From Phycisphaerae bacterium (lineage in GTDB: Bacteria; Planctomycetota; Phycisphaerae; Sedimentisphaerales; Anaerobacaceae): a stretch of 64,000 nt of DNA. A program made the translations under genes and the position numbers. The stretch lies in NCBI GenBank assembly GCA_012744475.1, contig JAAYBV010000067.1, forward strand, positions 186,001 to 250,000, written 5' to 3'. The notes below the pieces were generated by a model. It had not been told where the DNA came from and made no database searches. It saw nothing but the letters and a program-made list of their open reading frames with translations. Positions 1-64,000 of this stretch are shown here, piece after piece (within the stretch, counting starts at the first letter, position 1; the number at the start of each line of letters is the position of its first letter).

Positions 1-382
1 ATTCTCCGCACGCCCATCGAGAAGCCTTCGCCGCCCTGTCCGCGCCGACGCCATCCTCACCACGGCACACAACCGCCCCGCCGTCGACGCTCAAACGCCA
101 CCAGAGCCGGAAGAACGCAGTCCCCGAACAAGACCGGTCGCCTTTTTCTTTCCTTTTCCTTATCTCGATCCCTTCTGAGGCCGATAGCAGGATACAGGAT
201 GGAAGCCAGAGCGAGGGATGGCACAATCGTAGTACGATCACGCTTTCGGATTGAAATGATAGCCGATCTGCAAGGCCGTGATCGTAGCGTCGAGTGAGAC
301 GGTGCGATGGCGGCTCAATGAGGTCTTCTGGGAAGGGACCGGAGCGGTGGGTCAGTGAGAATGCCTGGTAAGGGGATGCGAG
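1..382. other. left-edge stretch without a supportable gene
   Basis: All three forward frames are open from the edge for some distance: one ends near 177 and the other two run on to about 270-300. None has a recognisable domain. The stretch may hold the 3' end of a gene cut by the edge, but the frame cannot be chosen. The last 20 bases carry a purine-rich site (AAGGGGATG) that fits as the ribosome binding site of the next gene at 383. Confidence 0.3.
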
Positions 383-1978
383 ATGAGAACAATCTACGGA
401 ATTCAGTTCGAAGTGAGACCACGGTCGAAGCAGACACCAACTGAGTGTGTCGGAGCCCTGAAACAACTCAGTGCGGCCTGGGTCACGCAGAAGTATCGAA
501 GAGTCTGGAACACAGACGTCGTACCCCTCTTTGATGGCAACAGGCTGACCCCATTGAGGGGCCACTGGGTCCTTTCAAACCATGAATGCTATGATGACTG
601 TGAATTACTCTCGCTGGAGTGGGGGCATCCCGACGACAGGGATGATTCCGTTGCTTGGGTTACTACGTGCCTGTTCGCTCGGGACGCAGGGAGCATTTAC
701 GTAGCCGTTTCGGTCGGATTGACGTCAGCGAAGTTCGTCATTCGCCCGACTCGTTACATACTCGGCCGCCCGGGAATCGTGTGGGAGACTCTGACTCACT
801 GCAAGTGCATCGTTGGCGGGCAGGACATCCCCGTCGCCCACCAAGTCGTCACCAAAACAGGATTGGATGACTTTGTACGGAACGTTCTGTTGGCGAAGGG
901 CCGGGCACTGCCTGTCATTGTTGTTTCGCCAGACGTCTGGACAGAGAAACCCGTAGTTCAGGCGGACGTCCTGCAAAAGGCTGTTGCTGGTTTCGCCCAG
1001 GTAGCACTCCTATCAGACAAATGGACCGCATTCCGCTTGACTGATACCGTAGGCAGAGAGTTGTCCTGTTTTGACGGTGCAGTCCGCGTCTACTGGCCTG
1101 ATTTCACTCTGCAAGACCAGCCCTTTATGCACCCGCTGTACTTGGGCCGTTCCATCAGATTCCACCGGCTTCATGGACGTGAGCTGAAGACCCATCTATT
1201 CCGCGTTCTCGCCGGAATGTCGGGCTTCCGCGCAGGAGAACTCGGTCCCATCTCAGGGATTCGGCGTAAAGCAAAGGCTCACCAGGATGCGCTGCTAACA
1301 AGGCTGCGTAGTGAAGTCGTGGCCGGGACCGCCGAGAATGGCGAGTTGCTTGCTGAACTGGAAAAGGCTATCTGCAGAATCGAGACCCTGACCAAAGAGA
1401 GAGATGATCTTGCCAAGCGAAACGAGCTGCTCCACGATGAACTGAAAACACAGAAGGCAAACTGGGCTACCTACGAGCAGTTCAGGGATCAAGCGGACGC
1501 CGAGCAGGATATCGCCCCTGACAGTGCGACAGGGATTCGTGAGTTCGCAAATGCTCATGAAGCGTATCAGCGAGCAAAGGCCGACTTCAGCGGGCCGCTC
1601 TTGTTCCTTGAGTCGGCGGAGGAATCAGTCAAGAACTCACCATTCAAGAACACTCGGCGGCTTTATGAGACATTGGAAGCTCTCTGGCTGGTTGCCACGC
1701 AATGGAAAGAGAGCGAGGGGAGATTGGGGAAGAGTTTCAAGGACGCCCTGAAAGAAGAGGGTGTCGACGTTCATCCGGTATCACAGACAAGCAAGGGGAA
1801 GTGGGAGGATGACTACAGATTCGTATATAAGGGCCGGCGGCTGTTCTTCGAAGAGCATACCACCATCGGCGCAGGACAACCAGACAAGTGCCTTTCGATT
1901 CACTGGTATCGCGACGAGTCTGACTTCGTACTGGTTATAGGCCATTGTGGGAGACACCTCGCCAACACCAAAGCCTGA
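383..1978 (+). CDS. orphan 531-aa coiled-coil protein of unknown function
   Basis: I do not recognise a named family. The protein has three visible parts. An N-terminal globular region (about 1-290) includes a hydrophobic strand-like segment LPVIVVSPDVW near 176-186 and a motif GAVRVYWPDF near 232-241 followed by HPLY. A charged coiled coil follows (about 290-365). The C-terminal domain (about 385-531) is rich in W/Y/F and ends with VLVIGHCGRHL. There is no signal peptide or membrane span, so it is probably cytoplasmic. The start ATG follows AAGGGGATGCG. Base composition looks less GC-rich than the downstream genes, which suggests acquisition. No operon partner is visible. A role in a mobile or defence context is only a guess. 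Confidence 0.75.
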   Translation: MRTIYGIQFEVRPRSKQTPTECVGALKQLSAAWVTQKYRRVWNTDVVPLFDGNRLTPLRGHWVLSNHECYDDCELLSLEWGHPDDRDDSVAWVTTCLFARDAGSIYVAVSVGLTSAKFVIRPTRYILGRPGIVWETLTHCKCIVGGQDIPVAHQVVTKTGLDDFVRNVLLAKGRALPVIVVSPDVWTEKPVVQADVLQKAVAGFAQVALLSDKWTAFRLTDTVGRELSCFDGAVRVYWPDFTLQDQPFMHPLYLGRSIRFHRLHGRELKTHLFRVLAGMSGFRAGELGPISGIRRKAKAHQDALLTRLRSEVVAGTAENGELLAELEKAICRIETLTKERDDLAKRNELLHDELKTQKANWATYEQFRDQADAEQDIAPDSATGIREFANAHEAYQRAKADFSGPLLFLESAEESVKNSPFKNTRRLYETLEALWLVATQWKESEGRLGKSFKDALKEEGVDVHPVSQTSKGKWEDDYRFVYKGRRLFFEEHTTIGAGQPDKCLSIHWYRDESDFVLVIGHCGRHLANTKA

Positions 1979-2025
1979 TGGACGGCATACTCAGTTTGCC
2001 GGCGGGAGGGTCTCGGCGCGGGGCG

Positions 2026-3861
2026 TCAGGAGGGGCGGGAGGTGGGGGAGGCGAATTGTTTTTCGTGGAGGTCGCGATAGAGGCCGGCCTGGGCGAGGAG
2101 TTCGTAGTGGGTGCCGGACTCGACGATGGAGCCGTTAGAGAGGACGAAGATGCGGTCGGCGTTGACGACGGTCGAGAGGCGGTGGGCGATGGTGAACGTG
2201 GTGCGGCCGGCGATCAGGCGGCTCATCGCGCTCTGGATCAACTGCTCGGACTCGGTGTCCAGGGCGGCGGTGGCCTCGTCGAGGATGAGAATCTTCGGGT
2301 CCTTCAAGAACGCTCGGGCAATCGTGATGCGCTGGCGTTGCCCGCCGGAAAGCGACGTGCCCCGCTCGCCCACCTCGGCGTCGAACCCGCCCGGCAGCGA
2401 GAGGATGAACTCGTAGGCGTTGGCTGCCTTGCTGGCCTCAACAACGTCGGCATCGGTGGCGGTCGGGTCGCCATAGAGGATGTTCTCGCGGATCGTGCCG
2501 CTGAACAGGATCGGGTCCTGCAACACCATCGCGATGTGCCGGCGAAGCGACTTGACCTTCACGTCGCGGACGTCTTGGCCGTCGATCCTCACACTCCCGG
2601 CGTTGACGTCGTAGAAGCGAGGAATCAGACTGACGATCGTGGTCTTGCCCGAGCCGCTGGGCCCGACGAGGGCCACCTTCTCGCCCGGCGAGACCTGGAA
2701 CGTGACCTCGTGCAGCACGGGACACGTCCCGTCATACGAGAAGTTGACGCGGTCAAACTCGACGGCGCCCCGCACGTTGTCGAGTTCCACGGCGCCGGGG
2801 GCGCTGACGATCTCGGGTTTCTCGTCCATGATCTCGTAGATCCGGTCGAGGGCGGCCATCGCGTTGGCGTACACCACGTTCAGCTCGCTGAACCGCTGCA
2901 ACGGCAGGTACAGTGGGCTGAGGTACATCGTCACCGCGATCAGATCGCCGACGCTCATGGTGCCCGCGATCACGCGGTAGCCTCCGAAGCAGACGACGAT
3001 CAGCGGGGCCACGCCCATGAGCGTGCCGGTGACCGCCTGATTGAGGCTCTGAATGAAGACCCGGCGCATGTTCGTGGTGAACAGCTTCTCCGAATCCGTC
3101 ACGAACCGCCTTCGTTCGCTGCGCTCCTGGTTGAAGGCCCGCACGACGACGCTGCCGCTGATGCGCTCCTGGGCGCTGCTGCTCATCGCCGACAGCTCAT
3201 CCTGGACTTGGCGGGTGGTGGTGCGAATCTCGTCGCGGAACCGCCGGAAGAACAGCAGGTACAATGGAAACGTCGAGAGCGCCACCAGGGTCGTGAGCAC
3301 GTCGATCCGCAGCAGCAAGGACACCACCACCAGCAGCGCCGCCGCGTCCATCCATGTGTTCGTCAGCGCGGTACCCACGAGATTCTGGGCCAGTTGGATA
3401 TCGCTGATCAGCCGCGTGAGGATCGCCCCGCTCTTATTCCGCTGGAAGAACGAGGCGCTCATGCGGAGGATCCGGTGGTACAGGTCGCAGCGCAGGTTGA
3501 ACACCGCGCGGTGGCTGGCCTTGTCGGCGTAGAGATGACGCAGATACGTGAACGGGGCGTAGACGAAAATGAAGACCGCGATCATCCCGCCGGCGTAGAA
3601 GAACAGCTCGCGATACTTCTGCGTCGCCGTCATCGTTTCGCTGAGGAACACGTCGTCGAGCAGATGGCGCGTCACCTGCGGCACCAGCAGCGGCACGGTG
3701 AACTTGACCACCCCGCCGAGGATCGCCAGTATCAGGTACCTCGTGTACGGCCGAACGTACCCCAGAAAGCGAATGAAGTTCTTGTGCTTGCCCGCCAAAC
3801 CATGCCCCACATGTATCGCTATGGCCCGAAACCATCCTGGCGTCGCGGCCGGATCCATCAT
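2026..3861 (-). CDS. MsbA-like ABC transporter, fused permease and ATPase
   Basis: This is a half-transporter of about 611 aa that works as a homodimer to export lipids or other amphipathic substrates across the inner membrane. The N-terminal two thirds hold a six-helix exporter-type membrane domain. The C-terminal third is a nucleotide-binding domain with Walker A GPSGSGKTT, signature LSGGQRQR, Walker B ILILDEAT and the H-loop IAHRLS. Length and order match the MsbA/LmrA family (usually 580-620 aa). I chose the ATG at 3861; an upstream TTG at 3906 would add 15 residues and lie next to the divergent gene. With an LpxH-like gene nearby, a lipid A or glycolipid substrate is plausible, but sequence alone cannot separate this from a drug exporter. 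Confidence 0.9.
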   Translation of the reverse strand: MMDPAATPGWFRAIAIHVGHGLAGKHKNFIRFLGYVRPYTRYLILAILGGVVKFTVPLLVPQVTRHLLDDVFLSETMTATQKYRELFFYAGGMIAVFIFVYAPFTYLRHLYADKASHRAVFNLRCDLYHRILRMSASFFQRNKSGAILTRLISDIQLAQNLVGTALTNTWMDAAALLVVVSLLLRIDVLTTLVALSTFPLYLLFFRRFRDEIRTTTRQVQDELSAMSSSAQERISGSVVVRAFNQERSERRRFVTDSEKLFTTNMRRVFIQSLNQAVTGTLMGVAPLIVVCFGGYRVIAGTMSVGDLIAVTMYLSPLYLPLQRFSELNVVYANAMAALDRIYEIMDEKPEIVSAPGAVELDNVRGAVEFDRVNFSYDGTCPVLHEVTFQVSPGEKVALVGPSGSGKTTIVSLIPRFYDVNAGSVRIDGQDVRDVKVKSLRRHIAMVLQDPILFSGTIRENILYGDPTATDADVVEASKAANAYEFILSLPGGFDAEVGERGTSLSGGQRQRITIARAFLKDPKILILDEATAALDTESEQLIQSAMSRLIAGRTTFTIAHRLSTVVNADRIFVLSNGSIVESGTHYELLAQAGLYRDLHEKQFASPTSRPS

Positions 3862-3920
3862 AGAATCCACTGGCGCCAAGTGTATCGAAATCGCCCGAAA
3901 ACTCAAGCTGGAAAGCGCCT

Positions 3921-5618
3921 ATGACAATGCATCGCAACGCATGGCTGCCGTTGTTCCTGACCATCCTGGCCGGCGCTTCGTCCGCTGCGGCCAGGCAATG
4001 GCACGTTGCGCCGAAGGAGATTCCACTGATCGCCCCAACCGAGCAGGTTCGCACCGTCGCGGAGGCGGCTTCGCGGGCCGCGGCGGGCGATGTCGTCGTC
4101 ATCCACGCCGGCGTCTATCGCGAGGCCGTCCGCATCGACAGCAGCGGCACGCAGCCGGAGCCGATCACGATCCGTGCCGCCGACGGCGAAACCGTCGTCC
4201 TGACGGGAGCGGACCGGATTGCAGACTGGACACCAGAGGAATCGCCCGACGGCGGCGCACGCATCTACAGCATGCCGTGGCCGCACAAGTTCGTCGCGTG
4301 GAACGAGAGCTACACGCATCCGGCCGACGAATTCCATCGGCTCATCGGCCGGTGCGAGCAGGTATTCGTCGGGGGTTACGCCCTGCGACAGGTGCTCCAG
4401 CGCAACAAGCTGACTCGGGGCGCCTTCTACGTCGACCTCGACGCCGGGCGTCTGTACGTCTGCGGCTATGACGACCGCGACATCGCCGGCAACAAGGTCA
4501 CCGTCGAGGCGTCCACGCGCGACCGCATCTTGAGCGTCAAGGGCAGCCACATCGTCGTGCAGGGTCTCCGCTTCCGTTACGCCGCCAACCGCGCCCAGCA
4601 GGGCGCTGTCGAATTCGCCGGCGACCACATTACGGTGGAGGGCTGCACCTTCGAGCACGCCAACAGCAGCGGCGCGCAGTTCACAGGCCAGGAGATCACC
4701 GTCCGGAACTGCACGTTCCAGCACAATGGCCAACTCGGCTTCGGCGCCAGCCGGGCCCATCGCCTGCACCTGATCGGTTGCACGATTCGTGACAACAACA
4801 CCAAGGGTTTCGATCGCGGCTGGGAGGCCGGCGGCAACAAGATCTGCCTGACGCGCGGCGCCGTGCTGGAACAGAGCACGTTCGTCGAGAATCGCGGCAA
4901 CGGCATCTGGTTCGACATCGGCAATGAGGATTGCGTCGTCCGCAACTGCCTGATCGCGCACAACGAGGACGCCGGCATCTTCTACGAAATTTCCTACGCC
5001 CTGCATGCCTGCGACAACGTCATCGTGGGCAACGGCCTGGCGGACTCGCCCGGCGCCTGGGGCGCGGCCGCGGGCATCAGCCTGTCCAGCTCGCCCGGCT
5101 GCACCATCGAGCGGAATCTGCTGATCGGCAACAAGGAAGGGTTCAACTTCCGCGAGCAGCAGCGATCGACGCCGCGGATCGCAGGCGGCTCGGAGCCGGT
5201 GTGGAACCACGACCAGATCGTCCGGGACAACGTGCTCGCCCACAACCGCGACGCGCAGGTCTGGGGCTGGTTCGACATCGCCGACGAGCGGCACTGGCCC
5301 AAGGCCATGCAGAGCGAGCAGGCCGGCGACCTTTCGCTCGAAGAACTGCGTCTGACGTTCGAGAATAACCTCTACTGCCCTGCCAGCGGCCAGGGCCTGT
5401 TCCACTGGGGCGTCTCCTGGAAAAGGCACGAAGAGTACCGGACGCTCGACGAGGTGCGGACGGAGCTGGGATCAGGCCAGGGCAGCCGGGTTGCGGAGTT
5501 TTCTGTCGCGGACCACTTTGGGCTGGACCTGCGCGTCCCAGCCGGCAGCGAGGCGGCCTCGATGGGCTGCTATCCGCAGGGAACCGTGCCCGGCGTGCGG
5601 TTGGGCATAGCCCGGTAG
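3921..5618 (+). CDS. secreted right-handed parallel beta-helix protein
   Basis: A 565-aa exported protein. Residues 1-25 form a Sec signal peptide ending SSAAA, with a second in-frame ATG at 3927 as an equally good start. The body has the early motif AAAGDVVVIHAGVYRE, typical of the first coils of chondroitinase-B/pectate-lyase-like beta-helices. It then shows repeated short strands rich in N, G and V with H/N/D turns (HITVEGCTF, EITVRNCTF, DCVVRNCLIAHNEDAG). This is the Pfam Beta_helix/NosD-like architecture. Such proteins bind or cleave acidic polysaccharides, but I cannot place the catalytic Lys/Arg of PL6, so lyase activity is unproven. It diverges from the ABC exporter with under 60 bases between the starts. 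Confidence 0.85.
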   Translation: MTMHRNAWLPLFLTILAGASSAAARQWHVAPKEIPLIAPTEQVRTVAEAASRAAAGDVVVIHAGVYREAVRIDSSGTQPEPITIRAADGETVVLTGADRIADWTPEESPDGGARIYSMPWPHKFVAWNESYTHPADEFHRLIGRCEQVFVGGYALRQVLQRNKLTRGAFYVDLDAGRLYVCGYDDRDIAGNKVTVEASTRDRILSVKGSHIVVQGLRFRYAANRAQQGAVEFAGDHITVEGCTFEHANSSGAQFTGQEITVRNCTFQHNGQLGFGASRAHRLHLIGCTIRDNNTKGFDRGWEAGGNKICLTRGAVLEQSTFVENRGNGIWFDIGNEDCVVRNCLIAHNEDAGIFYEISYALHACDNVIVGNGLADSPGAWGAAAGISLSSSPGCTIERNLLIGNKEGFNFREQQRSTPRIAGGSEPVWNHDQIVRDNVLAHNRDAQVWGWFDIADERHWPKAMQSEQAGDLSLEELRLTFENNLYCPASGQGLFHWGVSWKRHEEYRTLDEVRTELGSGQGSRVAEFSVADHFGLDLRVPAGSEAASMGCYPQGTVPGVRLGIAR

Positions 5619-5817
5619 CGGCCGGTGTCGGCGGCCATTATTGCCTGGCGTTGCCACGCGAGAAACTGGCATATCTTCACAAGTTTCCGCCCTCCCTTGC
5701 CGAAATAAGAAAGATGCTTGAGGCGCCACCGGCAATTCGGTAGAATGGTATCTTCGCGTCCGGGGATAGGAACGCGTGTGGTTCCGGCCCCTGGGCGTCA
5801 GGATATATCGACGAAGA

Positions 5818-6597
5818 ATGCAGACCGCGATAGGTCATACAATCTCTGACTTGCACCTGTTGACCACCCGCAGCTCGGCTGCGAAGATGATGCCCAGCCT
5901 GCACCACGCCGCCTCGGAGGCAGGTCTGTTCGTGCTCAACGGCGACATCTTCGACTTCCAATGGTCTTTCTACCCCGACCTCAAGCGGTCGCTCCAATAC
6001 GTCGAGGACTGGATCGACGATCTCGTCGAGCAATACCCGAGGTGTCAGTTTGTCTTCATCACGGGCAACCACGACAGCCTGCCGGCCTATGAGAAGCTGC
6101 TGGAAGACCTGTCCGGACGGTACGCCAACCTGGCCTGGGATCCGTTCTATCTGAAGGTCGGCGAGAAGGTGTTCCTGCATGGCGACGTGCACCATTCGCC
6201 GACGCCGGAGACGCTTGCGGCCTATCGGTCAAGGTGGCACGGACCGCCTCACAAGCCGTGGACCCATACGGTGTACTACGTGTTCGCGTGGCTTCGAATC
6301 CCCCGCCTGATCCACGAGTTGACGCCCGCGGACCGGCCTGTTGCGGACGTGATCACGTATCTGAAGGCGGAACTGGGACCGCATTTCGGCGACGTGCAGG
6401 ACGTCTACTATGGGCACACCCACAAGCCCCAATCGAATTTCCTTCAGCAGGGACTGCGCTTCCACAACACCGGCGCCACCCTCCACGGCGTGCGATCGCG
6501 CATCCAGACCTTCCTTTACGATCCGGCCGACCTGGAGCAAGGGCTTCAGGAGCGCAACCACCACCATGTCAAGACCGTCGGCGCAAGCGTCGCATAG
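5818..6597 (+). CDS. LpxH-like calcineurin-type metallophosphoesterase
   Basis: A 259-aa cytosolic phosphoesterase. It has the blocks of the two-metal calcineurin fold: SDLHL near the N terminus, NGDIFDF, TGNHD, a histidine in FLHGDVH, and YGHTHKP near the C terminus. The first metal block reads D-L-H as in UDP-2,3-diacylglucosamine hydrolase (LpxH), and the length fits (240-275 aa). Substrate specificity cannot be settled from the sequence, so no symbol is given. I chose the ATG at 5818 because it follows GAAGA and starts immediately before the first catalytic strand. The gene stands alone and converges on the MacB-like permease 26 bases away. Confidence 0.85.
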   Translation: MQTAIGHTISDLHLLTTRSSAAKMMPSLHHAASEAGLFVLNGDIFDFQWSFYPDLKRSLQYVEDWIDDLVEQYPRCQFVFITGNHDSLPAYEKLLEDLSGRYANLAWDPFYLKVGEKVFLHGDVHHSPTPETLAAYRSRWHGPPHKPWTHTVYYVFAWLRIPRLIHELTPADRPVADVITYLKAELGPHFGDVQDVYYGHTHKPQSNFLQQGLRFHNTGATLHGVRSRIQTFLYDPADLEQGLQERNHHHVKTVGASVA

Positions 6598-6623
6598 GCC
6601 GCCCTGCCCCTGCCTGGCGAACA

Positions 6624-8003
6624 TCAATCGTGCCGCAGGGCAACCACCGGGTCGACATGGGCGGCGCGCCGCGTGGGATAGATGCCCGCGATCAGACTGA
6701 CCAGCACCGAGAAGCCAATGCCGCCCAGGCAGAGCCACCAAGGGAAGCTGAAGTACTGGATGAAGGGCACGCCCTCCCGTGCGGTGAAGCCATTGACGAC
6801 CTGATTGATGACGAAGCTCACCACCCACGCCAGCGCCAGGCCGAACGCGCCGCCCAGAAGGCCGATCATTCCCGACTCAAAGAGGAAGATCCTCTGCACG
6901 TCGCCGTCGGTCGCCCCAACGGCCTTCATGACGCCGATCTCACGATAGCGTTCGAGGATCGACATCACCATCGTGTTGACGATCCCCAGCGAGGCGACCG
7001 TGACGCCGATCATCCCCACCGCCAGCAGGAACATGTCCACGATGATGAAGCCCTTTTGCATCTCCTCCAACTGGTCCATCAGAGCAAAGGTCCGCAGCCC
7101 GCGTTCTTCGAGCTTCGCCTCGACCGTCGCCACCTGCGAGGGCGAGGCAACTCGGACGGTCACCGTCGAATAACCGGCCATCTGCTCGGCGGGCTGGAAG
7201 AGATCGGATACACCCGTCAACACCAGCTTGCGCATTCGACCGGCAGCGCCGGGAGGAATGCACGCGTCGCTGCGGATCGGCATCGGCCCGCCAAACCCCA
7301 TTCGCTCGATCACGCCGACAATGGTGAACGTGTATCGCTGATCGGAAATGGGCAGGCGCTGGTCGCCTCGGGCGAACGCCATCCGCATCAGGCTGGCAAG
7401 GCTGAAGTCCAAGATGATGGTGCGGATTTCAACCTTCTGACCGACGGCGGTCTCGGGCTTCGTGTTGCCCAGGCGCCGCAACAGCGAATCGCTGATCATC
7501 ATTTCGTTCGGATCATCGCTGGCGTACGGCTGCCCCGCTCGCAACTGAATCAGCCCCGACCGGCACGCCTTGGCCGTCACGACCTGGATGAAGGTGAACC
7601 GGTCCTCTTTGCCCAGCCCTACCTGGGCGGGGAAACGCATCTCGGGAAAAGCGGCCTCCACACCCTCCATCTGCATCAGTCCGTCGATGAACTTGTCGTC
7701 CAGCACCGTGACCGGCTTGTTAGGCTCGCCGGCCGGCACTGCATCAGAATAGGTCTCGGGCGCATCAGGGTCAAATTCGGCGGGCTCGGGCTGCCTGCCG
7801 TGTCTCGGGGAGACGTTGATATAGTTCAACAGGTCCATCTCGTCGAACTGGTCGCGGATGTTCCGCTGAACGCCTTGCCCGAAGGCAAACATGCAGACGA
7901 GAGCCCCGATACCGATCACGACGCCGCCGGTGGTCAGAAACGTGCGCAGTTTCTTCTTCCACAGATTCGTCCAGGCCTGCTCGATATAGTCCGACGTTCT
8001 CAT
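6624..8003 (-). CDS. MacB/LolC-like ABC transporter permease
   Basis: A 459-aa permease of the FtsX/MacB superfamily. One membrane helix follows the N-terminal amphipathic segment (about 17-42). A large extracytoplasmic MacB_PCD-type domain spans roughly 45-325. Three further helices form the FtsX domain (about 330-455), with the typical EIGVMKAVGA coupling segment between them. These proteins act as mechanotransmitters that export or lift lipoproteins, peptides or antibiotics using a partner ATPase. That partner is the overlapping gene just upstream: its stop and this ATG share the sequence ATGA. The operon order is phosphodiesterase-like, ATPase, permease. The C terminus ends ALRHD, as in many MacB proteins. 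Confidence 0.92.
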   Translation of the reverse strand: MRTSDYIEQAWTNLWKKKLRTFLTTGGVVIGIGALVCMFAFGQGVQRNIRDQFDEMDLLNYINVSPRHGRQPEPAEFDPDAPETYSDAVPAGEPNKPVTVLDDKFIDGLMQMEGVEAAFPEMRFPAQVGLGKEDRFTFIQVVTAKACRSGLIQLRAGQPYASDDPNEMMISDSLLRRLGNTKPETAVGQKVEIRTIILDFSLASLMRMAFARGDQRLPISDQRYTFTIVGVIERMGFGGPMPIRSDACIPPGAAGRMRKLVLTGVSDLFQPAEQMAGYSTVTVRVASPSQVATVEAKLEERGLRTFALMDQLEEMQKGFIIVDMFLLAVGMIGVTVASLGIVNTMVMSILERYREIGVMKAVGATDGDVQRIFLFESGMIGLLGGAFGLALAWVVSFVINQVVNGFTAREGVPFIQYFSFPWWLCLGGIGFSVLVSLIAGIYPTRRAAHVDPVVALRHD

Positions 8004-8707
8004 GGTCCGTCCCTCACGACCTCCTGCGAGACGACCGCGCCGTCCTGGAGATACACCATCCTGTCGGCAAACTCGCGAAGCAGAGCCTCCTCGTGGGAGA
8101 TCATCACGATGGTCAGCCTCCGCTCGGCCCTCAGGTTGGCCAGGAGGCGCACGATCTGCTCCGAGGTCTTGCTGTCGAGATTGCCCGTGGGCTCGTCGGC
8201 CAACAGGATTTGCGGCTGATTCGCCAACGCCCGCGCTATGGCGACTCGCTGCTGCTCACCTCCGGACAGTTCGGTGGGCCGGTGGTTCAGGCGCGCGCCG
8301 AGGTCGACCAGGTTCAGAAGCTCGGCCGCACGGCGCGCTCGCTCCTTCTTGGCAACGCCGGCAAACAGCAGCGGAAACGCGACATTCTCCAGGGCGGAAT
8401 ACGAAGCGACCAGGTTGAACGACTGGAAGATCATGCCGACCGTGTGGCGGCGAAACAACGCCAGCTCCGCCTTGCTCAGATCGGAAATCCGTCGACCGTC
8501 GACACGGATGCTGCCCGACGAAGGCGTGTCCAGGCCGCCGAGGAGGTTCATCAGTGTGGACTTGCCGCTGCCGGAGGTCCCTGTCACGCCCACGAACTGA
8601 CCGCGATCCACTGAGAGCGTCGCGTTGCGCAGCGCGACCACCTCGACCGAGCCTAAGGAGTAGACCTTGGTCAAATCCTGCACCTGGATGAAACCGTCAC
8701 CGTCCAT
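8000..8707 (-). CDS. MacB/LolD-like ABC transporter ATP-binding protein
   Basis: A 235-aa ATPase with Walker A GTSGSGKST, Q-loop MIFQSFN, signature LSGGEQQR, Walker B ILLADEPTGNLD and H-loop MISHEE. The EPTGNLD string is characteristic of the LolD/MacB/FtsE subfamily. It energises the adjacent FtsX-type permease. I chose the ATG at 8707, which overlaps the last codons of the upstream phosphodiesterase-like gene (stop at 8697) and places the first strand FIQVQDL at residue 6. Longer upstream reading frames have no domain sense. The 4-base overlap with the permease implies translational coupling. Confidence 0.93.
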   Translation of the reverse strand: MDGDGFIQVQDLTKVYSLGSVEVVALRNATLSVDRGQFVGVTGTSGSGKSTLMNLLGGLDTPSSGSIRVDGRRISDLSKAELALFRRHTVGMIFQSFNLVASYSALENVAFPLLFAGVAKKERARRAAELLNLVDLGARLNHRPTELSGGEQQRVAIARALANQPQILLADEPTGNLDSKTSEQIVRLLANLRAERRLTIVMISHEEALLREFADRMVYLQDGAVVSQEVVRDGP

Positions 8708-9497
8708 GAGCCAGCAGGAACGCCTGCAATCCCTCCAGATCGTCCGTGTTGAGCAGGTCCACACCCGCCACAAGAAGGTGCCGCCAGAGGGCGTCCCGCG
8801 CGGGCGAGCGAACCTCCGGCGTCGCCCAGAACCGCACGAGCCGGCTGTTTTCGTGGGCAGCTTGAACAATATGTTCGAGCTTCTGCGCCTCCGCATCGGG
8901 CATCGGGCCCTCGCCCCTCCACGTGAAATGGCTGAGCCACCGATCGCTGATCAGCGGGATCAGGCCAGCGGGCGCATCAGAATCCAAGTCGGTCAGGCGG
9001 CCGTCGCAGCCGGCGTACCGGGTCTCCTGAGACCGCATCAGCTCGAAGGGGCGATTGCCCGAGACAACCACGAGGACCGCCTTGTCCTCGCGTCCCTCCG
9101 GCCCGAAGCTCGTCATGAGATCACGGTATTCCGCAAGGGTCTCATGCAACCTCAGGTAGGTCGGCTCAGCGGCCGACTTGAGATCGATCAACAGGAGAAA
9201 CCGTGTGTGGCCGGGGTAGATCCGCCCACCGTTCCGCCTGGTCCGCTCCCGCAGCGGATCGAGATAGAGCGATCGCAGCGTGCGTTCCGGCCGGATCTCG
9301 CGGGCCTCATGAGCGACGCACAACTGGTCGCCGACCAGGAAGACATCGGCCTCCACGCTGGTGAAGCCGTGCGCGAGCGCATCGAAGAGCGGTCGCTCGT
9401 GCAGGTAATCGTTGTGCGCGTGGGCCTGCGCCAAAGGGGTGACGTTCGCCTGTGTCAGCACGACGGTCATCACAACAATGGACAGACCTGTAATCAT
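8697..9497 (-). CDS. exported PI-PLC/glycerophosphodiesterase-like protein
   Basis: A 266-aa protein with an N-terminal signal peptide (about residues 1-18). It then has the motif HAHNDYLHERPLFDAL, followed by SVEADVFLV and LLIDLK, the metal-binding E-x-D and catalytic layout of the TIM-barrel PI-PLC-like/GDPD superfamily (AIM6-like branch). Near the C terminus, VRFWATPE and GVDLLNTDDL fit the last barrel strands. It probably hydrolyses a phosphodiester outside the cytoplasm, but the substrate is unknown. The ATG at 9497 follows AAGGGG. The gene overlaps the ABC ATPase start by 11 bases, so it is the first cistron of a three-gene operon with a MacB-type exporter. Confidence 0.8.
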   Translation of the reverse strand: MITGLSIVVMTVVLTQANVTPLAQAHAHNDYLHERPLFDALAHGFTSVEADVFLVGDQLCVAHEAREIRPERTLRSLYLDPLRERTRRNGGRIYPGHTRFLLLIDLKSAAEPTYLRLHETLAEYRDLMTSFGPEGREDKAVLVVVSGNRPFELMRSQETRYAGCDGRLTDLDSDAPAGLIPLISDRWLSHFTWRGEGPMPDAEAQKLEHIVQAAHENSRLVRFWATPEVRSPARDALWRHLLVAGVDLLNTDDLEGLQAFLLAHGR

Positions 9498-9515
9498 GTG
9501 CAGCCCCTTCAAGTA

Positions 9516-9544
9516 CCCTGTAAGAACCCCTGTAAGAACCCCTG
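9516..9544. repeat. 12-bp tandem repeat, 2.4 copies
   Basis: The unit CCCTGTAAGAAC occurs twice head to tail and is followed by CCCTG. It lies 20-50 bases upstream of the phosphodiesterase-like start, in its leader. Because the unit is a multiple of three it also repeats VLTG in the upstream reading frame. No function is evident. Confidence 0.8.
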
Positions 9545-9773
9545 GGACCTGCCGCTTGGCTTCTCGCCCAATACCATAACGTCCCGGTTCAGAGGTGACA
9601 ATAGAAAGGTACAATGCCCATGCAGCCCGTTCTGCGGCCCGCCTGGAGTCGGCGCGGAAGGCCCGAGAATGTCGCCCTTTCCGCATCGAAGCAGGATTGC
9701 ACACCGGCAAGTCTGCCCATAGAATAGTCCCGACCGACCGGGTAGGCATGCAGCAGGAGATTGGAGGTCTTCC

Positions 9774-11408
9774 ATGGCGCGCTCAACATTTCTGACCGTA
9801 GCAGCAATCGCAGCCACGATATTCATCGGAACGGCCGTTGCCGCCCCATCGGCCGCAACGGCGCAGTCGCCGCAGACCGTCATGGTTCCCATGCGGGACG
9901 GCGTCAGGCTCGCCACCGACGTCTATGTCCCCGACGGCCAGGGGCCGTGGCCGACCGCCCTGATCTGCACGCCCTACAGCCGCAAAGGCGCCCAAGCATT
10001 CGCCAAACAGGCCATCGAGCGGGGATACGTCCTGGTCGCGCAGGACTTTCGCGGGCGGTTCGACTCCGAGGGCGACGACTATCCCGTCTTCCTGGCCGGC
10101 GGCTGGGGCGAGCGCCAGGACGGCTACGACACGGTCGAGTGGATCGCCAGGCAGGAATGGTCCAACGGCAAGGTCGGCGGATTCGGGATGAGCGCGCCGG
10201 GAATCGCGCTGAACATGATGGCCCCCAGCCGGCCGCCGCACCTGACCTGCTGCTATGTCAGCGTCGCGTTTTCGAGCATGTACCACCAGTGCGCCTACCA
10301 GGGCGGCGCGTTCCGTAAGGCCCTGCTGGAGACCTGGCTGAGTCTGAGCAAATTCAGTCCCAAGAATCTGGAGCTGTTTCGCGCGCATCCGGACTACGAC
10401 GACTTCTGGCGAGCGTTCGATTGCGAGCGCGTCGCCGATCGCGTGAATGTCCCGACCATGTACGTGGGCGGCTGGTACGACATCTTCATCGCCGGCACAC
10501 TCAACAGCTTCGTGACAGTCCAGCACCAGGGCGATCAGGGCGCCCGCGGCAAGTGCCGGCTGGTGATGGAGCCTTACGGTCACGGCCGCAACGAAGATCT
10601 CGTCTTTCCCAACACCGGCCATCCCCGGGCAGCCGACCTGTGGAACTGGTTCGACGTCTGGTTGAAGAATGACGGCCAAGGCCTCCAGGACATCCCGGTC
10701 GTCCAATACTACGTGATGAGCGACCCCAACGACCCGAACACCCCGGGCAACCAGTGGCGCACCGCCGAGGACTGGCCTGTCCCGGCGGAAGCGATAAAGA
10801 TATACTTCCGCACGGACAAGAGGCTTCGCCTCCGCCCGCCCGAGGAGCTGTTCGGTTCGCTGTCATACACATACGACCCCAAAAACCCCGTCCCCACGAT
10901 CGGCGGAGCGAACCTGACGATCTCCAAGGGGCCGATGGACCAGCGGCCGGTCGAGGGCCGGCCCGACGTGCTGCTGTTCGATTCGCCGGTGTTCGACAGG
11001 CACATCGAGATCACCGGGCCGGTCACGGTCAAGCTCTGGGTGTCGTCGACCGCTCCGGATACCGATTTTGCCGCCAAGCTCTGCGACGTCTATCCGGACG
11101 GCCGCAGCATGCTCGTGCTGGACGGAATCCTCCGCGCCCGGCACCGCGAGTCGATGGCGACGAGCGTCCCGCTGGAACGCGACAAGATTTACGAGATCGA
11201 GATCGACCTGTGGGCGACCAGCCTGGTCTTCAGCCCCGGCCATCGCATGCGCGTGGCGCTATCGTCCAGCAACGCCCCGCGCTTCGAGCCCAACCCGAAC
11301 ACGGGCAAGCCCTCGGGCGCCGACGCCCAGACAGAAGTGGCGACGAATACGATCTACATCAATGCCGAGCATCCCTCACACATCGTGGTGCCCTTCGTAC
11401 GTCACTGA
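9774..11408 (+). CDS. exported CocE/NonD-type S15 hydrolase
   Basis: A 544-aa alpha/beta hydrolase. Residues 1-30 form a Sec signal peptide ending AATAQ. The catalytic serine lies in GFGMSAPG, the acid probably in VGGWYDIF, and the histidine in PYGHGRN. The C-terminal region (about 310-540) is the jelly-roll X-Pro dipeptidyl-peptidase C-terminal domain (PepX_C), with the usual ending HPSHIVVPF. Family members hydrolyse acyl esters or amides (cocaine esterase, glutaryl acylase, X-Pro peptides), so the substrate cannot be named. The serine loop reads G-M-S-A-P rather than the more common G-x-S-Y. The next gene starts 56 bases downstream on the same strand. Confidence 0.9.
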   Translation: MARSTFLTVAAIAATIFIGTAVAAPSAATAQSPQTVMVPMRDGVRLATDVYVPDGQGPWPTALICTPYSRKGAQAFAKQAIERGYVLVAQDFRGRFDSEGDDYPVFLAGGWGERQDGYDTVEWIARQEWSNGKVGGFGMSAPGIALNMMAPSRPPHLTCCYVSVAFSSMYHQCAYQGGAFRKALLETWLSLSKFSPKNLELFRAHPDYDDFWRAFDCERVADRVNVPTMYVGGWYDIFIAGTLNSFVTVQHQGDQGARGKCRLVMEPYGHGRNEDLVFPNTGHPRAADLWNWFDVWLKNDGQGLQDIPVVQYYVMSDPNDPNTPGNQWRTAEDWPVPAEAIKIYFRTDKRLRLRPPEELFGSLSYTYDPKNPVPTIGGANLTISKGPMDQRPVEGRPDVLLFDSPVFDRHIEITGPVTVKLWVSSTAPDTDFAAKLCDVYPDGRSMLVLDGILRARHRESMATSVPLERDKIYEIEIDLWATSLVFSPGHRMRVALSSSNAPRFEPNPNTGKPSGADAQTEVATNTIYINAEHPSHIVVPFVRH

Positions 11409-11464
11409 GGAAGGATCGCTCCGTGAATCTGCTGCAACACGCATATCCCCACAGGAGGGCGCTC

Positions 11465-13543
11465 ATGAACCGTTCGTCCCAAGTTTGCCGATTCATCGCC
11501 GTTCTGTCTCTGGCTTCCATGGCGCCAAACATCGTCCGGGGCGATACTCCTGAGCTGCGATTCGAGCGGGCCGCATCCGGATACGCCGTGCGCATTCTGT
11601 TGGATGGTCGCCCAATGCTGAGCTCGCCGGCTGAGGGGCTCTGGTCGATCGCCGCCGGCTGGAAGGATGGCTGGCCCACAGACTGGGTCCATGCCGGTCC
11701 GACCGAGATGGAGCGCGCCGGCGACTGGACGATTTTGAGCGGCAGGTTGAATACGACATCGGGGACGTGGCGGCTTCGTGACGCGTACCGAATGGAAGGC
11801 GACATCGTCCGCTGCGTGCGGCGTTTCGCCTGGCAGGGTGCAGCCACCGCGAAATGCACGACGTTGTCGGTCCGTTTCCGATGTCCGGGCAGAGGCGCCG
11901 GCGCGCTGCTTCCGGGCATCCTTTACTATGGCAACCCTTCCGGCCGCAGGAGCGGACGCGTGCCCGTCTACGAGGGCCGACCGGGCGACCTCGCCTTCTT
12001 CGAGGAACACCGCTTCCCGATGCCGTACGTCAGCATCGAATGGCCCGACCAGGCCGGACGCAGCGGAGCCGCACTGCACAGCGTGCCGGCGCCGGTGCCC
12101 TTCGGTCGCCGGCCGGATCAGTGGTGGTCGCTGGGGCTGACCACACACGAAGACGGCACGGAACTGGCCCTGCTTTCCGGCCCTTGCGCCTCCAACGGCC
12201 AAAAGAGCATCATCAAGGCGACCCAGGACGGCTTCATCCCCTACGACGACGCCTGCCTAGATGTCCCCGCCGGAGCGATCATCGAGAAGACCTTCTACCT
12301 CCAGATCTACGACGTCGATTCGGAAGGATCGGGCTTCCAGCACGCCACGCGAACGTCATTGGAGCTCTTCGCGCCATTCGCCACGGACGGCATGCCGACG
12401 TTTCGCGAAATCGTCCGCTCGAAGCACCAGTTTGCGAAAACGCGCTGGCACGAAACCGACACCGAAGCGGGCTTCAAGAAGTACCCCGACCGGAACTTCT
12501 TCGTGCTGGGCTGGTGCGGCCAGGCGGCCGCGTGCGGTTACGCCTTTCAGGCCCTGGCAGATGAGCTGAACGACCCTAACGCCCTGCTTATGGCGCAAAA
12601 ATCGCTCGACTTTGTCGCGACCACGGAGTTTCACAACCAAGGGTTCTGCACGTGGTACAGTTGCGATGAGAAGCGATGGCTCCAGCAAGGAAACCCCGAA
12701 CTGCTCTCGCAGGGCCAGGCGATGCTGAACGTGGCCAACGCCCTGCGGCTGGGCAAAACCAAGGGCCTTGACGTCGCCCGATGGGAAGCGTTTCTGCGCC
12801 GCGCCTGCGATTTCCACGCCAGGCGGATACTGTCTGAGTCGTGGCGTCCGGTGTCCACGAACGAAGCGTTCTTCATCGCGCCGCTGTGCCAGGCCTGGCG
12901 GCTCTTTAAGGTCGAGGAGTACCGCGAGGCGGCTCTGAAGGCGGGACGCGTGTACGCCTCCCGCCACCTGAGTATGCGCGAGCCTTACTGGGGCGGCACG
13001 CTCGACGCCAGTTGTGAGGACAAGGAAGGTGCGTTCGCGGCGTTGCAGGGCTTTCTCGCTCTGTACGATCTGACCGGCGAGCCCGAGTATCTCAGGTGGG
13101 CCGCGCACGCAGGCGACGCCGTCCTGACCTACGTCGTGGTCTGGGACATTGACCTGCCCGCCGGACGGCTGCACGATCACAACTTCAAGACGCGCGGCTG
13201 GACCGCCGTATCGGTCCAGAACCAGCATATCGACGTCTTCGGCGTGCTCATCGCGCCGGACATCTATCGCTTGGGACAGCACCTCGGACGCGAGGACCTC
13301 AAGAAGACCGCCCTGCTGATGTACCGCAGTTGCGGCCAACTCATCGACCCCTTCGGCAGCCAGGGAGAGCAGCCCCACCATACGAACTACGCCCAGCACG
13401 GCGACTTCCGAAAACAGTTGCAGGCCGGCAACATCGTTGGCGTGCGCGGCAACTACGTGGAACAGTGGACCGTCTTCTGGATCACCGCCCACTTCCTGAA
13501 CGCGGCCGCCCAGTTCAAGGAGTTGGGCGCGCCGATCTGGTAG
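11465..13543 (+). CDS. secreted six-hairpin-glycosidase-like protein
   Basis: A 692-aa exported protein. Residues 1-25 are a signal peptide ending MAPNIVRG. Residues about 30-290 are beta-rich and resemble an N-terminal beta-sandwich. Residues about 300-690 show alternating amphipathic helices with aromatic and acidic loops (GWCGQAAACGYAF, SQGQAMLNVANAL, WTAVSVQNQHIDVFG), as in (alpha/alpha)6-barrel glycosidases and lyases. I cannot assign a GH or PL family or name the catalytic acids. The ATG at 11465 follows AGGAGGGCGC; the frame is open much further upstream, but that part overlaps the hydrolase gene and has no domain. It is probably co-transcribed with that hydrolase. Confidence 0.8.
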   Translation: MNRSSQVCRFIAVLSLASMAPNIVRGDTPELRFERAASGYAVRILLDGRPMLSSPAEGLWSIAAGWKDGWPTDWVHAGPTEMERAGDWTILSGRLNTTSGTWRLRDAYRMEGDIVRCVRRFAWQGAATAKCTTLSVRFRCPGRGAGALLPGILYYGNPSGRRSGRVPVYEGRPGDLAFFEEHRFPMPYVSIEWPDQAGRSGAALHSVPAPVPFGRRPDQWWSLGLTTHEDGTELALLSGPCASNGQKSIIKATQDGFIPYDDACLDVPAGAIIEKTFYLQIYDVDSEGSGFQHATRTSLELFAPFATDGMPTFREIVRSKHQFAKTRWHETDTEAGFKKYPDRNFFVLGWCGQAAACGYAFQALADELNDPNALLMAQKSLDFVATTEFHNQGFCTWYSCDEKRWLQQGNPELLSQGQAMLNVANALRLGKTKGLDVARWEAFLRRACDFHARRILSESWRPVSTNEAFFIAPLCQAWRLFKVEEYREAALKAGRVYASRHLSMREPYWGGTLDASCEDKEGAFAALQGFLALYDLTGEPEYLRWAAHAGDAVLTYVVVWDIDLPAGRLHDHNFKTRGWTAVSVQNQHIDVFGVLIAPDIYRLGQHLGREDLKKTALLMYRSCGQLIDPFGSQGEQPHHTNYAQHGDFRKQLQAGNIVGVRGNYVEQWTVFWITAHFLNAAAQFKELGAPIW

Positions 13544-13593
13544 GGACGATCCGCCTCTGGCGGACCTCGCCCTTACGCGGGTGCAGCAAACCT

Positions 13594-14550
13594 ATGCAAA
13601 CCAACACGCTCAAGAGTGACTCACTGCTGCTGGTGGCCGCTTTCTTCTGGGGCACGACGTTCGTCGCCCAGCGCAAGGGCATGGACCACATGGGTCCGAT
13701 GCTGTACAACGCCTTGCGTTTCCTCCTCGGCGCTGTGACCCTGGCGCCTCTGATCGCTTGGCCGGGCCTTCGCCTGGCGGGCGCCCGGACCGGCACACCG
13801 CGTCTTCTGTTCTGGGGCGGCCTCTTGGCCGGCGTGGCCCTCTTCGGAGGGGCCTCGCTCCAGCAGATGGGCCTGCAATACACCACCGCCGGCAAGGCCG
13901 GCTTTGTGACCAGCCTCTACGTCGTCCTGGTTCCGCTGATGGGCCTGTTCCTGGGGCACCGTTGCGGCCCATCTCTGTGGCTTGGCGTCGCCCTGACCGT
14001 TGCCGGCCTGTACCTGCTCAGCGTCACCGAATCGCTCACCATCGCGCGGGGCGACCTGCTGGTGCTCGCCAGCGCCCTGTTCTGGGCGATTCACGTGCAG
14101 TTGATCGGCTATCTGGCCCAGCGAGGCGATCCGCTGCGTATCGCCTGCGCCCAGTTCCTGGTCTGCTCGGCGTTGAGCTTTCTGGCGGCCCTGGCCGGCG
14201 AATCGATCACGGCCGGAGCCATCCGCGCCGCCACGGTCCCAATCCTCTACGGCGGGATTCTCTCGGCGGGCGTGGCCTTTACGCTACAGGTCATCTGCCA
14301 GCGAACCTCACCGCCCGCCCACGCCGCGATCATCATGAGCCTCGAAACCGTCTTCGCCGCGCTGGCCGGTTGGCTGCTTCTGGATGAGCGCATGGGCTGG
14401 CGAGGTCTGGCCGGTTGTGCGCTGATGCTGGCCGGGCTGATGGTCGTGCAGTTGCCTCCCCTGCTCGGCGCCGGCCGCAAAGCCCGCCGGCCGGAAGGAG
14501 ATTTGGCGATCCTGCCCGAAAGGCCGCCCTATCACGATCCGGTCTGCTGA
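13594..14550 (+). CDS. EamA/DMT-family permease
   Basis: A 318-aa inner-membrane protein with ten predicted helices in two repeated EamA halves. The first half starts LLLVAAFFWGTTFV and the second starts LLVLASALFWAIHVQLI, each with the conserved aromatic-rich helix start of the drug/metabolite transporter superfamily. Members export amino acids, nucleosides or metabolites, and the substrate here is unknown. The ATG at 13594 puts the first helix at residue 8. The open frame extends upstream into the previous gene without domain content. A short charged C-terminal tail (about 295-318) is presumably cytoplasmic. Confidence 0.9.
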   Translation: MQTNTLKSDSLLLVAAFFWGTTFVAQRKGMDHMGPMLYNALRFLLGAVTLAPLIAWPGLRLAGARTGTPRLLFWGGLLAGVALFGGASLQQMGLQYTTAGKAGFVTSLYVVLVPLMGLFLGHRCGPSLWLGVALTVAGLYLLSVTESLTIARGDLLVLASALFWAIHVQLIGYLAQRGDPLRIACAQFLVCSALSFLAALAGESITAGAIRAATVPILYGGILSAGVAFTLQVICQRTSPPAHAAIIMSLETVFAALAGWLLLDERMGWRGLAGCALMLAGLMVVQLPPLLGAGRKARRPEGDLAILPERPPYHDPVC

Positions 14551-14732
14551 ACCGAACCTTATGCGTCGGCGTCAGTATTCTGGGGGAACGGAGCGTTAGC
14601 CGTTGCAGTCAGAGGCCCGGTTTGAGATCATGGGACCGTCAGGTTGCGTCTCCCGCCGGGCGAGTGCCCGGGGAGCGGCAGCGATCAGAGTCGACACGGA
14701 GCCATTCAACGTGCCATTGAGAGGACACACCC

Positions 14733-15644
14733 ATGTATAGCATCGATATCTCCCGACGCCAGTTCATCGCCACGACCGCCGCCATCGCCGGGGGTCTGGC
14801 CCTGTCGCCCCTGGCCGCTCGCGCCGCCGGGGCCGCCCGAGCGACCGCCGCCGATCAGGTCGCGCTGGGCCGGACCGGCCTGAAGCTCAGCCGGCTCGGC
14901 GTCGGCTGCGGCAGCAGCAGCGGCAACGTCCAGCGGTCCCTCGGCCACGATAGTTTCAACCGCCTGATCCGCTACGCCTACGATCAGGGCCTGACCTACC
15001 TCGACACCGCCCAATCCTACCAGACCCACGAGTGGATTCGCGAGGCCATCCAGGGCCTGCCGCGAGAGAGGTTCTTCATCCAGACCAAGATGTCGGGCAA
15101 CCCCGAGAAGCCACTGGAGGTGCTCGACCGCTTCCGCCAGGAGCTGGGAACCGACTATATCGACAGCGTGCTGACGCACTGCACCGTCACGCCGGACTGG
15201 GACAACGAGCGCAGGCGCGTCATGGACGCACTGGACGAGGCCAAGGCCAAGAAGATCATTGGCGCTCACGGCGTCTCGTGCCACAGCCTGCCGGCGCTCG
15301 CGCTCGCGGCCCGCCTGGACTGGGTCGACGTCAACCTGGTGCGTCTGAATCCCCAAGGCGCGCACCTGGACACCCCGGCTGTGACGTGGAACGCCACGAG
15401 CAATGCATCGCACGTGCTGCCGGTAGTCGAGCAGATCAAGGTGATGCGCCAGAACGGGCACGGCGTCATCGGGATGAAGATGATCGGGGACGGGGACTTC
15501 ACCGAGGCCGCCGACCGCCGGACCGCGATCCGCTTCGCCATCCAGTCGGACCTGGCCGACGCGATCGTCATCGGCTTCAAGAGCGCCAAGGAGATCGACG
15601 AGGCGGTCAAGACGGTCAACGCCGCCCTGGCCGTCATGGCGTGA
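14733..15644 (+). CDS. Tat-exported aldo/keto reductase
   Basis: A 303-aa aldo/keto reductase. It has a twin-arginine signal (SRRQFIATT) followed by a hydrophobic stretch and an Ala-rich cleavage region at about 25-40. The AKR tetrad is present: Asp and Tyr in YLDTAQSY, Lys in IQTKMS and His in LTHC. The barrel then runs to about 300 with an NADPH-site-like segment near the C terminus (IVIGFKSAKEID). A Tat signal on an NAD(P)H enzyme implies that it is folded with its cofactor before export. The start follows GAGAGGA. It belongs to the large group of planctomycete Tat-AKRs of unknown substrate, often thought to act in sugar metabolism. Confidence 0.9.
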   Translation: MYSIDISRRQFIATTAAIAGGLALSPLAARAAGAARATAADQVALGRTGLKLSRLGVGCGSSSGNVQRSLGHDSFNRLIRYAYDQGLTYLDTAQSYQTHEWIREAIQGLPRERFFIQTKMSGNPEKPLEVLDRFRQELGTDYIDSVLTHCTVTPDWDNERRRVMDALDEAKAKKIIGAHGVSCHSLPALALAARLDWVDVNLVRLNPQGAHLDTPAVTWNATSNASHVLPVVEQIKVMRQNGHGVIGMKMIGDGDFTEAADRRTAIRFAIQSDLADAIVIGFKSAKEIDEAVKTVNAALAVMA

Positions 15645-15722
15645 CAGACGAGGCGTGAAGTCTGAAACGGACTCTGCCCCAATCGTAGATCGTAAATCGC
15701 GAAACTGATCCCGGAGCGCACC

Positions 15723-16370
15723 ATGAGACGTCACCGCCTGATCGCGGCAACTCTGTCCATCCCAATCTTGTCACTCGCCTGCTTGGCGGTCTACGCCGCT
15801 GAGCAGACCAAGCCCAGCGACGAGTTCCGCAGGCAGTTCATCGACAACTTTCGGCGGACGGGCCTGAACACCGCGCCCGGCGACGCCATGATGCTCCGCA
15901 TCCTCGTCGAGGCCTCCGGCGCCAAGCGAGGCGTCGAGGTCGGCGCCGCCAGCGGCTACGGCGCGATCAACATGGGAATCGCCTTCGAGCGGACCGGAGG
16001 CCACCTCTGGACCCTGGAGATCGACCCGCGAATGGTCCGGCAAACCCGCGAGAACATCGCGAAGATGGGCCTCGAGCAAACGGTCACGTGCATCGAAGGC
16101 GATGCGCTCGAGACCCTGCACGAGATCGAAGGCCCGATCGACTTCGTCTTCATCGACGCGGTCAAGAGCGACTATCTGAAGTACCTCCGGATCATCGAGC
16201 CCAAGCTCGCCAAAGGCGCCGTCGTGGTCGGCGACAACGTGATCCAGTCGGCCCGCGTCATGAAAGACTTCCTCGACTACCTCCAGACCAGCCTCGACTA
16301 TGACACCGTCATCATCCGCTCGTCGATGGACAAGAACGACGGCATGTCCATCAGCTACAAAATCCGCTGA
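15723..16370 (+). CDS. exported class I O-methyltransferase-like protein
   Basis: A 215-aa protein with a signal peptide (about 1-26, ending AVYAA). A SAM-binding Rossmann domain follows: motif I GVEVGAASGYGAINMG, an acidic residue after strand 2 in TLEIDP, and FVFIDAVKSDY matching the catechol-type O-methyltransferase metal site (D-A-x-K). The C terminus (MSISYKI) fits the last strands of the COMT/Methyltransf_24 family. Finding a SAM-dependent enzyme with an export signal is odd, because SAM is cytoplasmic. The N terminus could instead be an uncleaved anchor facing the cytoplasm. GGAG lies upstream of the ATG. It converges on the anti-sigma-like gene 80 bases away. Confidence 0.85.
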   Translation: MRRHRLIAATLSIPILSLACLAVYAAEQTKPSDEFRRQFIDNFRRTGLNTAPGDAMMLRILVEASGAKRGVEVGAASGYGAINMGIAFERTGGHLWTLEIDPRMVRQTRENIAKMGLEQTVTCIEGDALETLHEIEGPIDFVFIDAVKSDYLKYLRIIEPKLAKGAVVVGDNVIQSARVMKDFLDYLQTSLDYDTVIIRSSMDKNDGMSISYKIR

Positions 16371-16451
16371 CCGCGTGCGAGGAATCATCAGGGCCATCCG
16401 GTTCTGTCGGACCGAACGGCCCTTGTCGCATCGCCAATCGCCTCGTGAGTA

Positions 16452-18077
16452 TCAACGGGCCCAGAATGTGACGCTGGCACCGCTGTCCATCGCCTCTTTG
16501 AGCAGGTTCTCGCCGCGGAAAAAGCCTGTGGACTCATTCTCCCGCTTCAGTTCCTCGACCTCCGCGTCCGACAACAGCCGCACATCGATCTCCGCCGTTG
16601 GAGACAGGATTCCGAGCCGGTGAATCGTTCTGGCATACCAGTGCCCGGATGGCAGGCGAGTCAAGTCCGCACGCTCGACCTGCCCACGCTCCTGCGGGGT
16701 CACCCCGTCGCCCTCGATGGCGAACTCGATCTGCTTCACACAGATGTAATCCCGGGCGGGATCAACGTACCAATCCCGCCGCAGATCATGTCCTTCGAAG
16801 CGAAGGAGCACACATCCTGTCGGCAGCCGGGGCGCATCTTCCAGCACCCTCATCGGACCTACATTGTTGATGAACGGCCATTGATCGCGTATCGGCATCA
16901 GCGCGTCGATCCAGTCCTCGCCGGATCCCCGGCGCACACTCAACGTCGCTCCAGGGTTGGTGGAAGAATCCCACAGGCCATCACCCGTGTTGTATGTATA
17001 CTCGAATTGGCCATCGTGGATGCACAACTCGAAAAGCGTCAGATGGCCTGATGCCCACGAGTGGATCTGCTCGACGTTGTCCGGAAGCTCAAGGGGAAGA
17101 AGCGACTGGTGATCAGGACTTGCGAGGCCATATGTCTCCTTCCGCAACTTCTCCCCAAGCCGGTAGCTGATCGACAATCCGTACTCGCTCCTTCGGGTAA
17201 TCTGCACATCTCGGGGGAACTGACGCAGCGCCTCCTTGGCCGCGTCCACAATCGCCTTGGCTGTCGGTTCGATAATACCCCAGTTCACGACGACCGGCAG
17301 TCCCTCTGGTGCGCCGAGGTCGTGAATGCTCGAAGGTCCGGTTTCGGGGAAGGAGAAGTCGCCGGTGTTGCACATGTTGTCCCGATCCGGTCCGCGGTAC
17401 TTGCGAATCCGCACCGGCAAACGGGTCTGGGGGTCCGCCCAGACCTGCTGGGCCAGCACGCGGAGCCCCAGTGGCCCCACGTCGTAGGTGTCGAATCGGA
17501 CCACGTCGCGACCATCGATGTTGTCGGAGGACTTCTCCACCATCACGTGGGAGAACCGGTCGATGCCCCGGTCATCCCAGTCCCCTGTCGCGTACTCCCA
17601 CGGCGTCTGGGGATAGGGCCTGGGGGTGAATCTCTCTTCGTGGATCTGCTCGCCCCAATTGCTGTGGTACGCTCGCCAGATGCCATTGACGTGGTCGCGC
17701 ATCCCGGCGTAGAAGTTATGGCTGTCGCCATAGGTTACAAAGCACAGGCGCTCCCGCAGGTTGGCCCATTCCTGCGTCCCATCCTCATAGCAAATCAGCA
17801 CCCAGGGCTTCGAATCGATGGACTGATGGACCTGGGCAAGTGTGATGCCGGCCGGCCCGGCCGGCAACAACCAGAGAAACGCACCGATCGCCAGGCACGC
17901 CGCCAGTCCTAAGCCCGAGCGAGCCAGAGCCGGCAGAAGAACAACCCTTCCAGCCGGTCTCGTTCGCGGCATCTGTCCGATGGCACGCATTCCCTCTTCG
18001 ATGACCGACGGTCGAGACCGGAGCCGATTGCCCAGTCCCTCCAGCCGCTCGTCGAGTCGCTTATCACATTCGTTCAT
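16452..18077 (-). CDS. anti-sigma-factor-like membrane protein
   Basis: A 541-aa protein. A cytoplasmic N-terminal segment (about 1-45) is rich in R/E and could bind sigma. One membrane helix follows (about 48-75, ending WLLPAGPAG). The large extracytoplasmic region (about 80-540) starts with ITLAQVHQSID and has W/Y-rich beta strands. The start is secure: the ATG at 18077 overlaps the sigma-factor stop as ATGA and follows AAGGAG, so the pair is translationally coupled. This gene order and topology match planctomycete ECF sigma/anti-sigma pairs. The outer region recalls LolA-type sensor domains, but that is a weak resemblance. What it senses is unknown. Confidence 0.75.
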   Translation of the reverse strand: MNECDKRLDERLEGLGNRLRSRPSVIEEGMRAIGQMPRTRPAGRVVLLPALARSGLGLAACLAIGAFLWLLPAGPAGITLAQVHQSIDSKPWVLICYEDGTQEWANLRERLCFVTYGDSHNFYAGMRDHVNGIWRAYHSNWGEQIHEERFTPRPYPQTPWEYATGDWDDRGIDRFSHVMVEKSSDNIDGRDVVRFDTYDVGPLGLRVLAQQVWADPQTRLPVRIRKYRGPDRDNMCNTGDFSFPETGPSSIHDLGAPEGLPVVVNWGIIEPTAKAIVDAAKEALRQFPRDVQITRRSEYGLSISYRLGEKLRKETYGLASPDHQSLLPLELPDNVEQIHSWASGHLTLFELCIHDGQFEYTYNTGDGLWDSSTNPGATLSVRRGSGEDWIDALMPIRDQWPFINNVGPMRVLEDAPRLPTGCVLLRFEGHDLRRDWYVDPARDYICVKQIEFAIEGDGVTPQERGQVERADLTRLPSGHWYARTIHRLGILSPTAEIDVRLLSDAEVEELKRENESTGFFRGENLLKEAMDSGASVTFWAR

Positions 18078-18622
18078 CTCAGGTTCTCCTTCAGCCACCT
18101 GCGGAGGCGCGCACGGGCCCGCGACAGTTGCATGGTCACGGTCCCCACCGGCCGCCCCGTTATCTCGCTGATCCCTTTCACAGGATGGCCTTCGAAGTAA
18201 TGGAGCGTGAGCACTTCCTGCTCATGGCTTGGCAATCGCATCACCGCGTCGAGAAGCAGGCGAGTCTGCTCGTCGACGGTCCCATCGTTGGGCAATTCCG
18301 TGGGTTCAGGTCCGCCCAATCCGGCGTTTTGTGCCTGCCTTGCCTTGCGGCGGACACTGATCGCCTCATGCCGGGCGATCATGCGCACCCACACGCCGAA
18401 GGAGGCACGCCTCCGCAGGCTGCCCAACCTAACATAGGCGGTGACGAACGCTTCCTGCGTCACGTCCTGGGCCGCGTGGTAATCGCCGAGCACCGCCAAT
18501 GCCACCGCCAGGACAGACCGCTCATGCCGCTCAAAGAGCCGCCCGTACGCCTGCCGGTCGCCGTGGAGGGCAACCTGCACCAGTTCGGAATCGGACTGCA
18601 TACCCATTCCCATCTGCAGCAT
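18074..18622 (-). CDS. ECF RNA polymerase sigma factor
   Basis: A 182-aa sigma-70 family protein. Region 2 (about 15-85) has YGRLFERHERSVLAVA and DVTQEAFVTAYVRLGSLR, the core-binding and -10 recognition helices. Region 4 (about 120-180) has LPSHEQEVLTLHYFEG and a helix-turn-helix that ends near MQLSRARARLRRWL. The domain order and length fit ECF sigma factors. Two or three in-frame ATGs lie close together; a start at 18601 (MQSDSEL) is as likely as 18622. The downstream gene overlaps by 4 bases and encodes its probable membrane-bound inhibitor. The regulon is unknown. Confidence 0.93.
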   Translation of the reverse strand: MLQMGMGMQSDSELVQVALHGDRQAYGRLFERHERSVLAVALAVLGDYHAAQDVTQEAFVTAYVRLGSLRRRASFGVWVRMIARHEAISVRRKARQAQNAGLGGPEPTELPNDGTVDEQTRLLLDAVMRLPSHEQEVLTLHYFEGHPVKGISEITGRPVGTVTMQLSRARARLRRWLKENLR

Positions 18623-18826
18623 TACGAGAATACGCGTTTCTCACCCCCATAGAGAGATTCCGCGGGGCGTATGCAACACGGAACAACGGTCTTCGGGCGC
18701 GATTTCTGCGAGAATTCCGCCATTCGTGTCTGGATGGACGAGAATGGCAGCCTTTTGATGGCCTGCAGAGACCGACTCTCATCCCTGCATCGGTTACCCG
18801 GCCACAGCACGCTGCAAGCGGGCTTT

Positions 18827-20332
18827 CTACACGCCGTTGCGGCAGAAGATGTCGATGGTCTTGGCGTCGACGGTGACCAGGGCCTCGCCGTTCTGGACGG
18901 TCAGCGGCTGCGCCGTCTTCCAGTGCTTGAGGCTCGCAAGCGCGTCCGCGACGCGCTGCGGAATGACCGACGTGTTCAGCTTCAGGTGGATCGGTCCGGC
19001 CATTGGCTTGTAGCCGTTGTTGATGACCGCCAGGGCGACGTCGTCCGTGGCGACGCGGAGGAACGCATAGACCAGATCGTCCGACCACAGCGTGATGGTC
19101 GTGCCGTACTTCAGTGCGGCGTTGCCTTTTCGAAGACGAATGAGGTCCCACGTCCACTCGTAGATCTGGTGCTCCTTGTAGAGGTGCGGCTTGGCGTGGT
19201 GGTCGTTGCCGATCGCGTCCCAGGGGAAATCGCGGCGCAGGTCGCGGTCGTCGGCGCCCTTCCAGCCCTCCAGCCCGATCTCCGTGCCGTAGCAGAGCTG
19301 TGGTATGCCGCGCATCGTGAACAGCGCGCCCAGGCAGAGCTTCGTGACGCGGACGGCCCAGTCGAGCCCGGCGCCGATGCCGGGATGCTTGGTCCGCGCG
19401 TGGCTCATGATCCGTCGCTGGAGGTCGTGGTTGTCGAGCAGCGTGACGAGGCGGTTCGCGTTGCGGTATCCGCCTTTGAACGGGTTGTCGTTGTCGAGCA
19501 CGCCGAGCGGCTCGTTGTCGTTCAATCGCGGCCGGGCCAGCCAGTAGCGAAGGCTCTCGTCGTAGATCAGCGCCGACCGCAGGGCCGTGCACAGGGGGAA
19601 GTCGAAGATCGAGTCGAAATCGTGGTAGTTCTGGTACTCCAGGAGCCGGGCGACGTCGTCCTTGCCCTCGCACAGCACCTCGCCGATCAGGCACACGTCC
19701 GGATGCTCGCCGCGAATCTGCGACTTGAAGTAGTGCCAGAACTTGGGCTCGACGTGCTTGACGGTGTCCATGCGGATGTTGGTGACCTTGCCCTTCTCGA
19801 TCCAGTCTTCGATGTTGTTGACGAAGTAGTCGAGCACTTCGGGGTTGTCATGGTTGAAGTCCGGCAGGCCCGACAGCTCGCCCTTGATGTCGCCGGAGCC
19901 GGCCTCGTTGAACCAGTCCGGCTTGAACTTGCCCTTGGCCCCATAGCCCGCGTGGTTCACCACCATGTCGAGCACGACCTTCATCCCCTTCCTCTTGCAC
20001 AGGGCGACGAACTTGCCGAACGTGCCCATGGCGGTCGATTTGGGCAGATGCGTGCCGTCGAGCAGCCGCTTGTCCATCTTCTCGAAGTTCTGCGGCCAGT
20101 AGTAGTGGTACGGCTCCGACGAGTCGGTCTTGGCGATGTTCTCGTAGACCGGCGTCACCCAGATCGCCGTCACGCCCAGCTCGGCCAGATAGTCCAGCTT
20201 CTCGACGATCCCGTCGAGCGTGCCCCCATGAATGCTCGTGTCCGACGGCTCGACGCTCTTCTTGTTCGCGCCGAAGAACCGATCCGTCACAATGAAGTAG
20301 ATCACATCATCCTGAGTAATCTGCGCGTCCAT
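18827..20332 (-). CDS. GH13 alpha-amylase-family enzyme, cytoplasmic
   Basis: A 501-aa glycoside hydrolase of family GH13 that acts on alpha-glucans or oligosaccharides. All four conserved regions are present: region I DMVVNH (122-127), region II with the nucleophile Asp189 in NIRMDTVKH, region III with the acid/base Glu218 in CLIGEVL, and region IV with Asp303 in LLDNHD. A C-terminal beta domain covers roughly 410-501. There is no signal peptide, so it probably acts on imported or stored glucan. The ATG at 20332 follows AGGGAGG; the upstream extension lacks a site. It could be an alpha-amylase, a neopullulanase or a transglycosylase; the family does not decide. Confidence 0.92.
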   Translation of the reverse strand: MDAQITQDDVIYFIVTDRFFGANKKSVEPSDTSIHGGTLDGIVEKLDYLAELGVTAIWVTPVYENIAKTDSSEPYHYYWPQNFEKMDKRLLDGTHLPKSTAMGTFGKFVALCKRKGMKVVLDMVVNHAGYGAKGKFKPDWFNEAGSGDIKGELSGLPDFNHDNPEVLDYFVNNIEDWIEKGKVTNIRMDTVKHVEPKFWHYFKSQIRGEHPDVCLIGEVLCEGKDDVARLLEYQNYHDFDSIFDFPLCTALRSALIYDESLRYWLARPRLNDNEPLGVLDNDNPFKGGYRNANRLVTLLDNHDLQRRIMSHARTKHPGIGAGLDWAVRVTKLCLGALFTMRGIPQLCYGTEIGLEGWKGADDRDLRRDFPWDAIGNDHHAKPHLYKEHQIYEWTWDLIRLRKGNAALKYGTTITLWSDDLVYAFLRVATDDVALAVINNGYKPMAGPIHLKLNTSVIPQRVADALASLKHWKTAQPLTVQNGEALVTVDAKTIDIFCRNGV

Positions 20333-20418
20333 AATGCCCTCCCTGGACAGCCTGTTCTGTCTTGCCTCACCGAGTCCATTCTTCGTCCGCAGCATGCCGC
20401 GCCGCTATGCTGGGCCAG

Positions 20419-20670
20419 CTACAACTCCATGTCTTTGACCACTTTGTACGACCACGCAACCCCAAAGATCGCTCCGACCGCAAAAGCGACCCAGAAACGT
20501 AGTCTCATCTTCGCCTCGGTATCCGATAGGTAGATATCCGCCCGCCACGGCGCAGGAATGAAACCGTAGAAGAGCAGCGACAAGAGCACGCCCGCGATGC
20601 CGCCGCAAATCCCGGCTATCACGAGGATAACCGTGCCCTTGATCAGCAATGCCTTCGTAGCATCCCTCAC
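20419..20670 (-). CDS. small two-helix membrane protein
   Basis: An 83-aa hypothetical protein with two hydrophobic stretches, about residues 9-38 (LLIKGTVILVIAGICGG) and 57-76 (WVAFAVGAIFGVAW). I chose a GTG start at 20670 because CTGGAG lies just upstream. An ATG at 20703 is also in frame, but using it would put the hairpin repeat at 20686-20704 inside the coding region. I recognise no family. It is the last of three small minus-strand genes between 20419 and 21322. Confidence 0.55.
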   Translation of the reverse strand: MRDATKALLIKGTVILVIAGICGGIAGVLLSLLFYGFIPAPWRADIYLSDTEAKMRLRFWVAFAVGAIFGVAWSYKVVKDMEL

Positions 20671-20685
20671 GGGGTCTCCAGTTGT

Positions 20686-20704
20686 AGGGTGGGCATCGCC
20701 CACC
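20686..20704. repeat. TAGGGTGGGC hairpin, REP-like repeat copy
   Basis: AGGGTGGGCATCGCCCACC contains a 7-bp perfect inverted repeat (GGTGGGC/GCCCACC) with a 3-base loop. The core resembles the short palindromic intergenic repeat of the GTAGGGTGGGCA type that I recall from several bacterial genomes. One copy is seen in this window. Confidence 0.5.
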
Positions 20705-20722
20705 TTCTGACCCGCCTATGTC

Positions 20723-20956
20723 TCACGCGTTGACGATTCGGTCGGCGACGGCCTTGGCCTCTTCGATCTTGCCGGTTCGCAGGAGGGTCAGAGCTTCCAT
20801 CGTGTCTCGTTCCAGCTTGGCACGGCCTCTGTCCTCGAAACGGGCCAGGGCCTTCTCGAAACGTCTGGCCTTGCGCGTCAGAGAATACAACATAATACAG
20901 TTCTGCAAAACAAGGACAGGAGTAAGGACTGTCAGAGCGGACAGCAATGCTTCCAT
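20723..20956 (-). CDS. small membrane-anchored protein with charged helix
   Basis: A 77-aa hypothetical protein. One hydrophobic helix (about 3-26) is followed by a basic, amphipathic helical tail (ARRFEKALARFEDRG onward) with regular Leu/Ala spacing. The likely topology is an N-terminal anchor with a cytoplasmic coiled tail. The ATG at 20956 follows GAAAGGAC, a fair binding site. The upstream small gene ends 21 bases before it on the same strand, so the three small genes look like one transcription unit. I recognise no family. Confidence 0.6.
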   Translation of the reverse strand: MEALLSALTVLTPVLVLQNCIMLYSLTRKARRFEKALARFEDRGRAKLERDTMEALTLLRTGKIEEAKAVADRIVNA

Positions 20957-20977
20957 GTCGGTCCTTTCAAGCTCGCG

Positions 20978-21322
20978 TCATCTCACGGCGGCCCAGAGCA
21001 ACAGCGTGGTCAGGAGACTGACGCCGATGAGTGCGTAGGCGACCCGATAGATCTTGCGGCGTGGCTCCGGCAGGGCTTTCGGTCCGAACGTGAGGTACGT
21101 ACCCTGTCGGTACAGGGGCCACTTGGCGATGAACAGCAGCACGATTCCAACGAGCGCCGAGGCCAGAGCGATCCAGAAAAGGGTGAGGTCTCCCTGTCTG
21201 GCGCCGGCCAATACCGGCAGGAGGCTGCTGCCAACCATTAGGAAGGCCACCGGCGCGAGCTGGATCCCCAGAATGAACTGCCAATCCTTCGGAACATACC
21301 CGCTTGATCGATCGCGTTCCAT
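20978..21322 (-). CDS. small integral membrane protein, unknown
   Basis: A 114-aa hypothetical protein with three hydrophobic helices at about 16-38, 46-66 and 91-112, separated by a loop with WPLYRQGTYLTFGP. It has no recognisable domain. The start ATG is followed by a polar N terminus (MERDRSSGYVPKDW). It leads the run of three small minus-strand genes. The strong hydrophobic periodicity supports it as real. Confidence 0.6.
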   Translation of the reverse strand: MERDRSSGYVPKDWQFILGIQLAPVAFLMVGSSLLPVLAGARQGDLTLFWIALASALVGIVLLFIAKWPLYRQGTYLTFGPKALPEPRRKIYRVAYALIGVSLLTTLLLWAAVR

Positions 21323-21455
21323 CCGCTCACCCGCACAACGAGAGCCACCGTCTTCGCGACATCACAGCATGCGACCCTCCTTCGCCTACGCCGCCCATGA
21401 TAGTCTATTGCGCCCGTCAATGCAATGGAGGTGACGAGGAATCGAGGCGACAGTC

Positions 21456-21745
21456 CTATCCGAGACGATGCTTCCAGTAGCCCGGATCGCGCCGGAGGTG
21501 CATCACCGCGAGAATCAGGATACCATCCCGTTCCCGGCAATAGAGCAGTAGGGGAATCGCTTCGTCTGGCACCTTCGCACGCTTCCTTCGAGGACCGGCC
21601 AGGCATCGGGGCACTGGGCGGCCCGTCCAATCGTGGCATAGACCTCTCGCGCGAAGTCGAAACCCAGGTTCCTCTCGTGATCCTCGCACCAGTCGATGGC
21701 CCCGAGGAATTCCTCTTCGGCCTCCGGATGAAACTGGTAGTTCAT
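21456..21745 (-). pseudogene. ParE/RelE-type toxin with a -1 frameshift
   Basis: The first reading frame starts at 21745 and gives a typical ParE/RelE toxin N terminus (MNYQFHPEAEEEF, then AIDWCEDH and FAREVYATI) up to VRRCQTKRFPY. It then runs into an early stop at 21515 after 76 aa. The expected continuation, LLYCRERDGILILAVMHLRR then DPGYWKHRLG, is present in the -1 frame and ends at 21456. Restoring one base near 21549 gives about 96 aa, the normal family length. The ATG overlaps the antitoxin stop as ATGA. Either the toxin is inactivated, or there is a sequencing error, or ribosomes shift frame; no canonical slippery heptamer is visible. Confidence 0.85.
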
Positions 21746-21966
21746 GTCTCAAATCGCTTCCACACTTTGGCGAAGACCTGCTCTCCCGGAATCGGCGTAA
21801 TCTCTCCCGCTCGCACCTCCGCGAGACGCCGCTGCGCCACCTGCGCCCACTTGCGGTCAATCTCCGACTCAGGGGCATCCAGGCTGCGGAGAACCGCGTC
21901 TGCAACGATGGCTCGCTCGTCCACGGGCAACGAGACCACCGCTTCAATGAGTTCCTTCATCGTCAC
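21742..21966 (-). CDS. addiction-module antitoxin (TIGR02574-like)
   Basis: A 74-aa acidic protein with the hallmarks of the short addiction-module component family. The N-terminal helix TMKELIEAVVSLPVDERAIV precedes VLRSLDAPESEIDRKWA, and a C-terminal toxin-binding segment ends KVWKRFET. The GTG at 21966 is preferred over the ATG at 21960 because the strong site AAGGAGG lies 9 bases upstream of it. It pairs with the overlapping ParE/RelE-type toxin gene and would neutralise it by direct binding. No operator could be recognised upstream. Confidence 0.85.
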   Translation of the reverse strand: MTMKELIEAVVSLPVDERAIVADAVLRSLDAPESEIDRKWAQVAQRRLAEVRAGEITPIPGEQVFAKVWKRFET

Positions 21967-22097
21967 AGGCGACCACCTCCTTTTCTATGATGATAGCCCG
22001 GCCTCAAACGCCGGTTAAGCACAAGTTCCCGCGCATGGCTCACCGGCCGGATGGGCGGTTCCGCCATGCACACACGCCCATGCGCGCTACGTCCTGT

Positions 22098-23519
22098 TCA
22101 GATCCAGGGGACGCTTTGGAGGGCCTTGGTCTTCTCGGGCAGGCGGAAGATGCGCCGGGCGTTCTGGTGCATGATGAGGTCGGCCAGCTCTAGCGCATCG
22201 GCCACAGACACCCAACCTTCTTCGACCAGTTCGGTCAGCGTCAGCGCGATGCCCTGTCGGGCGATGGCCGCATGGCCAAGGACCGGCTCGACGGGAATGT
22301 AATCGCCTCCGAAGGTCAGGACCTTGTTGGCCGGAGCGGTCACGAGGAACTTCTTGAGGAACTCCTTGGCCGACACGGGATTGATGATCCACGACCAGCA
22401 CATGTCGACGTGCGCGTTGGCGTAATGCTTGGCGACCGAGATCAGCTCTTCGTAGTACGGATAGCAGATGTGCATGAACACGAACGGCGTATCGGGCGCT
22501 GTGCGGCACAGGTCGCTGGCCGAGCCGGGATTGTGGAGCAGCCGGCCCTGCGGCATGTAGCTCTGCCCGGCGTAGTAGCCGGTGTGCAGCTTGACCGGCA
22601 GCTTGTGCTCCGTCGCCTTGACGACCGCGTACCAGAACAGATGGTCCTCCAGCGACTTCTTCTCCTGAGCGGTCAGCGGTTCGTTGGCCAGGCGTTTCTT
22701 GAAGATCGATTCGACTTTTTCGGCGGGCACCTGCTCGTAGTTGATGTCACGGTGGTAGGCATCCTGCGATTTGACCGCGACGGCGTACTTGCCGTACTTG
22801 GCGAACCACCAGTCGATCACGCGGTGCCAGTCGGCCAGCGAGCCGACCTCAATGTCCGCCGGCCTGGCGTACGCGTCGAGATTCGGGCCGGCGTACATGC
22901 CGAGAATGCTGAGATCCTGCATCAGCAGCGTGGGCATGTCCGACTCGCCGAACGGCGCGCCCAGGCAGTTCACCTGGCATGACTCGACCTTGCTCATATC
23001 GCACACGATGCGCCGATAGAAGCCCGCCCGCCGCGTCTGCTCGTAGCCGGCCTGCACCTTCTCGACGGTCGCAGCGGACAGCTCGTCCACGTCATAGAGC
23101 CGCCGCATCGCGATCCGCACCGCCTGCCCATAGCCGGTGTTCTTCACGGCGGGCCAGTACGGCTCCAGCAATCGCCATTTTTCCGCCGGGTCGGTCTTCG
23201 GCGAGAAGAACCGATCGTACGTCTCGCCCGACATGCCCGCGACGACGAGATCGGAGTCCAGGTAGTGGCTCAGCAGCACGCTCCAGTCGTCCCCTTCGTC
23301 GCGAGACGCCGCCGCCAGACGCTCCTTCTCCTCCGGCAGGTGTTCGTGCGTGTCGATCAGAGGCGTGCCCGACACCTTCTCGGCAATCGCCGGATGGATG
23401 CGTCCGAGAAGAGCCGGGGCCTTCGCCTCCACCGTCTTCGATCCGAGGATGGTCGTGGCGCCCAGCGCGCCCATGCCGGCCAGTGTGTCCCGTCTGGAGA
23501 TGCGACTGCCCTTCTTCAT
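22098..23519 (-). CDS. Tat-exported amidohydrolase-superfamily protein
   Basis: A 473-aa protein with a twin-arginine signal (ISRRDTLAGMG, cleavage near 30). It belongs to the metal-dependent amidohydrolase superfamily, closest in look to the amidohydrolase 2/uronate-isomerase-like branch. Visible features are LIDTHEHL (HxH on strand 1), KLHTGYY, FVFMHICYPY for the later histidines, and FGGDYIPVEP for the catalytic Asp. The long C-terminal helix region ends in FRLPEKT. The reaction is unknown; such planctomycete proteins are often annotated glucuronate-isomerase-like. The gene stands alone, divergent from the VCBS protein. Confidence 0.88.
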   Translation of the reverse strand: MKKGSRISRRDTLAGMGALGATTILGSKTVEAKAPALLGRIHPAIAEKVSGTPLIDTHEHLPEEKERLAAASRDEGDDWSVLLSHYLDSDLVVAGMSGETYDRFFSPKTDPAEKWRLLEPYWPAVKNTGYGQAVRIAMRRLYDVDELSAATVEKVQAGYEQTRRAGFYRRIVCDMSKVESCQVNCLGAPFGESDMPTLLMQDLSILGMYAGPNLDAYARPADIEVGSLADWHRVIDWWFAKYGKYAVAVKSQDAYHRDINYEQVPAEKVESIFKKRLANEPLTAQEKKSLEDHLFWYAVVKATEHKLPVKLHTGYYAGQSYMPQGRLLHNPGSASDLCRTAPDTPFVFMHICYPYYEELISVAKHYANAHVDMCWSWIINPVSAKEFLKKFLVTAPANKVLTFGGDYIPVEPVLGHAAIARQGIALTLTELVEEGWVSVADALELADLIMHQNARRIFRLPEKTKALQSVPWI

Positions 23520-23742
23520 GGCGAGGTTCCTTCAATCACCGAGGGTTTTGTTGGCGTTCCGCTCCGCGCGGCCGAGGCCGCGACGAGATACCGGAGAATC
23601 CGCCCTACTCTACCACTGTGCGACTGGAAACGCCAATAGGGGATTGATGCACTTCATGTCGTCGATCGCTATACTGTCGTTCGATGGGCCGGACGATCAG
23701 TCGCCGGCTGCGGAATACAGAGACCATCTGAAAGGAGCCGCC

Positions 23743-24918
23743 ATGATCCGGCAGAGACGTGGAGAATACCTCGCAATCCTCGTTCTTATCGTTTGCGTGG
23801 CAGGCGCTCCCCTGCGCGGCGCGATGCCCCGGTTCGAATGCCACGAGATCGGCCGGATCGGGCAACAGATGGGCCAGACCTCGCTGGTGGACATCGACAA
23901 GGACGGCGACCTCGACTGGGTCGTCGGCGAGCGGACGCGGACGTGGTGGTTCGAGTGCGTCGGCCCGGACGAGTGGATTCGGCACGATCTGGGCCAGGGC
24001 AATCGCACGGACGTGGGCGGCACCGCCTTCGACATCGACCGCGACGGCTGGATCGACCAGTTCTGCGGGACGGGGTGGTATCGCAACACGGGCAAGCCCC
24101 GTACCGAGCCGTTCGAACGATACGACAGCGGCACGATCGTCTGCCACGACAACGTCGCGGCAGACATCGACGGCGACGGCAAGCTCGACGCGGTCGCTTG
24201 CAGCGATCAGGGCGAGCATGGCGTCACGGTCTGGTATGAGATCCCGGCCGACCCCAGGGCCAAATGGATCGAGCACAGGATCGGCAATGGCATCCACGGA
24301 GGCGTCGGTCCGGCGGGCGTCGGCGACGTCGATGGCGACGGTGACAACGATGTCGTCCGCGGCGACGTGTGGTTTGAGAATACCGATGGCAAAGGCCTGC
24401 AATGGACCGAGCGCGCCGGTCTGACTCCGCCCGGCGGCAATCGGCCCGAGCGATACGGCCTGGCGATCAAGGTCTGGCTGGCGGACATGGACGCCGACGG
24501 CGATCTCGATATCGTCGAAGCCGAGGCGGACACGCCCGATGCACGCGTCTTCTGGTTCGAGAACAAGGGCAAGGCAAAGGACTGGGCGTGCCACCTGATC
24601 TCAGCGGACCACACGAACCAGGACTTCCACTCGCTGGCGGTGGCCGACTTCGACAACGACGGCGACCTGGACGTCTTCTCCGGCGGCGGACCTCTCTCCA
24701 AGGACATCCACAGGTGCTTCATCTGGGAGAACACCGACCGCAGAGGGAGCGTCTGGAAGGAGCGTCTGATCCTCGAAGGCAAACGCTGCCATGAGGCGAA
24801 GGCCGCCGACGTCGACGCCGACGGCGACATCGACATCTGCACCAAACCCTGGGATGGCAACCTGCACCTCTACCTGCGCAACCTGCTCGTCGAGGACCAC
24901 AAAGCCTCCTCAAGGTGA
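23743..24918 (+). CDS. exported VCBS/FG-GAP seven-repeat propeller protein
   Basis: A 391-aa exported protein with a signal peptide over about 1-27. The mature part is built of seven calcium-binding DxDxDG motifs, beginning with DIDKDGDLD, DIDRDGWID, DIDGDGKLD and DVDGDGDND. The last three are DMDADGDLD, DFDNDGDLD and DVDADGDID. Spaced about 50 residues apart, they give a seven-bladed beta-propeller. Such proteins bind glycans or other proteins at the cell surface. No catalytic domain is attached. The start at 23743 follows AAAGGAG; the open frame upstream has no binding site or domain. Confidence 0.9.
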   Translation: MIRQRRGEYLAILVLIVCVAGAPLRGAMPRFECHEIGRIGQQMGQTSLVDIDKDGDLDWVVGERTRTWWFECVGPDEWIRHDLGQGNRTDVGGTAFDIDRDGWIDQFCGTGWYRNTGKPRTEPFERYDSGTIVCHDNVAADIDGDGKLDAVACSDQGEHGVTVWYEIPADPRAKWIEHRIGNGIHGGVGPAGVGDVDGDGDNDVVRGDVWFENTDGKGLQWTERAGLTPPGGNRPERYGLAIKVWLADMDADGDLDIVEAEADTPDARVFWFENKGKAKDWACHLISADHTNQDFHSLAVADFDNDGDLDVFSGGGPLSKDIHRCFIWENTDRRGSVWKERLILEGKRCHEAKAADVDADGDIDICTKPWDGNLHLYLRNLLVEDHKASSR

Positions 24919-25000
24919 ACTGGCGTTCTCGTGATACACCGGACCGAGATCGCCGAAGCATGGGCCGCGCGCCGAGCGGCTTTCAGACCACGGGCGCAGC

Positions 25001-25291
25001 CGGGTGCACTTGATGTTTGTAGGTAAACCTTCACCGGAGGCTGCAATCGACTTTGTCATTCCGACCGGAGCGCAGCGTAGTGGAGGAATCTGGCGGCGAA
25101 GGGGCTATTGCCTTATCCTCGGCCAGATTTCTCCGTGCGGGCTTTGCCCCATTCGACTTCGCTCAGAGCCTGCCCTGAACGCAGTTGAAGGGGCAAGCTC
25201 TTAGTCGAAATGACATCCGCCACGCTCTCCGAGATGACAGCCCCCTTCCTGGCCTCGGCAGGAACCTACCTACAAACACGCCGTGCACCCG
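25001..25291. repeat. MITE-like intergenic element with nested inverted repeats
   Basis: This fills most of the 510-base gap between 24919 and 25428. The outer ends, 25001-25025 and 25267-25291, are inverted repeats matching at 21 of 25 positions (CGGGTGCAC, a variable 5-base stretch, then GTTTGTAGGTA). Inside, TGTCATTCCGACC at 25054 and GTCGAAATGACA ending at 25215 form a second imperfect pair. The core carries ATTCGACTTCGCTCAG with a complementary GTTGAAGGGGC. No transposase is present. The interior resembles widespread intergenic repeats with a TTCGACTTCGCTCAG core. The rest of the gap shows nothing else. Confidence 0.75.
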
Positions 25292-25428
25292 ACGCAGCCT
25301 TCCCGGGCAGTTTGCTGTAGCCAGGGGCATTTCTTGCGGGTAGTATCGTCGCGGCGATGGGCGAAGCATGATTCGCCCTTGCGCCCGGTGGACCATTCTT
25401 CTGGAGCTCGATTCGCGGGGAAACGCGC

Positions 25429-25638
25429 ATGGCGAAGATCATCAAGGTGCAATGCACAGGCAAAGCGCAACATGTCAATGAGATCGATCTGGAGGACGTG
25501 ATCGGCAGCGATGTCGTGCTGTACGGCAGCCCGATTCTCACCGGACGCGATATTCCCGCGCGCATCGTCCGACGGTGCGACGAATGTGATGAGGGCAAGG
25601 TCATCATCACGCGAGAGATGATCGAGGCCACCATGTGA
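25429..25638 (+). CDS. small hypothetical protein with CxxC motif
   Basis: A 69-aa protein of unknown function. It has one Cys early (VQCTG) and a CDEC pair near residues 50-53 in VRRCDECDEGKVIIT, which could hold a metal. The beta-rich N-terminal half (MAKIIKVQC, SDVVLYGSPIL) suggests a small compact fold. There is no hydrophobic helix. The binding site before the ATG is weak. It lies just after the MITE-like element and 88 bases before the HD-domain gene on the same strand. The balanced composition and lack of a competing antisense gene support it. Confidence 0.55.
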   Translation: MAKIIKVQCTGKAQHVNEIDLEDVIGSDVVLYGSPILTGRDIPARIVRRCDECDEGKVIITREMIEATM

Positions 25639-25726
25639 ACATCTGACCCTGCAGGAACTCGACGCACCGAAGGTCAGACCGACCCCATCGCTGCCGAACA
25701 GATCAAACCTGCCTCGGGAATCGTCC

Positions 25727-26413
25727 ATGAGAGACTATGCATTGCCCAGTCATGAAGAATGCCTGTCGCTGATCCGGGACTGCCACATCCCGGTTCACAT
25801 CGCTCGGCACGCCGCGACGGTGGCCAGGCTGGCCGTGTTCCTGGCGAGGAAGCTCGCCGAACGAGGCATCGAGATCGACGTGGAACTGGTGGAGCGGGCC
25901 TGCCTGCTGCACGACCTGTTCCGCGTCTGCGATTTCCCGCTCGAGGATTTCACTTGGTTTGAGCAACCGGTGACCGAAGACGACAAGAGCCGATGGTGCC
26001 GGCTCAAGGCCCGGCACGGTCACGTTCGGCACGAGGACGCGGCCGACGCGTTCCTCCGAGACAAGTACCCCGTGCTGGCGACCACGATCCGCCGGCACCG
26101 ATATGTCGCGGTCCTGGACGAGACGGACTGCCCTCGGTCATGGGAGGAGAAGCTCGTCTACTACGCCGACAAGCGGGCGATGCACGACAGGATCGTCCCA
26201 TTGAAGGACCGGCTCGAAGAGGCGCACCAGAGAAGCGCCCTCGTCCTGGCCAGAGAGGGCAAGAAGCGATGCCCGAGAACGGAAGAAGCGGTGGACGCCC
26301 GGATCTTCGAACTCGAAGCGGAGATCTTCGACGCCATCGGCCTGTCGCCCGACGACGTGACGGAAGAACTCATCGCCCGCAGTCCCGGAGACGCCAGACA
26401 ACGGTCCGCCTGA
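25727..26413 (+). CDS. HD-domain phosphohydrolase
   Basis: A 228-aa soluble protein of the HD superfamily. The metal ligands can be placed: His28 in IARHAATV, the His62-Asp63 doublet in CLLHDLF, a later histidine in RRHRYV, and Asp148 in YYADKR. Family members cleave nucleotides or phosphomonoesters, and the small single-domain layout recalls tRNA-processing-associated or YfbR-like HD proteins. The substrate cannot be named. The C-terminal 60 residues form a helical, acidic extension. It converges on the GH16-GH29 gene 31 bases away. Confidence 0.88.
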   Translation: MRDYALPSHEECLSLIRDCHIPVHIARHAATVARLAVFLARKLAERGIEIDVELVERACLLHDLFRVCDFPLEDFTWFEQPVTEDDKSRWCRLKARHGHVRHEDAADAFLRDKYPVLATTIRRHRYVAVLDETDCPRSWEEKLVYYADKRAMHDRIVPLKDRLEEAHQRSALVLAREGKKRCPRTEEAVDARIFELEAEIFDAIGLSPDDVTEELIARSPGDARQRSA

Positions 26414-26444
26414 ATCCGTCGCCTGCCGGCCCGCTGAACCTGGA

Positions 26445-28658
26445 TCACCTGCCGAGGACCTTATCAATCGGCGGTGCGTAATAGAGGCCGAAGCCCGACA
26501 GGGTCGGACAGACGCGGGAGTTGACGATTCGCAGGCGAACGCGGCTGGTCGTGACGTCGTCGAACCGCAGCAGCCGTTTGTAGCCGACGGTGGTGCCGCG
26601 AGCGAACTCCTTCCAGTTGCCGCCGTCGAGCGCATCGAGAGCGAATTCCTCGATCCGCTGGCCCACGGCGATGCACTCGCCCAGTTCGGCAACGTTGAAC
26701 GTGCGCTCCTTGCCCAGATCGAACTGGACCGTGGCGGCTGTCGTCCAGTCGTCGGTCGTCCAGTAGGTGTCCTTGTTGCCGTCGGTGATCTTGTCCGCTG
26801 CGAAAGCGGGATTGCCGCCTTTGACGCTGGACGCCTTAGCGGAGGCCTTCGTCGCCAGATTCTCGGCGAAGATCGCATCGAGCACCTTGCGGAAATCTCT
26901 CAGACGCTGCACGTCGTTCTCGTGGATCAGACCCCTGCGATCCGGCGGCAGGTTCAGCAGCAGCACGCTGTTGTACCCGACGGAACTGAAGTAGATATCG
27001 AGCAGTTGCTCGACCGATTTGACCTTGTCGTCCTCTTTGGCGTGGTAGAACCAGCCCGGACGGATGGAGACGTCGGTCTCGGCCGGATACCAGATCAGCC
27101 GCTCGCCCTCGCCAAGGGCATCGAGGCTGCCCAAGTCCTTCGCGGTGCAGTTGACCGGCCCGAACAGACTGCCGCTGCCGTTCATCACGCTCCACTCGCT
27201 TTCGCGGGCATAGCCTCGCTCGTTGCCGACCCAGCGGATGTCCGGCCCGTTGAAGATCACCGCGCCCGGCTGAAGCTCGCGAACGAGGCCAAAGTAGCCG
27301 GCCCAGTTGTATTCCATATCCTTGGCGTCAGGCCCTTTGGCGCCGTCGCACCAGACCTCGGTGACCTCGCCGTAATTGGTGAGCAACTCGCGGAGTTGGT
27401 TCATGTAAAACCGGTTGTAGCCTTCATTGTCGCCGTAGGTCGGCTCGTGCCGATCCCAGGGCGATAGATACAGCCCCAGCTTCAAACCCGCTTCGCGGCA
27501 CGCGCCGGCCAGCTCTCCGACAATGTCACCTTCGCCGTTCTTGTAGGGACTGCTCTTGACCGAATGCTCGGTGTACTTGCTGGGCCACAGGCAGAAGCCA
27601 TCGTGGTGCTTGGCCGTCAGGATGATCATCTTCATGCCGGCGTCCTTGCACGTTCGGACCCATTGGCGGACGTCCAGCTCGCTCGGATTGAAGATGGCCG
27701 GGCTCTCCTTGCCGTCGCCCCACTCCCGGTCGGTGAAGGCGTTGACGGTGTAGTGAATGAAGCCGATGAACTCCAGTTGCTGCCAGGCGAGCTGCTGGGG
27801 CGAAGGCCTCACGTTGGCCGCCTGGGCAATCAACGCCTTGCGTTTGAAGTGCTCGACCGTCTGGGGTTCGCCCACCACATCATACACGCGCACGTAATCG
27901 ACGACGAAATGGTCGGGCAGTCTGGCCTGGGCGATGTCCCCTCCCCACTCGCCGATCTCTTCGGTCAGCTTCGCATATTCGGGAACCTGTGAGACATCCC
28001 CGCCGCTGGTGCGCCAGGTTTCCTGCCCGTTGACGTAGAAGACGTACTCCTGCGGCGTCCAGTAGAGGCCGAACGTGTGGAAGCCTTCGCTCATCCCCGG
28101 GACGGTAAACGTGGTCCCAACGTGCTGATGCTCTTTGCCATAGCCGTCCCAGTGCAGGTTCTGCGTGGTTCGGTCCTCGCGCCAGGGCTTTTCCATGATG
28201 TCGATCTCGGTGCCGTCGCGGCCACCGTCGCCGATCTTGTTCACGGTGTCGCAGTGGAGCCAGAAGGCGGGCCAGTGTCCCGGCTGGGTCGGGAACTTGC
28301 AGCGGCAGACCCAGTAGCCGTAGCGGTGCTCGAATTTGCCTCGCGTACGAACGGCGCCGCAGGTGTACCGGTCCCCGTCCTTCTTCGTTCGCAGGACCAG
28401 GTGGCCCTGGCCGTCGACGTAGGAATCCTCCTTGACCCAGAAGCCATCCCGCCGCTTCCAGTCGCCCATCACGTCCCACTTCGACTGATCCACTTGCGTG
28501 CCGTCGAATTCATCGCTCCAGGCGAGCTTCCACTGCTGGCCCGCCGGAAGCGGAGGGAGAAACTCGTCACTTGCTTGCGCCGAGCCAGCGAGAATCACAA
28601 CGACCAGAAGGACGGACAAAAAAACGAGGCGGTCAGGACGACGGGGCGGAAGAGTCAT
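26445..28658 (-). CDS. secreted GH16-GH29 fusion enzyme with C-terminal F5/8 domain
   Basis: A 737-aa exported protein. A signal peptide covers about 1-29. The GH16 domain (about 35-262) has the catalytic motif EIDIME (151-156, nucleophile Glu151 and acid/base Glu156), typical of endo-beta-glucanase/agarase/carrageenase-like enzymes. The GH29 alpha-L-fucosidase-like domain (about 290-580) has MIILTAKHHDGFCLWPS (344-360) and the nucleophile Asp438 in VWCDGA. A discoidin-like F5/8 C domain (about 600-735) probably binds sugar. Both active sites look intact. The start lies inside the 3' end of pgsA, overlapping by 26 bases, with AAGGAA upstream. One polypeptide may cut a backbone and remove fucose-like branches. 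Confidence 0.9.
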   Translation of the reverse strand: MTLPPRRPDRLVFLSVLLVVVILAGSAQASDEFLPPLPAGQQWKLAWSDEFDGTQVDQSKWDVMGDWKRRDGFWVKEDSYVDGQGHLVLRTKKDGDRYTCGAVRTRGKFEHRYGYWVCRCKFPTQPGHWPAFWLHCDTVNKIGDGGRDGTEIDIMEKPWREDRTTQNLHWDGYGKEHQHVGTTFTVPGMSEGFHTFGLYWTPQEYVFYVNGQETWRTSGGDVSQVPEYAKLTEEIGEWGGDIAQARLPDHFVVDYVRVYDVVGEPQTVEHFKRKALIAQAANVRPSPQQLAWQQLEFIGFIHYTVNAFTDREWGDGKESPAIFNPSELDVRQWVRTCKDAGMKMIILTAKHHDGFCLWPSKYTEHSVKSSPYKNGEGDIVGELAGACREAGLKLGLYLSPWDRHEPTYGDNEGYNRFYMNQLRELLTNYGEVTEVWCDGAKGPDAKDMEYNWAGYFGLVRELQPGAVIFNGPDIRWVGNERGYARESEWSVMNGSGSLFGPVNCTAKDLGSLDALGEGERLIWYPAETDVSIRPGWFYHAKEDDKVKSVEQLLDIYFSSVGYNSVLLLNLPPDRRGLIHENDVQRLRDFRKVLDAIFAENLATKASAKASSVKGGNPAFAADKITDGNKDTYWTTDDWTTAATVQFDLGKERTFNVAELGECIAVGQRIEEFALDALDGGNWKEFARGTTVGYKRLLRFDDVTTSRVRLRIVNSRVCPTLSGFGLYYAPPIDKVLGR

Positions 28659-29274
28659 GATGTGTTCCTTCTTGTTTGTACTGCCTCCAACTGGGCCGTC
28701 GCGTCGCGAGGAAGCCGGAGACGATGGTAGCGACGAGCATGGCGACGAATGTCAATGAGGTGAACCAGTAACCCCAGGTCTGATCCGGCACGTGCGCCAT
28801 CTTGATCAGAACGGTGCCGATGGCAAAGGACTGCAGCAGCATTTTGAGCTTGCCCGAGCGAGTGGCCGCGAAGTTGATTCCCTTGGCTTCCGCCACTTGT
28901 CGCAGAATCGTGACATACGCCTCTCTGGCCGCAAGAACAGCAACGACCAGCCAGTGAATCCCGGCCAGCGTTTCGGCCGACCAGCCGAACAGCTTGGGCT
29001 CCCCGATCACGGCAAAGCAAACGAACGTCCCGACCACGAGAACCTTGTCGACCAGCGGGTCCACCATGCGCCCGAACTTGCTGGTGGCGTTGAAACGGCG
29101 CGCCACGATGCCGTCGACGACGTCGGTCAGGCCCGCGACGACGAACAGAACGAAGGCACCATCGAGAAACGCTGTGCGATGCTCGACCTGTGGGCTGTAG
29201 AGGATCATCACGAGGAAGATGATGGACAGGCCGAGGCGTGCGAAGGTCAGAATGTTCGGGACATGTTTCAGCAT
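28633..29274 (-). CDS. pgsA: CDP-diacylglycerol-glycerol-3-phosphate phosphatidyltransferase
   Basis: A 213-aa integral membrane enzyme that condenses CDP-diacylglycerol with glycerol-3-phosphate, the committed step to phosphatidylglycerol. The CDP-alcohol phosphotransferase signature D-G-x2-A-R-x8-G-x3-D-x3-D is complete in DGIVARRFNATSKFGRMVD plus the final Asp (PLVDK). About five to six membrane helices surround it. The ATG at 29274 puts the first helix at NILTFARL, as in PgsA proteins. It follows rimO by 32 bases on the same strand. Other CDP-alcohol transferases share the signature, so the exact alcohol is inferred from overall resemblance. Confidence 0.88.
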   Translation of the reverse strand: MLKHVPNILTFARLGLSIIFLVMILYSPQVEHRTAFLDGAFVLFVVAGLTDVVDGIVARRFNATSKFGRMVDPLVDKVLVVGTFVCFAVIGEPKLFGWSAETLAGIHWLVVAVLAAREAYVTILRQVAEAKGINFAATRSGKLKMLLQSFAIGTVLIKMAHVPDQTWGYWFTSLTFVAMLVATIVSGFLATRRPSWRQYKQEGTHHDSSAPSS

Positions 29275-29306
29275 AACGGCAAGTTTACTGGAGCCGATGG
29301 CTCGCT

Positions 29307-30656
29307 TCAACAGCAAATTTGCTCGACGAGCAGATCGTAGTCCCTGACCCCGACGACGTCCACATCGGCGTAGCTTCCGGGGCCGGCCATGCAGTTCGTC
29401 ACGATGCAGATCGCGTCGATGTCGGGCGCCTGTCCGTAGAAGCGGCCGTAGCCGATCCCCTGCGGATCGACCGAATCGATCAGACACCTCAGACGCTGGC
29501 CGACGCGCGCTCGGTTCTTTGCGAAGGCGATCTCCTGCTGCGCCAACATGAGGGTGTCGAGCCGGTCCTGTTTGACGTCGTCGGGAATCTGGTCGGGGAA
29601 CTGGGCCGCCGGCGTACCGGTTTCTGGAAAGAACGTGAACGCCCCCAGGGCATCGAACTGCGCCCACCGGACAAACTCAAGCAGGTCGGAGAAATCCCCG
29701 TCGGTCTCGCCGGGGAAACCCACAATCACCGTCGTCCGCAGGACGATGTCGGGGATCGCCGCGCGAAGACGCTCGATCATGGTTCGCAGTCCGTCCGACG
29801 TGTCCGGACGTCTCATCGCGCGGAGGATCTTGTCGCTGGCGTGTTGAATGGGGATGTCCAGATAGTGCAAGACCTTGTCGCTGCGAGCGATTGCATCGAT
29901 CAGACTCACCGTGATGCCCCTGGGGTAGGCGTACAACAGCCGAATCCAGGCAAGGTCCGCAATCGTTTCCATCTCGCCCAACAGGTGTGCGAGACCGTCG
30001 GTCATCTTCAGGTCACGCCCATAGATGGTCGTGTCCTGCCCGATGAGGCTCAACTCCACCGCCCCCGAGGAGACCAACTCCCTCGCCTCCTCCAGAACCA
30101 ATTCCGGGGGCTTGCTGCGAAACGGCCCTCGAATGGCGGGGATCGTGCAAAAAGAACAGCGGTGGTCGCACCCTTCGCTGATGCGAAGATAGGCAGAATG
30201 GGCCGGCCCGATCCGCAGGCGAACGCGGTCATCGGTTGGGACCGGAAACGTCCGGTCGCTATAGACGCCCGGCTCGCAGGCAGCCAACGTGCGCCGAATG
30301 ATCTGGACGATGCTGTCCCTCTGACCCAGCCCGACGACGGCGTCGACGCCTTCGACTTCATCGAGGAGCTGCGCGCCCAGCCTCTGCGCCAGGCAGCCGG
30401 CGACAATCACCTTCTGAACGCGGCCATTCCGTTTGTCTGCCACCGCCTGCGCTATGGCGTCGAGCGACTCGACCTTCGCCGGCTCAATGAAACCGCACGT
30501 GTTGACGACGACCACGTCTGCCTGCGAAGGGTCGGCCGCGATCAGGAAGCCCGCTTCCACGATCTCGGCCAGCATCTTCTCGCTGTCCACCACGTTTTTC
30601 GGACAGCCTAATGCGACAAATCCGACCGCGACCTTCTTCTTTCTGCTCTTCGTCAT
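29307..30656 (-). CDS. rimO: ribosomal protein S12 methylthiotransferase RimO
   Basis: A 449-aa radical SAM enzyme that adds a methylthio group to an aspartate of ribosomal protein S12. The N-terminal UPF0004 domain carries three cluster cysteines, Cys18 in ALGCPKN, Cys54 in VNTCGF and Cys88 in AGCLAQ. The radical SAM motif is CDHRCSFC (Cys163, 167 and 170). The C terminus is a TRAM domain (about 380-449). The ALGCPKN start and the overall length separate it from the tRNA-modifying MiaB. It lies directly upstream of pgsA on the minus strand. Confidence 0.95.
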   Translation of the reverse strand: MTKSRKKKVAVGFVALGCPKNVVDSEKMLAEIVEAGFLIAADPSQADVVVVNTCGFIEPAKVESLDAIAQAVADKRNGRVQKVIVAGCLAQRLGAQLLDEVEGVDAVVGLGQRDSIVQIIRRTLAACEPGVYSDRTFPVPTDDRVRLRIGPAHSAYLRISEGCDHRCSFCTIPAIRGPFRSKPPELVLEEARELVSSGAVELSLIGQDTTIYGRDLKMTDGLAHLLGEMETIADLAWIRLLYAYPRGITVSLIDAIARSDKVLHYLDIPIQHASDKILRAMRRPDTSDGLRTMIERLRAAIPDIVLRTTVIVGFPGETDGDFSDLLEFVRWAQFDALGAFTFFPETGTPAAQFPDQIPDDVKQDRLDTLMLAQQEIAFAKNRARVGQRLRCLIDSVDPQGIGYGRFYGQAPDIDAICIVTNCMAGPGSYADVDVVGVRDYDLLVEQICC

Positions 30657-30751
30657 GGAGCGTACTGATACGCCAAGCGGCGGCGTTTGTCTATCCTTTT
30701 AAGTTGGGCAAGATGAAAACCCCCATTTTTGTTAATCCTTTCAAATTGCCC

Positions 30752-30779
30752 TTGACGATAAACTCTGTGGGAATAGAAT
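30752..30779 (+). promoter_or_regulatory. candidate promoter for the secretin gene
   Basis: TTGACG at 30752-30757 and TAGAAT at 30774-30779 are separated by 16 bases, close to a housekeeping sigma consensus. They lie in an AT-richer stretch 90 bases upstream of the secretin start. Confidence 0.4.
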
Positions 30780-30867
30780 ATCGATAGTTGGCGTCTACCT
30801 GCATAGGAGGACATTGCAAGGGTAGATCTACATGGATGTGGGGCCGTAGGTAGAAGCAACAGGTACT

Positions 30868-32607
30868 ATGCGAATGACTGATGCCAAACACAAAATCAGC
30901 CACAACAGGGAGTTACTGTTCGTGGCTTTTCTCGTTTTAGGCGCCGTCGTTCTCCAGGGTTGTCACGACTGGCCGGATGAGAGGGGCACCGCAATCGAGG
31001 CCCAGAACATCCTGCGAGACATCGGCAGGGTCAACGCCGTCGCCGATCCCAACATCCCGCGGCCGGCCGTCTATCAGTCCGCTCCGAAGAAAATCAAACA
31101 GGTTGTCGGCGGAGCCGAAGAGTGGAAACTGGTCTACTTCTGCCGGTACCACACCGCCGAGAACATGAAGCAGATCATCCACGAGCAGTTCGCCACTCAG
31201 TTGTTCAACCAGAAGGGCCAGTCCACAACCATACAGGATTACACCGTCACGGCCAATCCCGCTACGAATCAGCTCATCGTGCGCTGCCCGCTCGAATCGG
31301 ACATCGATTCGGTGCTCGAGATCATCAAAGAAACGGATATCCCACCTATCCAGGTGAAGATCGAGTGTCTGGTTTCGGAGTTGTACGCGGATCTGACGGT
31401 CGACCGCGAGACATCCGTCATGATCCAGAATTTGTTCGGGGAGATGGCGATCGGGGGCGAACCGACAAACGAATACTTGGCCTTTCCCGGGGCGGCGCTT
31501 CGTGATCCGGCCAGACAGAAGTTCGGCCTGAAGGTTGGTGTCGATCAGGGCGAGGAAGGGCACAGGATCATGGCTCTCGTCGACATCCTGGTCTCCCGAG
31601 GCTACCTGAAGATCCTCATGAACCCCACGCTGGAGGTCGTCAACGGTCAGTCCGCCAAGATCCAGTCCAAGCAGCATCTGCCGCTCCAGCAGGTGACCGT
31701 CCAGAGCGGAGGGTTCGGAGGGACGCCCGTCCTGAGGACCCAGACGGAGTACTATGACATCATTGACCAACTGGAGATCACGCCGCACGTCTACGCAGAC
31801 GGTTACATCGGACTGGAGACGCAGGTCCAGATCGCCGCACACATGACGCCCGAAGGCATCAGCCAGATGCCCATCGTGACGGAGCGGACGATCACAAACA
31901 AGGACAATCGCATTCGGATCGGCGAGAGCCTGATCATTGGCGGCATCCGCAAGAGTGAGAAGCGCGACGTGATTCGCGGCGTGCCGATCCTCAAGGACAT
32001 CCCGGGCCTGAACCTGCTGTTCTCCGGCCGGGACTTCGAGGAGCGGGCCACCGAGGTCATTTTCATCCTGACCCCGACCATTTCGACCGGCGGCAAACCC
32101 AACGAGGATATCGTCAACCTGATGCAGGAGCGGCATTCGTCGCCAATGACTCAGGCTTTGCACGAAGCCGTGATGGATCCGCTCGGGATCAAAGCCCGCG
32201 AGCAGGAGCAGGAACGGAAGGTCGAGGCCGCTCACGAAGCGCAGATGCAATCGGAGGCCGAGAAGAACGCCGCCCGTCTGGAAGCGATGGAGACGGGTCA
32301 GCAGATCCAGGACCTGAGCGCCGAACTGCAGGAAGCCAAGGTGCAGGTCGAACAGGCCAGCACGAAGGCCGATCAGGCGGTTTCGGCGGCCGAAGCAGCC
32401 AAGGCGCAGGCCGAACAGGCCACCGCGGAGGCCCAGCAGGCCAAGACGGAAGCCGAGAAGGCCAAGGCACAGGCCGAACAGGCCGGCAAGAACGCCGCCG
32501 AACAGCCCGAACAGAAGGCCACGCCGCAGGAGCCGCCGGCCGGCCAGAGCCAGGAGCCCGCACCGCAACAGGAAACGCCACAGGGATCATCGCAGGAGGC
32601 GAAGTAG
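30868..32607 (+). CDS. secretin-domain lipoprotein with long coiled C-terminal tail
   Basis: A 579-aa outer-membrane secretin of the type II/type IV pilus superfamily. The N-terminal signal ends in a lipobox-like LQGC, so it may be lipid-anchored. N-domains (about 80-170) include VTANPATNQLIV. The secretin core (about 170-425) has NPTLEVVNGQSAKI, IIGGIRKSE and VPILKDIPGLNLLFSGR, the conserved C-terminal gate signature. Unusually, residues about 440-579 form an Ala/Glu/Gln/Lys-rich coiled coil with a Pro-rich end. No secretion ATPase, prepilin or other partner is in the window. Start codons at 30868 and 30874 are both possible. Confidence 0.85.
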   Translation: MRMTDAKHKISHNRELLFVAFLVLGAVVLQGCHDWPDERGTAIEAQNILRDIGRVNAVADPNIPRPAVYQSAPKKIKQVVGGAEEWKLVYFCRYHTAENMKQIIHEQFATQLFNQKGQSTTIQDYTVTANPATNQLIVRCPLESDIDSVLEIIKETDIPPIQVKIECLVSELYADLTVDRETSVMIQNLFGEMAIGGEPTNEYLAFPGAALRDPARQKFGLKVGVDQGEEGHRIMALVDILVSRGYLKILMNPTLEVVNGQSAKIQSKQHLPLQQVTVQSGGFGGTPVLRTQTEYYDIIDQLEITPHVYADGYIGLETQVQIAAHMTPEGISQMPIVTERTITNKDNRIRIGESLIIGGIRKSEKRDVIRGVPILKDIPGLNLLFSGRDFEERATEVIFILTPTISTGGKPNEDIVNLMQERHSSPMTQALHEAVMDPLGIKAREQEQERKVEAAHEAQMQSEAEKNAARLEAMETGQQIQDLSAELQEAKVQVEQASTKADQAVSAAEAAKAQAEQATAEAQQAKTEAEKAKAQAEQAGKNAAEQPEQKATPQEPPAGQSQEPAPQQETPQGSSQEAK

Positions 32608-32742
32608 TCGCAGCAGGACAGGACCGTGCCCGTGGCACTGCGCGGAGTGCCCAAGTCCGGTCGTTCGTTCTGCAAGTATTGCCGTACCTCAATTGCGTGT
32701 AGCTCAGGAACTCGCACACTGACCTTTCTGGAGGGACAGGAG

Positions 32743-33201
32743 ATGGACAACTTGGGCAACAACAGCACCCCTGGCAATAACGTCGAGAAACCCATCCCCT
32801 TTGACAACGGCGAGAAACCGATGCCGCCCGGAAATCCGGCGCCAGCCCCAAGCGTTTCTCGCGCCCCCTTGAATCTGGGCGGAGCGGGCAAGCCTGCGGC
32901 GGCCCCACCGACGCCGGTCCCAACGCCGGCACCGGTGCCAGCGCCGGCGCCGCGTCCCGCTGCTCCTGTGCCCGTCCGCAGGACCGTTCCCGAGGCCCCC
33001 GTCCCTTCCGGCGAGAGGATCACAGGCGTCAAGACCTTCTTCACCAAGCTGCACCCAGGTGCGCTGGAGTTCATGGACGAGCAGATCGGTGGATGGCTCA
33101 AGGAGCATCCGGAGATCCATATCAAGCACACCAACATCACCACCGGCGAGGTCCAGGCCAAGAAGACCGAGCCCAACATCATCATTACCTTGTGGTATTG
33201 A
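32743..33201 (+). CDS. proline-rich protein with small conserved C-terminal domain
   Basis: A 152-aa hypothetical protein. A low-complexity Pro/Ala region (about 45-90, with repeated TPAPVPAPAP) links an N-terminal Asn/Gly stretch to a C-terminal globular piece of about 55 aa (VKTFFTKLHPGALEFMDEQI and then PNIIITLWY). The ATG at 32743 follows GGAGGG. It starts 135 bases after the secretin gene on the same strand, so it may work with it, for example as a linker across peptidoglycan, but no domain name is clear. There is no obvious signal peptide. Confidence 0.65.
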   Translation: MDNLGNNSTPGNNVEKPIPFDNGEKPMPPGNPAPAPSVSRAPLNLGGAGKPAAAPPTPVPTPAPVPAPAPRPAAPVPVRRTVPEAPVPSGERITGVKTFFTKLHPGALEFMDEQIGGWLKEHPEIHIKHTNITTGEVQAKKTEPNIIITLWY

Positions 33202-33378
33202 GCGTTCTCTTAGCGGTGGAGGGCAGATTCCTCGGTCCTTGGGGCTGCTGAAGGGCGAGGCAGCCGTCGAGCATGCCCCCAGGAGCATCCGTTCGTCCTT
33301 GCGGCCGGTGACGGAGGTCGCCCGGCCGACCCGCTGGGGGTGTACACCCGATTTCGCCAAAATTCTCGCCACAAAAAC

Positions 33379-33407
33379 TTGACACCACCGGAAAATTCCA
33401 TTAAGTT
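33379..33407 (+). promoter_or_regulatory. promoter of the rpsB-tsf-pyrH-frr cluster
   Basis: A perfect -35 hexamer TTGACA (33379-33384) and a -10-like TAAGTT (33402-33407) have the ideal 17-base spacing. They sit 63 bases before the rpsB GTG start in an otherwise empty 268-base gap. Confidence 0.6.
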
Positions 33408-33469
33408 TTTGGGGTTTAGCAGTTTGCGTGCCCCATGTGAGATCAGTCAGAGGCAGTTTGGAGGTTTTT

Positions 33470-34354
33470 GTGGCTAAACAGTTGGCGCGGGAGCTCATCA
33501 ACGCAGGAGTGCATTTCGGGCACGGCGTGAGTCGATGGAACCCGAAAATGGCCCCCTATATCTTCGCAAAACGGGGAACCATTCATATCATCGACGTCAA
33601 GAAGACACTCAAAGGCGTACTGGTGGCCAAGAAACTGCTGGCGGAGATCGTCGCCTCCGGCAGCGACGTGGTCTTCGTCGGGACGAAGCGGCAGGCCCAG
33701 AAGGCTGTCGAAGCCGCGGCCAAGCGATGCGGAATGCACTACGTATCGGAGCGATGGCTCGGTGGAATGCTGACGAACTTCCGCACCATCCGCTCCCGTC
33801 TCCAGCGCCTCGAGCAGCTTGAGGCGATGGAGCAGGACGGCTCGCTGGAAGCCGAGAGCAAGAAGCAGGCGTCCCGTCTCAAGCGGGAGATGCGAAAAAT
33901 CCGCACCAACCTCGACGGCGTGCGGAAGATGTCGCGTCTGCCCGGGGCCATCGTCGTCGTCGACGCCAAGAAGGAGTATCTGGCGCTGCGTGAGGCCGCC
34001 AAACTGGGCATCCCGACAGCCGGCGTCCTCGACACGGACTCCGATCCCGACACCGTGGACGTCGCCATTCCCGCCAACGACGATTCGATCCGCGCCGTCG
34101 AAATCATCCTCAACGAGCTGGCTGACGCCGTCGCCGTAGGCAAAACGATGGTTTCGGTCCGTCAGCAGGAATCGGTCGAGCCGCGTCCGCGACGGGCGCG
34201 TCCGAGCCGTCGCCCGGCCATGGGCCGCGCGGACGGAGCGTCGGCGTCCGGTGCCGCGGCGGCGGACGAACCTGCCGGCGACGCGGAGCCTGCAGCAGAC
34301 TCCGACAGCGGCGCTGGGCAACAGGAACCTGTCCAGCCCAGCCCCGGCGTGTAG
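33470..34354 (+). CDS. rpsB: 30S ribosomal protein S2
   Basis: A 294-aa small-subunit protein. The S2 signature is clear: GVHFGHGVSRWNPKM near the start, FVGTKRQAQKAV, RWLGGMLTNF and GIPTAGVLDTDSDP. The GTG at 33470 follows GGAGG by five bases and gives the standard VAKQL-type beginning; the upstream ATG at 33428 would add 14 unconserved residues. Residues about 235-294 are an extra Ala/Glu/Pro-rich, disordered tail, longer than in most S2 proteins. It heads the conserved rpsB-tsf-pyrH-frr order. Confidence 0.97.
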   Translation: MAKQLARELINAGVHFGHGVSRWNPKMAPYIFAKRGTIHIIDVKKTLKGVLVAKKLLAEIVASGSDVVFVGTKRQAQKAVEAAAKRCGMHYVSERWLGGMLTNFRTIRSRLQRLEQLEAMEQDGSLEAESKKQASRLKREMRKIRTNLDGVRKMSRLPGAIVVVDAKKEYLALREAAKLGIPTAGVLDTDSDPDTVDVAIPANDDSIRAVEIILNELADAVAVGKTMVSVRQQESVEPRPRRARPSRRPAMGRADGASASGAAAADEPAGDAEPAADSDSGAGQQEPVQPSPGV

Positions 34355-34502
34355 CAACGGGCCTCGGGGCCTCTAGGACAAGCGCAGCAGCGTCACAGAT
34401 GGCTGTTCGGCACGCCTCGGCGGAGGACTGGATGGGTGCAGACGCATCAACCTCCTCCGCGATTTGTGAACCTTTGAAAAGAGCAAGACAGGAGTCGATC
34501 AA

Positions 34503-35369
34503 ATGGCAGAGATCTCAGCTTCGGCCGTCATGAAACTTCGCAACAGATCCGGCCAGGGCATGATGGATTGCAAGAAAGCCTTGCAGGAAGCGGCCGGCGA
34601 CGTCGATCGGGCGATGGAGATTCTCCGTAAGAAGGGGTTGGCCACGCTGGCCAAGAGAGCCGAGCGAGAGACCTCGAACGGCCTGGTCGTCTCCAGGATG
34701 GCCGACGGGGGGCAAACCGGCGTGCTCGTCTCGCTGTGCTGCGAGACCGACTTCGTCGCCAAGGGCACGGACTTCGTGACCGCCGCCAATCTGCTGGCCG
34801 AGTACGCACTGGTCTGCCCCGCCGACGAGGGCACCGACGCCCTGCTGCACACCACCAAGGACGGGAGAGCCTTCAACGACATCCTGACGGAAATCGTCAG
34901 CAAGACGGGGGAGAAGACAGCGGTCGGCGATTACGCGCGTTTCAAGCTCGACGGCCCCGGACTCCTGACGACCTATATCCACTTCAATAGCAAAGTCGGC
35001 ACGATGGTCCAGCTCGACGTCAGCGATCCGAAGGTGGCGCAGGCCGAGGGCCTCCAGCGGGCCATGATGGACATCGCGATGCACATCACCGCCAGCAAGC
35101 CGCTGGCGTTGGACAAGAGCGGGATCGATCCGAAGGTAATCGAGCAGGAAAGAGCCGTCTACGCCGAACAGGTCAAGAACAAACCGGCGGAGATCGTCGG
35201 CCGGATCGTCGACGGCAAGATGGGCAAGTTCTTCGCCGAGAACTGTCTGCTCGAGCAGCCGTTCGTCAAAGACGACAGCAAGACCGTTCGGCAGGTGCTC
35301 GCAGAGGCCGCCAAGGCCGCCGGCGGCACCGCCACGATCAAGCGTTTCGCCCGATTCGAGGTTGGGTGA
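34503..35369 (+). CDS. tsf: translation elongation factor Ts
   Basis: A 288-aa guanine-nucleotide exchange factor for EF-Tu. The N-terminal UBA-like domain has VMKLRNRSGQGMMDCKKAL and DVDRAMEILRKKG. The core contains LVSLCCETDFVAK, the EF-Tu-contacting TDFVA element, and a second EF_TS repeat at about 115-270. The C terminus is a short FARFEVG. The gene lies 148 bases after rpsB, as usual. The start is fixed by the N-terminal domain and follows GACAGGAG. Confidence 0.97.
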   Translation: MAEISASAVMKLRNRSGQGMMDCKKALQEAAGDVDRAMEILRKKGLATLAKRAERETSNGLVVSRMADGGQTGVLVSLCCETDFVAKGTDFVTAANLLAEYALVCPADEGTDALLHTTKDGRAFNDILTEIVSKTGEKTAVGDYARFKLDGPGLLTTYIHFNSKVGTMVQLDVSDPKVAQAEGLQRAMMDIAMHITASKPLALDKSGIDPKVIEQERAVYAEQVKNKPAEIVGRIVDGKMGKFFAENCLLEQPFVKDDSKTVRQVLAEAAKAAGGTATIKRFARFEVG

Positions 35370-35441
35370 TTGCCGCCGCGAGCTGCTCTTGTGGCGTCGA
35401 TCGCGGACGGGACGCAGACCACGGAAGGACCGGCTGAAGTG

Positions 35442-36164
35442 ATGGGAGAATGTCAGTACAAGCGCGTGCTGCTCAAGCTTTCCGGCGAGAGTTTCTGCGA
35501 GCCGGGTGAATTCGGCATCAACGGAGCCTCTCTGGAGTCGGTCGCCCAGCGAATCGCCGAGATCGGCCGGCTGGGCCCCCAGGTCGCGGTCGTCGTCGGC
35601 GCCGGCAACATCCTCCGTGGAGAGACCTTTTCGCGCACCAGCCATATCCCCCGGAACACGGCCGACTACATGGGGATGCTGGCCACGATCATCAACGCCT
35701 GCGCCCTTCAGGAGACGCTGGAGAAGCTGGGTCAACCGACGCGCGTCATGAGCGCGATCGAGGTGGCGGCCATGTGCGAGCCGTTCATCCGGCGTCGCGC
35801 CCTGCATCATCTGGAGCGAGGCCGGGTGACTATTCTGGCCGGCGGGACGGGCAACCCCTTCTTCACGACCGACACGTGTGCGGCCCTGCGGGCCTCCGAG
35901 CTGGACGTCAACCTGCTCATCAAGGCGACCAAGGTCGACGGAGTCTACAGCGCCGACCCGAAAAAGGATCCCGGTGCGAAGCTCTTCGATCGGATCTCGT
36001 ACGACGAGGTCTTGCAGCGGGGTTTGCGCATCATGGACCACGCCGCGATCAGTCTGTGCCAGGAAAACGGAATCCCCATCACGGTTCTGAACATCTTCAA
36101 GAAGGGCAATATCGCCAAAGCCATCTGCGGCGAATCGGTCGGCACCGTCATTGGGCCGGCCTGA
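35442..36164 (+). CDS. pyrH: uridylate kinase
   Basis: A 240-aa hexameric UMP kinase of the amino-acid-kinase fold that makes UDP for RNA and cell-wall precursor synthesis. Motifs are VLLKLSGESF at the start, VVGAGNILRG, ADYMGMLATIINA, ILAGGTGNPFFTTDT and KATKVDGVYSADP. The ATG at 35442 gives the family's normal length; an earlier TTG at 35370 would add 24 unconserved residues. The binding site is weak, which suggests coupling with tsf, 72 bases upstream. Confidence 0.97.
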   Translation: MGECQYKRVLLKLSGESFCEPGEFGINGASLESVAQRIAEIGRLGPQVAVVVGAGNILRGETFSRTSHIPRNTADYMGMLATIINACALQETLEKLGQPTRVMSAIEVAAMCEPFIRRRALHHLERGRVTILAGGTGNPFFTTDTCAALRASELDVNLLIKATKVDGVYSADPKKDPGAKLFDRISYDEVLQRGLRIMDHAAISLCQENGIPITVLNIFKKGNIAKAICGESVGTVIGPA

Positions 36165-36207
36165 AACGACGGTTGGTTTGACGGAATTCATAGCAGAGAG
36201 GTAAGCC

Positions 36208-36768
36208 ATGCCAATGCCAGGAATGATCGCCGAGAGCAAGTCCAAAATGCAGAAGGCCGTCGAAGTGCTCCAGGACGAGCTGAAAGCCTTCCGAGGAGGA
36301 AGGGCTACGCCGGGGTTGGTCGAGCATCTGAAGGTCGAATACTACGGCACCCCCACCCCGCTGAAGTCTCTCGCGACCGTGTCGGCCCCGGAAGTGGACC
36401 AGCTCGTGATCAAACCGTTCGACCCTGCATCCGTTCGAGATATTGAGAAGGCGATCAAGAGCAGCGATCTGAGCATCGCGCCACAGGTGGAAGGCAAGTT
36501 CATCCGGCTGAATATCCCCCCTCTCAGCGAAGAACGGCGTAAGCAGCTCGTCCAGCAAGCCAAGCAGACCGGCGAACAGACGAAGGTCAGCATCCGCAAC
36601 GTACGCCGGGACACCATCAAGCAGCTCGAACAGCAGCAAAAAGACAAAGCGATCACGGAAGACGATCTCCAGGCGGGCAAAAAGCAGTGCGACGACATGA
36701 CGAAGGAATTCACCGACAAGGTGGACAGCCTGGTCGCTCACAAGTCCAAGGAGATCATGGAAAGCTGA
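36208..36768 (+). CDS. frr: ribosome recycling factor
   Basis: A 186-aa factor that, with EF-G, splits post-termination ribosomes. The three-helix bundle is recognisable (SKMQKAVEVLQDELKAFRGG and then RATPGLVEHLKVEYYGTPTP). The beta domain and the C-terminal conserved ISIRNVRRD-like segment (VSIRNVRRDTIKQLE) follow. Length matches the family (185-187 aa). It closes the rpsB-tsf-pyrH-frr cluster, 43 bases after pyrH, with AGAGAGG before the ATG. Confidence 0.97.
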   Translation: MPMPGMIAESKSKMQKAVEVLQDELKAFRGGRATPGLVEHLKVEYYGTPTPLKSLATVSAPEVDQLVIKPFDPASVRDIEKAIKSSDLSIAPQVEGKFIRLNIPPLSEERRKQLVQQAKQTGEQTKVSIRNVRRDTIKQLEQQQKDKAITEDDLQAGKKQCDDMTKEFTDKVDSLVAHKSKEIMES

Positions 36769-37036
36769 TCGTCCCTTCTGCATCGCGGCCGATGTCTACC
36801 CTCACGTACCCCTGCGGTTCTGGGTGCGCGCACGTCGCGGCACATCGTTCCGATACGGACGCGACCATCTTCGTAACGCCCACCGACAAGCTGAACCACC
36901 CTGCCACCACAGCGTAATGCCAGGATAGATCGGCTTCTGCGGACAGACTTCAGGTTTTGCGCTGGAAACAGTTCCAGATACGGTGGATCATGGGTGGCGA
37001 TCTTCTTCGAGAGTGTTGGCCGTAAGGAGAGATGAC

Positions 37037-40000
37037 ATGGCGACTCAGGGCGGTAAGCAGGAAGTGGCGAGAAGGAAGCGATCCAGGAGATGGCCGTGGG
37101 TGCTGCTCGGCATACTACTGATCCTCGTGCTGCTGGTGGCTCTGGCCCCGGTATATCTGTCTTCGGACGGATTCCGGCGCATGATCCAGGCGAAGATCAG
37201 CGAGTCGACAGGAGGCACCGCCGACATCGGAGACCTGTCGGTCGGCTGGCGGAAAGGTGTGCGGATTTCCGACTTCAGCTTCCGCGAGCAGAACGGCTGG
37301 GCCGCCGTGAGTATCGACGGGATCGACGTTCAGCCTCATCTGGCCTCGCTGCTGGGTGGAACGGTCTCGCTGGGCAAGACGGTTATTGACAGGCCGGCGG
37401 TCGAGATCGACCTGCGAAAGAGGCCGGCCCCCGCTCCGGCGCCGGCCGGCAGTTCCGAAACATCGGCCCCGCCTACCGCCGGTCTGGCGATGCTCGGTGA
37501 CATAACGATCAACGATGCCAGCATTCACGTCACAGACACGGCCGGAAAGGCCGTCCGGATCGCACAACTGAATTCGACACTGAACCTCCGGCTGCCGGGA
37601 CAGCCTTCGCGCTTCGAGGCGAAGATGGCCGTCGGCGAGGCAGAGGACGCCGCTACCGTTCGCGCGGAGGGCACGGTGACGCCGACCAAGGCCGGCGGCT
37701 GGACCTTCAAGGGCACCACGGGCGACGTGGTGATCGAGGTCAACGATCTGGACCTCGAATCGCTGGCGCCGATCTTCGAGCTGGCGGGAGTCGAATTGCA
37801 GGCCCAGGGCCGGCTCTCTGCGGACATCACGACGGCCGTTCAGGATGGTGAATTGGAGACACTCCGCGCGGCCGTCGCAGGCCAAAACGTGGACATCACC
37901 GGCGCCCTCTTGAAGGGCGACCGCGTACAGACCTCGAAACTGGCGGTCGACGCCAGGCTGATGCGGGACGGTCAAACCGTCAAGGTCGAGCAGTTGGACG
38001 CCCACACCGACTGGGCGAATGTCACCGCGGCCGGAGCGGTCCCCCTGACGGCCAAGTCGTTGACGGATCTGCTCAAGAGCGATGCCAGCTACAACCTCAA
38101 GGGCAACTTCGACTGCAACCTGCCCGCCCTGCTGTCGCAGATGCCCGCGACCTTCGGGCTGAAGGAAGGCATGCAGATCACGGGCGGTCAGGCCCGCGGA
38201 GACATCAAGACCACCACCGAGGGCGGCCGGGCCATCGTCCTGGCCCAGACGAAGATCACGGGACTGGCAGGAACCGTGGACGGCAAGCCCCTGGCCCTCA
38301 GCGAGCCCGTCGCCGCCAACCTCAGGCTGTCGGCCGACGACAAGACCGCTCGCCTCGATGCGATGGATCTGTCCGCCGCATTCGCTCAGGTCACCGCCAA
38401 GGGTGACTTCAACGACATCACCTACGATGGGCGGGTCGACCTCGCGAAGTTCCAATCGGAACTGGGCCAGTTTGCCGACCTGGGTCCCTACCGCATGACG
38501 GGCCAGGTGACGAGCAAGGGACAGGTCGCGATTCAGGAGGAACGCATCGGAGCGACGGGAACCGCCTCCCTGCGTCAGCTCGTGCTGACGGGCGCCGACG
38601 GCAACAGCGTCTCGGAGCCGGCGGCTGATGTCGCCTTCGCATTCGATCTGGATCAGGCCAAACAGGCGCTGGCGGTGACTCGCCTCGACGCGCAGGGCAG
38701 CTTCGGCGCCATCGCGGTCAAAGAGGCGTCGATCCCGCTGGACAAGACGTCGTCCGTTCCGATGAACGCGTCCGTCTCGGCTCGCAACGTCGATCTCCAG
38801 AAGATCACGCCGTACGCTGTCCTCTTTGCATCGCTTCCCCAGAACCTCAGCCTACAGGGCCTCGCGGAATCCACCCTGACCGTGACCGGCCAGGAGGGCG
38901 CGTATCGCATCCGCACGGAGAACACGCGCATTCAGAATTTCGTGCTCTCCACCCCCGGCAAGAAACCCTTCGCCGAGAAACAGGTTACGGCCGTCTTTGA
39001 CGCGCTGATGAATCCGGAAGCCAAGACGTTCGATGTGGAGACGTTCACGCTGAACAGCGGGCAGATCAAGATCGATTTCGGCCAGATTAAGCAGGCTCGC
39101 CAAGGCGACCGCATCCAGGTCCAGGGCACGGTGCAAGGGGAATGCGACTGGGCGGCGGTCGGCCAACTTGCCTCGCCCTTCCTGCCCGAAGGGTTGGAGA
39201 TGTCGGGCCGGCGGCAGGTTGCGCTGAATTTTGCGAGCAACTACCCCGCCAACGATCCCAACGGACTGCTGGCGAACCTGGACGGCTCGGCCAAGGTGGG
39301 CTTCGACAGCGCGAGCTACAAGGGGTTGAACATCGGCGCCACCGACGTCCAGGTCAACGTCGAGAAAGGTCTGATGAAGATCGAGCCGTTCAGCACCACG
39401 GTCAACAACGGACAGCTCAACTTCGCCGGCCAAGCCGACTTCAAAGAGAAGGACCCGATGCTGCGCACGGCCGCACCGCTGGTGCTGGCCAAAGGCATCG
39501 AACTGAACAGAGAGATGACGGGAACCCTGCTCCAGTACGTCAACCCGCTGTTCGCCAACGTCACGGGGCTCAGCGGGATCGCCAACTTCGAATGCCAGAG
39601 CCTGGTCATTCCGCTGGCGGCGGGCCTGGAACGCAAGGCCGAGGTGGCGGGCACCATTTCGGCCGATAACGTGCTCGTGGAGGCCTCCGGCCTGCTCGAC
39701 GAGATCTTCAAGGCCACCGGCCAGAGCCTGCGGGGCCAAAGACTGACCATCCGCCCGACAAATCTGTCGCTCCAGAACGGCATCGTCCGATACGACAACA
39801 TGCAGATCGACGTGGGCGACAACCCGCTCAGCTTCGGCGGGGCCATCGGCCTGGATCAGAGCCTCGATATGACCGTCACCCTGCCCTGGACGTTCAAGGG
39901 GCGGACGGCAAGGGTCGATAAAGAGGGACAGGCCGGGCAGCGAATCGGCGTCCCCCTGACCGGGACGATCGGCAGCCCCAAGCTGGACCTGAAGAAGTTC

Positions 40001-40042
40001 CTGCAAGAGCAGTTGTTCAGAGGACTCGGAGATCTGTTTTGA
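37037..40042 (+). CDS. AsmA-like/DUF748-type envelope protein
   Basis: A 1001-aa protein anchored by one N-terminal helix (about 17-40, WPWVLLGILLILVLLVALAP). The rest is extracytoplasmic and made of long beta strands. The region after the helix (MIQAKISESTGGTADIGDLSVGW) is the typical AsmA/TamB-like beginning. Family members form hydrophobic grooves that move phospholipids between the membranes (AsmA, YhdP, TamB, Mdm31-like). The C terminus returns to the AsmA_2-type motif IDVGDNPLSFGG and ends in LKKFLQEQLFRGLGDLF. The ATG at 37037 follows AAGGAGA. It probably shares a transcript with the YihY gene, 13 bases on. Confidence 0.85.
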   Translation: MATQGGKQEVARRKRSRRWPWVLLGILLILVLLVALAPVYLSSDGFRRMIQAKISESTGGTADIGDLSVGWRKGVRISDFSFREQNGWAAVSIDGIDVQPHLASLLGGTVSLGKTVIDRPAVEIDLRKRPAPAPAPAGSSETSAPPTAGLAMLGDITINDASIHVTDTAGKAVRIAQLNSTLNLRLPGQPSRFEAKMAVGEAEDAATVRAEGTVTPTKAGGWTFKGTTGDVVIEVNDLDLESLAPIFELAGVELQAQGRLSADITTAVQDGELETLRAAVAGQNVDITGALLKGDRVQTSKLAVDARLMRDGQTVKVEQLDAHTDWANVTAAGAVPLTAKSLTDLLKSDASYNLKGNFDCNLPALLSQMPATFGLKEGMQITGGQARGDIKTTTEGGRAIVLAQTKITGLAGTVDGKPLALSEPVAANLRLSADDKTARLDAMDLSAAFAQVTAKGDFNDITYDGRVDLAKFQSELGQFADLGPYRMTGQVTSKGQVAIQEERIGATGTASLRQLVLTGADGNSVSEPAADVAFAFDLDQAKQALAVTRLDAQGSFGAIAVKEASIPLDKTSSVPMNASVSARNVDLQKITPYAVLFASLPQNLSLQGLAESTLTVTGQEGAYRIRTENTRIQNFVLSTPGKKPFAEKQVTAVFDALMNPEAKTFDVETFTLNSGQIKIDFGQIKQARQGDRIQVQGTVQGECDWAAVGQLASPFLPEGLEMSGRRQVALNFASNYPANDPNGLLANLDGSAKVGFDSASYKGLNIGATDVQVNVEKGLMKIEPFSTTVNNGQLNFAGQADFKEKDPMLRTAAPLVLAKGIELNREMTGTLLQYVNPLFANVTGLSGIANFECQSLVIPLAAGLERKAEVAGTISADNVLVEASGLLDEIFKATGQSLRGQRLTIRPTNLSLQNGIVRYDNMQIDVGDNPLSFGGAIGLDQSLDMTVTLPWTFKGRTARVDKEGQAGQRIGVPLTGTIGSPKLDLKKFLQEQLFRGLGDLF

Positions 40043-40055
40043 TGAGTGAACCGGT

Positions 40056-41438
40056 ATGAAGGCGCTGAGGAACCTGTCGACGACGCCCACGGCGCAGCTC
40101 GGCCGGGCCAGCCGCTTCGTGGCGTTCCAGATCAAGCTGTGGTCGCACTGCATCCGACTGCTCAAGCGTAACCGCGCCGGCCAGCAGGCCGCAGCGCTGT
40201 CCTACTACACGATCTTCGGCATCATCCCGCTGGCCATCGTCGTGCTGTTGATCTTCCAATCGTTCCCCGCCTATCAGGACATCGGCGACCGATTGAAGCA
40301 GTTCGCCTACGAGCAGCTCCACCTGACAAAAATCGAATACAGCCAGAACGAGGAACACCCCGAGGAGAAGGTGCTGCTCACCGATTACCTCGACAGCACC
40401 ATCAAGCGGTTCTTCGGCGGGCTCAACAGCAAGTCGCTCAGCCTCGTCAGCGCCGTTCTGGTCATCTGGGCGGCCCTGGCGCTGCTGTCCACGATCGAGA
40501 CCGCCTTCAACCACATCTGGCACGTCTCGCGCGGGCGCAGCTTCCTGCACAAGATGATTAACTACTGGGCTCTGCTGACACTGGGTCCCCTTCTTGTGGG
40601 CGTGGGCATCTATGCGACCACGCAATACGCCGCGGTTCGGCACATCGAGACGATGGTGCTGGCCTACCGCATCGTGCAGGTGATCCTGCCCTATCTGTTG
40701 AGTCTGCTGGCGTTCTTCCTGCTCTATTTCCTGCTACCGAGCACCAAGGTCAACCCGGGCGCGGCGCTCTGGGGCGCGGCGGTGGCCGCCCTGGTCTGGA
40801 GCTTCGCCAAGTACGGCTTCAGCACCTATGTGACACAGTTCATTCCCTACAGCAAGATCTACGGCGTCCTGGGCCTGGTTCCCCTGAGCGTATTCTGGAT
40901 TCACATCACCTGGCTCATCGCCCTGTTCGGGCTGCAATTGACCTACACGACGCAGCACCTCAAGACGCTCGATGCGGCGGAGATCCAAGCCGTCAGGGAT
41001 CGAAAACAGGAGCACTTTATCACCAACGACCTGACTGTGATCAACGTCGCGAAGGAGATCGCTCGGGCATTTATGGAAAACGAAGGTCCTTTGTCGCGGG
41101 AGACGCTCTGCACCCGGCTCGGCCTGCCCCCGGAACTGGGCGAGGACATTCTCGAACACCTCGTCAAGACCGGACTTCTGGTCAAGACCGCTGAGCCTCA
41201 GGCCGGATTCATCCCGGCCAGGGACCCCGGACAGATCAAACTCTCGGACATCACCGAGGCGCTGGCGGCGGTCGCGCTGGCCCAGCCCGATCTGAATGAA
41301 CCGGCGACGCTGGGCCGGCTGGTGCGGGCGCAGCAACAGTTCCTCGCCAAGCACAACCTGCGAGAAGTCCTTCTGCCGGACCGGCTGCACAACGAAGAAG
41401 GCACGCCCAGCACACCGGAACAGGGGTCTGCCTCGTGA
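40056..41438 (+). CDS. YihY/BrkB-family membrane protein with C-terminal winged-helix-like domain
   Basis: A 460-aa protein. The YihY/virulence-factor-BrkB domain (about 20-310) has six membrane helices and the motifs QQAAALSYYTIFGIIPLA and WAALALLSTIETAFNHIW. The later segment IPYSKIYGVLGLVPLSVFWI follows. The remaining 150 residues are soluble and resemble a winged helix (LSRETLCTRLGLPPELGEDI). Older annotation as ribonuclease BN is not supported. The function of the family is unsettled; lipid or envelope roles are suspected. It sits between an AsmA-like gene and a protease-TPR gene, and its stop overlaps the latter's GTG by 3 bases. Confidence 0.88.
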   Translation: MKALRNLSTTPTAQLGRASRFVAFQIKLWSHCIRLLKRNRAGQQAAALSYYTIFGIIPLAIVVLLIFQSFPAYQDIGDRLKQFAYEQLHLTKIEYSQNEEHPEEKVLLTDYLDSTIKRFFGGLNSKSLSLVSAVLVIWAALALLSTIETAFNHIWHVSRGRSFLHKMINYWALLTLGPLLVGVGIYATTQYAAVRHIETMVLAYRIVQVILPYLLSLLAFFLLYFLLPSTKVNPGAALWGAAVAALVWSFAKYGFSTYVTQFIPYSKIYGVLGLVPLSVFWIHITWLIALFGLQLTYTTQHLKTLDAAEIQAVRDRKQEHFITNDLTVINVAKEIARAFMENEGPLSRETLCTRLGLPPELGEDILEHLVKTGLLVKTAEPQAGFIPARDPGQIKLSDITEALAAVALAQPDLNEPATLGRLVRAQQQFLAKHNLREVLLPDRLHNEEGTPSTPEQGSAS

Positions 41439-43132
41439 GACCGCCGCACGTCCCACATGGAAATGCGTGGTTCTCTCGGCCTTCCTGGAAATCGCCGACC
41501 GTGGCCTGCCGCAGCACCGCAATCGAAGTCCTGTGGCTGTGCCTGCTGCCGGTGATCCTCTCCGCACCCACGGTTCAGGCCCACCCGATTCCCCAGACGC
41601 GCACGATCGATCCCGGAGATTGTCTTGTGATCGTCACGTCCACAACGCCGTTCGGATCGATCTCGGGAACGGGCTTCGCCGTGGGAGACGGCACGCTGAT
41701 CGTCACCGCTCATCACATCGTGGCTGAAGCCTCCGAGGAAGGCCGGCACACGATGCTGGGGGCCGTGCGGGTCCTCAGTCCCTACCTTGGAGATTGCCGC
41801 TATGCAGAGGCCGTCGTCCTCGACATTCCTCTCGACCTGGCGGTGATCAAGGTCCCGTGGGTCGGGCAGCCGGCGTTAGAGATCCCGAACGACGACGAGC
41901 TGATGCAGGCCGAGCAACTCGAGACGATTGGGAACGTCTCACTGATCTCGGCGATTCCCAAGGAGTCGAGCCAGTTGTTTCCCGAGTCGTCGGCTGTCGA
42001 CCACCAGATCCTGGACGTCGATTTCGTGGCTGTCCGCCGGCAAGTCCCGCAATTCATCTCCCTCTACGGACGAGGTCAGTTGGGGCCGGGCTGGAGCGGA
42101 GCGCCCATGCTGATTCCGAGAACCTTGAAGGCGGCCGGATGCTTCGTGCAACTGAACAAGAGCCTCAGCGATGGACGCCTGACCAGCCAGGGCCCCGCGC
42201 TGGCACAGGTCCGGCGTCTGGCCGAGCAGATCGCCCAGAGTCAATCGTTGGAGCCGTCGGGGGCAAAGGCCGCCCGGGCCGACGACGGCTTCGAAGTCTC
42301 GCTGCTGTTCTTGCAAACCGCCAAGTTGCTCGCCCGAGACGCGTACGGATGGGCCGGCGACACCGTGACGAGACTGCTGGCTCTTCGACCGCACTTGGCC
42401 ATGGTCCAGATGCTCGCCGCCTGGGTCCAGGAGAAACAAGGCAACGCGGACGCCGCGGAGGCGCACTATCAGGCCGCCATGAAACTGGACTCGAACGGTC
42501 CCATGTTGCGGTTGATGTACGGCCAATCGTTCCTCGATCGCGATCCCAACAAAGCCCTCGAGATTCTTCGGGGCCTCTGGCAACACCGGCAGATGAGACC
42601 ATGGCTCGTGCTGATCATGTGGGACGTCCTGCGTGCGAGAGATACCGACGAGAATTGCGCGCAGATGCTCGAAGAGGCCCTGGAGGTCGAGCCGGACAAC
42701 GCGTACCTGTGGTTCAACCTCGGCGCGGTCCAATGGGAGTCCGGCCGACGTGATGACGGATTCGCATCTATGGCAAAGGCGGTCGAGCTGTTCCCGGAAC
42801 GTGGGCCGCTGCGAGGCCACCTGGCCCGACTGCTCGAAGAGGAAGGCCACCTGGACGAAGCGGAAGACCATTTCCGACGGCTTTTGGCGATCGAGCCGAG
42901 AAATCCGGTGGTGTACTTCTGGCTCGCCCGCTTCCTGTCCAGACATCGTCCCGACGCAGCCGATGAAGCGCTGAGAACCGCACGGAAGGCTCTGACCCTG
43001 CCCTGTGACGATCCGGCGCTGGAGGACCAGATCAGACAACTGATCCGAGAGATCCGATCCGAGCGAGCGTCGAAGGCCACGCCGACTTCGACAGGTCAAC
43101 GCGACGCAAGGAGCAATGCGACAGCGCGATAG
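41435..43132 (+). CDS. exported trypsin-like protease domain fused to TPR repeats
   Basis: A 565-aa protein with an N-terminal hydrophobic signal (about 30-49). A compact trypsin/HtrA-like domain spans roughly 55-260. The catalytic triad can be placed: His94 in TAHHI, Asp134 in PLDLAVIKV and Ser221 in GPGWSGAP. Residues about 290-560 are TPR repeats (ALEVEPDNAYLWFNLGAVQW, LLAIEPRNPVVYFWLARFL). The serine loop is GWSGAP instead of the HtrA-type GNSGGP, so activity is likely but not certain. The GTG start overlaps the YihY stop (GTGA). The 3' end overlaps the convergent lysE-type gene by 37 bases. Confidence 0.82.
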   Translation: MRPPHVPHGNAWFSRPSWKSPTVACRSTAIEVLWLCLLPVILSAPTVQAHPIPQTRTIDPGDCLVIVTSTTPFGSISGTGFAVGDGTLIVTAHHIVAEASEEGRHTMLGAVRVLSPYLGDCRYAEAVVLDIPLDLAVIKVPWVGQPALEIPNDDELMQAEQLETIGNVSLISAIPKESSQLFPESSAVDHQILDVDFVAVRRQVPQFISLYGRGQLGPGWSGAPMLIPRTLKAAGCFVQLNKSLSDGRLTSQGPALAQVRRLAEQIAQSQSLEPSGAKAARADDGFEVSLLFLQTAKLLARDAYGWAGDTVTRLLALRPHLAMVQMLAAWVQEKQGNADAAEAHYQAAMKLDSNGPMLRLMYGQSFLDRDPNKALEILRGLWQHRQMRPWLVLIMWDVLRARDTDENCAQMLEEALEVEPDNAYLWFNLGAVQWESGRRDDGFASMAKAVELFPERGPLRGHLARLLEEEGHLDEAEDHFRRLLAIEPRNPVVYFWLARFLSRHRPDAADEALRTARKALTLPCDDPALEDQIRQLIREIRSERASKATPTSTGQRDARSNATAR

Positions 43133-43740
43133 AGGAAGTGCCCCCCAAACAACGCCAGGGCGACGCCACAAACATACAGGACGATCCGCTGGGCGCGCGG
43201 GCCGAGAACGTTGGTCCCATGGAAGCTGCCGAAGGAGAGGATCGTCAGCCAGACCAAGTCGCACAGCCAGTGCACCAAGGCAAACAGCACGAAGGCGAGC
43301 CAGCCGAGAGTCCGCGCCTCCAGGGCGAGATTCAGCCCGACGGTCGCCCACCACAACAGGAAATACGGATTGCCGGCCGACAGAATCAGCCCGGTCATCA
43401 TCGGCCCGGCGTTCGTCATCTGGCCCGATGGCGAATCCGCACCGCCCTTGTCACGCAGCATGCCGACGCCCATCCAGACAAGAAAGGCCCCGCCGAAAAG
43501 CCCCACCGCAATCTTGAACCAGTCGGCCTGGAACAACACGCCCAGACCGAACATGATCAGGAAGATGAGAGGAATCTCGATGATGCCGTGCCCGATGGCC
43601 ATCCACACGCCCGCCCATCGGCGCTGCGCCCCCTGCGCAATGACGGCGGTCGTCACCGCCCCCGGCGCCATGACACCGGAGAGGGAAATGCCCACCGCCT
43701 TGAGAAGAAAACCGGTCAGACCCACGAAGCCCCCGAGCAC
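43096..43740 (-). CDS. LysE-family exporter
   Basis: A 214-aa inner-membrane protein with six hydrophobic helices of the LysE/RhtB translocator family. Visible features are the N-terminal AVGISLSGVMAPGAVTTAVI and the conserved loop SAGNPYFLLWWATVG. The family exports amino acids or related compounds, and specificity is not evident. The start is a GTG that immediately follows the stop codon of the upstream yjbQ gene (TAAGTG), so the two are coupled. Confidence 0.85.
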   Translation of the reverse strand: MLGGFVGLTGFLLKAVGISLSGVMAPGAVTTAVIAQGAQRRWAGVWMAIGHGIIEIPLIFLIMFGLGVLFQADWFKIAVGLFGGAFLVWMGVGMLRDKGGADSPSGQMTNAGPMMTGLILSAGNPYFLLWWATVGLNLALEARTLGWLAFVLFALVHWLCDLVWLTILSFGSFHGTNVLGPRAQRIVLYVCGVALALFGGHFLYRAVALLLASR

Positions 43741-44157
<417 letters not shown>

Positions 44158-44329
44158 GACTGGCCTTTCGTCGTGGCACAAATGGAGCGAACGGGCTCGA
44201 TGCTCTGCCGTACATACCAGGTGGAGATTGTAGCATCTTCGCACACAGAATGGAACCGCATCCTGCCCGTGTCGTCCGCCGGGCACGGCGGCCCGTCGAG
44301 ACACACCGACAGGGACAAGGGAATAGACC

Positions 44330-44974
44330 ATGAAGAAGAGCCTTCTGTTCTGGGACGTCGACACGCAGTTCGACTTCATGCGGCCGGAAGGACGCCTGTA
44401 CGTGCCGGGAGCGGAGACCATCATCCACACCGTCAGCGAGGTGAGGCGATTCGCTCTGGACCACGGGTTTTCGATCCTGGCCGATGTCGACTGGCATGGC
44501 CGCGACAATCCGGAGATCTCGGACACGCCCGATTTCAGAGAGACGTTTCCGCCCCACTGCATGGCGGGCGAACCCGGCAGCGAGCGGGTCGGATACCTGG
44601 GCACGGGGCCGATCGAATACGTGCCGGTTGAGGAGATGGACGCATTGCACCTGCGCCGGCTCGCTCAAAAGGAGTCATTTCATATCGTGATTCGCAAGGA
44701 GAGCCTCAGCGTCTTCGACAATCCGAATACGGACAAGCTCCTCGACCTGATCCGGCCCGAACGCGTCGTCGTGTTCGGCGTGGCCCTGGACTTCTGCGTC
44801 TCGTACGTCGTGAACGGCCTGGCAAAGCGACCGGGCATCGAAGTGATTCTGCTGAAAGACGCGACGAAGGGATTGCAGTCCAGGCCCGACGGCGAAATCT
44901 ATGAACAATTCCGACGGATGGGTGTCACCGTCACGACGTTCGACGAGTTCCGGAGGCAATTGGCATGTGGCTGA
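44330..44974 (+). CDS. nicotinamidase/isochorismatase-family cysteine hydrolase
   Basis: A 214-aa cysteine hydrolase. The Asp-Lys-Cys triad is visible: Asp in [10 protein letters not shown], Lys in [10 protein letters not shown] and Cys in [10 protein letters not shown]. The metal site of nicotinamidases is suggested by DVDWH followed by PPHCMAG. Nicotinamidase deamidates nicotinamide to nicotinate. That role is supported by the next gene, nicotinate phosphoribosyltransferase, which overlaps the 3' end by 10 bases. The family also contains isochorismatases, so the assignment rests mainly on context and the metal site. Confidence 0.85.
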
Positions 44975-46251
44975 TCGACGGAACACCCGCCCTGCTGACG
45001 GACCTGTACGAACTGACGATGGCCCAGGTCTACTTCCAGAAGCGGATGGCCGCACCGGCGTACTTCGAAGTCACCGTGCGGCATCTTCCACAAGACTGGG
45101 GCTTCTTCGTGATGGCGGGTCTGCCGGAAGTAGAGGCGTACCTGGCGCAGTTTCGATTCTCAGAAAGCGACCTCGACTACCTGCGTTCAGTCCGGCTGTT
45201 CGATCCGGATTTCCTCGACCATCTCGCCGGTTTTCGCCCGGACGTGACGATCCGGGCCCTGCCCGAGGGCACCGTGTTCTTCCCGAACGAGCCCATCCTG
45301 GAGGTCGGCGGGCCGATCCTGCACGCCCAACTGCTCGAAAGCTACGTCCTGAACATCCTGGGTTTCTCGATCGTCGAAGCGAGTTTGGCGGCGAGAATTA
45401 CGCTGGCCGCCGGCGGCGTGCCCCTGCTCGATTTCGGTATGCGCCGCGCCCAGGGGCCGATTGCCTCGATCCGCGCTGCGCGCGGCGCGCAGATGGCGGG
45501 CTGGAAAGCGACGAGCAACATCTTCGCCGCTCGCGCCCTGGCGATGCCGCCCTCGGGCACCATGGCGCACTCGTTCATCCAGGCCCACCCCTCGCAGGAG
45601 CGGGCCTTCCGCGAGTTCGCAACGATCTACCGCGACAAGACGATCCTGCTGGTCGATACGTATGACACGATCGAGGGCGTGAAGATTGCGGCCCGCGTGG
45701 CCCGCGAGTTCCTCGAACGCGGCGTCAAGCTGCGCGGCATCCGCCTGGACAGCGGCAACCTCGTTGCGGACAGCCGGTTCGCGCGGGACCATTTCCGCCA
45801 GCAGGGAGTGGACTTCCTCCAGATCTTCGCCAGCGGCGACCTCGACGAGTTCAAGATCCAGGATATGCTGGCCGCGGGAGGGCAGTTCGACGGCTTCGGC
45901 GTCGGCACCCGTTTCGCGGTTTCCCGGCACGCTCCCTCCATCGGCATCATCTACAAACTGGTGCAATATGCGGATCGTCCCCTGAACAAGACCTCGCCCG
46001 ACAAGGCGACGCTGCCCGGCCGCAAAACGGTCCTCCGCACCGGCAGCCCGCGTTTCGAGAAGGACATCGTCCGTCCTCTCGACCCGGACGCCCAAGATCT
46101 GCTTCGCCCGTTCGAGTTCGCCGAGCCGATGGCGACTGTCCAAGAGAGACTGCGGAGTCAGATTGTCGCCCTGCCGGACCCGGTCAAAGGGATCCGCGAG
46201 CCCGCCAACTACCCGGTCCAGTTCGCTGCCATGCCGGGTAGGGGCGAATGA
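44965..46251 (+). CDS. pncB: nicotinate phosphoribosyltransferase
   Basis: A 428-aa enzyme that joins nicotinate and PRPP to nicotinate mononucleotide in NAD salvage. The N terminus LTDLYELTMAQVYF is diagnostic, as are ESYVLNILGFS, LDFGMRRAQGP, GTMAHSFIQ with the catalytic His, LLVDTYDT, and IRLDSGNL. The substrate-binding FASGDLDEF and GFGVGTR motifs follow. The ATG overlaps the nicotinamidase-like gene, so both steps of the Preiss-Handler entry are coupled. The gene converges on a glycosyltransferase 43 bases away. Confidence 0.96.
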   Translation: MWLIDGTPALLTDLYELTMAQVYFQKRMAAPAYFEVTVRHLPQDWGFFVMAGLPEVEAYLAQFRFSESDLDYLRSVRLFDPDFLDHLAGFRPDVTIRALPEGTVFFPNEPILEVGGPILHAQLLESYVLNILGFSIVEASLAARITLAAGGVPLLDFGMRRAQGPIASIRAARGAQMAGWKATSNIFAARALAMPPSGTMAHSFIQAHPSQERAFREFATIYRDKTILLVDTYDTIEGVKIAARVAREFLERGVKLRGIRLDSGNLVADSRFARDHFRQQGVDFLQIFASGDLDEFKIQDMLAAGGQFDGFGVGTRFAVSRHAPSIGIIYKLVQYADRPLNKTSPDKATLPGRKTVLRTGSPRFEKDIVRPLDPDAQDLLRPFEFAEPMATVQERLRSQIVALPDPVKGIREPANYPVQFAAMPGRGE

Positions 46252-46294
46252 TTATTCGCCCCTACGGCCCCGGGACGCGCAGGACCGGGAGAGT

Positions 46295-47467
46295 CTATTT
46301 CACGAGCTGTCCGTAGATGCGCTCGATCGTGTCGACCATGGTGTCAGGGGCGAATTTCGTCTTGACGGATTCCTGGCCGGCCTGGCCGAGTCTGCCACTG
46401 AGGGACTTGTCGGCGATCAGTTCGGCGCAGGCTTCGATGAGCTGCGGGACGTTCTTTGGCTCGATGAGCCGGCCGGTGCGCTCGTTGACGACTTCGCGGG
46501 CGCCGTCGACGTCGAAGCTGATGGCCGGCCGGCCGCAGAGCATCGCCTGAGGCAGCGTGCGGGCCAGACCCTCGCGAAGTGAGCAGTGGACCAGGATGTC
46601 GGAAGACTGGATCGCCAGCGGGATTTCGTTCGGGGGCATCAGTCCCGTGAAGCGAAACCGCTCCGCCAGACCCATCTCGCGGACCTGCTGCTTGTACCGC
46701 TCGGCGAGGTTGCCGTCGCCCACGAAGAGCCAGACCACATTGGCGAATCGCTTCGCCAGCTCCGGGGCCGACGCGATGATGTAATCGTGGCCCTTGAGCA
46801 TGAACAGACGCGCGATGGTGACGAGGACGACCGCATCGTCCGCGATGCCGTTCCGGCGGCGGAAGGCCCGCGTCCGCTCGGCGGCAATCGGTTCGAGGAA
46901 CTGCTCTTCATCGATGGCGGAATACGCCGTGACGTAGGGCTTGTCGGCGCCGATGCCCGCCGCTTTGCACTGGTCGGTCATCGCATCGGCGACGCTGACG
47001 AAATAGTCCGTGCGCTTCGCGGCGGCCTTCTCGATAGCCACATAGATTCGATTGACCCACCGACTCTGGTAAGGATGGAACGCCAAGCCGTGAATGCCAT
47101 GGACGATCCCGGGGCGCGCCGGGTGCCACGCGCCCTTCAACGCGCTGCCGGCGTAGCGGCCGAGGATGCCGGCCTTGGCCGAATGCGTGTGGACGATGTC
47201 GGGCTGCAATTGGCGCAGCAGCCTCTTGAGCTTGCGATAGGCGACGAGATCCTTGAACGGCTCGATGGCCCGCCGCATCTCGTCGACCACGATCGTCTCG
47301 TATTTCTGCCCTTTGGTCTGGTTGAACAGCTCCCCTTCCGGCCCGAGGGCCGGCCCGGTGATCAGCGTGACCTCGTGACCGCGCTCGGCCAGGAGCTTGC
47401 AGGTGATCAGCGTGTTCTCCTGCGCGCCGCCCAGAATCAGCCGCGTGATGATGTGGACGATCTTCAA
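46295..47467 (-). CDS. GT4-family glycosyltransferase
   Basis: A 390-aa cytoplasmic or membrane-associated GT-B glycosyltransferase. The N-terminal Rossmann fold starts MKIVHIITRLILGGAQENTL, a typical GT4 acceptor-side beginning with GGAQ. Later motifs are HTHSAKAGILGR, ARLFMLKGHDYI and SLREGLARTLPQAMLCGRP, with the E-x7-E-like element of GT4 donors. Product and acceptor are unknown; cell-surface polysaccharide or lipopolysaccharide assembly is likely. It is the last gene of the asd-truA-hydF minus-strand run, 42 bases downstream of hydF. Confidence 0.9.
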   Translation of the reverse strand: MKIVHIITRLILGGAQENTLITCKLLAERGHEVTLITGPALGPEGELFNQTKGQKYETIVVDEMRRAIEPFKDLVAYRKLKRLLRQLQPDIVHTHSAKAGILGRYAGSALKGAWHPARPGIVHGIHGLAFHPYQSRWVNRIYVAIEKAAAKRTDYFVSVADAMTDQCKAAGIGADKPYVTAYSAIDEEQFLEPIAAERTRAFRRRNGIADDAVVLVTIARLFMLKGHDYIIASAPELAKRFANVVWLFVGDGNLAERYKQQVREMGLAERFRFTGLMPPNEIPLAIQSSDILVHCSLREGLARTLPQAMLCGRPAISFDVDGAREVVNERTGRLIEPKNVPQLIEACAELIADKSLSGRLGQAGQESVKTKFAPDTMVDTIERIYGQLVK

Positions 47468-47509
47468 AGCTTCGTCTCCGCGTTCATGGACCGGATCGGC
47501 GCTATTCTC

Positions 47510-48775
47510 TCAAGCGATGGCCGCGTAGTCAATGCCCCAGGGCCGCAGCACCTTACGCAGGGCTTCAGGACCCTGCATGTAGGACAGGAACAGCCCATAG
47601 TTCGTGTATGGCACGCCGATCGATTCGAGATCGCGGATCCGGGCCAGCAGCTTCTGGGCGGTAATCATGCAACCGCCGCAATGGATCACCAGCTTGTAGG
47701 ACTGGAGCTGCTCGTTCTCCTGAAACTCGCGGCCGAAACTGTGATCGATCTGGACGTCGGGCCAGTGTTTCCGGATGAAGTCGGGAATCTGCACGGTGCC
47801 GATGTCCTCGGCGATCCGCGAATGGTTGCACGCCTCGGCGATGAGCACCCTGTCCCCCGCCCGAAGGCTCGCGACCGCCTCGATGCCATTGACAAAGGCC
47901 GCCAGCCGGCCCCGGCTCACATAGTTGATCATCATGATCGAAAACGTCGTCAGGCCAACGTCGTCGGGCGTCCAAGTGTGCATCAGATCCATGGCCTGCG
48001 AATCGGTGATGATCGCCTTGGGTCGCCTGCCGAAGCCGGCCAGAAACGCGTCGAACCGTTTCCGTTCGCCCGCGTCGCCGGCACGGGCCTGGCCCAGGTC
48101 CATGCGATAAGAGACCGGCCAGGCCCAATGCCGCGTGATGTACTCGGCCGCCATTGCCTGCGGACGCAGGTAGCGCCCGGGCGGGGTCTCGGCGTCCATC
48201 GGAATGTTCAGCACGTAGAACTCGTCGCGCTGGAGGAACGGAAGCAGCTCCATCGTGGCGTTCTTCGAGGCGAAGTTCTCGAGGATGAATTGCAGCAGCG
48301 CCGGGCGGCACTGCGCATCGATGGCGACGAGCCGAATCTTCTGATGGAACCGCAGCAGCGGGACCTGCTCTTCCACGTGCGCGATCCGCGCGCCGGCCTC
48401 GGGCCGGAACAGGTTGTAGATCACCAGGATCTGCTTGTCCAGTTCGCGAGCCTTCGTCACAATCTCGTTCTCCGTGGCGAAGTCATCCGTCTCCGGATCG
48501 ACCACGAGCAGGACCAGATCGCACTCCTTCAGGTCGGCGAAGACCTTGGCCCGCTTCTTGCGTCCCAGCCCGGAAGCCTCATCGAGCCCGGCCGTGTCGA
48601 ACAGCTTGACCGGACCCATTCCGTGGATCTCCTGCAGGGCAATCTTCGTGTCGGCTGTGGTCCCAGGCGTCGCATCGACGATGGACGTGACCTGCTGGGT
48701 GAGCAGATTCATGATGCTGCTCTTGCCCGAGTTCATCTTGCCGAAGATTCCGATATGATCTCTCTCGATGAGCAT
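47510..48775 (-). CDS. hydF: [FeFe]-hydrogenase maturation GTPase HydF
   Basis: A 421-aa scaffold protein that receives the 2Fe subcluster from HydE/HydG and delivers it to HydA. The GTPase domain has a P-loop GKMNSGKSS (12-20), a G2/G3 region with TPGTTAD and DTAGLDE, and an atypical G4 (IYNLF instead of NKxD). The cluster-binding signature CxH...HCxxC is intact: Cys316-Asn-His318 and His365-Cys366-x-x-Cys369, with 46 residues between the two parts. EACNHSRIAEDIGTVQIP is characteristic. The ATG overlaps the truA stop. No other hydrogenase gene is in the window. Confidence 0.93.
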   Translation of the reverse strand: MLIERDHIGIFGKMNSGKSSIMNLLTQQVTSIVDATPGTTADTKIALQEIHGMGPVKLFDTAGLDEASGLGRKKRAKVFADLKECDLVLLVVDPETDDFATENEIVTKARELDKQILVIYNLFRPEAGARIAHVEEQVPLLRFHQKIRLVAIDAQCRPALLQFILENFASKNATMELLPFLQRDEFYVLNIPMDAETPPGRYLRPQAMAAEYITRHWAWPVSYRMDLGQARAGDAGERKRFDAFLAGFGRRPKAIITDSQAMDLMHTWTPDDVGLTTFSIMMINYVSRGRLAAFVNGIEAVASLRAGDRVLIAEACNHSRIAEDIGTVQIPDFIRKHWPDVQIDHSFGREFQENEQLQSYKLVIHCGGCMITAQKLLARIRDLESIGVPYTNYGLFLSYMQGPEALRKVLRPWGIDYAAIA

Positions 48776-49527
48776 CAGTACTTGATCCACATCAGGCACA
48801 AGCCGTTGGGCGGCGCGATAGGCCCGGCAGCCGTCCGGTCCCGGGCCGCCAGGACACGACTGATTCGCAGTGGATCCCATCGTCCCAGTCCGACTTCCAT
48901 CAGCGACCCGACGATGTTGCGCACCATGTTGTAGAGGAATCCATCCCCTTCGACCTCGACGTAGACCCAGTGGCCATCGTCCTTGCGGGCCTCGGTGACA
49001 TCGCAGCGGAAGACCGTGCGCACCGAATCCGTGCGGCTGTCGGCGGCCGACGCGAAGGACTTGAAATCATTCTCGCCTACGAGTCGTTGAGCGCCCGCGT
49101 TCATCGCGGCCGTGTCCGGACGTGAGGGAACGTGCCAGCAGTACCGCCGGTACAGCACGGGCCGGGTCGGGCCGCAGAAGATCGTGTACCGATACAGCTT
49201 GCTCGTGACGTCGCCGATCACGTCGAAACCTATCCGCACCTCTTCGGCCTTGACGATGGCGATGTCGTCGGGAAGTCGGTCGGTGATGGCCCTGGCGAGG
49301 TTCTCGGTCGGGACGGGCGAATCGATCTGAATCAGGGCGACCTGTCCGAGAGCGTGGACCCCCGCGTCGGTCCGGCTGGCCCCGCAAACCCGCACGTTCG
49401 GGCCCAGCAGGCTGCGGGCCGCATCCTGCACCGCCTCCTGGATGGTCGTGAATCCCGGCTGAATCTGCCAGCCGTGGTAGTCACTACCGTCGTAGGCGAT
49501 GGTCAGTTTGACATTGCGTAGCGCCAT
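48775..49527 (-). CDS. truA: tRNA pseudouridine(38-40) synthase TruA
   Basis: A 250-aa enzyme that makes pseudouridine in the anticodon stem. The catalytic Asp54 lies in GASRTDAGVHALGQ. Earlier YDGSDYHGWQIQPG and later FLYNMVRNIVGSLMEVG are conserved TruA blocks. Length is normal (about 245-270 aa). The stop codon overlaps the hydF start, and asd ends 77 bases upstream with a terminator-like hairpin between. Confidence 0.96.
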   Translation of the reverse strand: MALRNVKLTIAYDGSDYHGWQIQPGFTTIQEAVQDAARSLLGPNVRVCGASRTDAGVHALGQVALIQIDSPVPTENLARAITDRLPDDIAIVKAEEVRIGFDVIGDVTSKLYRYTIFCGPTRPVLYRRYCWHVPSRPDTAAMNAGAQRLVGENDFKSFASAADSRTDSVRTVFRCDVTEARKDDGHWVYVEVEGDGFLYNMVRNIVGSLMEVGLGRWDPLRISRVLAARDRTAAGPIAPPNGLCLMWIKY

Positions 49528-49531
49528 CCGG

Positions 49532-49580
49532 GAACAAACAAGGACGGCCGGCGCAGCCGCAGCGCATCGGCGTGCCGTCC
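49532..49580 (-). terminator. possible terminator between asd and truA
   Basis: Read on the minus strand, GGACGGC at 49580-49574 pairs with GCCGTCC at 49548-49542 around a GC-rich inner structure, and TTGTTTGTTC follows. The loop is long and the T-run is broken, so it may be partial or inactive. Confidence 0.35.
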
Positions 49581-49604
49581 GGCTGCGTCCGGCTGTCGTG
49601 GGGA

Positions 49605-50612
49605 CTATTGTTCGAGCAGTTTCTCGGCGATCTGGATCGCGTTCAGCGCCGCTCCTTTGCGGAGCTGGTCACCGGCCACCCAGAGGTTGATCCCGCGGTT
49701 GTCGGGCAGGGACGGATCCTGGCGGATGCGACCCACGAGAACGTCGTCCTTGCCCGTGGCGTCGATCGGCATCGGGAAGCGGTTGTGCTCCCGGTCATCC
49801 AGCACGCTGATGCCCGGCGCTTTGGCGAGCAGCTCCCGCACTCTCTCCGGCGTTATCGGGCGGGTGAACTCCAGGTTGATGCTCTCGCAATGCGCCCGCA
49901 TCACCGGAATGCGCACGCAGGTCGCCGTGATGGCGATCTGGGGGCAGTCGAAGATCTTCCGGGTCTCTTTGACCATCTTGGTCTCTTCTTCGTTGTACCC
50001 GTCGGGCCCCAGCGCCGAGTTGTGGCTGAAGCAGTTGAACGCGATCTGATACGGGAACACGTTGCAGCTCGGCTTCTTGCCGTCGAGAATCTCGCGGCTC
50101 TGGGCTCCGAGCTCCGCCATCGCCGCGGCGCCGGCACCGCTGGCGGCCTGGTAGGTGCTGACGACCATCCGCTTGACCGGATTGGCCTGGTGCAGGGGCC
50201 AGACCGGCATGATGCCGATGATGGTCGAGCAGTTCGGGTTCGCGATGATGCCCTTGTGCTCCTTGATCTTCTCGGGGTTGATCTCCGGAATCACCAGAGG
50301 CGCCGTGGGGTCCATGCGAAACGCCGAGGAATTGTCCACGACCACGGCGCCCGCCTTGGCCGCCGCAGGAGCGAACTCCTTGCTGCGCGAGCCGCCGGCG
50401 CTGAACAGCGCGATATCGACGCCCGCGAAGCTGTCCTTCGTCAACACCTCAACCGTATATTCCTTACCCTTGAAGGTGATTTTCTTACCCTTGGAGCGGC
50501 TGCTGGCAAGCACCTTGAGCGTATCGAACGGGAAGTCGCGCTCTTCGAGGATACTGAGGAATTCCTGACCGACGGCGCCGGTCACCCCTGCGATTGCCAG
50601 ATGACAAGCCAT
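49605..50612 (-). CDS. asd: aspartate-semialdehyde dehydrogenase
   Basis: A 335-aa NADPH-dependent enzyme that reduces aspartyl phosphate, feeding lysine, methionine, threonine and diaminopimelate synthesis. The Rossmann start VTGAVGQEFLSIL binds NADP. The active-site Cys128 lies in NPNCSTI, and VSTYQAASGAGAAAMAEL is a conserved substrate loop. A GTG at 50618 is in frame, but the ATG at 50612 has the better distance from AGGAG. A promoter-like pair and a leader hairpin precede it. Confidence 0.95.
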   Translation of the reverse strand: MACHLAIAGVTGAVGQEFLSILEERDFPFDTLKVLASSRSKGKKITFKGKEYTVEVLTKDSFAGVDIALFSAGGSRSKEFAPAAAKAGAVVVDNSSAFRMDPTAPLVIPEINPEKIKEHKGIIANPNCSTIIGIMPVWPLHQANPVKRMVVSTYQAASGAGAAAMAELGAQSREILDGKKPSCNVFPYQIAFNCFSHNSALGPDGYNEEETKMVKETRKIFDCPQIAITATCVRIPVMRAHCESINLEFTRPITPERVRELLAKAPGISVLDDREHNRFPMPIDATGKDDVLVGRIRQDPSLPDNRGINLWVAGDQLRKGAALNAIQIAEKLLEQ

Positions 50613-50648
50613 GTTCACACACTCCTATTCACTTCGGTTTTCACTGAA

Positions 50649-50671
50649 GGGCCGCCAACCGTTGGCCGCCC
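50649..50671. promoter_or_regulatory. hairpin in the asd leader
   Basis: An 11-base stem with one mismatch (GGGCNGCCAAC/GTTGGCCGCCC) around a single-base loop lies between the asd promoter and start. No T-run follows in either direction, so it does not look like a terminator. Confidence 0.45.
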
Positions 50672-50706
50672 AAAAGGCTGGTTTTGTGGAAACTACAGAA
50701 CTATGT

Positions 50707-50735
50707 ATTTTATACCCTCCGGCAGTACAATGCAA
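50707..50735 (-). promoter_or_regulatory. candidate promoter of asd
   Basis: On the minus strand, TTGCAT (50735-50730) and TAAAAT (50712-50707) are 17 bases apart in a locally AT-rich region, about 95 bases before the asd start. Confidence 0.5.
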
Positions 50736-50768
50736 GAGTGTGTCTTCTAATATCTTCTATATGCTCCG

Positions 50769-51794
50769 CTAACAATCGAGCCGACGCTGCCAGAAGGAGG
50801 CCAGGGCCGAGGCGGTGATGATGCAGACGAAGACGAAGATGGCGGCGGGGATGGCGGCTTCCTCCCCGAGGTGCTCCAGGGCCAGGGCCGAGCCCAGCCC
50901 GGCGTTCTGCATGCCGATCTCAATCGTCAAGGCCCGCCGTTTGAGGGTATCCAGACCGAACAGGGCGCCGATCCCGTAGCCGGCCCCCAAACCCCACAGA
51001 TTCAACGTCAATACGACCGCCAGGACACTGCCGGTCACCTGGGGCAGTCGGGCTTGGTTGCGCGCGATGACGACCGAGCAGATGAAGACGATAAACGTCG
51101 CGGAAATCGCCGGGAAGACCGGGAGAATCCGCTCGACCGAACGGCGAAAACGATAGCGAACCCAGAAACCCAGCAGCAGCGGCACGACGACCATCACCAT
51201 GATTTGAATAAACATGGCCCAGAACGAGACCGGCAGTTCCGAGCCGGCCAGCACCTTGGTCAGCAAGGGAGTCAGGATCGGACACAGCAGGGTTGAGACG
51301 GTGGTCAGAGATACGGAATAAGCGGCATCGGCCTTGGCGACATAGCTCATAGTATTGCTGGCCATCGCGCCGGGGGCGGCCCCGGTCAGGATCAGGCCCA
51401 CCGCCAGCGGAGGCGGCAGCCGGAACAGCCGCGAAATCGCATAGGCCCCGAAGGGCATCACCAGGAATTGCGCCGCCGTGCCAAGGGCCACCACGGAGGG
51501 TGTCTTGAGGATTCGCCTGAAGTCGTCCGGCTGGAGAGCAACGCCGATGCCGAACATCGTCAGGGCGAAGAACAGGGTGTTCATCGACAGGCAGACGCTC
51601 AGGTGCCCGACCACGGCCGGCGACAGACTCGAAAGGACATCTGCCGGAAACAGCTCGGTCAGGCTGAACGTGCCGACTACGCGGAACCAGTTGGGATGCT
51701 CGGCAGTGTCCTTCCACAGGAACGCGATCAGACCACATCCGACCACCCACACGGCGAAGTACTTCGTGTAAAATGTCAGAGCTCTGCGCAGCAT
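50769..51794 (-). CDS. bile acid:sodium symporter (BASS) family transporter
   Basis: A 341-aa membrane protein with about ten helices. It shows the BASS/SBF features MFGIGVALQPDDF, GLILTGAAPGAMASNTMSYV and IEIGMQNAGLGSALAL, the conserved ExG(M)QN crossover helix that forms the sodium and substrate sites. Bacterial members import or export organic acids such as pantoate or pyruvate; bile acids are an unlikely substrate here. The ATG at 51794 places the first helix at about 8. The 5' 25-residue extension upstream is not conserved-looking. Confidence 0.88.
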   Translation of the reverse strand: MLRRALTFYTKYFAVWVVGCGLIAFLWKDTAEHPNWFRVVGTFSLTELFPADVLSSLSPAVVGHLSVCLSMNTLFFALTMFGIGVALQPDDFRRILKTPSVVALGTAAQFLVMPFGAYAISRLFRLPPPLAVGLILTGAAPGAMASNTMSYVAKADAAYSVSLTTVSTLLCPILTPLLTKVLAGSELPVSFWAMFIQIMVMVVVPLLLGFWVRYRFRRSVERILPVFPAISATFIVFICSVVIARNQARLPQVTGSVLAVVLTLNLWGLGAGYGIGALFGLDTLKRRALTIEIGMQNAGLGSALALEHLGEEAAIPAAIFVFVCIITASALASFWQRRLDC

Positions 51795-51845
51795 GACGGG
51801 CCAGTATAAGACCCGATGGCGCAGCCCGCAACCGCCTCGCCGTTC

Positions 51846-51878
51846 GATAAAAGAAGGCCCCGCCGACAAGGCGGGGCC
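51846..51878 (-). terminator. Rho-independent terminator after the HtrA gene
   Basis: A perfect 9-bp GC stem (GGCCCCGCC/GGCGGGGCC) with a 5-base loop spans 51856-51878. On the minus strand it is followed by TTCTTTTAT. It lies 35 bases past the HtrA stop. Confidence 0.75.
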
Positions 51879-51912
51879 GGTGCTGCGATGAAGGAGGACA
51901 TCAGAACCACGC

Positions 51913-53388
51913 TTATTTCTTCGGCAGACGAAGCATCAGTAACCTTGTCCAGTCCTCGTCCCGGACTCGAAGAAGGGCACGCCCATCTGCCGCTGCGTTG
52001 TCAATGGCTTCATTAAACTCTTGTACGTTGCGGACGGGCTTTCTGTTCACTTCCGTGATCAGGGTGCCCGCTTGAATACCGGCCTCGCCGGCCGGCGATC
52101 CGGGCCGGACCTCCATTACCAACACGCCCGAGAGGTCCTCGTAACCCAAGCGGGAAGCCAGCTCCTCCGTCAACGTTTGGAGCGTCATCCCGAGGCTCTC
52201 CTGGACGGCCTGGCTGCCTCCACCCATCGCGAATTCGCCATCCGGACGCTTCTCAAGCGTCACAGTCAACGGCTTGCGTTTGCCGTCACGAATCACCACA
52301 ATCCGAACCTCGCTGCCCGGCTTGTACATGGCCACACGGTTACGGAACTCGTTCCAGTCGGAGACCGGCTGGCCCTCCAGTTCAACGACCACGTCGTCCT
52401 GCTTGACTCCGGCTTTGTCGGCCGGAGAATCCTCCACCACGCTGACGATCACCACACCCTTGTCGGTGTCCAGTCCGAAGTACTCTCCCATGCCGGGCTT
52501 GACATCGTCGCCTTGCACGCCGAGAAAACCACGCACCACTGCCCCGCTCTCCTTGAGCTGCGTGTAGATGTCCCTGGCCATGTTGCTGGGGATCGCCAGT
52601 CCGATGCCCACGTTCCCGCCCGGCCCGATGATCGCCGTGTTGATGCCCACCGCCTTGCCGTCCAGGTTCAGGAGGGGACCGCCCGAGTTGCCGAAGTTGA
52701 TCGCCGCATCGGTCTGGATGAAGTTCTCATAGCTGGCAATGCGCAGGCCGCTCCGTCCGGTGGCGCTGACGATTCCCGCCGTAACGGTGTGGCTCAGGCC
52801 GAACGGATTGCCGATGGCAATCACCCACTCGCCCACTTCCAGCGTGTCCGAGTTCGCCAGCTCGATGTAGGGAAGGTCGGCCTTGTCGATCTTCACAACC
52901 GCCACGTCTGTTTCAGGATCGGCGCCGACGATCTCGGCGTCCACCTTCTGGCCGTCCGCCAACTGCACGGTGACCTTCTCGGCCCCCCCCACCATGTGGT
53001 TGTTCGTCAGAATATATCCGTCGGAAGAGATGATGAAACCGGACCCCTGCGCCACCTGCCGGGATTCCGGCTCCTGTCGTTCCCGCTGGTAACGACGCGG
53101 GCCGAAGAAGTACTTGAACAACTCGTCTTCAAACGGGTTGGATGGGTCGGTAGACCAGTCCCGCGAAGAGCTGCCACGAACGGCCTTGGTGGCCTGGACC
53201 CCCACGACCGCGGGCGAGGCCTTCTCGGCGATCGAGGCAAACGCCTTGCCCATCTGTTTCAAGGTGACGATGCTCTGACTATCCTGGGCGAAAGCCGACA
53301 GCGGTATCAGCAACAGCCAGATCACACCGATAGCTGATGCGCTGGCGAGGGTGTTCTTTCGAGCTGTACGAACCACACGTGTTACCAT
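51913..53388 (-). CDS. DegP/HtrA-family periplasmic serine protease with two PDZ domains
   Basis: A 491-aa exported protease of the Do/DegQ type. A signal peptide runs to about 35 (LSAFAQ). The trypsin-like domain has a complete triad: His131 in TNNHMVG, Asp161 in PETDVAVV and Ser235 in NFGNSGGPL. The first PDZ lies at about 275-370 and the second at about 390-490. The domain degrades misfolded envelope proteins and in some bacteria starts anti-sigma cleavage. The ATG at 53388 follows GGAGG. It is divergent from an ECF sigma gene with 287 bases between starts and has its own promoter and terminator. Confidence 0.95.
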   Translation of the reverse strand: MVTRVVRTARKNTLASASAIGVIWLLLIPLSAFAQDSQSIVTLKQMGKAFASIAEKASPAVVGVQATKAVRGSSSRDWSTDPSNPFEDELFKYFFGPRRYQRERQEPESRQVAQGSGFIISSDGYILTNNHMVGGAEKVTVQLADGQKVDAEIVGADPETDVAVVKIDKADLPYIELANSDTLEVGEWVIAIGNPFGLSHTVTAGIVSATGRSGLRIASYENFIQTDAAINFGNSGGPLLNLDGKAVGINTAIIGPGGNVGIGLAIPSNMARDIYTQLKESGAVVRGFLGVQGDDVKPGMGEYFGLDTDKGVVIVSVVEDSPADKAGVKQDDVVVELEGQPVSDWNEFRNRVAMYKPGSEVRIVVIRDGKRKPLTVTLEKRPDGEFAMGGGSQAVQESLGMTLQTLTEELASRLGYEDLSGVLVMEVRPGSPAGEAGIQAGTLITEVNRKPVRNVQEFNEAIDNAAADGRALLRVRDEDWTRLLMLRLPKK

Positions 53389-53479
53389 AGTTGACCTCCA
53401 GACATTTCCGTCAAAAAGAACGCTTGGCCAAGCTCTCATACCACCATCATAAACATCCGCTTGGGTAGGGGTTTATACG

Positions 53480-53509
53480 ATTGTAGGCAGGGTTAGTTCG
53501 GGCCGTCAA
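53480..53509 (-). promoter_or_regulatory. promoter of the HtrA gene
   Basis: On the minus strand TTGACG (53509-53504) and TACAAT (53485-53480) are separated by 18 bases, about 92 bases before the HtrA start. This fits the housekeeping consensus. Confidence 0.6.
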
Positions 53510-53614
53510 ACCCTTTTTCGCCGGCCGGCGGGGCCGTTCCTGCCGCATCGGACCATCGGCGATTCGTCGACGGTCAGACCGCGTGCGGCGATGTTGCGGC
53601 CGGTGCAATTCTAT

Positions 53615-53643
53615 GGAACTCCGACGCCGCTCGATTGTATAAC
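53615..53643 (+). promoter_or_regulatory. candidate ECF-type promoter of the sigma operon
   Basis: GGAACT (53615-53620) and TATAAC (53638-53643) are 17 bases apart, 33 bases before the sigma start. The GGAAC -35 is the classic ECF element, so the operon may be self-regulated. Confidence 0.4.
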
Positions 53644-53675
53644 TGGGCAAAAAGAGGCCTCGATACATCGGGAAT

Positions 53676-54218
53676 ATGACGGACGAACCTCACATCATCC
53701 AGCGTGTTCTGGACGGCGACGCGGAGTCGTTCCGGCTTCTCGTCGAACGCTACGCCGGACCCGTCGTCGGCATGATCCGAAACGTCACCGGCGACGCGCG
53801 GGACTGTGAGGACCTGGCCCAGGACGTGTTCCTGGCCGCCTTCGCCCGGCTCAAGACGTTCGATCCCGCGAGGAGCCGCTTCTCGACCTGGCTGCTGACC
53901 ATCGCACGAAACATGAGCATCAACCTGCTCAAGAAGAGGCGCTCGAGGGCTTCCGTCGAACCCCCGCAACCGCCCGACGACGAAGGACCGCTGGAGCGTG
54001 TCACGCGTCAGGAGGCCTTCGCCCGACTCGATGCGGCGCTTCGGTCCCTTCCGGATCGCCAGCGCCGGGCGTTGACCCTCGTCGAGTTCGAAGGACTGTC
54101 GTATGAGGAGGCCGCGGTGATCGAAGGGACACGAATCGGCACCATCAAGTCAAGGGTCAGCCGCGCCAAGGCCGCCCTCGGCGAAGTACTGCGAGCCTGT
54201 CACGAGGATGACAAATGA
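53676..54218 (+). CDS. ECF RNA polymerase sigma factor
   Basis: A 180-aa sigma-70 family regulator. Region 2 (about 10-80) has ESFRLLVERYAGPVVGMI, DCEDLAQDVFLAAFARL and FSTWLLTIARN. Region 4 (about 115-175) has LPDRQRRALTLVEFEGLSYE and a helix-turn-helix ending IGTIKSRVSRAKAAL. This is a typical RpoE-like ECF sigma. Its stop overlaps the next small membrane-protein gene by 4 bases, the usual arrangement for a sigma/anti-sigma pair. It diverges from the HtrA gene. Confidence 0.95.
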   Translation: MTDEPHIIQRVLDGDAESFRLLVERYAGPVVGMIRNVTGDARDCEDLAQDVFLAAFARLKTFDPARSRFSTWLLTIARNMSINLLKKRRSRASVEPPQPPDDEGPLERVTRQEAFARLDAALRSLPDRQRRALTLVEFEGLSYEEAAVIEGTRIGTIKSRVSRAKAALGEVLRACHEDDK

Positions 54219-54469
54219 AGCACGAAGAACTCTATAGCGAATGGGTGCGGCAGCGTAGAAACATCTGTCTTGGCGAGGATTTCACACAGGACGTGATGAA
54301 CCGCGTCCACCGGCTCAAGGCCGACCAGGACAGGCGCCGGCTCACATGGTCGCGCATCGTGGACCGGGTCGGCTACTCGTCGTGGGCTCAGGCGGCCGCC
54401 GTCGCCATGGCGGCGCTGCTCGGACTCGGACGAATCCTGCTGACACTACGTCTGCTGCTGTTTGCCTGA
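54215..54469 (+). CDS. small membrane protein, candidate anti-sigma factor
   Basis: An 84-aa protein overlapping the sigma stop as ATGA. A cytoplasmic basic and acidic segment (about 1-55) precedes one hydrophobic stretch (about 58-83). It lacks the HCC zinc motif of ZAS-type anti-sigma factors. Position and topology suggest a minimal membrane-tethered inhibitor of the sigma factor, but no domain proves it. The C terminus ends inside the helix (RILLTLRLLLFA), leaving almost no extracytoplasmic part for a sensor. Confidence 0.6.
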   Translation: MKHEELYSEWVRQRRNICLGEDFTQDVMNRVHRLKADQDRRRLTWSRIVDRVGYSSWAQAAAVAMAALLGLGRILLTLRLLLFA

Positions 54470-54485
54470 CGACCTGGAGGATACC

Positions 54486-55427
54486 ATGACTGAACACGTG
54501 ACATCCAAGAACACCAGACGACACGCATGGCTCGCCGTCGGCCTGTCGATCCTCATGCCCGGCGTGGGACACGCCTATTGCGGCAAGCTGTGGCGCGGTT
54601 TGGTCTTCGGCCTGCTCTATGCGATTGGCATTCCCGTCGTTCTCGGATTTCTCGCGTACGCCAGCCCTGCCTCGACAGTCACGTTCGGTTTGCTGATGGC
54701 TCTGGCGGCATTCGGCGTGGTGATCGGCGCAGCGGTCGATTCGTGTCGGCTGGCACGCCGGACCCGCAGCGACTACGAACTGAAGGCATACAACGGTCCG
54801 GGCATCTCCGTCCTGCTCGGCCTGTTGATCCAGGGCAGTTGTCTCGGGTACGCGTTGCACGTCCGCAGCACCCTGTTCCAGGCCTTCCGCGTCCCCAGCA
54901 TGTCGGAATTTCCCACCATCGTTCCGAACGACCGCCTTCTCGTGGACCGGAACGCCTATCGAAAGGCCGATCCCCAGCGTGGCGACACCATCCTGTTCCG
55001 TCCCCCGAACGAGGACTGGCGAACCTACTACATCAAGCGTATCGTCGCCCTCGAAGGAGACACCGTCGCGATCAAGGACGGAACGCTCTACGTCAATGGC
55101 GAAAAGCTCGCAGTGGGCAAGGCCATGAAGCCGCCGTCAGCCGGACGTGTGACAGAGGACGGCCGCACGCTCCAGGGCGAGTTCTTCGAAGAAACCAACG
55201 CAAGTGCCCGCTACACGATCTTCCTGTCGACGTCCGAGCAGAATGCCGTCCGCGACTTGCCCGAGACCGTCGTGCCGCAGCAGCACTGCTTCGTGCTGGG
55301 TGACAATCGGAACCGGTCGAGAGACAGCCGGCATTTCGGGCCGATCCCCTACGCCGTCATCGAGGGCCGAGCCGACTACATCTATTGGCCCGCCGATCAA
55401 TGGTCGCGTTTCGGACGGATTCATTGA
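54486..55427 (+). CDS. signal peptidase I with non-canonical serine box
   Basis: A 313-aa membrane protease. An N-terminal region of three to four helices (about 12-85) precedes the peptidase domain. The serine box is RVPSMSEFPTI instead of the usual PSxSMxPT: Ser140 aligns with the nucleophile, but Glu141 replaces the conserved Met. The general base Lys184 lies in YYIKRIVALEGD. The third box GDNRNRSRDSRHFG (about 272-285) is intact. It would cleave signal peptides at the outer face of the membrane. The ATG follows GGAGG and sits 16 bases after the small membrane gene, in the ECF operon. Confidence 0.88.
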   Translation: MTEHVTSKNTRRHAWLAVGLSILMPGVGHAYCGKLWRGLVFGLLYAIGIPVVLGFLAYASPASTVTFGLLMALAAFGVVIGAAVDSCRLARRTRSDYELKAYNGPGISVLLGLLIQGSCLGYALHVRSTLFQAFRVPSMSEFPTIVPNDRLLVDRNAYRKADPQRGDTILFRPPNEDWRTYYIKRIVALEGDTVAIKDGTLYVNGEKLAVGKAMKPPSAGRVTEDGRTLQGEFFEETNASARYTIFLSTSEQNAVRDLPETVVPQQHCFVLGDNRNRSRDSRHFGPIPYAVIEGRADYIYWPADQWSRFGRIH

Positions 55428-55496
55428 TCTGGCCGTCCTGTCAACCCCATCTTTTCCTCCTGAGCGGCCTCCTGCCCTCGCACGTGGAGATTCCCA

Positions 55497-56408
55497 GTGA
55501 TTGAATCGGACGGCACAACAAGCAAGACAGACAGAAGACTCTGCTGGGTTCATATGACAGCCTCTTACGGCATGAGAAAGAGGAGATGGGTGGTCGCGGC
55601 AGTCGCGGTCGCAGCGCTTGCCCTGTTTGGTGTCTACGAGCTGCTGTTTGGCCGGCTGTTTCCGTTCTCTCCGGTCGTAGCCGGGTTTTCCCGACAGGAG
55701 TATGAGAGTTTCATCGTGTACCATCACGGGCAGCCGGAATCATCCCAGCTATCCTATTTGAGCGACGTCGTTGCTATCGAAGAAGACTACCACGGGATGC
55801 CATTCCGGTCGGAGCCGGAGATATTCCTTTGTAGGGACGATCGCGAATACCACAGGCTTACCGGTGGAAGGGCTCGGTTCATTGCGATCAATGGACGGCT
55901 GTTCGTGTCCAAGCGAGCACAGGATGATGCAAGACAGGGCCGGATCGATCTCCGGACGTATCTGACCCATGAGATGTCGCATTGCCTTCTGCAACAGCAC
56001 ATGTCGATTCTGAGATCCCTGAAGGTGCCAAGGTGGCTGCTCGAAGGAACCGCCATGGATTGTGCCGGACAGGTGGGAGTTGGAATCTACCCGGACAGAT
56101 CGAGAGTGTACGACGCGGTAGCTCGGGGCGTGTTCTGTGAGCCGGCGGACTTTGGTACGGTTCTCGACGGCGAAAAAGGGACGGCGCTCTCCTGCCCGAT
56201 AGAGAACAGGACGGCATTCTTCTACTCGGAGTTCGGCTGTCTTGTGGAATTCCTGAGGTCGAGTCATGGAGCGCAGCGATATCAGGCTTTTCTCAAGGAC
56301 CTGGTCGAAAGCCGTACCCTGAACGTGGAGAAGTCGTTTGAAGAGGCCTATGGAACGACGCTCGGTGATGAGATCGCTCGATTCAAGAACGAGACGCAGA
56401 GGCGTTGA
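55497..56408 (+). CDS. membrane-anchored peptidase-MA-like metallopeptidase
   Basis: A 303-aa protein with one N-terminal helix (about 31-55) and an outer domain. The zinc motif HEMSH (158-162) with downstream Glu183 in WLLEGTAMD matches gluzincin/peptidase MA-like proteins. The closing region (FFYSEFGCLVEFLRSSHGAQ, then EAYGTTLGDE) is typical of that family. The GTG at 55497 follows TGGAG; ATGs at 55554 and 55572 are also possible and would leave a tighter signal. It follows the signal peptidase by 69 bases on the same strand. Substrate unknown. Confidence 0.8.
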   Translation: MIESDGTTSKTDRRLCWVHMTASYGMRKRRWVVAAVAVAALALFGVYELLFGRLFPFSPVVAGFSRQEYESFIVYHHGQPESSQLSYLSDVVAIEEDYHGMPFRSEPEIFLCRDDREYHRLTGGRARFIAINGRLFVSKRAQDDARQGRIDLRTYLTHEMSHCLLQQHMSILRSLKVPRWLLEGTAMDCAGQVGVGIYPDRSRVYDAVARGVFCEPADFGTVLDGEKGTALSCPIENRTAFFYSEFGCLVEFLRSSHGAQRYQAFLKDLVESRTLNVEKSFEEAYGTTLGDEIARFKNETQRR

Positions 56409-56507
56409 GCCCGCCGGACAGACTGGATCGACTTCGCGGCGCAACAAAAGCTGTGGCTGAGAAACGCCTGCCAGTGTCCTCTTAAATGATGGTCGCTCGA
56501 AGAAGGG

Positions 56508-57140
56508 CTATCGCATGACCCAGGACTTGTCTTTGAAGACGACTTGGGCCGTGTCGCGCATCGCCGGATCGCCCCGGAAGGCGTAGTCCAGTTGCAGGGT
56601 CTTGCGCAGGAACACCCTGACCGGCTGGCCCATGCCGTCCACGGCCACAGGGTGATCGATCGCGGCGGTCTCGTTGCTCAGGCCCGTGATGAACACCTTG
56701 AACCCGCCCGCCTGACTGTCGAAATCGCGCCAGATCACGGCGATGTCCTTGGCGTTGTCCTCGCCCTGGAGAATGCGGTTCTCGACCTTGCTCATGGCTT
56801 CGAGAAACGGATAGCGGCCCTGATGCCGCTGCCTGATCTGTTCGAACGCGATCGGCGGAACGCCGACGCCGGAAGGCACGATCTGGAACGTGTCGCTCAT
56901 CAACTCGCATCGCGGGTAGAACTCAACGTCCTGACCGGTGCGATTGGTCACGGTAAGGATCATGTACCAGAACCGGACCAGACCGCTGCCGCCCCCCGAC
57001 AGGATGAGCTGCTGGGGTTGCTCGAATTTCACCTCGACGGTCCAATGCCCCGGCCTCTGGACCACCGCCGGCTCCGGCGCCGCCAGACACACGTTGGCCG
57101 CCACCACCAGGAATGTCCCATAAAACAGACACTTGCTCAT
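56508..57140 (-). CDS. exported protein of unknown function
   Basis: A 210-aa protein with a signal peptide over about 1-20 (FLVVAANVCLAA). The mature part is beta-rich, with VTNRTGQDVEFYPRCELMSD and IAVIWRDFDSQAGGFKVFIT resembling an immunoglobulin-like sandwich found in many planctomycete secreted proteins. I recognise no named family or catalytic motif. The ATG at 57140 follows GAGGG. It is the downstream neighbour of glycerate kinase on the minus strand, 126 bases away. Confidence 0.7.
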   Translation of the reverse strand: MSKCLFYGTFLVVAANVCLAAPEPAVVQRPGHWTVEVKFEQPQQLILSGGGSGLVRFWYMILTVTNRTGQDVEFYPRCELMSDTFQIVPSGVGVPPIAFEQIRQRHQGRYPFLEAMSKVENRILQGEDNAKDIAVIWRDFDSQAGGFKVFITGLSNETAAIDHPVAVDGMGQPVRVFLRKTLQLDYAFRGDPAMRDTAQVVFKDKSWVMR

Positions 57141-57266
57141 CCGGTTTCCCTCTCGAGAGACCATTTCGGTTTCCAAACGCGCCAGACTACACGTTTTCCC
57201 CATTTTACAGCAAAACCGCCTCCAAGCCAAGAAGAATCTCGGCCTCGGCGGGCAGCCAAACACCGA

Positions 57267-58391
57267 TCAACCGCCAAGGTGGAGCGTCGCGAACCTCCCG
57301 GCGGCTTGGGCCAGCAACTCTTCGCAGTGCTCCAGAGCGAACTGGAGGTCCATGCCGGGCTGCTTGCAGGCCAGAGCGGCCTCGATCCCGACGTTTCGAA
57401 AGACATGGTCCGCGAGCAGGACCTGCCCGGCGATCACCCCGACCCTGGCACCTCCCTGGCGGGCGACGCGGGCGACGCCGGAGACGACCTTGCCCCGCAT
57501 CGACTGCGAATCGAAGCAGCCCTCGCCCGTGACGACCCAGTCGGCATCCGAGACCTCCCGCCGCAGGCGGGACTGCGCCATGACCGTCTCGATCCCCGAG
57601 ACGAGGCGGGCCTCCATGAAGGCTACGGCCCCTGCCGCCAGACCGCCAGCAGCGCCGGCGCCGGGCAGGTCCCGGACGTGGATGCCAAGCTGGCTGCTCA
57701 CCAGCTCCGCCATATGGGCCAGGGCGGAATCGAGCGTTTCGACCATCTGCGGCGTGGCGCCCTTTTGCGGCCCGTACACGCGAGCAGCCCCGTGCGGCCC
57801 GCACAGCGGATTGTCCACGTCGCAGAGCACGTCGACGGGGACGTCCATGTCGCGGTCCGGCGGGATGATCTCGACGATCTCCGCCAGGGCCCCGGCCCCG
57901 AGGCCAACCGGCGTCCCGTCGCCGGCCAGGAACTCCCAGCCCAGGGCCGTGGCCGCCCCGACGCCGCCATCGACGGTCGCGCTGCCGCCAACCCCCAGCA
58001 GGATTCGCTCGGCGCCGTGGTCCAGCGCCACCGTGATGAGCTGGCCCGTTCCGAAGGTGGTCGTCTTGAGCGGGTTCAATTGCTCGCGCCGCAGCAGTTG
58101 CATCCCGCTGGCCGAGGCCATTTCCACGACCGCCGTCCGGTCGCCGGGCAGCCACGCGAAGCCCGCCGCGACCTGCGTCTGCGGCAGCGGGCCCATCACC
58201 GTCGCGGGGATCCACCGGCCGTTGGAAGCCGCCATCAGGGCCGCCGCCGTGCCCTCCCCGCCGTCGGCCATCGGCTTGACGACGATCTCCGCATCCGGCG
58301 TCGCCCTCCCGATAGCGTCGGCAACGATCCGGCAGGCCCGCTCGGCCGCCAGAGTCCCCTTGAACGAGTCCATCGCGACCACGATCTTCAT
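57267..58391 (-). CDS. glycerate kinase (GarK/GlxK family)
   Basis: A 374-aa enzyme that phosphorylates D-glycerate, giving 2- or 3-phosphoglycerate for glycolysis. The family start MKIVVAMDSFKGTLAAERAC is clear. KPMADGGEGTAAAL, ILLGVGGSATVDGG and GATPQMVETLD are conserved blocks of glycerate kinase type 1. VVTGEGCFDSQSM near 300 is the last conserved segment. Length is normal (about 375-385 aa). The start is fixed by the N-terminal block. Confidence 0.94.
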   Translation of the reverse strand: MKIVVAMDSFKGTLAAERACRIVADAIGRATPDAEIVVKPMADGGEGTAAALMAASNGRWIPATVMGPLPQTQVAAGFAWLPGDRTAVVEMASASGMQLLRREQLNPLKTTTFGTGQLITVALDHGAERILLGVGGSATVDGGVGAATALGWEFLAGDGTPVGLGAGALAEIVEIIPPDRDMDVPVDVLCDVDNPLCGPHGAARVYGPQKGATPQMVETLDSALAHMAELVSSQLGIHVRDLPGAGAAGGLAAGAVAFMEARLVSGIETVMAQSRLRREVSDADWVVTGEGCFDSQSMRGKVVSGVARVARQGGARVGVIAGQVLLADHVFRNVGIEAALACKQPGMDLQFALEHCEELLAQAAGRFATLHLGG

Positions 58392-58550
58392 CGTTCGCCC
58401 CGTCCTTCGCGCATCTTCGAGCCCACCGCAAAGTGGCGAACCCTTTGGCCCTTTGCGTCGCCCCAGTTGACTTTGATTGGCTTCGTTTCTATGGCGCGAT
58501 CCTCATTTTCAGCCCACGAACGCCGAAATTGGCTTTGTTTCGCACATCGC

Positions 58551-58739
58551 TACCGTATCTCGTCGTTCGAATCTCGTATCTCGTTCTCCGAGGCCGGCCG
58601 CAATTGACGGCCCGCAACTCGTTAGATCGACAATAAACGAAACGCAGTGACCTGTCAACTACAAAGCCGGCACATCCGCCCTTTCTCCCCACCCCCGAGC
58701 TACGAGATACAAGATACGAGACTCGAGATACGCGTCTCG
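58551..58739. repeat. inverted heptamer-rich intergenic repeat (TATCTCG)
   Basis: The 562-base gap 58392-58953 carries two arms built of degenerate TATCTCG/CGAGATA units: 58551-58593 and, inverted, 58694-58739. The arms match over runs such as CGTATCTCG and TCTCGTATCTCGT and could form a long imperfect hairpin around about 100 bases. Upstream, TTGGCTTCGTTTC (from 58477) and TTGGCTTTGTTTC (from 58529) form a related direct pair. Nothing else is visible before the start at 58954. Confidence 0.65.
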
Positions 58740-58953
58740 CCCTTGACCCCGGCGCGATATCCCTGTAGGCTATATCCCGAATGTGCGAAGGGAAGCTATG
58801 CGTCGAGACGTTCCCACAATCCGACCCATTGCCCCGATGCCGTGGGGCGAGCGGTTCGCTCGGGCAGTCCGTGGGCCAAGGCCCACCCTGCGCGACTCGG
58901 CAACGGACACAGTGTTGAGAGATACGAAGATCCTGACGAGAGAGGAGACAGGT

Positions 58954-60171
58954 ATGGGGTCAGCCAGTAACCGCAGAATCAAGATCATGGTGTGCGTCGT
59001 TGGGGCGCTGGTCCTGTGCGGTTCGTGCGGTGAAGTGCTTGCCTCACCCAGCACTCCTGACAATGCAGCACTGCTGTATTACCAGGCATGTCTGGCGCGG
59101 TCGGGGTTGCCCCTGCCTTGGGGCCTGGCCAGAGCACACGACGAGAACCACCTTGCAGAGGAGACGAAGCTTCTCAGCGGGAACGAATATCGCCTCGTGA
59201 TCGATCTGACCATGGCGGGGACTCGCATACGCAAGTGCGACTGGGGATTGTGGGTCTCGGGGCGCTGGACTCCGGATGGAGCGCTGGGCCATGGCCCGGA
59301 GTCGCTCGGCCGTGTTCTCGCGGCCCAGGCTACGATACTTGCGATGAATGGTCAGTACTCTGAGGCGATAGAGATCATTGCAGCGCTGCGTCGCCTTAGC
59401 CGCCATATCGGAGACGATACGTATGTCATGTGGGCCTCATCTTTCACGGAGGACTATCAAACCTTCGGAGTTGCCCAGTATCTTCTCTGCAGGATGCCGG
59501 CGGACGCCGATAGGCTCAAGTCGCTGGAGTCTGAACTGGCCGAAGATCGGCAGTGGCAGCCCAGCAACACACTCATGAAGTGGTACGATATGCAGGTTGC
59601 CTCGCTACAGGCATCGATGGCCCTGCACTCTGACTGGAGACAAGCCCTCCGCACAGAGCTTGAGGCCTATCGAATGCGGGAAGGTGACACTGCCGAGAAG
59701 CTGATCGAAAGTGCAACCGCGCCCAAACAGGTGTTTGACCATGTACGCCAGGTCTACAAGCGGTTCGTTGATTCGGTCATTGCGGTACTCGAAAGCGACG
59801 AATCCTATCACGCCAAGCACAAGCAGATCGTGCAGCTCAAGGACGAACTCGTTGCGGATATGGAGGCAGGCGATGCGATCATTCTCGTGGCAGGTCCCAT
59901 TGGCTTCGTGGAACCCTATTACCGGTTGCACATCAATGAGTTGGCTCTCGCCCACGCCGTACAGGCGGCGATTCCCATCTATCGCATCAAGGCGACGACC
60001 GGCCGGTTACCGCCGACCCTTCCCGCCGGGCTGCCGAAGGACCCTTACAGCAGCCAGGACTTCGACTACCACGTGACGGATGAGGGATTCTCTCTGACGT
60101 GTCGCGCCCCCGCCATTGACTGGGGCCAGGAGAACAATCCGAGAAGATTCGTTTTCGAGGCTGCCGAGTGA
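58954..60171 (+). CDS. exported protein, possible lipoprotein, unknown function
   Basis: A 405-aa protein. A hydrophobic signal (about 8-32) contains LCGSC, which could be a lipobox. The mature part is largely helical with amphipathic Leu/Ala patterns (SVLGR- and AIEIIAALRRLSRHI-like runs), recalling planctomycete proteins with a C-terminal segment that reads like a pseudopilin or DUF1559-type end (LPKDPYSSQDFDYHV). No catalytic motif is clear. The ATG at 58954 follows AGGAGA; ATGs further upstream lack binding sites. Lower GC than neighbours. Confidence 0.7.
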   Translation: MGSASNRRIKIMVCVVGALVLCGSCGEVLASPSTPDNAALLYYQACLARSGLPLPWGLARAHDENHLAEETKLLSGNEYRLVIDLTMAGTRIRKCDWGLWVSGRWTPDGALGHGPESLGRVLAAQATILAMNGQYSEAIEIIAALRRLSRHIGDDTYVMWASSFTEDYQTFGVAQYLLCRMPADADRLKSLESELAEDRQWQPSNTLMKWYDMQVASLQASMALHSDWRQALRTELEAYRMREGDTAEKLIESATAPKQVFDHVRQVYKRFVDSVIAVLESDESYHAKHKQIVQLKDELVADMEAGDAIILVAGPIGFVEPYYRLHINELALAHAVQAAIPIYRIKATTGRLPPTLPAGLPKDPYSSQDFDYHVTDEGFSLTCRAPAIDWGQENNPRRFVFEAAE

Positions 60172-60190
60172 TACCAAGGAGGACAGGGCC

Positions 60191-60295
60191 AGGATCAGGC
60201 CCTTTCGACGATCATTAGGGGGGGCCGGATGAGGGTCAGGCCTCTCGATAGTCATAAGCAGGTTCAGGGTCAGACTTCTCGATAATCATTAGCAG
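60191..60295 (+). repeat. three degenerate direct repeats of about 33 bp
   Basis: Copies at 60191-60221, 60228-60260 and 60261-60295 share the pattern gaggGTCAGGCC, TCGA, ATCATTAgcag. A fourth copy lies at 60798-60830, beyond the small membrane-protein gene. They fill most of the gap 60172-60464. Confidence 0.7.
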
Positions 60296-60464
60296 AGTAA
60301 CGGCCGGGCGGCGATCCTGGATCGAGGCATGATGGGCTTGTCGGACAGGCGGGTGACGCAAGGCTGGCGGATCGCCAGGAACGTCGATGGCGTGGTGACC
60401 GAAACGGTTGGCGGGGCGAGGCCCACCCGACATCATTAACCGAGTTTCTCTGTGTGAGGGAGCT

Positions 60465-60788
60465 ATGGTGGGTGAACGACATATGGGCGAGGAGACACTG
60501 GAGAAGCACGGGTCTGTTTGGCGAGTTTATCGCTGCGGAATGCTGGTCTACATCGTCGCCTGCCTCGCGGGGTCTGTCTATTTTGTCCTGATGATTCCGC
60601 CTGAATACGGTGGGAACCGCTATACTTTGGTTCTTCTCAGCGTCATGCTGTTGTTCTCACATCTGGCGGGCTTTTTCAGATGGCCAAGACGTGTCAGCAT
60701 CGCCTTGTGGACTCTAACTTTGAGCTCGATCGCCTTGACCTGGTTCTACGTTATTCGTCTCTTATGGGCGGAAGTCCTCCATCCGTGA
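60465..60788 (+). CDS. small membrane protein between repeat copies
   Basis: A 107-aa hypothetical protein with three hydrophobic helices (about 24-45, 54-70 and 78-100) after a short polar N terminus. The ATG at 60465 follows GAGGGAG; ATG at 60483 is a second choice. I recognise no family. It is flanked on both sides by copies of the same degenerate repeat, which suggests it moved in with them. Moderate confidence rests on the binding site and hydrophobic pattern. Confidence 0.6.
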   Translation: MVGERHMGEETLEKHGSVWRVYRCGMLVYIVACLAGSVYFVLMIPPEYGGNRYTLVLLSVMLLFSHLAGFFRWPRRVSIALWTLTLSSIALTWFYVIRLLWAEVLHP

Positions 60789-60797
60789 ATGGGAGCG

Positions 60798-60830
60798 GAT
60801 GAGGGTCAGGCCATTCGACCATCATCAACG
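60798..60830 (+). repeat. fourth copy of the 33-bp direct repeat
   Basis: GATGAGGGTCAGGCCATTCG followed by ACCATCATCAACG matches the copy at 60228-60260. A further match, GGGTGACnCAAGGC, follows both at 60353 and at 60860, so the shared stretch is longer than the repeat itself. Confidence 0.7.
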
Positions 60831-60940
60831 TAGAGGGCGCTCCGGCGGCGGCCGGACACGGGGTGACACAAGGCAGTCGAAAGGACCGCTTGTCTCTCGG
60901 CGGCTTCACTGTCGCTGCTGCGTCTGCTGGCGCATCGAAC

Positions 60941-62665
<1,725 letters not shown>

Positions 62666-62891
62666 TCAAACGGGGCATTGTAAAAGCGGCGGCACGGCAT
62701 GGCACGAAAAATCCATGAGCTTCCCGCTGTCGGTCCGGTCGGCAAAATGATACGCTCTGTTGCTTATGGTCGCTCGTTGACGGGAAACCATCACCTGTCG
62801 ACAGGGCTGACGGGCAGTGCCGGCGGCCGGAGCAACCACCGCTCTTTTGACCTCTCACAATGGCCACGACAACCTCAAAGGAGAACCATCT

Positions 62892-64000
62892 ATGGCATAC
62901 AAGGACATCCTGAGAAATGCGATACGGACATTCGAGGACCTCGAGAAGTGGCTTACCGCCCAGAAGGCCCGAGTCGACCCTCGACTGAAGGACGTGATCG
63001 CCAAGTACCCCATGCGAGTGAATACGTACTACCTCAGTCTCATCGAGAAGGTCAACGACGGCATCTGGAAACAGGCCATCCCCGACGTCGAGGAACTGGT
63101 GCATTACATGGACCTGACGGAAGACCCGCTGGATGAGGAAGGGGACATTCCGCTGGGCGGTCCACGGACGATCATTCACCGCTATCCGGACCGCGTCCTG
63201 CTGTTCGTATCGAACGAGTGTGCCATGTACTGCCGATTCTGCACGAGGAAGCGGAAGGTTGGCGATGACCGCAAGAATCCGTCGATGGAGGACATCACCA
63301 AAGGCATCGAATACGTGGCGTCGCACGAGGACATCCGCGACGTGTTGATCTCCGGCGGCGATCCGTTGCTGATTCCGACCAAGAGACTGGATGAGGTTCT
63401 GGGAAAGCTCCGACAGATTCCCCACCTGGACCTGGTCCGCATCGGCACGAGGGTCCCGTGCGTCTGGCCGCAGAGGATTATCGAGGACACCGAACTGATT
63501 GAAATGCTCCGCAAACACACGCCGCGTTCGCTTGACGATCCGCAGCTCTTTATCAACACGCACTTCAATCACCCCAACGAAATCACGCCTCAGAGCTACC
63601 AGGCGGTGAAGATCCTGCGAGACCTGGGCATTCCCGTGGCCAACCAGAGCGTTCTGCTGAAGGGAGTCAACGATGACACGGACGTCATGAGAGACCTGGT
63701 GCACGGCCTCGGTCGGATGGGCGTACGACCGTACTACCTGTATTACGCCGACCTGGTCGAGGGAACCGGTCATTTCCGAACGGAAGTGTACAAGGGAAAG
63801 GAAATCTGCCGAGATCTGTGCGGCGCCACCACCGGCTTCCTGCGCCCGACCTATGTGGTCGATGCGATGGGAGGCAGGGGCAAGGTCCCGGTGGACCTCG
63901 GCTACTCCGATGGAATCAGTGAAGACAGAAAAGGCGGGATTCTCACCTCGGCGATCGGGCTGGGACGAGTGTATGTCAACGACCCGATCGATCGAATAGA
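62892..64000 (+). CDS. KamA-family radical SAM aminomutase, truncated by the window edge
   Basis: An open frame of 369 codons runs off the right edge without a stop. The radical SAM motif CAMYCRFC (Cys110, 114 and 117) is followed by TRKRKV. VLISGGDPLLIPTKRLDEVL, LDLVRIGTRVPCVWPQRI and FINTHFNHPNEIT match lysine 2,3-aminomutase. PTYVVDAMGGRGKVPV carries the PLP lysine (Lys331). Family members shift an alpha-amino group to the beta carbon using PLP and a 5'-deoxyadenosyl radical. The N-terminal 100 residues are shorter and less conserved, so lysine specificity is not certain. The ATG follows AAAGGAGA. The C-terminal zinc-binding part lies outside. Confidence 0.92.
   Translation, partial: MAYKDILRNAIRTFEDLEKWLTAQKARVDPRLKDVIAKYPMRVNTYYLSLIEKVNDGIWKQAIPDVEELVHYMDLTEDPLDEEGDIPLGGPRTIIHRYPDRVLLFVSNECAMYCRFCTRKRKVGDDRKNPSMEDITKGIEYVASHEDIRDVLISGGDPLLIPTKRLDEVLGKLRQIPHLDLVRIGTRVPCVWPQRIIEDTELIEMLRKHTPRSLDDPQLFINTHFNHPNEITPQSYQAVKILRDLGIPVANQSVLLKGVNDDTDVMRDLVHGLGRMGVRPYYLYYADLVEGTGHFRTEVYKGKEICRDLCGATTGFLRPTYVVDAMGGRGKVPVDLGYSDGISEDRKGGILTSAIGLGRVYVNDPIDRI

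Follow-up and report, generated by a model that had tools for sequence, protein, structure and literature searches.

The window, meaning the whole 64,000-nt stretch of contig JAAYBV010000067.1 (Phycisphaerae bacterium, order Sedimentisphaerales) that was analyzed, includes an htrA gene transcribed divergently from a putative ECF sigma factor operon (Table 1). Both genes, and a separate promoter for htrA, are present on opposite strands, as a first-pass annotation made from the sequence alone had described. The HtrA protein belongs to the DegP/HtrA Do family by its TIGR02037 score (476.8 bits; cut-off 416.2) and has two stretches matching PDZ_2. Its start may lie at an inner ATG (53388), which would leave a plain signal peptide, as read from the sequence. 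The sigma factor matches PF04542 and PF08281 (regions 2 and 4) with no match for region 3, and scores 101.2 bits against TIGR02937 (cut-off 42.9), as an ECF sigma factor should; as an RpoE equivalog (TIGR02939) it falls below the curated cut-off (97.5 vs. 236.15 bits). Solved structures labeled sigma-H, SigW, and sigma-E are among its best matches, and it scores 98.6 bits against the RpoE chain 1or7.

Table 1. Features of the htrA/sigma factor locus (window coordinates).
Feature	Position	Strand	Basis or remark
htrA (Do-type, two PDZ)	51913..53439	-	Profile searches; facultative neighbor, no fixed part of the unit
htrA promoter, CGAACT-N16-GTATAAA	53472..53500	-	ECF-like, with the layout of the sigma operon promoter; kept beside htrA in genomes lacking the trio as well
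Sigma operon promoter (-35 GGAACT, 53615-53620; 16-bp spacer; -10 GTATAAC, 53637-53643)	53615..53643	+	Conserved spacing
ECF sigma factor, 180 aa	53676..54218	+	Sigma70_r2, r4_2, TIGR02937; orthologues
84-aa tail-anchored membrane protein, probable anti-sigma factor	54215..54469	+	Alignment, hydropathy, predicted helices
Signal peptidase I (S26), N-terminal multi-helix membrane domain	54486..55427	+	PF10502, TIGR02227; Ser140, Lys184
HExxH putative metallopeptidase	55497..56408	+	Seen in no other genome of the sample; outside the unit

The next ORF overlaps the sigma factor gene by 4 nt (ATGA) and encodes the 84-aa protein, with one hydrophobic C-terminal helix. It is followed by the proposed signal peptidase I with its PSMSEFPT motif, an assignment borne out by PF10502 (4e-39) and TIGR02227 (134.3 bits; cut-off 47); a TTG at 54462 is also possible as its start. 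A structural model of middling confidence (mean pLDDT 64) has its best Foldseek matches to E. coli signal peptidase I (query TM-score 0.39). The HExxH protein that the annotation placed last is there as an ORF, but its Pfam match to Peptidase_MA_2 is below threshold (17.2 vs. 32.4 bits).

Recurrence of the gene group and its promoter

The sigma factor, 84-aa protein, and signal peptidase form a recurrent three-gene unit in Planctomycetota, found in this order at 35 of 40 loci examined within the Sedimentisphaerales. Six loci outside the order also have it, among them one in the named, cultured strain Neorhodopirellula pilleata Pla100. In a second set of loci, the eight best all have the trio (five of these seem to duplicate records from the 40-locus survey), while the 72 others have no match to the small protein. 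The genes are tightly packed: sigma factor and small protein genes overlap or lie at most 3 nt apart in 33 of 34 measured loci, and the small protein and signal peptidase genes are spaced by -8 to 44 nt. At one locus (G160) a stop within the sigma factor gene leaves the small protein 200 nt away, and at another (G145) a large overlap between the two is a read-on frame. Three genomes (G010, G027, G060) keep the signal peptidase without this sigma factor. Outside the order the features of the unit are weaker, with small-protein scores of 18–46 bits and promoter scores of 8–11 of 13, which shuffled sequences also reach. A plasmid search gave no match, and no published sigma factor-signal peptidase operon in planctomycetes was found in the open-access literature, as covered by titles, abstract openings, and passages.

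The GGAACT/TATAAC site proposed as the operon's control element exists and is conserved among relatives. GGAACT-N16-GTATAAC precedes the sigma factor gene with identical spacing in all 34 readable trio loci (34 of 35 upstream regions overall, the exception, G120, being a non-trio locus); a score of 12 or 13 of 13 is reached by 30 of the 35 regions and by 0 of 700 shuffles. In the window's own genome an exact GGAAC-N17-GTATAA occurs once, at this site. It is very probably the sigma operon promoter, the operon and promoter as described here are close to certain, and autoregulation of the operon is likely. A search with a strict motif, which is blind to weaker targets, showed no wider regulon: its 48 matches in 24 genomes comprised 22 at the sigma operon, four before htrA, and 22 others, these last being fewer than the 73 control matches. 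The next ORFs at 17 loci with other matches included no recurrent gene (with no result for L333). Two of these loci (L334 and L335) share one gene, with an HtrA-type pattern. Three sites (G002 C1:4873232, G075 C1:927486, and G075 C1:3902277) have an extended -10 like that of the operon, and remain as possible targets.

The first-pass annotation had grouped HtrA, signal peptidase, HExxH protein, and sigma factor as one compact envelope-stress unit, with three proteases responding to a shared signal. The part of this grouping that recurs beyond chance is the sigma factor, one-helix protein, and signal peptidase, with their ECF-type promoter. Of the other two members, HtrA recurs beyond chance in part, while for the HExxH gene the grouping is unsupported. 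The HExxH gene is unrelated to the unit: it was found in none of 60 other relatives, and no HExxH...E ORF was seen downstream of the signal peptidase in 38 other loci, searched for up to 3.5 kb (0–2.4 kb in several, because of contig ends). A weak tblastn stretch was noted near one signal peptidase gene (G022), but the ORF at that position did not confirm it.

In four of 35 trio loci (G000, G002, G003, and G016) the htrA gene is divergent and adjacent; three more (G097, G098, and G101) have it at a distance of about 1.2 kb. Its promoter shares -35 and -10 cores and spacing with that of the operon, in a common GAAC-N17-GTATAA layout, so that cross-talk between the two is possible. Both observations would suit an HtrA-containing unit, but in the comparison, which used the 30 of 53 HtrA matches with loci given, the htrA promoter is as frequent in the absence of the trio (16 of 20) as in its presence (7 of 8, the eighth being cut by a contig end). 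An exact search for GAAC-N14-ATCGTATAA likewise gave 13 matches in 61 genomes (control, 1), 10 of them upstream of htrA, including six in genomes without the trio. Since genomes lacking the unit conserve this promoter just as well, it can be explained with no signal in common, and it was not accepted as proving that htrA and the operon form one regulon. We regard htrA as an envelope gene in its own right, which has a promoter of similar layout and is an occasional neighbor of the trio. The small protein, furthermore, has next to nothing outside the membrane for a DegS-like protease to cut, and the three-protease model is highly improbable.

The small protein and the signal peptidase dyad

Helices are predicted for residues 3–15, 23–54, and 56–83 of the 84-aa protein, in a model of middling confidence (mean pLDDT 75.5), with Arg73 inside the membrane helix. 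The 35 small proteins of the order are 77–89 aa long, and by hydropathy all 35 have an Arg within the most hydrophobic window; a median of just 6 residues follows this window, leaving almost no outside part. Outside the order, one small protein (L084) lacks the membrane Arg and another (L336) has a longer tail. Zinc-binding (ZAS) anti-sigma factors are known for an HxxxCxxC motif; this is found in none of the 35. Pfam gave no match for the window protein, while in a search with the aligned small proteins five families came up, each through one of 10 members (best E 0.012), and none of them supports an anti-sigma identity. Over 29 loci, small-protein distances correlate more closely with signal peptidase distances (partial r 0.63) than with sigma factor distances (0.43), in correlations affected by shared ancestry. 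By operon position, membrane anchoring, and this distance correlation, the 84-aa protein is a probable anti-sigma factor without a sensor of its own.

The window signal peptidase has a Ser-Lys dyad, Ser140 (54903-54905) and Lys184 (55035-55037). Met directly after the catalytic Ser is near-universal in type I signal peptidases. Here it is Glu, where the solved E. coli chain has Met, and in 20 of 37 readable signal peptidases of the order the residue is not Met. Ser and Lys are both kept in 33 of the 37. The exceptions are G011 and G061 (both S to A), G131 (S to T), and G067 (K to N); outside the order, L084 has S to N and K to A, and N. pilleata (L085) S to D and K to R. All six of these loci keep the sigma factor and small protein alongside (at G011 the small protein is represented by its end alone), and G061, G067, and G131, where the promoter is readable in the order, score 12–13 of 13. 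Just one sister pair was usable; in it, the signal peptidase with a changed dyad (G061) has 27–37 unique changes vs. 10–19 for the intact one (G094), with no such steady bias in the sigma factor, an excess that would also fit decay. G067 and G017 are not sisters in the signal peptidase tree, and their rates were not used.

Possible roles of the signal peptidase and known systems

One possibility is that the signal peptidase is a plain output: the sigma factor would sense export stress via the 84-aa protein, and induce an additional signal peptidase to clear away preproteins that are blocked. Its gene comes last in an operon that seems to regulate itself, few other targets are predicted, and two further signal peptidase-like genes were matched in the window genome, making this one accessory; retention of both Ser and Lys in most orthologues also fits. 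Against this are the residue following Ser, so often not Met, and the changed-dyad loci, which keep the sigma factor and small protein and, in three cases, the promoter. On balance this explanation seems rather unlikely.

As another possibility, the signal peptidase could be a dedicated site-1 protease, cutting the 84-aa anti-sigma factor in or next to its membrane helix, with a site-2 protease to follow. There is precedent in SipS and SipT, which cut RsiV, and SipP, which cuts RsiP (PMC8844934), and A-x-A-like triplets occur in or near the helix of 32 of 35 small proteins. The remaining three have no such triplet, however, there is almost no outside segment to cut, and members with changed dyads keep the operon, making this quite improbable.

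The explanation favored here, a three-gene, probably self-activating ECF switch with the signal peptidase fold as its extracytoplasmic arm, stands at about even chances as a whole; whether the signal peptidase senses or triggers, as opposed to being a plain output, is just as finely balanced. In such a switch, the cytoplasmic helices of the 84-aa protein would hold the sigma factor at the membrane. Because this protein has almost no outside part, its signal would have to come via a membrane partner, for which the co-encoded signal peptidase is the candidate, its cleft meeting exported preproteins or signal peptides. Occupancy of the cleft would release the sigma factor, with cleavage in some lineages and without it in others, and free sigma factor would then read GGAACT-N16-GTATAAC, giving more of all three proteins. 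More specifically, and only tentatively, this might be a split anti-sigma factor: a tail-anchored stub that holds the sigma factor, and a separate signal peptidase fold whose signal-peptide cleft would gauge export load, with catalysis dispensable and lost several times.

Several known systems invite comparison. In E. coli, RpoE is controlled through the DegS-RseA pathway. The sigma factor here resembles RpoE in matching 1or7, and its -35 is of the GGAACTT type (RpoE box; PMC8103513), but the -10 is GTATAAC and the protein falls short of the RpoE equivalog cut-off. The HtrA of the window belongs to the Do type, has two PDZ stretches, and is usually unlinked to the sigma factor.

Closer parallels are SigV-RsiV with SipS/SipT in B. 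subtilis and SigP-RsiP with SipP in B. thuringiensis, each combining an ECF sigma factor, a membrane anti-sigma factor, and a signal peptidase in the pathway (PMC8844934). Cleavage of some anti-sigma factors by signal peptidases thus has precedent, but the available passages of that report do not describe these examples as one operon: SipP is HD73_4122, with no linkage to sigP-rsiP mentioned there, whereas here the signal peptidase is the third operon gene. RsiV also binds lysozyme (PMC8844934), while almost nothing of the window small protein lies outside the membrane.

For a signal peptidase fold without its dyad, Streptococcus pyogenes SipA keeps the fold and peptide cleft with Ser and Lys replaced by Asp and Gly (PMC4049620); the N. 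pilleata protein likewise has Asp at the Ser site. SipA, however, serves pilus assembly and not a sigma factor. The recurrent operon of sigma factor, membrane stub, and signal peptidase, including signal peptidases without the catalytic residues in several lineages, offers a test case for this fold as a sensor of protein export.

Composition and distribution of the unit

The five open reading frames described in the first-pass annotation are all found in the 5.75-Mb genome, in the order and orientation claimed. By family search, they are a Do-type HtrA protease with two PDZ stretches; an ECF sigma factor; an 84-aa protein, for which this search returned no match; a type I signal peptidase (SPase) with an N-terminal membrane domain; and a protein with an HExxH motif, a sub-threshold Peptidase_MA match, and an EG.A stretch further on in its sequence. 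The genome has two more signal peptidase-like genes (on C23 and C112), the former also matching the N-terminal membrane domain of the window SPase.

Features of the window and of the compared loci
Feature	Sequence	Position	Strand
htrA	window	51913-53439	-
Sigma operon promoter	window	53615-53643	
ECF sigma	window	53676-54218	
84-aa small protein	window	54215-54469	
SPase	window	54486-55427	
HExxH ORF	window	55497-56408	+
Signal peptidase-like gene	C23	13178-14236	
Signal peptidase-like gene	C112	22153-22368	
Sigma split over two frames (G131)	L232	5592-6027	
In-frame stop in sigma (G160)	L238	2447-2449	
Sigma and 413-aa protein genes (G120)	L241	7870-9638	
SPase (G015)	L076	8193-9125	
SPase (N. 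pilleata)	L085	7950-8738	

Single-sequence searches of 61 relatives (60 besides the window's own genome) gave full-length SPase matches (E < 1e-60) in 13 of the 60; in 8 of the 13, the SPase is immediately preceded by the 84-aa protein. When profiles were used, 37 genomes out of the 161 in the order had an SPase match (E up to 1e-30), and the small protein (E up to 0.01) was likewise matched in 37. Gene order was compared in 39 fetched loci and the window; the trio of sigma, small protein and SPase, in that order, is present in 35 of the 40, 30 of them whole. Among the five incomplete trios, the contig start cuts sigma in G096 and the contig end cuts the SPase in G127 and G089, while in G131 (split sigma) and G160 (in-frame stop) the promoter is kept; these last two may be either assembly errors or decay. 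Elsewhere, only the small protein's end is visible in G011, at a contig edge, and in G010, G027, and G060 the SPase is present but this sigma is not, the SPase of G010 having an in-frame stop. In G120, the sigma gene overlaps that of a 413-aa membrane protein whose start weakly resembles the small protein; it is possibly a full-length relative with an outside domain. Compared with G017, the G067 sigma is 84% identical, the small protein 45% and the SPase 66%, and the two SPases fall in different clades of the SPase tree; parts of the operon have possibly been exchanged.

The HExxH protein had been proposed as a further member, but single-sequence search found it in none of the 60 other relatives. 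In G002, the SPase is followed not by this gene but by an 82-aa ORF and a gene resembling diacylglycerol kinase, and G003 has ORFs equal to these in size.

Promoters of the operon and of htrA

The GGAACT/TATAAC site proposed to drive the operon is present, and GGAACT-like and GTATAAC-like boxes stand exactly 16 bp apart in 34 of 35 regions upstream of sigma (spacings tried, 14-18), the lone exception being the non-trio locus of G120. Scored as matches of 13 to GGAACT-N16-GTATAAC, 17 regions have 13, 13 have 12, three have 11, one has 10, and G120 has 8; among 700 shuffles (spacings 15-17), 50 reach 10, 6 reach 11, and none reaches 12. Sigma begins 27-48 bases after the promoter's end (198 in G088). 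The -35 box reads GTAACG in the f2-family genomes G037, G157, and G158; at the f2-family loci L077, L236, and L237, GTAACGTTT replaces GGAACTT, with -10 core and spacing unchanged, possibly a co-change of sigma and promoter.

Exact GGAAC-N17-GTATAA occurs once in the window's genome, at the operon; with at most one mismatch it occurs at 21 places, versus 65 for a control pattern. In 24 genomes, GAACY-N16-GTATAAM has 48 matches in sum, 22 at the sigma operon, 4 before htrA and 22 others. At 22, the others fall below the 73 matches of the control, so the strict motif, which could miss weak targets, gives no indication of a wider regulon in the 24 genomes.

HtrA as a fixed member of the unit is not borne out: htrA is divergent and adjacent only in the window's genome, G002, G003, and G016. 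It lies about 1.2 kb away in G097 (where the gap holds one main ORF), G098, and G101, and about 6 kb away in G075; some contigs stop before its presence could be judged. In G010, htrA is near the SPase, with sigma absent. Most genomes have one such copy, and htrA is, by judgement rather than computation, near the unit more often than expected for a mostly single-copy gene, yet far from fixed there.

The pattern upstream of htrA, GAACY-N10-ANAATC-GTATAAA, has the 16-bp spacing of the sigma operon promoter. Of the 8 trio genomes, 7 score at least 10 of 12 (the remaining one is cut by a contig end), as do one of two genomes with SPase but without sigma and 16 of the 20 that lack the trio. Among 1500 shuffles, 59 reach 10. 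Exact GAAC-N14-ATCGTATAA occurs 13 times in the 61 genomes, 10 of these before htrA (by htrA match positions); the control occurs once. Because the promoter is as common without the trio, and the motif is concentrated before htrA, the sequences argue for a dedicated, ECF-like htrA promoter independent of this sigma. A pattern of this type also precedes the gene for a 165-170-aa protein in the f4-family genomes G048 and G044 (L334, L335).

The small protein and the signal peptidase

The 35 small-protein orthologues of the order (a set without the fragmentary G011 protein and the 413-aa one of G120) are 77-89 aa long, with a single hydrophobic C-terminal helix (above 1.6 Kyte-Doolittle in 34). 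All 35 have Arg within the most hydrophobic window, which a median of 6 residues follows, and none has HxxxCxxC. Gly70 and Arg73 are invariant in a 10-row alignment, and the predicted structure of the 84-aa protein has three helices. Its position, its overlap with sigma and its membrane anchoring make it a likely anti-sigma factor.

Family and fold assignment of the SPase are clear. The window protein keeps catalytic Ser140 and Lys184, with drifted residues near the Ser; across 37 rows the next residue is Met (17), Asn (11), Cys (4), Glu (3), Leu (1), or Val (1). Both dyad residues are kept in 33 of 37 SPases of the order, the Ser being replaced by Ala in G011 and G061 and by Thr in G131, and the Lys by Asn in G067; on the SPase tree, each of these four replacements requires an event of its own. 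G011 also has CDNR in place of GDNR; the SPase of G015 keeps the dyad but is missing the DSR stretch from its final conserved box. dN/dS is 0.13-0.18 in pairs with one altered member (G061-G094, G017-G067, G131-G132) and 0.16-0.19 in intact pairs such as G097-G098 and that of the window's genome with G002. G061 has 27-37 unique changes versus 10-19 in its intact sister G094, with each of four outgroups, and their sigmas have no steady bias, from which looser constraint on the G061 SPase can be inferred. Together, the SPase data would fit either a role needing the fold more than catalysis, or slow decay.

Occurrence outside the order and comparison with known systems

The trio is also found in Neorhodopirellula pilleata Pla100 (L085) and a Rubripirellula MAG (L084), both Pirellulales, and in L086. 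Five other genomes match in a phylum sample of 392; four have the trio (G524, G262, G259, G267), and the fifth (G212) the SPase alone within 12 kb. L086 and the G267 locus, on contigs of the same length, are apparently one record, leaving six distinct trio loci. Small-protein scores here are weak (18-46 bits); the small protein of L084 lacks the membrane Arg, and that of L336 has a longer tail. Both dyad residues are replaced in L084 (Ser to Asn, Lys to Ala), and N. pilleata has Asp and Arg at these positions; the GDNR...DSR box is mostly retained in both, N. pilleata reading GDNC. Sites resembling the promoter have scores of 8-11 out of 13 (10 at spacing 16 in L085, L342, and L343; 11 at spacing 17 in L341; 8 in L345) against a shuffle background of 56 of 700 at 10 or above, which is suggestive but short of proof. 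No small-protein match was found at 72 other SPase loci, mostly of other phyla by title.

Most likely, the 84-aa protein would hold the sigma factor, the SPase fold would supply this stub with an outside sense, and the operon promoter would close a positive loop. Passages of PMC8844934 describe anti-sigma factors acted on by signal peptidases, and passages of PMC4049620 an SPase-like protein that lacks the dyad and keeps the peptide cleft; going by these passages, each half of the mechanism therefore has a precedent. Within the literature searched, the combination of both halves in one operon looks new.
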